32,688 nucleotides of DNA, taken from contig WJKH01000027.1 of the NCBI GenBank assembly GCA_014729235.1, positions 1-32,688 of the forward strand. Direction: 5' to 3'. Origin of the DNA: Candidatus Dojkabacteria bacterium (GTDB lineage Bacteria > Patescibacteriota > Dojkabacteria > SC72 > WJKH01). Positions 1-32,688 of this stretch are shown here, one piece after another (position 1 is the stretch's first letter; every line of letters begins with the position of its first letter). A program made the position numbers and the translations under genes. Below the pieces are notes generated by a model. That model had not been told where the DNA came from and made no database searches. It worked only from the letters and a program-made list of their open reading frames with translations.

Positions 1-38
1 CCTGTGTAATCTCTTTATAGGGAGATTTTACATTTCTT

Positions 39-200
39 CTAAAGTTCCATCGCGGTATCTGGAAACACTAGACACGTTGGAACGTGATAATAAAGGGAGG
101 ATTTTGCTTGGAAGAGTTTCGATATTTCCCTTTGAAATTCTTCATTCAATTGGATTTCAGAGCTGTTTGCTTTGCAGCCGGAAGATTTGTTCACAGCCAT
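39..200 (-). CDS. possible small ORF, 53 aa (MAVNKSSGCKANSSEIQLNEEFQREISKLFQAKSSLYYHVPTCLVFPDTAMEL)
   Basis: Read by eye on the minus strand. ATG at 200, TAG at 39-41, directly downstream of the greA-like gene. An inverted repeat AATCTC/GAGATT lies past its stop. No homology recognised. Confidence 0.3.
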   Translation of the reverse strand: MAVNKSSGCKANSSEIQLNEEFQREISKLFQAKSSLYYHVPTCLVFPDTAMEL

Positions 201-208
201 CTGCTAAC

Positions 209-676
209 TTAACGAATTGCAATTATCTTCAACGTTAGCATAGTCTCGTTTACTGATGCTTCAATTGAGTCGCCGGGGGCTTTGCCAATAATAGCCTTAC
301 CTATCGGACTCTCTGAGGAAATCTTATTTTCCAGGGGATTGGCTTCAACGGGATGAACAATTGTGTATTCGGATTCTTTGCTGTCGCCAATTTTAAGAAC
401 GACACAAGCGCCTATCCCGACTTTTTGGCCCGATAGTTCGGAGTTTTTGACAGTTTCGCTATTTTTTAATAGAGCCTTTATCTCAATAATCTGCTCTGAA
501 GCGTCTTCAAGCAGGTCTTTTGCTAGATAAAAGGCATCACATTCGCGCTCATCGCCTTCTTTTACAGCGGCAATATAAGATTTCATGTAGCGTGCCTCCT
601 TTTTCTTGAGGTCATTCAGCCTTTTTTCCAGACGTTTCTTCTCTTTTTGAGTGATTTTTACTTTTTCTTGTTTCAC
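209..676 (-). CDS. greA: transcription elongation factor GreA/GreB family
   Basis: 155 aa, N-terminal coiled coil with GDERECDAFYLAKD resembling the GreA tip motif GDxxENxEYxxAK, C-terminal FKBP-like region ending SPIGKAIIGKAPGDSIEASVN. Confidence 0.85.
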   Translation of the reverse strand: MKQEKVKITQKEKKRLEKRLNDLKKKEARYMKSYIAAVKEGDERECDAFYLAKDLLEDASEQIIEIKALLKNSETVKNSELSGQKVGIGACVVLKIGDSKESEYTIVHPVEANPLENKISSESPIGKAIIGKAPGDSIEASVNETMLTLKIIAIR

Positions 677-690
677 AGCACCTTTTTTAC

Positions 691-711
691 TATAATTAGA
701 TCCGTATTATA
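691..711. promoter_or_regulatory. divergent greA/DHH promoters, facing -10 boxes
   Basis: TATAAT on + at 691-696 and TATAAT on - (ATTATA at 706-711), between the divergent starts at 676 and 739. -35 boxes are not convincing. Confidence 0.5.
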
Positions 712-738
712 CCACGCTAAATTGTTAAGTTTGTAACA

Positions 739-1785
739 ATGCTTCCGACTGGTTATAAGATTCTTCCGGATTTAGTAAATAGCATCGAGAAGGCTGAAGT
801 AGTCTTAATTGTCTCCCATAAACGACCGGATTATGATGCCGTTTGTTCCTCTCTCGCGCTTTATAGATTATTAACTAATGCTTATCCGGACAAAAAGATA
901 GTAGTTGGAAATGAAGATAGCCCTTCGCCCAGGATGAAGCATTTAGAGGACTATAACAAGATTCATGTTGACGATTTGTCCAGTCTTATAAGGACTTATT
1001 CCCCTCAACTTATAATTTGTCTTGATGGTTCACTTCATTCGAGATTTACCTGGGACGAAAAGACGGCTCGCGATCTAATTATTGAAGAGAAAATTTCTAC
1101 AGCAGTCATTGATCATCATACTTCTGATGATATTACTCCTGATGCCTTTGATATCTACGTGAACAATAAGGCGGCGGCTACTTCTGAAGAGCTGTACAAA
1201 GTTTTTATTCAGGGACTGGGTTGGAAGCTGGATTCTCAAATTGCCGAGTATCTTCAACTAGGGATTCTGTCGGATACAAACAGATTTCTTTACAAGATCG
1301 GAAATTTTATTGAAACTGCTAAAATTGTTAATGAGCTCATGCTGAAAGGTGCCGAAATCCAGAGGCTTAGCGGAAAAGTTGATGAGCTAAGTGACTTGGA
1401 CTTACAGGTGTTTCAGGAGATGTTTAAGAATCTTCAAATAACCGACAGTCTTAATTATAGTTTTGTAAGTGACAAATTTAGTAATGAGTTACAGGCAGCA
1501 AATACGGATTACACTGAATACAAGCTTGCAAGAAGGCGTTTTGTGGATGATTTTGTAACAGGTGGGAAAAATGGTTGGGGATTCATCGTCGCCAGGGATT
1601 GGAAGAGTGACGGTTTGTATAATGGTTCTTTCCGTTCCAATGAGGGGATTGCTGAATGTGATAAGTTGGCAAATCTTTTTGATGGCGGTGGTCATAAGCT
1701 TGCTGCGGGTTTTGATTTGGAAGCCGGTTCAGTTGATGAAGCGATACAACTGATTCTCCAACGGATCGATAAGTACACTTTATAG
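739..1785 (+). CDS. DHH/DHHA1 family phosphoesterase (NrnA-like nanoRNase/pAp phosphatase)
   Basis: HKRPDYDAVCSSLAL, VIDHHTSDD (DHH motif), C-terminal GGGHKLAAGF (DHHA1). Confidence 0.88.
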   Translation: MLPTGYKILPDLVNSIEKAEVVLIVSHKRPDYDAVCSSLALYRLLTNAYPDKKIVVGNEDSPSPRMKHLEDYNKIHVDDLSSLIRTYSPQLIICLDGSLHSRFTWDEKTARDLIIEEKISTAVIDHHTSDDITPDAFDIYVNNKAAATSEELYKVFIQGLGWKLDSQIAEYLQLGILSDTNRFLYKIGNFIETAKIVNELMLKGAEIQRLSGKVDELSDLDLQVFQEMFKNLQITDSLNYSFVSDKFSNELQAANTDYTEYKLARRRFVDDFVTGGKNGWGFIVARDWKSDGLYNGSFRSNEGIAECDKLANLFDGGGHKLAAGFDLEAGSVDEAIQLILQRIDKYTL

Positions 1786-1798
1786 GTTAGCGGGGGTG
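1781..1798 (+). repeat. 18-nt box copy 1, TATAGGTTAGCGGGGGTG
   Basis: Identical to 1912-1929. Contains the TAG stop of the DHH gene (1783-1785) and a GTG (1796-1798) that opens a 41-aa ORF. Confidence 0.85.
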
Positions 1799-1921
1799 AA
1801 TTATTCTAGAAAATGTGCTATAATACAACGATCTTTGTTAAAGGTTAATTATGATTGTATGGGTGTGGATTTGTACTCTAAGAGATTGCTACAGATTTTA
1901 ATTAAATTATCTATAGGTTAG
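1796..1921 (+). CDS. possible 41-aa leader-type ORF upstream of valS (VNYSRKCAIIQRSLLKVNYDCMGVDLYSKRLLQILIKLSIG)
   Basis: GTG at 1796, TAG at 1919-1921. Start in box copy 1, stop in box copy 2. No homology recognised. Confidence 0.2.
   Translation: MNYSRKCAIIQRSLLKVNYDCMGVDLYSKRLLQILIKLSIG
1816..1824 (+). promoter_or_regulatory. extended -10 promoter upstream of valS
   Basis: TGC-TATAAT (TGn extended -10). No good -35. Predicted start near 1831. Confidence 0.5.
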
Positions 1922-1929
1922 CGGGGGTG
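1912..1929 (+). repeat. 18-nt box copy 2, TATAGGTTAGCGGGGGTG
   Basis: Exact copy of 1781-1798. Its GTG is the only plausible valS start in the ORF (in-frame TAA at 1903-1905). Confidence 0.85.
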
Positions 1930-4419
1930 GAGGAGGAAACTAAAACATCACAAATCCCAAAAAATTTTGACTCGCAGACTCAGGAAGCGAGGATTTATAA
2001 AATATGGGAAGATTCCGGGGTATTTTCACCGGAAGGCTCTGAAGCAGAGATTATAAAACAGGGCATCGAGCCTGGAAAGCCCTTTGTTATGACATTGCCG
2101 CCTCCAAATGCAAATGGAGATTTACATGTTGGACATACTTGCGGCTATTCTTTTCAGGATGCAATGGGACGATACTATCGTATGCATGGACGGCCAACAC
2201 TCTTACTACCGGGAAAAGATCATGCAAGCATTCAGACTGAGGCTGTTTATATTCGACATTTGGAAGAAAAGGGGATTGATAAATGGGAGTTGGGACGGGA
2301 AAAGTTCTACAAAATGTGTTATGACTTTTGCATTGAGAGAGCAAACGATGCCCGTTCGCAGGAGAAAAAAATCGGACTTTCAGCTGATTGGAACCGTGAG
2401 CTTTTTACTCTGGATGAAAGATTAAATACTGTCATATACGACACGTTTTTCAAGATGTACGATGATGGACTGATTTATCGTGGAAAATACATAATCAATC
2501 AGTGTCCACACTGCCGGACGGCACTGGCAGATATTGATACTGTGCATGAAAAGAGCAGAGGAATATTGGCGGAAATAATTTATCCATTTGTTGATGAAGC
2601 GGATCAGAAAGTTGCGGAAAGAGATTTTGCGGCAAATCCGATTAATATTAAAGACGATCATGGAAAAGTTATTGATACGAAGATTCTTAGCTTGAAAGGA
2701 ATTACTGTAGCTACAACTCGACCCGAGACTATGCTTGGTGATACAGCCATTGCCGTGCATCCGGACGATCCTAAATACAAAAATTTAATTGGCAAGAAAG
2801 TCAGGATTCCAATTGTGGATCGAGAGATCCCAATTATTGCTGATCAGGAAGTTGATATGCAATTTGGGACAGCTGCTGTAAAAGTAACACCAGCGCATTC
2901 TCCGGTTGACTTTGAAATCGGGAAACGACATGATCTTCCAGTTATTAATGTGATCGATGAATTGGGAAGAATAACTGCTCCAGCTCCGGATAAGTATATC
3001 GGGATGGATACTGTTGAGTGCTCAAAAGCTTTGGTAAAAGATCTCGAGGAATTGAGTTTGCTCGTAGATATTAAGAATTACAAGCATGAGATTGTTCAGT
3101 GCGAGCGCTGTGATACTCCAATTCAGCATATTGTTTCATATCAATGGTTTGTTGATGTAGAGCCTTTAGCTAAAAAAGCACTTGCAGTTTTGAAAAATGG
3201 TGGGACAAAAATAATCCCTGATGGTCAGCAGAGTGCACTTATACATTTTTTTGAAAATATTGAGCCGTGGTGTATTTCCCGGCAATTATGGTGGGGACAG
3301 GATATTCCCGTTTGGTATAGCGGAGGGAAAGAACTTCATGACTGGCTGCTTGAAGAGGTTGAAAAGTCAGGATTGGGCAAAGGTGTCTCTGAGCTGTCAG
3401 AAAAGGAACGAAGTGATCTCATTGCGAAATTTGAAGATGAAATGGGTAAAAAGGTTACAGGGACGGGTAATATATTTGTACAGAAGGATAAGCCTGAAAA
3501 TGATCCGGACTGGGATGGTGGTCCATCAGAACTATTGTTTGAAAAAGAATCCGATATCCTGGATACATGGTTTAGTTCCGGACAGTGGCCATTTTCAACT
3601 CTAGGTGGGCCGGGTGGTGATGATTACTCGAAATACTATCCAACGGATGTGTTGGAGACTGCCAGGGATATTCTTTTTTGGTGGGTAGCTAGAATGATGA
3701 TGCTGGGGATTTACCGGACAGGTAAAACTCCTTTTCATACAGTATATCTTCATGGGATGATTTTGGCTGAAGATGGGAAGAAGATGTCAAAATCCCGTGG
3801 GAACGGAGTCTCTCCTATGGAGGTCATTAGAACTTATGGGGCAGATGCTTTGAGACTTTGGTATTATTCCGATACTTTGCCTGGGGCGAATTCTCCACTG
3901 AGAACGGAAAAGATCAAGGGAAATCGAAATTTTGTTAATAAAATTTGGAATGCTTTTCGCTTTGTGATAATGAATGTTCAGGATAGCGAATTAGAGCAGC
4001 TTCGAGAAAAGCTGGAAGAAATCAGCACTGAAATGAATGCAATGAGTGACGGTATCGATGCAGAGAAGGGAGAGGAGTATCAGAAAGAGCATATGTATTC
4101 TATGATTACAAAGACAAATATTCAGCAGATTGACGGATACGTTGAAGAATATCGGTTTAACCTGGCTGCTGAGGAGATTCGTGAATTTTTCTGGCATACA
4201 ATTTGCGACAAGTGGATAGAGGAGGTCAAGAATAAGATTCAAGACTTAAAACCGGGAGATAGTACCCGTATTCGTGTCCTTGCAAGCTTAATTCACCCAA
4301 TGATGCAGTATCTAAAAGCCATGCATCCATTTATTCCGTTTATTACAGAGGCTGTCTGGCAGGAATTGGTGAAGCTGGGTCTAGCCGATGGAGATCTGAT
4401 TATTCAAGTGTCAAATTGA
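1927..4419 (+). CDS. valS: valyl-tRNA synthetase, lacking the usual C-terminal coiled-coil arm
   Basis: HIGH-type NGDLHVGHTCG, KMSKSRGNGVSP, TTRPETMLGDTAIAVHPDD editing domain, ARDILFWWVARMMM. Ends at TEAVWQELVKLGLADGDLIIQVSN. Confidence 0.95.
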   Translation: MEEETKTSQIPKNFDSQTQEARIYKIWEDSGVFSPEGSEAEIIKQGIEPGKPFVMTLPPPNANGDLHVGHTCGYSFQDAMGRYYRMHGRPTLLLPGKDHASIQTEAVYIRHLEEKGIDKWELGREKFYKMCYDFCIERANDARSQEKKIGLSADWNRELFTLDERLNTVIYDTFFKMYDDGLIYRGKYIINQCPHCRTALADIDTVHEKSRGILAEIIYPFVDEADQKVAERDFAANPINIKDDHGKVIDTKILSLKGITVATTRPETMLGDTAIAVHPDDPKYKNLIGKKVRIPIVDREIPIIADQEVDMQFGTAAVKVTPAHSPVDFEIGKRHDLPVINVIDELGRITAPAPDKYIGMDTVECSKALVKDLEELSLLVDIKNYKHEIVQCERCDTPIQHIVSYQWFVDVEPLAKKALAVLKNGGTKIIPDGQQSALIHFFENIEPWCISRQLWWGQDIPVWYSGGKELHDWLLEEVEKSGLGKGVSELSEKERSDLIAKFEDEMGKKVTGTGNIFVQKDKPENDPDWDGGPSELLFEKESDILDTWFSSGQWPFSTLGGPGGDDYSKYYPTDVLETARDILFWWVARMMMLGIYRTGKTPFHTVYLHGMILAEDGKKMSKSRGNGVSPMEVIRTYGADALRLWYYSDTLPGANSPLRTEKIKGNRNFVNKIWNAFRFVIMNVQDSELEQLREKLEEISTEMNAMSDGIDAEKGEEYQKEHMYSMITKTNIQQIDGYVEEYRFNLAAEEIREFFWHTICDKWIEEVKNKIQDLKPGDSTRIRVLASLIHPMMQYLKAMHPFIPFITEAVWQELVKLGLADGDLIIQVSN

Positions 4420-4585
4420 GCTTCCGGGCCAAAACCCTGTGAAGTTGATTGCAGAAGCCTAACTTTCATGCCATACATATTGATAAATATTGGAGCTATG
4501 AGGTGTAATTGAAATTGTCAGAAAGTCTTGGATTTTAGGTCAAAGAAGGATTAAGGTTCTGATTTAATAGGACGATAAATATAAA

Positions 4586-5803
4586 ATGGAGAAGCAAAAA
4601 ACAAAACAACGGGTAATAAATTTCAAATATCCTCTAGAGGTATATGTTTTTTGGATTATATCGTTTGTGACAGGGTTCGAGCTGGTAGGTGGGGTGTTGG
4701 TACTATTTTTGAGGGAGTGGGGCGGTTTGAGTCAACTCCAGACGCAGACGCTTCAGAGCTGGTTTATGTTTATGATTTTCTTGATGGAAATCCCTACAGG
4801 ATTAATTGGTGATATCAAAGGGCGTAAGTTTTCAGTAGTGTGTAGTTATATTTTTCTGATAATTGGGCCTGTAATTTACGGACTATTTCCAAATTTTAAA
4901 CTCTTTCTTTTAAGCGAGGCTATCTTTGCCATCGGGGCGGCTTTTAGCTCAGGAGCGATGGAAGCCTTAATGTATGATACTGTCAAGGAGAAGGGGTTAC
5001 TTGATGAGTATAATAAAATCAACACAGTTAACAGGAGCGTTCAGTCAATTGGACGGTTGATTGCAGCTCCTCTTGGAGGTTTAGCTGTTGCATTATTGCC
5101 TGTAAACATTATTTTTCAATTGTGGGCAGTAAATTCGGTCATTTGCTTGATAATACTGTTAATCTTTATTAAGGAACCTGAAGTTATTTCCCGGAGAGAG
5201 CTGGTTCCCGATTACAAGGAAGTATTTAAGAAGAGTCTAGCAACTTTGAGAGACAACAAAAAGCTGCAAAAACTTGTTGCTTATATGATATCTGTTAGTG
5301 TAGGCGGGTATTTTGTTTTGTGGCTCTACCAGACTCTGATGCTTGAGGCGGGTGTTCCGGACACTCAGTACGGGTTTTATCGGATTTTATTTATGGTAGG
5401 CCAGATGCTGATAGGATTCGTCTTATCTGATTTGCTTGAAAAGCACAAACATAGGCGGTTGATTTTGATAATATGCGGCCTGCTCTTTGGTCTGGTGTAT
5501 ATTTTAGCTGGCTGGATTAGTGAAATTTGGACTATAGTTGTCTTCATCGTAATTGGTGGATATGGAAAGGAGCACAGAGGCGTTTTCTCTAAGTATTTAA
5601 ATGCTTATATTGAAAGCGATGAGAGGTCTACAACACTATCATTTATTTCGATGTTTAAGAGAATAATCCTGGCTGTTTTAAATCCTTTTGTTGGTTGGGC
5701 CGCTGACCGGAGTCTGTCACTTACGCTTGTCGCAATAGGTATTTTTATAATTATATCTTCCTTTGTGCTGATGCCAAATGAGATAGCTAATCCTGATTCG
5801 TGA
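4586..5803 (+). CDS. MFS family transporter
   Basis: 405 aa, about 12 hydrophobic segments, GLIGDIKGRKFS loop typical of MFS. Confidence 0.85.
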   Translation: MEKQKTKQRVINFKYPLEVYVFWIISFVTGFELVGGVLVLFLREWGGLSQLQTQTLQSWFMFMIFLMEIPTGLIGDIKGRKFSVVCSYIFLIIGPVIYGLFPNFKLFLLSEAIFAIGAAFSSGAMEALMYDTVKEKGLLDEYNKINTVNRSVQSIGRLIAAPLGGLAVALLPVNIIFQLWAVNSVICLIILLIFIKEPEVISRRELVPDYKEVFKKSLATLRDNKKLQKLVAYMISVSVGGYFVLWLYQTLMLEAGVPDTQYGFYRILFMVGQMLIGFVLSDLLEKHKHRRLILIICGLLFGLVYILAGWISEIWTIVVFIVIGGYGKEHRGVFSKYLNAYIESDERSTTLSFISMFKRIILAVLNPFVGWAADRSLSLTLVAIGIFIIISSFVLMPNEIANPDS

Positions 5804-5906
5804 TAGGCCTGGTTCAAAATATTTTCTGACTCTGAATCAGTGGGTGTTGAGCTCCAGCGAAGGCATTGACTGCTTATTTGTCTAAAATGGCAGGTTGACG
5901 CGGGAT

Positions 5907-7367
5907 TTATAGGTCGGGCTTTTTGAATAAGATCCCTTTTTCCTGAGAGTTCAGAAGGTTGAGTGCTTTTTCTGCAGATTCTGGAATTACCGGAAGATAG
6001 CACTTTGCAGCTGCGCGAAGTAGATAGCCTAGATTTTGCAGAATCTCAGAAGCTTTATCGATACTGACTGATTTATCCCATGGAGCTTCGTCTGTAATAT
6101 ATTGGTTGCCATAAGCTGTTAACTCTGCGATTTTTTCATAGGCTTGATTGAGCTCATAGATGTTCATTAAATTCTCATAATCTTCGATGAATTTATCAAC
6201 TTTTTCGATGAAATCACTAGCAGTTGCGGAGTCAGAATTTATATCAATTTCTTTTGAATTTGCCAGGTGAATGACACGATTTAGCAAATTCCCGAACTTA
6301 TCAGCTAAATGATCATTATAGATAGCCTGTAGGCGGGCTTCTGAAAGTCCAAAGTCGTCAAAAGTTGGTACGCCTGCGGCAAAGTAGTATCGTACGGCTT
6401 CAACACCATATTTGTCGGCGAGGTCTTGAGGGTCAACGACGTTTCCAATTGTTTTGCTCATCTTCTTACCATCTTCAGCGAGAACCATTCCATGAACAAG
6501 AAGCTTCTTTGTAAAGGGGAGACCTATTGCTGCGAGCATACCTTGCCAGATAGCTCCCTGAAAACGGAGATTGTCCGGCCCGCAAAGCTGAATCCCCGGC
6601 CAGTGGTTTTGGAATTTATCCTGATCTGTACCGTAACCTACTGCAAAAATATAATTTGTCAATGCATCAAACCACACGTAAACGACTTGGGAAGGATCAT
6701 CAGGCACTTCAATTCCCCAGGGGAGGTTTTCTTTCAGTCTTGATATGCTGATGTCCTGCAATCCATCTTTTACGAAGTTGATCAGGGACTTGTGTTTGTT
6801 TTGAGGTTTTACAAATTCCGGGTTGATTTTCTCTAGATATTTAAGAATATCATCTGTAAAGGCTGATAGTTTAAAGAAATAGTTTTCTTCTTCGAAATCT
6901 ACGGGTTTTTTGTTGTGATCCGGGCATTTGCCATCGACTAGATCTTTTTCTGTTTTGAAGCTTTCACATCCTACGCAATACAATCCTTTGTACTTTTTTT
7001 TGTAAATGTAGCCATTTGCATCAACTTCCTTCCAAAATTTTTTAACTAGCTTGTGGTGTTCGGACGAAGTAGTGCGGTAAAAGTTTGAATAATCAATGCA
7101 AAATAGATCGCAGAATTCTTTCCATTTCTCAGCGTATTCATCAACGTATTTGGTTACGGGGGTGTTTGCTGATTGAGCTTTTTGAAGAATTTTCAGGCCA
7201 TGTTCATCCATTCCCAGGTTAAAGAATACGTTGTCTTGTCCGAGTTTCTGTTTAAAGTACCGGCTGATGACATCGGCTTGTATAAATTCAAGTGCATGTC
7301 CGACATGTGGGCGGGCATTAACGTATGGAAGAGTTGTTGTGATGTAAAATTTCTCTGTTTTCTTCAT
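5907..7367 (-). CDS. metG: methionyl-tRNA synthetase (start likely MKKTEKFYIT at 7367, not 7403)
   Basis: YVNARPHVGHALEF (HIGH), KMSKTIGNVVDP (KMSKS), zinc-knuckle residues CVGCESF...CPDH. Confidence 0.95.
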   Translation of the reverse strand: MKKTEKFYITTTLPYVNARPHVGHALEFIQADVISRYFKQKLGQDNVFFNLGMDEHGLKILQKAQSANTPVTKYVDEYAEKWKEFCDLFCIDYSNFYRTTSSEHHKLVKKFWKEVDANGYIYKKKYKGLYCVGCESFKTEKDLVDGKCPDHNKKPVDFEEENYFFKLSAFTDDILKYLEKINPEFVKPQNKHKSLINFVKDGLQDISISRLKENLPWGIEVPDDPSQVVYVWFDALTNYIFAVGYGTDQDKFQNHWPGIQLCGPDNLRFQGAIWQGMLAAIGLPFTKKLLVHGMVLAEDGKKMSKTIGNVVDPQDLADKYGVEAVRYYFAAGVPTFDDFGLSEARLQAIYNDHLADKFGNLLNRVIHLANSKEIDINSDSATASDFIEKVDKFIEDYENLMNIYELNQAYEKIAELTAYGNQYITDEAPWDKSVSIDKASEILQNLGYLLRAAAKCYLPVIPESAEKALNLLNSQEKGILFKKPDL

Positions 7368-7504
7368 ATTGCTTATTATAGCAGTCTTAGTGCTGTGTGA
7401 CAATTTGCGCCTGAAGTCTTCTGTAATTGAACCGCAAGATTTCTGATTTTAGCTTGGTTAGGTAATTAACGTTTCTCGGGGTATGGTTTTCCAGGAATTA
7501 TGAT

Positions 7505-8083
7505 ATGCTTTTACTTAGTATGTTGTACAAAAGTCCTCCAAAAATTATCAACGCCATTTTAATAATCTTTGTGTTCTTTTGTTATAGAACGTTCATTTCT
7601 AACGTCTCAGCTAGTGAAATATGGAAACTTAAGAACGAAGCTGAAATGATCAATACTTCTAGTCGCCTTTATTTTGACAGCTACGAGAGCGAAGTTAGAA
7701 TTAATCGAGATGGAAGTCTGGAGGGCTATGCCTGGTCTGATGATCTGGGGTGGATTGATTTTGGTTGGAAAGAGGGGGTGAGGGTTAATTGGCACGAAGC
7801 TGAGCTAGAGGGGCAGGCTAAGGTTTTAAATACAAACGAGTATGTTTATTTTGATGAAAATGATGCTAAGGTGCAGGTAGACTTTGAAGATGGTGAGATG
7901 ACGGGCTATGCTTGGTCTCAGGATATAGGTTGGATTGGGTTTAACGGAGTAGAAATTGATGGAGATCTTGATAATTTAGCCAGAACTGGGAACGGGATAT
8001 CTCAGATACTTATTCTCCTAACACTTTTGGGTTTGGCGTATAAAATGTGCGCAGATAAATTATTAAAGAAAGAAGCATTATGA
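7505..8083 (+). CDS. secreted or membrane-anchored protein with two GYAWSxDxGWIxF repeats and a C-terminal TM segment
   Basis: N-terminal signal/TM. Repeats GYAWSDDLGWIDFG and GYAWSQDIGWIGFN. C-terminal ILILLTLLGLAYKMCADKLLKK. Confidence 0.8.
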   Translation: MLLLSMLYKSPPKIINAILIIFVFFCYRTFISNVSASEIWKLKNEAEMINTSSRLYFDSYESEVRINRDGSLEGYAWSDDLGWIDFGWKEGVRVNWHEAELEGQAKVLNTNEYVYFDENDAKVQVDFEDGEMTGYAWSQDIGWIGFNGVEIDGDLDNLARTGNGISQILILLTLLGLAYKMCADKLLKKEAL

Positions 8084-8963
8084 TTCCCTCAAAAATTACC
8101 CTAAAGACAAAATACGTTTTATATGCAATTTTGGGAATATTGTCACTTCTGCTGTTTAACAGGGTCTCTGCAGTTATTGCAGAGCAAGCAGGTGACTCAC
8201 CTGAAAGTGGAACAAATTCAAGACTAAATCAGTTGTATGAAAGTTTAATAAGTCTTAATTATGGTGATGAGGGTACGGGGGACTGGGGGGGAAGTGGAAT
8301 CGAATCAAAACTGCGGCAGAATGGACTCCAGACTCGGGGTTATCTGCAGAGGAGGTTTTGAGTGGAGAAAAGTTTTATAGTGGATCACGTCAAGCTCAAT
8401 ATGGAACCGCAACTCCTCAAATTGACTACGCTGAACAATCTCTGATAGCCTGGGATGATCTCTATACTGGAGATTACAGTTCTGAGGAATCTGATTGGGT
8501 GGCGACTGTATCCGATCAGGTGTACTTGGATACCAGAACTGGATTGTATTGGCATAACCCCGGGATTAGCGCGTATAACTGTTTTGACAATAGCACTTGT
8601 GATTTTTTTTCAACTGAACCCCGCGGTGATTATGATGGGAGCGATATTGGGACCTGCACTGGGGGAGGGACTGAGTGTGGTCCAGCCGGTAATGCAATTA
8701 ATTATTGTGCTACTCTTTCTTTGGATTCAGATGGTGATTCTACTCTAGAAACGGATTGGTATTTACCTTCTGTTAAAGAGCTTTTTCAAGCTCAGATTGA
8801 CGGAATAGCCAATCATTTTGCTTTAACTCCAGGTAGTTATTGGTCATCGACCGAAGCTTCTCCATCTCCCAACAGTGTATGGACTCCGTATATGCCTTAT
8901 CCAACGGGGTCAAATTCAGGTAAAGAGTTTAATAGACCGTTTTTGTGTGTCAGGAGAGATTAA
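8080..8963 (+). CDS. secreted DUF1566/Lcl_C-like surface protein, reading frame interrupted at a G7 tract (ORF track: 8080-8361 and 8358-8963)
   Basis: Signal peptide in frame 1. After G7 (8285-8291) the -1 frame reads WNRIKTAAEWTPDSGLSAEEVLSGEKFYSG and continues into TDWYLPSVKELFQAQ...YWSSTEASP...RPFLCVRRD, typical of Lcl_C/DUF1566. ATGA overlap with the upstream gene. Confidence 0.8.
8271..8291 (+). other. putative G-quadruplex / slippery G-tract
   Basis: GGGTACGGGGGACTGGGGGGG: four separable G3 tracts. Contains G_GGG_GGA heptamer 8286-8292 in the zero frame. Confidence 0.55.
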
Positions 8964-9033
8964 GCTCGATTCAATCTACTAATTAATCGTGAAATCTGCT
9001 ATATTAGAAGGTAGAAAATAATTTAAATCTGCC

Positions 9034-9621
9034 TTGCCCTTGGCTTCCAAGAATTTGCCCCAATCAATAAATCTACTCGATCCGGTATTGGAACCGGAAG
9101 ATATATGGACTAAAGCCTATAATTGGATTGTAAACATAGGCAGAGTTTTATTAGTCTTTGTTGAAATAATCGTTTTAGCAGTTTTTTATATCCGATATAC
9201 TTACGATAAAGTAAAAAATGATCTAACTGAGGACATAAATCGTAAAATTCTTTCGGTTTTATCGCTGCCCGAGAACCGCCGCGACGAAAGGAAGTTTCGA
9301 AGCTATCTCAATCTTATTGACGATATAAAGTTAGTACAGGACAATCAAAAGCTCAATTCAGATAGATTGGCAATTATATTGGACACTCTGCCGCAGGAAT
9401 TTGAACTGCAGACGATATCGTTTGTAGGAAATCGTGTGAGCTTAAGTCTTTTGTCAAGAGACTTTGACTCAATTTCTGCTTATACTGCAGATTTAAAAGA
9501 AAATCCGCTAATAGATGAAAATGTTAAAGTTTCCCTCTCAAAAGAAGCAGAAGAGGAAGATTTTTACAGTACAGACATTGAATTCACGGTATCATTTAAA
9601 TTCATCACGTCGGAAGAGTAG
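9034..9621 (+). CDS. PilN-like type IV pilus assembly protein
   Basis: Short cytoplasmic N-terminus INLLDP, one TM, coiled coil, fimbrial-assembly-like domain (DTLPQEFELQTISFVGNRVSLSLLSRD). Followed by PilO-like gene. Confidence 0.7.
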   Translation: MPLASKNLPQSINLLDPVLEPEDIWTKAYNWIVNIGRVLLVFVEIIVLAVFYIRYTYDKVKNDLTEDINRKILSVLSLPENRRDERKFRSYLNLIDDIKLVQDNQKLNSDRLAIILDTLPQEFELQTISFVGNRVSLSLLSRDFDSISAYTADLKENPLIDENVKVSLSKEAEEEDFYSTDIEFTVSFKFITSEE

Positions 9622-9623
9622 GC

Positions 9624-10253
9624 ATGGCAAAAAGTAGTTTATCTCGAGAAAAAGCTCTTAAAGTTATTGAAAATTCCCGACAAAAAGCTGTCGGATACCT
9701 TGTTTTTACCCTTTTTGTTGTGTCGCTCTTACTTATTGGCGCTATCCGTCCGACCGTTTTGACTGTGATTGATCTATTGACTGAGATTGAAGAAAAGGAG
9801 GCTACGGTTGAAAAGCTCGATAACAAGATTAATGCTCTTAAAGAGCTTCGCACTGAATATAACGGAGGTATTCGTGACTCAATTGCTGATCTTTCAATGG
9901 TATTTCCAACTCGTGGGGATTTTAGTCTGTTTTTAGCTAATATTGAGAAAATAGCCGACAGCCAGGGATTTGGCCTTGTTAATATCAGTTTTGAAAAGTA
10001 TACGGAGCCTAGTGAGGGTGAGATAAATCCAGTTTCGCCCGATGTTTTAGTCCCATGGACTGTGATAATTAATGTTCGCGGTGATAGTGCTAATCTCATT
10101 AAATTGCTTAAATCCATTGAGAGTATGCCTATGTATCCGGAAATTCAGAATGTTTCGTTTTCAAACAAGGTTGATGATCAAGGTATGACAACTTTCACTG
10201 TGGTTATAAAGGTTTACAAGATTGAGGATCCTGAGTTTTATGAAATGAAATGA
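9624..10253 (+). CDS. PilO-like type IV pilus assembly protein
   Basis: One N-terminal TM, coiled coil, ferredoxin-like C-terminus (VPWTVIINVRGDSANLIKLLKSIESMPMYPEIQNVSFS). Confidence 0.7.
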   Translation: MAKSSLSREKALKVIENSRQKAVGYLVFTLFVVSLLLIGAIRPTVLTVIDLLTEIEEKEATVEKLDNKINALKELRTEYNGGIRDSIADLSMVFPTRGDFSLFLANIEKIADSQGFGLVNISFEKYTEPSEGEINPVSPDVLVPWTVIINVRGDSANLIKLLKSIESMPMYPEIQNVSFSNKVDDQGMTTFTVVIKVYKIEDPEFYEMK

Positions 10254-10279
10254 TAGGTTAATTATTATTAAATAGTCTA

Positions 10280-10510
10280 ATGAGAAAGCCATTTGTAGCT
10301 CTGTTGATTCTTGCAGTTCTGGGAATAGCCGTCTGGGTCGGTTTTTCAATTTACTTTGCTCTAACATCGATAGATGAAGACCCTGAAGTTGAGATTTATG
10401 CCGCTCCTATCAAGTCTTCTTTTAATATTGAGGAGATTTCTGATACAAATTCACGGATTAAGGAGAATTTAATTGTTCAGCCTGAAGTTTTTCTTGATTT
10501 AGAGGATTAG
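10280..10510 (+). CDS. small single-TM protein, unknown function
   Basis: 76 aa, N-terminal TM, in the pilN/pilO-like operon. Confidence 0.6.
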   Translation: MRKPFVALLILAVLGIAVWVGFSIYFALTSIDEDPEVEIYAAPIKSSFNIEEISDTNSRIKENLIVQPEVFLDLED

Positions 10511-10587
10511 TTGATCTTATTTATTGCTCACATCAGGCGAATATTCTGGCCTACAGTCGATGAGATTCATATCCCTAGCCTGCAGCT

Positions 10588-11691
10588 TTACTGAATGTCA
10601 ATATAATCCTTTAACTTCTTATCATAAGACCTCTCCTTCAACTTCTTCAAAGCCTTCGCCTCAATCTGACGAATACGCTCTCTGGTCACACCAAATTCAC
10701 GGCCAACCTCCTCCAAAGTGCGAGTTACGCCATCCTCAAGCCCAAACCTCAGCGACAGAACCTTTCTTTCTCGATCCTGAAGAGTACCGAGGATCTCCTT
10801 CATTTGCTTTTTCAGATACTCTATTGTAGCAATTTGGTCAGGAGATAAGGAAAATTCGTCGGCAATAATATCTTCAAGTTTATTGTCTTTTTCGTCCCCA
10901 ATTGGAGTAGATAGTGAGGCTGGATTTTGCTTGATTTTCTTAATTTCCTCGACCTTCTCAACCTCAATTTCCATCTCTTCAGCTATCTCTTCGCTTTTAG
11001 GTTTGCGGCCGAGCTTAGAAGCCAAAATCGCTTGAACTTTGTTAAACTTGTTTATTGTTTCAATCATATGAACAGGAATTCTAATAGTTCTGGCTTGATC
11101 TGCAATTGCACGGGTAATTGCCTGACGGATCCACCAAGTAGCGTAGGTTGAGAATTTGAACCCTTTGGTATAGTCAAACTTTTCTACAGCGCGCATTAAT
11201 CCCATATTTCCTTCCTGGATTAGGTCAAGCAAGTCAAGGCCGCGTTTAGCGTATTTCTTGGCGATACTTACAACAAGTCGCAGATTAGCTGTAATCAAAA
11301 GGTTATGAGCTTCCTGATCGCCCTTTTCAATTCTTTTTGCCAGAATAACCTCTTCTTCACCTGTGAGAAGGGGAATTTTACCAATCTCATGAAGATATGA
11401 GCGAATAGCGTCTGTTGAACTTCCGGCCTGGATAGACTTTAAAATTTTAATTTTTTTCTCCAGCGTAAGATTATCTGTGCTGGTTGTGTCAGGGGTGTCG
11501 TCCTCATCATCCAGATCTATAACCTCAACATTTTCCTCCTGGAGACGGCTAAATATTTGATCTATAGCATCAATGTCGTCTTCTACATTTGGAAAAGCTT
11601 GGAGAATTTCTGTTTGCGTCAAAAAACCTTGCTTTTGTCCCTTCTCTACAAGCTTATCAAGGATTTTTTTGCGTCTTTTGGTTTGTTTCAT
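10588..11691 (-). CDS. rpoD: RNA polymerase sigma-70 factor (start probably MKQTKRRKK at 11691)
   Basis: Region 1.2 [21 protein letters not shown], region 2 [44 protein letters not shown], region 4 [27 protein letters not shown]. Confidence 0.96.
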
Positions 11692-11705
11692 TAAAGTATT
11701 AGTGT

Positions 11706-11711
11706 TATAAT
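11706..11711. promoter_or_regulatory. shared/symmetric -10 region between rpoD and the zinc-ribbon gene
   Basis: TGT-TATAAT on +, with ATG at 11718 only 6 nt downstream. The minus strand reads TTATAACACTAATACTTTAATG into the rpoD start. Confidence 0.5.
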
Positions 11712-11717
11712 TTAAAC

Positions 11718-12095
11718 ATGGGATCAAAAATCAGTAAAAAAACTAAATCCACAAAGAATTCTAAAAGTATTTTTCTCAAAAAGAAGAATAGTGACACAGA
11801 ATCCAAGAAGGAATTCTTTATAGAAAGCGTTTCTAAATTTTGCGATAGGTGCGGTACGCCTTATAGTACTTCTGATGTTCATATTGTTCAGGAGACAAGT
11901 TCCAGCACCATTATACACTTTTCTTGCTCCAATTGTCTATCGAATCACATTGCTAACTTTGTGCCGGCAATTGGGACTGTCAGCAGGATGCCAATAAATA
12001 CTGATCTAACTTCTGACGAGATAGTAGGGTTCATCAGATCAGGTAAAGTTTCTACGGACGATGTACTAGATGTGTATGATCGACTAAATGACTAG
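11718..12095 (+). CDS. small zinc-ribbon-like protein of unknown function
   Basis: 125 aa, CDRC...CSNC (two CxxC), basic N-terminus, divergent from rpoD. Confidence 0.65.
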
Positions 12096-12101
12096 GTTTA
12101 A

Positions 12102-12602
12102 TTAATTATTTCCTTGTTCCTCAACATTTTCAGGAGTTTCTGGCGTTGTTGCTTCCTCAACAGCAGGAGTTTCTATAGGTGTTTCTCTGATTACTGGAGC
12201 GACATTTATTATAATCTTGTCTGAAGGGCGATATAGAATTGCCTTCTTTTGGTAAATAATTAGTTTATCGCCATTTTCAACTCCCTGGTAGAAGTCAGGG
12301 TTATCTTCAATTAACTTTGTGTTGTCAGTAACAGTTGCAATCGTTGGTGTCTCATCGGGGAGCACAATGATTTTTCTAAGTTCTGATATAACTTGCTGTG
12401 TATCCTGAGATTGAACTTCAGGGCTGTTAGCATTTTTACGTTCTTCAATATACAGGTAAATAAGCACTCCACAAGCTATAGTCAGGACAAGAACAAGCAG
12501 CAGCAGAAACTGTGAGCCTTTGCTGGCTTTGTTTTTTTTCTTTGTTCCCGAGTTACTTGAGTCGAAATTGGGCATTTTAGATCGCTTGGCTGTATTTTCC
12601 AT
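12102..12602 (-). CDS. single-TM protein of a type common in CPR genomes, unknown function
   Basis: KIIVLPDETPTIATVTDNTKLIEDNPDFYQGVENGDKLIIYQKKAILYRPSDKIIINVAPV core after one TM. Confidence 0.7.
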   Translation of the reverse strand: MENTAKRSKMPNFDSSNSGTKKKNKASKGSQFLLLLVLVLTIACGVLIYLYIEERKNANSPEVQSQDTQQVISELRKIIVLPDETPTIATVTDNTKLIEDNPDFYQGVENGDKLIIYQKKAILYRPSDKIIINVAPVIRETPIETPAVEEATTPETPENVEEQGNN

Positions 12603-12631
12603 ATATTAAAAAGTGAAAATTAAAGATGCAA

Positions 12632-15600
12632 TTACTTATATAGCCATATTAATGTAAATTGCTTGTCTGTGTCAAATTCTGACTGGTAAATAAGTCCGGA
12701 ATTGGAACTACTCAATGAATCACTTTCAGTTATGGCCCAGGAATTTGGATAATTTATCTCAAGATTGAGTATAGAATCTTCAATTCCGGGCTGTTTGTAA
12801 ATATCCAAGTCATAGACGATTTTATCATCCTTTATTGAGATAGGGAAGTAGCCTGACGAATCAGGTCTTTTGAGTGTGTATGAAATTTCAAGAGAGTTGC
12901 TGGATTTGATTGGAGTATTGAACCAGCCTCCAATAACCTTAAAGCCATTTGAATAAGTTGTTGTGTAACTATTCTCCTCAAAGCCGTCAACATAAGTTAC
13001 ATTTGCTGTTTCGGGCAGGAAAATTCGAAAGTAGTTGGTGTAATCGCCTTCCGGGTATACGTTTGCTACAGAACTGTTGGAAAGGTTGACTTTGTAGCTG
13101 TAGCGGATTTCATTAGGACTGATAATGTCCACATCAATGGCCGATGCGCGTGTGGTAAACAGATTTGCTTTATTTGCTCCCCAATTCCAATCTACGGCTG
13201 CAGGAGCACTTTGATAATCTTTTTTCAAAGCTCCGTTCCAGCCCTCGGTGATTAAATAACCACTAGCCTGGTCAGAGTCCATATGTATGAGGAGATCTTT
13301 TTCATCTAGGCTGTTAAGTAAGGTCTCTGCTATCAGAGGAATTTCTTTAGGGCTGAAGTTTACAACCTTTTTGATAACTTCATCTGTCAACTGACGGAGA
13401 AATTCTGATTTTTGTGTGCTGCCTGGGGTATACTCTTTGTGGATTTCAAAAATCATATCATACAGATTCTCACTGTTTACCAGGGTTTTGGCTCCGGTCG
13501 AGTCACTGAGCTCAAGGCCTCCCCATATATTTAGAAGATCCTGGATTAAATTTAGGTTCACAGCAATCACTCCATCTGCTTGATAAATATCTCCTGCTTG
13601 TTCTATAAAAAATTCCGCTGAGCTCGCGGCAGTTGGAAAGTCCGGGCTCCAGTTTGAGAGCGATAAATTCCAGTTTTCTACATCAAGTGCAGACTCCATA
13701 TCGTCTGGGGCGGGATAAAACTTGTTGTTTTGAGCTAATTTGCCATCTAAATCATACACATCGTTAACTGTGAATTGCACGATTTGTCCTCCCTCTACCT
13801 GTATAATTGCAAAGCTGGATATCCAGCCTCCTGTGCTTCGTATTTCTGAAGGATTTTGCAAGAGTACTATATACTTTTTTCTTTCGTAAAGTCCCAATAG
13901 CTCAGGCATAAGAGAGAGCGTCTCTTTTGCCGGTGGGATATAAGTTTCTGATTGTAGAGCCAGGTCTTTCATAAGAATAATTTCATCTTGCAGAAACTTA
14001 GGGAAAGCTGTTACATCAATTTCACGGGCTAACTTTGCTCCCAGGATAATATCGTAGGCTGCCTTATCAAGGCTTTGTTTGTTATCAGCTATTGCTTGAA
14101 GTTCTTCTCTGTACTGCCTTGTCGATACTACTGTTACATCATCAGGTGTGACTGATGGCTGAAATTCTCTGAGATAATCTATCACAGGGACCAGGGTTTC
14201 GGTAGCTTCTTCAGTTCCTGTTGCTATATAATTTATACTGTAAAATAGGTTCGAGGTGTTTTCGTATAGTTCTCTTTGCCCAAGGATTAGAAATAACCAG
14301 TTTAATCTTTCCAGATTAGTGATTTGCGAGTTGCTGTATTTGTGAATTCTTTCAATCTTGCTGGGTATTCGTTCGGTTTCCATAGTCTGCAGGTCAGAGT
14401 AAAGAGACTTTGACTCACGGTAGGTAAGGATTCCTGTGATAATGAGTGTAAGAACAGGCCCGAGTAAGAAGTAGTAAATGGCCGTCAGGACTACTGTTAT
14501 GCCCGCCAGCTTCAGAAGTGATATTGCGTTTAGCTTTTCTTTCACTTTGGCGCTTTTTAGCGGAGCAAAGAAGTTACTTACAGATTTGCCAAGTCCCGTT
14601 TGAATAGTTTTAGTTTTTTTATTAGAGGTTTCTCTGACAGTTTTGCTCTGAGTTTCTTCTACATCACTGACTTGTGCTTTAGACTTGGTATTCTGCTCAG
14701 GTTTGGAGTCTGAAGGGGAAGCTGAACTCTTATTTTCTCCGGGTTTTTTATACCACTGTTTATTGTGCCTCTCATAAGTTAGCTCAAGCATTTCGGTAAT
14801 AGTTTCCTGAAGTGGTGATTTTTGTTCCCATCCGTATTCAGAGGCATTGGGAGCTGGAATATACAAATTATGCATCACAGGTGAGTCACTTGAGTGTGGT
14901 TCAAATTTGATTTCAGATGCGTTTGGATTAAGTTCGAGGACTTTATAGGCAACTGATAATGTCGTGTATTCATTATTGTTTGCAAGAGAAATAACTTCTC
15001 CCTTCGTTTTGTTGTCAAACGCTAGTTTTAAAATTCCATAAATTGCATCTTCAGCGCTGAGTAAATGATGGGTTTCCAGCCCCTCTCCAAATATTTTGAT
15101 AACGTTGCTCTTAACTGCATTTTCGAATATTGAATCAAGGTCCTCATCATGAATTGCGTAGTTTTCTCCAAGGACTGTTCCAAGCCGAATTATTCTGACA
15201 TTGGCATTTGATTTATCATGATACTCAGCTGTAAGAGTTTCTGAGTATTTTTGTAACTCTGAAGTGGAGTAGGGGGAGGGCGTCATATATGAGTTGTTGA
15301 ATTGTTCTCGTGCAAGTTTCTTGTTTAGTTCGATGGAGGTAATGAGATTAAACTTTGCCTTATTCTTAAGTGATAGCTTCAGGCTAAGATTTAGGTTGTT
15401 TGATTCGTGTAGGAAATCGCGGCTGTTTAGAACATCCTGGCTAAGTAAATAGTCGTACTGGATAAAAAACATGTAATCAACTCTATCAATAGTTTTATAA
15501 AACTCTTCAATTCCGTGAAAATCGATAAAGTCAATTTTTGAATTCTTTTTGAGTTTCGCGATCAGGTCTTTTCCCTGCGCAGTGTAATCATCGATGATTA

Positions 15601-15721
15601 TAACTTTACTACCTTGTTTGGCTAAAGCTTGAGCAATATCAAAGCCAAGCTGATTAGCCCCATGAACCAGAATTGACACAGGGGTTCTTATGTGAATTTT
15701 CTGAAAATCAGCTTTGCTCAT
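12632..15721 (-). CDS. fusion: N-terminal SDR/NAD(P)-epimerase-like domain + TM + DUF4012
   Basis: N-term VSILVHGANQLGFDIAQALAKQGSKVIIIDD (Rossmann) and TPSPYSTSELQKYSETL. C-term LLQNPSEIRSTGGWISSFAIIQVEGGQIVQFTVNDVYDLDGKL...FPTAASSAEFFIEQA (DUF4012). Confidence 0.85.
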   Translation of the reverse strand: MSKADFQKIHIRTPVSILVHGANQLGFDIAQALAKQGSKVIIIDDYTAQGKDLIAKLKKNSKIDFIDFHGIEEFYKTIDRVDYMFFIQYDYLLSQDVLNSRDFLHESNNLNLSLKLSLKNKAKFNLITSIELNKKLAREQFNNSYMTPSPYSTSELQKYSETLTAEYHDKSNANVRIIRLGTVLGENYAIHDEDLDSIFENAVKSNVIKIFGEGLETHHLLSAEDAIYGILKLAFDNKTKGEVISLANNNEYTTLSVAYKVLELNPNASEIKFEPHSSDSPVMHNLYIPAPNASEYGWEQKSPLQETITEMLELTYERHNKQWYKKPGENKSSASPSDSKPEQNTKSKAQVSDVEETQSKTVRETSNKKTKTIQTGLGKSVSNFFAPLKSAKVKEKLNAISLLKLAGITVVLTAIYYFLLGPVLTLIITGILTYRESKSLYSDLQTMETERIPSKIERIHKYSNSQITNLERLNWLFLILGQRELYENTSNLFYSINYIATGTEEATETLVPVIDYLREFQPSVTPDDVTVVSTRQYREELQAIADNKQSLDKAAYDIILGAKLAREIDVTAFPKFLQDEIILMKDLALQSETYIPPAKETLSLMPELLGLYERKKYIVLLQNPSEIRSTGGWISSFAIIQVEGGQIVQFTVNDVYDLDGKLAQNNKFYPAPDDMESALDVENWNLSLSNWSPDFPTAASSAEFFIEQAGDIYQADGVIAVNLNLIQDLLNIWGGLELSDSTGAKTLVNSENLYDMIFEIHKEYTPGSTQKSEFLRQLTDEVIKKVVNFSPKEIPLIAETLLNSLDEKDLLIHMDSDQASGYLITEGWNGALKKDYQSAPAAVDWNWGANKANLFTTRASAIDVDIISPNEIRYSYKVNLSNSSVANVYPEGDYTNYFRIFLPETANVTYVDGFEENSYTTTYSNGFKVIGGWFNTPIKSSNSLEISYTLKRPDSSGYFPISIKDDKIVYDLDIYKQPGIEDSILNLEINYPNSWAITESDSLSSSNSGLIYQSEFDTDKQFTLIWLYK

Positions 15722-15735
15722 CTTTTACTGTAAAA

Positions 15736-16398
15736 TCAGATTAACTCTGTCGGGATCGGCATTAAATATGCAACGATGTTTAAGTGATAGTCCTCGTTTA
15801 TTATAACCGGTACCTCAATGGTTTCATACCCCTCTGCAGTGATTTTTATCACGTGATTAGTAGCACTTATTTCATGTTTTTTTAGCGGGACTTCTGAAAT
15901 GTACTCGTTGTCGATATATATAGATACTCCGGGAACTTCAGTTGAAACCGATAGACTTCCAGCGCTTTTCTTAATTGATTTTGCAGGGGTATAAAACAGC
16001 ATATATCCTGATTTAATATTTTGTGGGCCGAGTTCGACGGAAATTACAGATTCTGTGTTTCTTGTAAGCTCAATTGTGAATGTCTGAGGGTCATAAAATG
16101 CTTCATTTCCGGAAATTCTGGATAATTTGACCTGGTAGGTACCTTCTTCAAGATCGCCGATGACCTGGCTTGTTTCTCCATAGTCTTTTCCGTTAACTTC
16201 AATCTCGGATTTACTGTTAGGTGTCGTAATAGAGAGGTTTGTATTGCTATAGAATGATTTGATGACAGGAATTTTTGATAGCAGCCTGTCTGCAGGCATG
16301 AATATCAAAATCATAGTAACAGCAAGAATAGTGATAATTATTAATATCGGGAGGGCAAACTTTTTCATAGGTAACTGGTTCGAATTAAGCTTAATCAA
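15736..16398 (-). CDS. PEGA-domain membrane-anchored protein
   Basis: N-terminal TM. Two PEGA-like modules, second: GSLSVSTEVPGVSIYIDNEYISEVPLKKHEISATNHVIKITAEGYETIEVPV. Confidence 0.8.
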   Translation of the reverse strand: MIKLNSNQLPMKKFALPILIIITILAVTMILIFMPADRLLSKIPVIKSFYSNTNLSITTPNSKSEIEVNGKDYGETSQVIGDLEEGTYQVKLSRISGNEAFYDPQTFTIELTRNTESVISVELGPQNIKSGYMLFYTPAKSIKKSAGSLSVSTEVPGVSIYIDNEYISEVPLKKHEISATNHVIKITAEGYETIEVPVIINEDYHLNIVAYLMPIPTELI

Positions 16399-16459
16399 TT
16401 TAGCTTAAATATAGCACTTTTCTAAGATATAAGTAAAGGGAATTGTCAGTAAGAATCGA

Positions 16460-17668
16460 CTAATACGAATACTTTGACTCCGGGGATTCTGCTTCTTTCT
16501 CCTGTTCGAGTTTTACTCTTCGTTTTTTCGAAATTTGATGAAGAATTAGTAAGATTATTGTTCCAATAAAACCGATTAAGAATAGCAGGAAAAGTCTGGT
16601 TACTCCGGCAGTCAAAACACCCAGCGAACCAACAAGCAGTGTTACGCTTGATTCTACTAGAAGTGTCTGCTTTTTGGTTAGACCAAGCTCGAGCAATTTG
16701 TGATGTAGATGTGTTTTGTCATTAATCTTCAATAACTGAGCCAGTGATCTTGGCTTATGTTTAATGATCCTGTTGACAAGGACAAATACAAAATCAACCA
16801 GTGGGATGAATAATAGAATCATAGTTGTTGCAATCTTTGATCCACTGATGATTGCGAATACTGCAATCAAAAATCCATATGCAGTTTTTCCTGAAGCCCC
16901 GGTATAAATTTTAGCTGGCGGGAAATTATATATCAGAAACCCTAAAATTGTTCCCGAAAGCAGGATACTCATCTGAGCTACATCGACATGTCCTCCTTGA
17001 AGCCCGATTATAAAAAGAAATACTAAGGCTAATACTGAATTTCCCTCGAGGATGCCATCCGAGCCGCCAACCCATTTTACTGCGTTAATACAAACTACTA
17101 TCCATCCGATTATTATCAAGTCTCCCGGAAGGATTAATTGTTGGGGCAGGCCGAAAAGTGAAAAATTCCAGGAAAAAAGATTCAGATTGAAATAACCTCC
17201 GAATGGATTTTGAATTACTTCAATATTTACAACTGAAAAGGCGATTATGAAAGCAGCCAGAATGTGAATTCCAAATTGGACTTTTGAAGGCAGGTTGAAG
17301 ATGTCATCCAATGCTCCTGCCACGGTAATCAATCCGGTTGCAATCAGGATTGAAATCATGACCGGATCTTGGCCAGCTGTAAACAACATGTATCCAATAA
17401 AAGGGATTAGAACAGCTAATCCTCCAAGAAAAGGGACACGTTTTTTATGAATGTGTCGAGTTGGATTGTCGCTTGTGTTTAGAGTAGATTTAGATTTTCT
17501 CTCATGCGCAGGGAGGTCAAAGATATTGAGTTTTACCGCGATATAGCCGATTATCGGTGTCAGCAGTACGCCTGTGAAAAAAGCGATTGAGAAGTGGGGC
17601 AGATACGTCAGATAGAGCTGCCACTCAGGTGAGAATTCTTTGATTATTTCGTAAAAGGCTTCAAACAT
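16460..17668 (-). CDS. GT4 / WecA-MraY-like polyprenyl-phosphate sugar-1-phosphate transferase
   Basis: Polytopic; GALDDIFNLPSK, NAVKWVGGSDGILEGNS, THLHHKLLELGLTKKQ (HxHH). Confidence 0.85.
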   Translation of the reverse strand: MFEAFYEIIKEFSPEWQLYLTYLPHFSIAFFTGVLLTPIIGYIAVKLNIFDLPAHERKSKSTLNTSDNPTRHIHKKRVPFLGGLAVLIPFIGYMLFTAGQDPVMISILIATGLITVAGALDDIFNLPSKVQFGIHILAAFIIAFSVVNIEVIQNPFGGYFNLNLFSWNFSLFGLPQQLILPGDLIIIGWIVVCINAVKWVGGSDGILEGNSVLALVFLFIIGLQGGHVDVAQMSILLSGTILGFLIYNFPPAKIYTGASGKTAYGFLIAVFAIISGSKIATTMILLFIPLVDFVFVLVNRIIKHKPRSLAQLLKINDKTHLHHKLLELGLTKKQTLLVESSVTLLVGSLGVLTAGVTRLFLLFLIGFIGTIILLILHQISKKRRVKLEQEKEAESPESKYSY

Positions 17669-18110
17669 GGTAATAACTAAGTAGTTTAATTAGGGTATAA
17701 GTTGTCATTGTAATTGAGATTGTAGCATAAAAGAACATAATGGTGGAAAGTGGCTTATTATGTGAGAAATACTTGGAGCTTAGGTAAATTGAAATGAAAG
17801 TAACGATAATAGTGGCAATTGGGAGTGCTATTAAGAATTGTTTGGCTACTAAACGGTTTTCAAGTGGGATATAGAGTTGAAGAAGCGGAATTAGGGAAGG
17901 CAGAGCCTTATAGAATTTTTGAATAAGGGTTGCCTGTATGATAACGCCAGTTACTGAGAAGCAGATGAAGAGCCAGATAAGTGGGTCACGAAAATAGCGT
18001 TTTGCTTCAAAAGCTTTAAAGCGGAGGTACATCTTATCCCTGCACTTATATAGAAAATTCAGAGGTGACTGTTTCAGACCGAGTTGTAGTTGTTGTTCCT
18101 TCTCTCTCAC
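17661..18110 (-). CDS. polytopic membrane protein, unknown function (GTG start inside 18-nt box)
   Basis: 149 aa, about 3-4 hydrophobic segments, overlaps the next gene by 8 nt. Confidence 0.6.
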   Translation of the reverse strand: MREKEQQLQLGLKQSPLNFLYKCRDKMYLRFKAFEAKRYFRDPLIWLFICFSVTGVIIQATLIQKFYKALPSLIPLLQLYIPLENRLVAKQFLIALPIATIIVTFISIYLSSKYFSHNKPLSTIMFFYATISITMTTYTLIKLLSYYHV

Positions 18111-18125
18111 CCCGCTAACCTATAG
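18108..18125 (-). repeat. 18-nt box copy 3 (one G shorter): CTATAGGTTAGCGGGGTG
   Basis: Reverse complement of CACCCCGCTAACCTATAG. Its GTG is the start of the 149-aa ORF. Confidence 0.8.
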
Positions 18126-18160
18126 TGAATTCAAATTTATTTTGTTAATATATGGTATTC

Positions 18161-18240
18161 GAAATAACTCTGCATAAAAAACGACTAGGACTTATTACTC
18201 TATTGATTTTGAATTTCGTAACACACATTAATTTGTCATT
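18161..18240. repeat. partial/degenerate copy of the intergenic palindromic repeat family
   Basis: GAAATAACTCTGCATAAAAAACGACTAGGACTTATTACTCTATTG resembles 21842-21888. TTATTACTCTATTGATTTTGAATTTCGTAACACACATTAATTTGTCAT resembles 22002-22050. Confidence 0.65.
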
Positions 18241-18315
18241 AACATTAACTGAAAATTTGTAAAAGCACAAAGGTATTAGATTAGTCTAGCAAATTATATC
18301 ATGTTTTCAAATAAT

Positions 18316-19161
18316 TTAGGCATCGCTCAGTAATTGCGAGATTGTTAAAAATTCATCAAGTTTTAATTCGTGTGGACGTTTGGATAGCATCCGGGTGTTT
18401 AAGGTTTTAATTAAAACATCATCCTTTACGTGCGATTTGAGATTATTAAAAAGCGTTTTTCGTGGGTTGGAAAAACAGTGAAGTACGAATTGATGAAAAT
18501 CCTTATATTTACGGGTTAATTGTGAATATGTAAAATCAGGATATTGATTAATAAAAAGCTGATTAGGAGTGAATTTTACAAATGCACTCTCTACTTTGGG
18601 TCGTGGTCGGAAACACTCATGGTTGATATAGAATTGAGTTTTTACGTCCGAGAGGACTTTAGTCAGCAGGGCGAGAGAATTTACTTGATTTTGCCATTGT
18701 TGATATTTCTGTGCGACTTCCTTCTGAATTATAAAGTAGGCAGTGAATTTATCTGAGAATTCAGGATTTAGTGCTAGTTCAACAAGAATTTTGCGAATTA
18801 TCTTTTTGGATATGTTGTAGGGAAGGGAACCAAAAATGCTAAAAGTATAAGTTTTGTTGCCCATGTGTCGGGTACGCTGCTTGCAAATTAATTTGCCTAG
18901 ATCTACCTTCAGGATATCTTTGTGGAGTAGGGGGATTTCTTGAAAATGACTATCCCACTTTTGTGCTATCTCATCATCTTTTTCTATACCAAGAATTTTG
19001 TCGGGAGCAAGAAATTGGGTAAACAACTGCGTAAAAGAACCTGTTCCGGGGCCAATTTCAATTAAAAATTCAGGATTATTTTCAACGGCAGTGCTTGCAA
19101 TCTTTTGGGCGAGGTTTTTGTTACAAAAGAAGTTTTGTCCAAGTGACTTTTTGGGTTGCAT
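18316..19161 (-). CDS. rsmA: 16S rRNA adenine dimethyltransferase (KsgA/RsmA)
   Basis: KKSLGQNFFCNKNLAQKI, EIGPGTGSFTQ, FGSLPYNISKK, RPRPKVESAFVKF. Confidence 0.93.
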   Translation of the reverse strand: MQPKKSLGQNFFCNKNLAQKIASTAVENNPEFLIEIGPGTGSFTQLFTQFLAPDKILGIEKDDEIAQKWDSHFQEIPLLHKDILKVDLGKLICKQRTRHMGNKTYTFSIFGSLPYNISKKIIRKILVELALNPEFSDKFTAYFIIQKEVAQKYQQWQNQVNSLALLTKVLSDVKTQFYINHECFRPRPKVESAFVKFTPNQLFINQYPDFTYSQLTRKYKDFHQFVLHCFSNPRKTLFNNLKSHVKDDVLIKTLNTRMLSKRPHELKLDEFLTISQLLSDA

Positions 19162-19185
19162 ATTATGGCAGTTGTTTGGTTGAAT

Positions 19186-19920
19186 TTAAGACTCTTTACG
19201 TACAATGATAATAGGAGTTAATTCTTCGCCTTGTCCCATAGGGTTGTCAAGAAGAATTTCTCTTGCGAGCTCTTTGTCGACTGGGACATTTTTACTCATT
19301 CCAAGGACTTCAACGTTTATGTTGTTGCCATCAATTATCACTGTCGGTATGTTAAATTGGTTTTCAATTTCCTGGGCATCTTCGGGAGGATCATTTGGCC
19401 CCAGCATAGCAAATTCGTTAAAAGGCGGGATAGCATGTGGATTAAACCCATCAATTTCGCTGATTCTGTTGCCTGCTATACGATAAAAGTCTCCGTGACG
19501 ACCCAAAAGGCGCGTAATACCGCCGATTATCATAGCTACAAACATTCTAAGCCAGCCAGCCTGATTTATTGCTACCTGCATCTTCCTGGGGTGGGAATAA
19601 CCGATGTCTTCAGGGTACTTTTTTACTCCTTTTACAATTAATTTTGCCAGCAAACCGGGTCTTACAGTTGATTCGTGAATAACTCTTCCCTGTGAAATTG
19701 TCAGGAATTTTTCAGAGATTGCAATCCAGTCTCCCTTTTTGATTTTGGGGGCAACGTATTTTTTAATCAAGGGCTCGAGTGGCTCCTTAATGTGAATTAA
19801 ATGTGTTTTTACAGGGTAACGGTTATAGGCAATATTTCGTATTGTAATAGGAATAGGATCCGGGTCAACGTAATCGCGAGTGGGGGCTTTTTTATCATTT
19901 TCAATATGATCGTCCTGCAT
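19186..19920 (-). CDS. coenzyme F420-0:gamma-glutamyl ligase (CofE)-like protein
   Basis: KKGDWIAISEKFLTISQGRVIHESTVRPGLLAKLIVKG and C-terminal PIIIVRKES, CofE-like fold by motif recognition. Confidence 0.65.
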   Translation of the reverse strand: MQDDHIENDKKAPTRDYVDPDPIPITIRNIAYNRYPVKTHLIHIKEPLEPLIKKYVAPKIKKGDWIAISEKFLTISQGRVIHESTVRPGLLAKLIVKGVKKYPEDIGYSHPRKMQVAINQAGWLRMFVAMIIGGITRLLGRHGDFYRIAGNRISEIDGFNPHAIPPFNEFAMLGPNDPPEDAQEIENQFNIPTVIIDGNNINVEVLGMSKNVPVDKELAREILLDNPMGQGEELTPIIIVRKES

Positions 19921-19975
19921 TTGTGATTTATATGAAATGTTAATTTGTTAGAGTTTACATCAATTTGCCAAACTT

Positions 19976-21664
19976 TTAAAGGCAGATTCTCTCGCTTTTG
20001 TGTGGAGATAAACTAACAACATTTCCTCCCATATTCTTTGCAAAGTAGCTGTCGTGGGAGACATAAATTATAGCTCCGGCAAAATCATCAAGAAAATTCT
20101 CAAGCTCCTCAATTGATGGCAGGTCTAGATGATTTGTGGGTTCATCCAGAATTAGAATATCGGGCTTTTTCATAAGCATTTTCATAAGCTGAAATCTAGC
20201 TTTTTCCCCTCCTGAAAGCTCACGGATATTCGTTTTGCTGTGAAGCTCAACATTGAATAAATACATTCTTAACAGCTGGATTACTTTTTGATCGTTTACC
20301 GGCATTTCATTCTCTTTAAGGATTTTTTCAATTCCGTCCCAGAGAGAAAGATCCAGGTCAGTTGTATCAACTTCTTGCTTGTAAACTCCAAGTTTTATAC
20401 TTCTCTTTACCTCTATACTTCCTGAATAATTTTTAATATTTCCATTCAAATCTTCTGCCTCAATCTTCTTGATCAAATACTTAAGAAATGTTGTTTTCCC
20501 AATCCCGTTGCGACCCTGCAGATTTATTCTGTCTCCTTCAAAAACATCGAAATCAATCGGGCTGAAGAGAGGGCAGTCGTATCCGAGGGTAACTTTATTG
20601 ATTTGCAGCAGCAGTCTCTGAACTTGCTTCGTACTTGAATCTTGCTTTAGTTGAATGTTTTGCGACTTATACTCCTTGTACAAATCTTTGAGCTGATCTG
20701 GTAAGTTTTTCTCAGTTTCGGCATCTATCCAAAATGACGGCTTTTTCAGCGTTTCTTTAAGTTTTTGGTATTCCCGTTTGAATCTCTCTTCGAGCTGTTT
20801 AGCGCGGTCTCGACCTTTATCGCTTTTTGCACTGAGTTTCTTTTCTTTAGCATCATTCATTTGTTTCTTAATCTTATCGATCCTTTTAGAGTCAGTTTCA
20901 TAAGAATGAACAAGTGTTATTGTCTCAATAGCGTTTTGACGTAAATAGTGCTCATAATTTCCTCTGTATGTGGAAATATTTTGATCTTTAAGCTCATAAA
21001 TCTTGTTAACATGGTGCAAAACGTCTCTATCATGAGTGATAATCAAAAGTGTTTTGTTAAATTGATTCATCCACTCTAGAAATTTCTGTTTTCCGACTGT
21101 ATCCATGTGATTTGTAGGCTCATCGATCAGGGCCAGTTGTGCATTACTGAACATAACTCGAGTAAGTTCTACAAATCTTTTTTCTCCGCCTGATAATGAC
21201 AGTATTGAAGAAAGCGCTTTATCTTCATCAATTTGAAAACTTGCCAAAGTGCTGAGGATTTCATCCTCAACTGTATAATATCCGAGCTCGGTGTAGGTAT
21301 CTATAGCTTCAAGATACTCTTGATCATAATTTTTAGAATTTTCGTGTTTTCTGATGACTCGCTGCAATAGAGAATATTGCGGCACGCTATCCAGGATATA
21401 GTCGAGCGGAGTTGTATCGGGCTGTAGATCTTCTCCCAGGAAGTGCTCTTGCTGGGTGAGAACAATCGACAGACCACTGGATTTTTCAACACTTCCTTCG
21501 AAATCAGTATCGTTTGAAGCAATAATATTGAGAAGTGTTGTCTTTCCGGTTCCGTTTCTCCCAATCAGAGCGGTTTTCTCACTTTCATTGAGAATAAGAT
21601 CCAGGTTGCTGTATAGTGTCTTGTTGCCTATTGATTTGTGAAGATCTTTTATTTGTAAAAGCAT
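19976..21664 (-). CDS. ABC-F family ATP-binding protein
   Basis: Two Walker A (GRNGTGKTT, GRNGIGKTT), two signature SGGEK, Walker B LIDEPTNHMD and LILDEPTNHLD, no TM. Confidence 0.93.
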   Translation of the reverse strand: MLLQIKDLHKSIGNKTLYSNLDLILNESEKTALIGRNGTGKTTLLNIIASNDTDFEGSVEKSSGLSIVLTQQEHFLGEDLQPDTTPLDYILDSVPQYSLLQRVIRKHENSKNYDQEYLEAIDTYTELGYYTVEDEILSTLASFQIDEDKALSSILSLSGGEKRFVELTRVMFSNAQLALIDEPTNHMDTVGKQKFLEWMNQFNKTLLIITHDRDVLHHVNKIYELKDQNISTYRGNYEHYLRQNAIETITLVHSYETDSKRIDKIKKQMNDAKEKKLSAKSDKGRDRAKQLEERFKREYQKLKETLKKPSFWIDAETEKNLPDQLKDLYKEYKSQNIQLKQDSSTKQVQRLLLQINKVTLGYDCPLFSPIDFDVFEGDRINLQGRNGIGKTTFLKYLIKKIEAEDLNGNIKNYSGSIEVKRSIKLGVYKQEVDTTDLDLSLWDGIEKILKENEMPVNDQKVIQLLRMYLFNVELHSKTNIRELSGGEKARFQLMKMLMKKPDILILDEPTNHLDLPSIEELENFLDDFAGAIIYVSHDSYFAKNMGGNVVSLSPHKSERICL

Positions 21665-21675
21665 AATATAAATTG

Positions 21676-21815
21676 AATTACAAAATAATCCTGCATGAAA
21701 AGGCGACCAGGACTCTTTGCAATAGTATTAGGTCATTGGTCCCTGCCCCTCGTTATATCTTAAACCTGCCGGCTGCGCGCGCTTTTCAACTGCAGTCTTC
21801 TTTCGTAATTCAAAT
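21676..21815. repeat. intergenic repeat copy A with imperfect terminal inverted repeats
   Basis: AATTACAAAATAATCCTGCATGAAAAGGCG...CGCGCTTTTCAACTGCAGTCTTCTTTCGTAATT. The ends are imperfect reverse complements (15/20 in the outer 20 nt). Confidence 0.85.
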
Positions 21816-21836
21816 TAATATTTTAGATATAAGGTA

Positions 21837-21975
21837 AATTACAAAATAATCCTGCAAGAAAAGGCGACAAGGACTTATTGCCATTGAATTGTGTCTTTCT
21901 TTCCAACACCCGTCATAGTTTAAACTTGCCAGCTGCCCGCGCTTTTCAACTGCAGTCTTGTTTCGTAATTCAAAT
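21837..21975. repeat. intergenic repeat copy B, tandem to copy A (161-bp period)
   Basis: AATTACAAAATAATCCTGCAAGAAAAGGCGAC...CCCGCGCTTTTCAACTGCAGTCTTGTTTCGTAATTCAAAT. Arms near identical to copy A, centre divergent. Confidence 0.85.
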
Positions 21976-22000
21976 AATATAAGGTATACGACATTCAAAA

Positions 22001-22050
22001 GTTATTGCTCTATTGAATTTTGAATTTCATAACTCACATTAACTTGTTCA
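22001..22050. repeat. partial copy of the repeat family overlapping the 3' end of dnaG
   Basis: TTATTGCTCTATTGAATTTTGAATTTCATAACTCACATTAACTTGTTCAT matches 18192-18239 at roughly 43/50 by eye with a 1-nt gap. Confidence 0.65.
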
Positions 22051-23845
22051 TGCGTCTAGTCAATTTCTGGATTTCCTGGGAGAGACTGTTGATGCTTTCT
22101 GATTCACTGTTCGGATTTTCTTCTTCAAGTAGGAGCTGTGATCGCAGCTTTTGTCTTTTCTTTTCGAGGTATTCTTTTTTAATCCTGTTGTAGACTTTTT
22201 CACACTCTTTATTTATATCTGCCGTGTTTTCTACAAAGTGAGAAATTTGGCTGTCGAGAACGAGATTTTCAAAAACACTAGCTAGATTTGTATCATTTTC
22301 TATCTCATTAGTTATAAGCTCAATTGTTACTTCTCCTTTCTTTCGAAGCTTATTAATAGCTTGAAGGATCGATGTAACAGTTTTATTTGAAAAGTATTTT
22401 GTGTGGATTTTCAAAGACTTGAGTAGTGAATACTTTCCTGATTGTAAAATGATTCCCAGGAGGTAGTACTCAAAATTCTTAAGTGGATTGATTTGTGAAT
22501 TGTCGGATTTATCCTCTTGTGGAGTAGGGTTGTTGAGTGATGGTGGTCTGAATTTCCCGCCTTTTATGGAATCGACTGCAGAGCTGAACACATTTTTTTG
22601 AATTCCTGAGAGCTTCTGAACTTTGTTAAGGAAAAAACTCAGATCATCGGCTGTTTCCACATGTTGCAGCAAAATCCCGACATATTTGATAAAGTTTTTA
22701 TATTGAGAAAGATCTTCGAGGTTAGTTTGATTTAATTTTCGGCTGATCAAATATGTAAAGGCGTCTTGTTTTGATTTAATGGCCTTTTTCACAAATTCTG
22801 AATTATCACGTACTGCTTCATCGAGATCTTTGTACTTTCCTGTATTTGCGGCAAAAGAATTGACTCCTACTTTAGTGCATATCAGGAAGCCTCTTTCAAC
22901 AGCTTTTTGCCCGGCAGAGTCATTGTCAAAGAATAGTAGAATATTCTTGGTATACTTTGATAAGCTTTGTACTTGCTCCTCAGTTAAAGCTGTTCCCAGT
23001 GGTGCAACTATATTATCAATGTGGTTTTGGTGGCAGGAAATTACATCTGTTGCTCCTTCGCACAAAATAGCCAGGTCTTCTTTGCGTAAAGCTTTTCTGG
23101 CTTTATATAGTCCGAATACGGTCTCTTTTTTATGGAATAGAGGTGTCTCTGGAGAGTGGAGGTACTTAGGTCCAAAATCTATCCCCGGCATTATCCTCCC
23201 ATTAAAAGCAATTACTTTGCCTCGAGAGTTCCGGATTGGGAAAATAACTCTCTCGTCGTAGAACTTGTCTTTTATGCTACCGTCTTTTTCTCCGAACAGG
23301 CCTGAAGAGATCAGCTGGGATTTTGAAAATTTTGCTTTTGTCATGATGTGCGAATAGAGAGATTTTCCTCCAGGTGCATATCCCAGCTGAAATGAATCTA
23401 TAGACTCTTTTGTTATATCACGGGATTTAAGATATTCTTTTGCTTTGTTGCCGGCACTTGATTTGAGCTGTTTGTGGTAGTAAATTGCCGCCAATGAATT
23501 TATCATCTCCAGGATATCTAAGTGCTTGTTTCGTGATTTACCTCTTTTTTCAAGTTGAACTCCTGCCTCCTTTGCTAGCTGTTCCAATGCCTCAACAAAA
23601 TCTATATGTTCGTGTTCTGTTAGAAATGTGAAGATATCGCCGTTTACTCCGCAGCCAAAGCACTTATATCTCTGGAGCTCAGGGCTTATCATAAAAGACG
23701 GGGTTTTTTCATTGTGAAAAGGGCATACCGCTTTGTAGTTTTTTCCCGCAGGCTTGACTTCAATATAGCGGCTCAAAAAATCGACTATATCGATTCGGCT
23801 TTTTATCTCTTCAATTTGTCTGCGGTCAGAATCTCCTGCTGCCAT
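22034..23845 (-). CDS. dnaG: DNA primase
   Basis: Zinc finger CPFHNEKTPSFMISPELQRYKCFGCG, TOPRIM ILCEGATDVISCHQ / LFFDNDSAGQKA. Confidence 0.95.
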   Translation of the reverse strand: MAAGDSDRRQIEEIKSRIDIVDFLSRYIEVKPAGKNYKAVCPFHNEKTPSFMISPELQRYKCFGCGVNGDIFTFLTEHEHIDFVEALEQLAKEAGVQLEKRGKSRNKHLDILEMINSLAAIYYHKQLKSSAGNKAKEYLKSRDITKESIDSFQLGYAPGGKSLYSHIMTKAKFSKSQLISSGLFGEKDGSIKDKFYDERVIFPIRNSRGKVIAFNGRIMPGIDFGPKYLHSPETPLFHKKETVFGLYKARKALRKEDLAILCEGATDVISCHQNHIDNIVAPLGTALTEEQVQSLSKYTKNILLFFDNDSAGQKAVERGFLICTKVGVNSFAANTGKYKDLDEAVRDNSEFVKKAIKSKQDAFTYLISRKLNQTNLEDLSQYKNFIKYVGILLQHVETADDLSFFLNKVQKLSGIQKNVFSSAVDSIKGGKFRPPSLNNPTPQEDKSDNSQINPLKNFEYYLLGIILQSGKYSLLKSLKIHTKYFSNKTVTSILQAINKLRKKGEVTIELITNEIENDTNLASVFENLVLDSQISHFVENTADINKECEKVYNRIKKEYLEKKRQKLRSQLLLEEENPNSESESINSLSQEIQKLTRRMNKLM

Positions 23846-23969
23846 ATAAAATGATGTTTATAGTTAAATGCACAAAATTTCCCAAGCACTGGGCAGCTTG
23901 TAAAGAACCTAAAAGAATATTTCTTGGTATATTATCAAAACATGGATCCAGGCTAGTCCTGTGGCTCCA

Positions 23970-23990
23970 AAACTGTTTTATTGACAGTTT
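23970..23990 (-). terminator. possible hairpin terminator overlapping the rodZ-like stop codon
   Basis: AAACTGT-CAATAAA-ACAGTTT, 7-bp stem followed by TTTTGG on the minus strand (weak U-tract). Confidence 0.4.
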
Positions 23991-25096
23991 AACTCACCTG
24001 TATCAACAATACAGTAAGCTCTCGCCACACCTGTCTCCGGATTTGCAACCAGTTCTACTTCCTGCTCACCTACCTGTATTAATGTGTTTTTCGGTTTTCC
24101 GCTGACAATTTCAAGTGATTCTTTGAAGGGGTATGGACCAATTTCGCCGGGACTGACATCATTTCCAATGAGCTGTTGGTCATCGGTGACTAGTTTAATC
24201 CAGGTTGCTTCTCCCTCAATAGTCAGTGTTACGGCAAGCTCTTTTGCTGTATCTTCTGCAGTTTCATTGGCTGAAGATTCATCTGGATTTTCCTCATCAG
24301 GCTGATCTTCCTCCTGAGGTTCAGGGATTTGGTACATTACAGTCCTTGTTGCAACAGTCGATCTGTCTTCGTTGTTATTTTTATATGCTTTAATGATAAT
24401 TGCATTGGAACCTTGTGCCAATTTGACTTTTACCTGAAAATTTCCTTCCGAGTCTGTTTGAATTGTCTCCCCATTGATCTCTACAACGCTTCCCGGATCA
24501 GTTTTCCCTACAACTTCTGTGGTGTCAGCTTCTACAGTGACATTATTTTCAGGAGAGGTGATTTCAAGCTGAGGAGGCTGTTTAAATTTGTTGTACTGGA
24601 TGGCGATGTATGTAATCACTACTATAATAAGTATCCCAACGAGGGCTGTAATGATCTTTTGAGGTGTAATTGAAAAGTTCTTTTTTGCTGTTTTTCTCTT
24701 GGTGGATTTTTGCGGAGCAGGGCGGGCCTGAATAGTTGAGGCCTCTGAGTCTGAGGATGTAGCTGGTGATGGCGCAGGCTGCCGTTTCTTTTTTGTTTTC
24801 TGAAGCGGCTTCCTATCAGGCTCACTTTGAGTTGCAAGTGTTCGACGATAAATTGCCAGAATCTTGTCAGTATCAAGTTTTAGGTAGTCTGAATAATTCT
24901 TTATAAACCCTCTCAAAAATACCTGGGTATCCTCATCTCCGTAATTATCTTCTTCAATCGCTTTTAGCTGATCAATTGGGATCTTTGTGGCCTCTGATAT
25001 CTGTTCTAATGAGAATCCCCTTTTCTCACGGTAATGCCCAAGAACCTTCCCGGGGGTTAGCATATTGGGTTTTTGCTGTGCGTTTTCCTCGCTCAT
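23978..25096 (-). CDS. RodZ-like protein: HTH_25 + TM + Ig-like domain + DUF4115-like C-terminus
   Basis: VLGHYREKRGFSLEQISEATKIPIDQLKAIEEDNY, TM ITALVGILIIVVITYIAI, LEITSPENNVTVEADTTEVVGKTDPGSVVEINGE, C-terminal GEATWIKLVTDDQQL. Confidence 0.8.
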   Translation of the reverse strand: MSEENAQQKPNMLTPGKVLGHYREKRGFSLEQISEATKIPIDQLKAIEEDNYGDEDTQVFLRGFIKNYSDYLKLDTDKILAIYRRTLATQSEPDRKPLQKTKKKRQPAPSPATSSDSEASTIQARPAPQKSTKRKTAKKNFSITPQKIITALVGILIIVVITYIAIQYNKFKQPPQLEITSPENNVTVEADTTEVVGKTDPGSVVEINGETIQTDSEGNFQVKVKLAQGSNAIIIKAYKNNNEDRSTVATRTVMYQIPEPQEEDQPDEENPDESSANETAEDTAKELAVTLTIEGEATWIKLVTDDQQLIGNDVSPGEIGPYPFKESLEIVSGKPKNTLIQVGEQEVELVANPETGVARAYCIVDTGELNCQ

Positions 25097-25181
25097 AATT
25101 ATTAATCCTAAACTAAGTTTTTATCCGTAATGGACACTAATATAATGCCATATTTATCGGGTTGAGGCAAATCAGATTTTG

Positions 25182-27458
25182 CTAGACGTTTGAAGGCAGG
25201 AAGTCTTCCTCATCTTCCTGGCTTTCATCTGAATTGTTGCTTCCCATAATTTGGCTTTTGGAGCTAATTAACAGATCTCTAGCGCTGCTTCCTTCTTGAG
25301 GACCTATTGCTCCTGCTTCTTCCAGTTGGTCCATAATTCTTGCTGCACGGTTGTAGCCGACTCGGAGTTTTCTTTGTAGGTAAGAAGCGGACGCTTTGCC
25401 GGCTTCAATTATGGCATCAACGGCATCTTCAAATAACTCATCTCTTTCTTCATCGCCGTTACCATCAGATTTTTTCTCTTCGGGCACGGTTTCTATTACC
25501 TCTTTCTTGTATTCAATATCCTCTTCTACTTGATTGTTGATGAAGTCAATTACTTTTTCAAGATCCTTTATATCTGTGTAAGCTCCCTGGACTCTGACGG
25601 GTTTGGGTAGTTCCGGAGATTTGAATAGCATATCACCTTTCCCAATTAGGGTTTCAGCTCCTGTTTGATCGATAATTACACGCGAATCAATTGCTGTTGT
25701 CACACTGAAAGAAACTCGCCCCGGGACGTTCGCTTTGATCAATCCGGTGATAACATCTACAGAAGGGCGCTGGGTAGCCAGGATTAGATGGATCCCAACT
25801 GCTCGCGACATTTGAGCCAGTCTGACAATCTTTGACTCAACATCAACTCCTGTAGACAGCATCAGATCCGCCATCTCATCAATAATTATCACTACATAAG
25901 GCATGGCGTCAAATCCCATCTTTTTATTGTATTCTGCGATTTTTCGCACTCCCAATTGTTTCAGCATCCGATATCTCCGGAGCATTTCTTCAATTGCCCA
26001 CTGCAAAGCATTCACAACTAATTCCATGTCAGTAATAACGGGTGTGAGCAGGTGAGGAATTCCGTTGTATGGCGACATTTCTACCATCTTTGGGTCAACA
26101 AGGATAAATTTGACCTGGTCGGGAGATTTAGTCATTAGTAGCCCGATAATCATTGCGTTTATTCCGACAGATTTACCTGTCCCTGTCGCACCAGCGACTA
26201 ATACGTGTGGGAGCTGGGTCAAGTCTTGAATAATATGCTTGCCCGAGACGCTCTTTCCGAGGATTAGCGGTAGTTCAAATTTATCAATATTGCTTTCAAG
26301 TTGAGCTACTAATTCTTTCTCGAATACAAAGTTAGGCGTAGGGTTGGGGATTTCAATACCTACAAGTGAGGTGCCCGGGATCGGAGCTTCGATTCTGATA
26401 GAAGAAGCAGGGGCTGCCAATGCCAGTGCGAGGTCGTTTGCCAGGTTTCGGATTTTAGCTACTTTTGTCCCGACAGTGATTTTTAGTGCAAATTGTACGA
26501 CAGTCGGGCCGATCGTTATATTAGTGACCTTTGATTCAACTCCAAAGCTTTTAAGGGTCTCCTCGATAACTTTAGCGTTTTTCTTGAGGATTTCTTTGTT
26601 CTGAGGCTGAATTACTGGGTCTTGTAAAAGCGAGATAGGGGGATATTTCCAATCGGGGTATTTTGGCTCAGTTTTAATTTTCTCTTCCTCATCGTCGCTG
26701 TCTTTTTCGGTTTTGTTTTTTTCTTTTGGCTTCTCTGTTGGGCTGGTGAAATCCGGTTCTTGATTGACAACATCATCAAAGGTCTTTTGATCAACTTCTG
26801 CCTGAGTGATTACAGGCTCTTCTCTTTGAGGGATCTGTTGATTCTCTGGCTCTTCATCGAGAAGTGGGGGAGCGAAATCAGAGTCCTGGGCTAATCCATC
26901 TGGTTGTTTTTTCTTGAAAAGCCGCCCGAAAGAGCTAAAAATTTTGACTATAAAATCGCGAATCTGTTCAAGTTTGACTCCGGAAATAAATGAGAAGCTT
27001 ACTGTGTAAAACAAGATAATGATAATAAATTCAAGAAGTCGCCCGATAGACTTATCCAGGTATGAATGGAGTTTGTATCCGATTTGTCCTCCTGCATCAG
27101 AAAAATCGGGTGGGATAATTGTGTCAATATAGATTTCTTTGGGGATCCAAAATGTTAGAAATACAGATGTTGTTATTGCGAAAAGGATTAAACCAATTTG
27201 AATTTTAAAGGACTTGAAAAAGTCTGAATTAAATATAAATCTAAAGCCAAAATAAAGAAGTGCAATGCCCCAGGGAATTGCTGAGTAGCCTAGCTGAAAG
27301 ATTGTAAACTCAAATACTGTGGCTTCAATGAATGGTGATAAGATTAATGCAACGGCAGCTATTGTTACAAGTACTCCGAAAGTGAGCTTTGTTTCGTTGC
27401 TTTTAATGGTGATCCCTTTCTTCTTGTCGCCGGATTTTTTCTTTTTTTTCTTCGCCAT
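25182..27458 (-). CDS. ftsK: FtsK/SpoIIIE DNA translocase
   Basis: 4-TM N-terminus, PHVLVAGATGTGKSVGINAMI Walker A, VVIIIDEMADLM Walker B, LATQRPSVDVITGLIKAN, C-terminal gamma domain. Confidence 0.95.
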   Translation of the reverse strand: MAKKKKKKSGDKKKGITIKSNETKLTFGVLVTIAAVALILSPFIEATVFEFTIFQLGYSAIPWGIALLYFGFRFIFNSDFFKSFKIQIGLILFAITTSVFLTFWIPKEIYIDTIIPPDFSDAGGQIGYKLHSYLDKSIGRLLEFIIIILFYTVSFSFISGVKLEQIRDFIVKIFSSFGRLFKKKQPDGLAQDSDFAPPLLDEEPENQQIPQREEPVITQAEVDQKTFDDVVNQEPDFTSPTEKPKEKNKTEKDSDDEEEKIKTEPKYPDWKYPPISLLQDPVIQPQNKEILKKNAKVIEETLKSFGVESKVTNITIGPTVVQFALKITVGTKVAKIRNLANDLALALAAPASSIRIEAPIPGTSLVGIEIPNPTPNFVFEKELVAQLESNIDKFELPLILGKSVSGKHIIQDLTQLPHVLVAGATGTGKSVGINAMIIGLLMTKSPDQVKFILVDPKMVEMSPYNGIPHLLTPVITDMELVVNALQWAIEEMLRRYRMLKQLGVRKIAEYNKKMGFDAMPYVVIIIDEMADLMLSTGVDVESKIVRLAQMSRAVGIHLILATQRPSVDVITGLIKANVPGRVSFSVTTAIDSRVIIDQTGAETLIGKGDMLFKSPELPKPVRVQGAYTDIKDLEKVIDFINNQVEEDIEYKKEVIETVPEEKKSDGNGDEERDELFEDAVDAIIEAGKASASYLQRKLRVGYNRAARIMDQLEEAGAIGPQEGSSARDLLISSKSQIMGSNNSDESQEDEEDFLPSNV

Positions 27459-27712
27459 GCTTGGACAGATTTCCTCAATTTATAAACAGGATGCTCTAAG
27501 TTTAGCAGGATTTTTTGAATTCAGCAATTATAGTGATTCCAGAGTCAGTAAAAATTTAATAATCAAAATCTTGCAATTATCAAGTGTCCTGGGATCTAAA
27601 ATGCCGTTTTCCGAAAAGGGTTGCATGACCTGGTTTGCTGTGTTAAAATGGGTAAATTGACTCAAGGGCTATGCATTAAAATTATATGCTTGCAGAAAGG
27701 GGATTTTGTCCC

Positions 27713-27741
27713 TTGACGTTCTTTTATTTATGTAGTACAAT
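27713..27741 (+). promoter_or_regulatory. sigma-70 promoter for rpoB-rpoC
   Basis: TTGACG (27713-27718), 17-nt spacer, TACAAT (27736-27741), about 80 nt before the rpoB ATG. Confidence 0.7.
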
Positions 27742-27825
27742 CCTTCCGATTACTTTCTATTATTTTTTGCTCCAATTATTTCTATCAAAACAACAAAACT
27801 TAAATTTAAGTACTAACCCAAAAGT

Positions 27826-30800
27826 ATGCCAATTAAAGAACCCCGTGTTAATAGGGCTTCGAGAGTTAATCTCGGCCTGCACGATTTTCAGGTTGAGTTT
27901 CCAAACTTTATCCAGGCCCAGCTTGATTCTTATGATTGGTTTGTCCGAAATGGTATCCAAGAGCTATTTGCAGGTATTTCGCCTGTTAGGGACACCATGG
28001 AAAAGATGTGGACGCTCGAATTTAACGATGTCCGCTGGGATAAACCTAATCGCACTGAGAAAGAGGCCTTGGATAAAGGCCTTTCTTTTGATGCCGCAGT
28101 ATATGTTCAAGCTCAGCTTCTTAATAATAAAACAGGTGAGATCAAAGAACAGGAGGTTTTTGTCGCTGACATACCTATTATGACGGATCAGGCTTATTTT
28201 GTTATTAATGGAGTAAAGCGAGTTGTAACACATCAAATAGTTAGAGCAGAAGGTATTTTGTTTGCTCCTGACGATAAAGTAGGCAATCGTGATTTGTATA
28301 AAGCAGTACTTATGCCGGGTAGAGGCGGTTGGTATACTTTTGAAGTTAATAAGCATAATGTTATTAGTCTGAAAATTTCTAGAGGCAGAAGCAAGATTTT
28401 GCTGACAGAATTGCTTCGGGTGTTTGGGTATGAAACTGATGAAGAGATTAAAGAATTATTTAAAGAAGTAGATACACACAAAGAGTACAAGTACATTGAA
28501 TCAACGCTTGCCAGGGACTTTACCAAGAATAAGGAAGAGGCAATAATCAGTGTTTACAATAAACTTAGACCTGATGAAACTGTGACTTTGGATAGTGCCG
28601 AGAAATATATCAAGGCGCTATTTTTTAGCGACAGGAAGTTTCACCTCGGGATTGTCGGTAGGTATCAGCTTAATCGCAAACTTGGAACAAAGCACAAGCT
28701 TGATGCAGAGCACTCGAAATTGTATGTAGAAGACGTAATCTTGCTTGTTAAAAGATTGATTCAGGTTAATAATGAAGAAGTTCCGCCTGATGATATTGAC
28801 CATCTGGGAAACAGGAGAATACGAAGTGTTGGGGAAGTGCTAGTTGATCAGCTCGGATCTTCTATTCGCAGAATTGAGAAAAATATCCGGGACAAAATGA
28901 GTATGTATGGAGAAGATGCTAAATTGACTCCTTCTATGCTTATCGGGACTCGCCCGATGTTTGCTTCAATACTGAGTTTCTTTGGTCAGAACCAGCTTTC
29001 TGTCTTTATGGAACAGACTAACATACTTTCTGAGCTTGAAAATAAGCGAAAGGTTACGGGTGCCGGTCCTGGAGGAATTCTTAAAGAAAGAGCTCCATTT
29101 AGCTTGCGTGAGGTTCATCAGTCGCAGTATTCCCGGTTTTGTCCGGTTACCAGTCCTGAGAGCTATGCTATCGGTGTAGTTACTCAGCTGGCTTCATTTG
29201 CAAAGGTAAATGAATTTGGATTTCTTGAAGCTCCGTATAAAAAAGTTGTTCGAGAAGTAAATAATGCAAAGACTCTTCTAGAGAACAGAATTCCTATTGA
29301 TGACATAAAAGATGAGAAGGGTAAAGTGGTAGTAAAAGCAGGGGAAATTATTGATAAAGCTGCTTCTGAAAAAATAGCGAAAATTAAAAGCATCAGTAAA
29401 GTTGAGATAAAGCCGTTTGTTTCTGATGATATTGAATACATGGATGCGGTTGAAGAGGATACGCATAACATCAGTATGTCTACAATAAAAAGGGATAAGC
29501 ATGGGAATTTGATAGATGATTTGGTTCCGGTAAAATTCGCCGGTGAGTTCTTGTTAAAGAATTCAAGTCAGGTTGAATATGTTGATGTGATCCCTTCGCA
29601 ACAGGCCGGGCTTGGGTTTGCGCTAATTCCTTTTGGTGCAAACGATGATTCCCGCAGAACTTTAATGGGTTCGAACCAATCAAGACAGGGTGTTCCTTTG
29701 CTGAAGCAGCAGTCTCCTCTGGTTGGAACTGGATATGAGGATATCGTTGCCAGACAGTCCGGGTGGGGATTATTTGCGGAAGAATCAGGAAAAGTAGATT
29801 ATGTAGACGCCAACAGTATAACTGTCAATTACAAGAAGAAGGGGAAAGTTACGTATGATTTGATTAAATTTGATAGATCAAATCACGATACTGCATTTTC
29901 TCAATATCCGAGGGTTGATGTCGGAGACAATTTTAAGGAAGGGGATCTTTTGGCTGATGGTCCGACTATGGATAATGGGGAAATTGCCATTGGGACAAAT
30001 ATTCGTGTTGCATTGATGTTTTATGAAGGATTTAACTATGAGGACTCTACTATTATTTCTGACAGGCTTGTAAGTAGTGATGCCCTTACTTCTACTCATA
30101 TTAGAGAATACACGGCAGAAGTTCGTGATACAGAGCTTGGTCCTGAAAATCTTACATCTGATATCCCTCACGTTAGTGATCGGATTTTGCAGAAACTAGA
30201 TCTCAATGGAGTTGTACGGATTGGATCCCGTGTTCAGCAGGGAGATATTCTGGCAGGTATTGTTGCTCCCCGCGGAGAAAAAGAACTTACATCTGAAGAA
30301 AAACTTTTGCATGCTATTTTCGGTGATGTATCAAGCGATGTTCGCGATAACTCTCTTCGACTTCCTAACGGTGAGAAGGGGATTGTAATAAAGACTCAAG
30401 TTTTATCGGTTGAAAATGAAGATAGGCTGCCTCCGGGAGTTCTGAAGAAAATCAGGATCTGGGTTGCTGAAACAAAGAAGATTAGCTACGGAGATAAGCT
30501 TTCCGGTAGGCATGGAGATAAATCTACAATTGCTGAAATCCGACCTTTAGAAGATATGCCGTTTACTGCGGATGGTGAGCCTGTAGATATGGTTTTGACT
30601 CCTACATTTGTAAAGCGAATGAATATGGGACAGGCAATGGAGGTTCACTATGGGAAATTTGCTCAACAGCTAGGAATTAAGTTAGCCTTCCCTCTATTCG
30701 AGGAAATAAATTTCGACTGGCTTGAAAAGGAGCTTGAGAAACAAGGTTACGACATGTCACAGAAGGTTGATTTGTATGATGGCCGTACGGGGAAAAAGTT

Positions 30801-31176
30801 TCCTCGACCAATTACAGTTGGCATGAAATATGTACTCAAATTGCATCATATTGCCGATGATAAAGTACATGCGAGATCGACCGGACCATACACACTGGTC
30901 ACTCAGCAGCCACTCGGAGGGAAAGCTCAGATGGGTGGTCAGAGATTTGGAGAAATGGAGGTGTGGGCACTTGAAGCTCACGGAGCAGCACATTCACTAC
31001 AAGAGATGTTGACGATTAAATCTGATGATGTGAGTGGACGTTCTGCTGCTTACAAAGCAATTATTCAGGGTGAAAAGATCGAAACATCGAACATTCCTGA
31101 ATCATTTAGAGTATTGATTAATGAGTTAAATGCATTAGCATTAAATATTGATCTAATTTCAAATAAGTCAGAATAA
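27826..31176 (+). CDS. rpoB: RNA polymerase beta subunit
   Basis: 1116 aa; RREVH-type SLREVHQSQYSRFCPVTSPES, GANDDSRRTLMGSNQSRQGVPLL, KISYGDKLSGRHGDKSTI, GGQRFGEMEVWALEAHGAAHSLQEM. Confidence 0.97.
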   Translation: MPIKEPRVNRASRVNLGLHDFQVEFPNFIQAQLDSYDWFVRNGIQELFAGISPVRDTMEKMWTLEFNDVRWDKPNRTEKEALDKGLSFDAAVYVQAQLLNNKTGEIKEQEVFVADIPIMTDQAYFVINGVKRVVTHQIVRAEGILFAPDDKVGNRDLYKAVLMPGRGGWYTFEVNKHNVISLKISRGRSKILLTELLRVFGYETDEEIKELFKEVDTHKEYKYIESTLARDFTKNKEEAIISVYNKLRPDETVTLDSAEKYIKALFFSDRKFHLGIVGRYQLNRKLGTKHKLDAEHSKLYVEDVILLVKRLIQVNNEEVPPDDIDHLGNRRIRSVGEVLVDQLGSSIRRIEKNIRDKMSMYGEDAKLTPSMLIGTRPMFASILSFFGQNQLSVFMEQTNILSELENKRKVTGAGPGGILKERAPFSLREVHQSQYSRFCPVTSPESYAIGVVTQLASFAKVNEFGFLEAPYKKVVREVNNAKTLLENRIPIDDIKDEKGKVVVKAGEIIDKAASEKIAKIKSISKVEIKPFVSDDIEYMDAVEEDTHNISMSTIKRDKHGNLIDDLVPVKFAGEFLLKNSSQVEYVDVIPSQQAGLGFALIPFGANDDSRRTLMGSNQSRQGVPLLKQQSPLVGTGYEDIVARQSGWGLFAEESGKVDYVDANSITVNYKKKGKVTYDLIKFDRSNHDTAFSQYPRVDVGDNFKEGDLLADGPTMDNGEIAIGTNIRVALMFYEGFNYEDSTIISDRLVSSDALTSTHIREYTAEVRDTELGPENLTSDIPHVSDRILQKLDLNGVVRIGSRVQQGDILAGIVAPRGEKELTSEEKLLHAIFGDVSSDVRDNSLRLPNGEKGIVIKTQVLSVENEDRLPPGVLKKIRIWVAETKKISYGDKLSGRHGDKSTIAEIRPLEDMPFTADGEPVDMVLTPTFVKRMNMGQAMEVHYGKFAQQLGIKLAFPLFEEINFDWLEKELEKQGYDMSQKVDLYDGRTGKKFPRPITVGMKYVLKLHHIADDKVHARSTGPYTLVTQQPLGGKAQMGGQRFGEMEVWALEAHGAAHSLQEMLTIKSDDVSGRSAAYKAIIQGEKIETSNIPESFRVLINELNALALNIDLISNKSE

Positions 31177-31178
31177 AA

Positions 31179-32688
31179 ATGTTTCCCAAAAAGCAAAAAG
31201 GTAAAATCAAGGATTTTGATGCTCTTAAAATCTCCTTGGCATCTCCGGATAAAATTTTGAAATGGTCATATGGAGAGGTCACCAAAGCTGAGACAATTAA
31301 CTACCGTACTTTCAAATCTGAACCTGATGGATTGTTTTGTGAAAAGATTTTTGGGCCAACTTCAAACTATGAGTGTTATTGTGGAAAGTATAAGAAGATC
31401 AGATACAAGGGTATTGTTTGTGACAAGTGTGGAGTTGAAGTGACTACAAAAGATGTCCGTAGAGAGCGAATGGGGCACATAGATCTGGCTGTTCCGGTTA
31501 CTCATGTGTGGTTTGCCTACGGTATTCCTAACAAGTTATCAATTATCCTCGATATGCCCCACAAGAAGATTCTTTCAGTTATTTACTATTCAAGATTTAT
31601 GGTTACTGAGCTTGATGAATCTCAGCGATCAAAAGTTGAAGATAAAATTCTTGAATTGAAAAAAGCAGCAGAAGTCGATCTGGATAACCAGTTGAAAGAT
31701 GCTGTGAAAGAGCTTGAGAAAAAGCAAAAGGATGAAGTTAAAGAATTAAAAGATAAGAATAAAGACAAGAAGGGCGGACTGGAATTTGAGCTAAGCAAGC
31801 TTGAACATAAGCACAATCAGGAAGTTGCTAAATTGCGGCATGAATATGCTACTTATCAAGCTGAGGAAGATGAATTTTATGCGGCGCTTGTTGAGCTTGT
31901 TAAAAACGTAAACGTAGGTTCAGTACTTACAGAAGATCAGTATCTCGATCTTTCTGAGAGGGACCTTCTGTTCTTTGAGGCGGAAATGGGTGCTGAAGCT
32001 ATCGAAAAATTGCTGGGGCAAGTTGACTTGGCAAAGGAAATAGATGCTTTACGAATGGAGTCCAGGAATGCTCGAGGGCAGAAGAAAGTAAAGCTGATTC
32101 GGAGACTTCAGTATTTAGAGGGGCTTGAGAAAAATAATATTGATCCTGCCTGGATGATTCTAAAAGTTATCCCTGTTTTGCCGCCTGATTTGCGGCCAAT
32201 TATTCCTTTGTCCGGAGGTAAATTTGCTACACATGACCTGAATGACCTGTACAGGAGAATAATTAACCGTAATAACAGACTTAAAAGACTGATTGAGATA
32301 GGTGCTCCCGAGATTATTCTCAGAAACGAAAAAAGAATGCTTCAGGAGTCTGTAGATGCTTTAATTGACAATCAGCATCGTCCAAGTAAACCTATGCTCA
32401 ATAGTAAAAGACTTCCTTACAATTCTCTTACTGATCAGTTACGAGGGAAGAAGGGTATATTTCGAAAGAACTTATTGGGTAAGCGTGTTGATTATTCAGG
32501 CCGTGCAGTAATTGTTGGTGATGCAAAACTAGAGATTCATCAATGCGGATTGCCAAAATCTGTTACCCTTGAAATTTTCAAACCATTTGTTATTCATGAA
32601 TTGCTTGATCGTGAGCTTGCTCCAAATATTAAGATAGCAAGGGAGATTATTGAAAATGGTGAGGAAGTAGTCTGGGATGTGCTTGAAG
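31179..32688 (+). CDS. rpoC: RNA polymerase beta' subunit, 3' truncated by window end (not in ORF track)
   Basis: ATG at 31179; MFPKKQKGKIKDFDALKISLASPDKILKWSYGEVTKAETINYRTFKSEPDGLFCEKIFGPTSNYECYCGKYKKIRYKGIVCDKCGVEV; LLGKRVDYSGRAVIVGD near the end. Confidence 0.97.
   Translation, partial: MFPKKQKGKIKDFDALKISLASPDKILKWSYGEVTKAETINYRTFKSEPDGLFCEKIFGPTSNYECYCGKYKKIRYKGIVCDKCGVEVTTKDVRRERMGHIDLAVPVTHVWFAYGIPNKLSIILDMPHKKILSVIYYSRFMVTELDESQRSKVEDKILELKKAAEVDLDNQLKDAVKELEKKQKDEVKELKDKNKDKKGGLEFELSKLEHKHNQEVAKLRHEYATYQAEEDEFYAALVELVKNVNVGSVLTEDQYLDLSERDLLFFEAEMGAEAIEKLLGQVDLAKEIDALRMESRNARGQKKVKLIRRLQYLEGLEKNNIDPAWMILKVIPVLPPDLRPIIPLSGGKFATHDLNDLYRRIINRNNRLKRLIEIGAPEIILRNEKRMLQESVDALIDNQHRPSKPMLNSKRLPYNSLTDQLRGKKGIFRKNLLGKRVDYSGRAVIVGDAKLEIHQCGLPKSVTLEIFKPFVIHELLDRELAPNIKIAREIIENGEEVVWDVLE

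Follow-up and report, generated by a model that had tools for sequence, protein, structure and literature searches.

A frame-broken, probably orphaned target gene of a diversity-generating retroelement in a draft genome assigned to Candidatus Dojkabacteria

The window analyzed here is an entire contig of 32,688 nucleotides (32.7 kb), part of a draft genome of 1.156 Mb in 88 contigs (94.7% complete) that probably derives from Candidatus Dojkabacteria. It contains two open reading frames (ORFs), 8080–8361 and 8358–8963, that are the halves of one gene, joined by a −1 change of frame after a run of seven guanines (Table 1). In the frame opened by the ATG at 8080, the codons at the tract are TGG GGG GGA AGT; in the −1 frame, the sequence past the tract reads ...GG-KWNRIKTAAEW... 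and stays open until the stop codon at 8961–8963, leaving 223 open codons 3′ of the break. The C-terminus of the gene, in the downstream frame, matches the Lcl_C domain, PF07603 (E = 1e-8; 36.0 bits, cut-off 34.9). The product of the assembled allele would be a secreted fragment of 93 amino acids without the Lcl_C domain. The upstream neighbor, referred to as the ‘GWI’ gene, has a stop codon that overlaps the start of the split gene (ATGA). The original prediction, made from the sequence alone, had placed the G7 tract and the two ORFs at these positions, read the −1 frame into the second ORF, noted a 21-nt match to the G-quadruplex (G4) pattern, and proposed a split DUF1566-like surface gene to be searched against PF07603; all of this is borne out, with DUF1566 now named Lcl_C.

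Table 1. Coordinates of the features of the split gene and its neighbor in the window, and of repeat tracts in related DGR loci (DGR, diversity-generating retroelement; RT, reverse transcriptase; VR, variable region).
Feature	Position	Strand
‘GWI’ gene, intact; encodes a signal peptide plus two GYAWSxDxGWIxF units; DGR-associated accessory gene	7505..8083	+
5′ half of the split gene, encoding signal peptide and AEQxGxSPxSG motif, with an out-of-frame end past the G tract	8080..8361	+
G-rich stretch encoding DWGG of the conserved DWGxxWNRI motif; matches the G4 pattern	8270..8291	+
G7 tract, site of the frame break	8285..8291	+
3′ portion of the split variable-protein gene, read in the −1 frame and containing Lcl_C (PF07603)	8292..8963	+
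Candidate RNA hairpin, 7 nt 3′ of the slippery site; unexceptional	8300..8366	+
VR equivalent (former variable region), drifted	8838..8963	+
(TC)12 in RT before DIKSFFTSID, in frame	L074:3425-3448	
(GA)10 in RT before DIKSFFTSID, in frame	L080:7380-7399	
(GA)19 in RT before DIKSFFTSID, in frame	L173:3871-3908	
(GA)13 in RT before DIKSFFTSID, out of frame	L176:5409-5434	
(TC)18 in RT before DIKSFFTSID, out of frame	L177:3932-3967	
(GA)19 in RT before DIKSFFTSID, out of frame	L170:3594-3631	
(CT)14 in RT before DIKSFFTSID, at contig end	L172	
G10 in RT, out of frame	L178:4102-4111	
Repeats around RT start	L067, L077, L087	
Repeats upstream of target genes	L060:37-46, L062:27-35, L172:3017-3046, L176:3134-3157, L087:2478-2493	

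Homologues in related genomes, which are of Patescibacteria, encode the protein in a single frame that covers the signal peptide, AEQSGxSPxSG, DWGxxWNRI and, last, the Lcl_C domain and passes straight over the junction. In the window, homology to these relatives is split between 8179–8292 in one frame and 8274–8411 in the other; since it switches frame at DWGxxWNRI, the break interrupts the motif that is best conserved in the N-terminal half. None of the homologues inspected carries the tract, and one fragmentary homologue (L063) is, like the window gene, spread over several frames. Two further readings of the junction were rejected. Independent initiation of the second ORF at TTG-8358, where the two ORFs overlap (TTG/TGA), would use the GAGGAGG at 8349–8355 as a ribosome-binding site, just 2 nt before the TTG (window 8349–8360 for site and start codon together); this spacing is too short, the bases are accounted for by Glu-Glu codons, and the product would be without a signal peptide. 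As for a functional G-quadruplex, the G richness comes from conserved Trp-Gly codons, and the same peptide is encoded in homologues with shorter G runs.

Tracts of this kind are not rare in the genome. The window contains one G7 run against 1.3 expected, and the genome holds about 22 G/C tracts of at least 7, many of them within long intact ORFs; likewise, many of the other G7–G8 tracts that fall within coding genes leave the frame intact. A coding HMM with frame changes allowed was applied to 312 kb of the genome; it recovered 114 of 120 single-base test deletions (95% sensitivity). The sole convincing frame break that it found in the 312 kb was the one in the window, with the frame switch placed at ~8304; another candidate, at L123:2891, looks like two neighboring overlapping genes. 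The coding signal truly switches frame near the tract, and the assembly is not rich in frame errors: a homopolymer-prone assembly was rejected, with no further clear break across the 312 kb.

Some other G/C runs of the same genome deserve mention in their own right. Overlapping ORFs in different frames lie by G/C runs at L025:1494–1624 (G000:C52) and L028:801–1761 (G000:C65) and may represent broken genes; the sites concerned, G000:C52:7605 and G000:C65:13068, were unflagged by the coding HMM. Two G9 tracts, at L017:1501–1509 (G000:C24) and L030:718–726 (G000:C73), share the flank ACTATAAGTTAGCG9, and both copies sit directly upstream of gene starts, as a possible promoter or leader element; the genes that follow are, by eye, enolase-like and similar to LD-carboxypeptidase.

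The identity of the gene family emerged from its 3′ end. A profile of the homologues matched again downstream of many of the homologous genes, over a short stretch corresponding to the last 40 residues alone, and these short matches are template repeats (TR). When TR and VR, the latter at the 3′ end of the gene, were compared in 13 loci, 7 to 23 adenines differed and hardly any other position did, and the RTs of 11 loci carry the DGR RT signature GLPIGNLTSQF. The family is thus one of DGR variable proteins, and the window gene belongs to it by descent, being homologous along its whole length to members whose TR/VR pairs are proven. DUF1566 is frequent among the target domains of DGRs (PMC4159848, PMC6642488), and DGRs include a Patescibacteria clade, DGR clade 2 (PMC8144416). 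Across 86 genomes of the class, a DGR RT was present in five of the six other genomes with a target homologue versus 4/79, and in the same proportions in genomes with (5/6) and without (4/79) the ‘GWI’ gene (p = 2e-5); relatives of the ‘GWI’ gene were found in about 17 DGR loci versus none of 40 control stretches. Viral contigs and a first scan of genome contigs yielded no relative. The earlier, sequence-only reading had the split surface gene right and could not have seen that it is homologous to DGR targets and stands without its DGR.

The retroelement itself is missing from the draft genome. Searches of the assembly found the 3′ end of the gene in a single copy, no match to an 18-nt template signature present in every locus where a TR was seen, and no DGR RT, and the window holds no RT remnant; this absence is judged on a 94.7%-complete draft, and a DGR could lie in the unassembled part. 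The sole RT found, on contig C60, was rejected as a DGR RT and identified as the maturase of a group II intron (TIGR04416, 395.9 bits; GIIM domain), accompanied by RF00029 and RF01999 RNA, and the locus (L095, G000:C60) is a complete group II intron with its maturase. A true DGR RT should have come up in these searches: such RTs score 57–64 bits on PF00078 and the DGR RT query matched strongly in 13 of the 14 other genomes with a target. The place that TR and RT occupy in active loci is taken in the window by pilN- and pilO-like genes, the second of which was identified by its position and its similarity to the same gene pair in another genome (G012).

The former variable region has drifted. 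In the VR equivalent, 5 of 13 otherwise fixed residues are changed, the most among 25 proteins, although a rank of 1 in 25 is modest evidence. At the 15 positions where the template of a relative (L002, used in place of the true ancestral template) has AAY codons, the window has NNY codons at 11 of 15, whereas active loci have them at 184 of 185 (P about 1e-6); NNY codons are still commoner there than at the window's other positions (Fisher p = 0.016). This is the pattern that should be expected of a frozen former variable region. Two sister Woesebacteria contigs, 88–92% identical (L067 and L068), offer what appears from their alignment to be a natural example of DGR loss parallel to the window: they align on either side of an RT-containing block, and L068 is without this block of roughly 3 kb and has kept the target gene. 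Separately, in a genome of the same order (L098, G035:C57), the DGR RT is broken by frame changes and stops, and the TR/VR differences of the target are still adenine-only.

In relatives that retain a DGR, several RTs are broken exactly at simple repeats. Counting as long frame-shifting repeats dinucleotides of at least 8 units and G/C runs of at least 9, a criterion fixed after the first repeats had been seen, we found 18 in 335 kb of DGR loci versus 2 in 1.23 Mb of controls imperfectly matched in length and lineage, an enrichment of about 33-fold in these Candidate Phyla Radiation relatives (p about 1e-10). One of the two control matches, (AT)8 in genome G001 (L141:1508–1523), itself immediately precedes the ATG of a target gene. 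When six genomes were compared with their own non-DGR sequence for all repeat types, 13 repeats stood against 6 in the non-DGR sequence, which was five times as long (p = 5e-7), a test that is biased and supportive only, the genomes having been chosen for such repeats. The RT-internal tracts directly before DIKSFFTSID occupy one shared position in about five lineages (one of these RTs, in L173, does not match the signature motif exactly and could belong to a different RT type). The RTs with an internal tract are just 62–69% identical across the next 200 residues; the tract has thus persisted in lineages that have diverged. In L176 and L177, where the RTs are out of frame, 13 of 14 and 15 of 15 TR/VR differences, respectively, fall at adenines; therefore, these elements worked recently. 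Phase-variable DGRs would be the natural reading of these repeats, and assembly error at long repeats may also contribute. On balance, it seems rather probable that Patescibacteria DGRs are phase-variable, with repeats inside the RT gene and ahead of the target gene switching hypermutation and target display. That the G7 tract of the window is a short, target-borne form of such switching is doubtful.

These observations bear on how the frame break at G7 arose. Frequent changes in tract length could switch the surface protein on and off, the assembly having captured the OFF state; phase variation of this kind is a tentative possibility, and the long repeats in the RT genes and upstream of the targets of relatives, including the (AT)8 of G001, a genome of the same family, make it likelier than expected. 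It also accords with the single lesion in the gene and with the 2.7% chance that one of the genome's roughly 22 tracts would hit the two-gene remnant. However, although a repeat tract does lie at the frame break, as in phase-variable genes, it is neither conserved in position nor unusually long for the genome: it is only 7 long, it is missing from the homologues inspected, and many of the genome's comparable tracts sit in intact genes. Moreover, the repeats seen in relatives are located within the RT or ahead of the target gene and not in the target coding sequence. The frame could alternatively be intact in the real genome, with the tract length miscalled in sequencing or assembly. Homopolymers in a draft metagenome assembly are error-prone, and the rest of the gene is open, but the many other coding G7–G8 tracts that are in frame and the 312 kb without another convincing break make such an error unlikely.

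Programmed −1 ribosomal frameshifting, which would yield a short secreted peptide as well as the full protein, is very improbable, even though the heptamer G_GGG_GGA (8286–8292) is in the zero frame and a hairpin begins 7 nt downstream of it (MFE −23.4 kcal/mol; z = −2.6, in one chosen 80-nt window). The slippery motif counts for little because heptamers of the form X_XXY_YYZ often occur in frame (453 in 60,465 codons); 3.7% of GC-matched coding windows equal or surpass the hairpin in folding, the hairpin is insignificant in other windows (z = +1.0 and −0.8), and the homologues are read in a single frame without the tract. Of the interpretations offered in the original prediction, then, the split gene stands, programmed frameshifting is unsupported, given the tract-free homologues and the unexceptional hairpin, and phase variation of the G7 tract is a less likely possibility.

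The explanation that we favor, at about even chances, is that the gene is an orphaned DGR target recently broken in frame by one-base slippage in G7. Its ancestor would have been the target, or variable protein, of a Patescibacteria-type DGR whose retroelement was then lost from the genome. The gene was probably still under selection for a time after this loss, as an ordinary secreted Lcl_C protein, because it is open over its whole length. The conserved Trp-Gly-Gly codons would have given rise to the G7 tract, and a one-base change in its length would have removed the Lcl_C domain from the product; the frame change would be recent because there is one lesion only and 223 codons are still open downstream. 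The same slippage could revert the allele. We infer a genuine and recent mutation in tract length, neither an assembly error nor regularly reversed, although the phase-variation-type repeats in the DGR loci of relatives favor switching.

The Candidate Phyla Radiation is rich in DGRs (PMC8144416). Two DGR surveys that were checked make no mention of frameshifts or phase variation, and in the titles and abstracts of the literature searched, a scope that excludes subscription papers, phase-variable DGRs are unreported. The enrichment of repeats in DGR loci probably matters more than the window gene. Repeats that toggle the RT or the target would, if real, be a direct answer to how targeted mutagenesis of surface proteins is restrained in the Candidate Phyla Radiation. 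The window, for its part, displays the leftovers of mutator loss: a drifted former VR, an accessory gene, and a target newly out of frame.

Among known systems, the window gene is a variant of the DGR variable proteins with a DUF1566/Lcl_C (C-type-lectin-like) domain, including those of Patescibacteria DGR clade 2 (PMC8144416, PMC4159848, PMC6642488). Like them, it has a signal peptide, DWGxxWNRI, a C-terminal Lcl_C domain, a 3′ end homologous to variable regions, and a DGR-associated neighbor gene; unlike them, it has a drifted VR and a broken frame, in a genome without TR or DGR RT. With the contingency genes of Neisseria and Campylobacter, it has in common that a surface-protein gene bears a poly-G tract exactly at the frame break, but its tract is short, unconserved, and known from one assembled length. 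The resemblance to dnaX-like bacterial programmed −1 frameshifting consists of an X_XXY_YYZ heptamer with a downstream stem, whereas the site in the window is unconserved, its stem is unexceptional, and the homologues do without recoding. A recent homopolymer-indel pseudogene shows the same single one-base change in an otherwise open frame, with intact homologues elsewhere; no test contradicts this likeness, with irreversibility presumed for the window gene.
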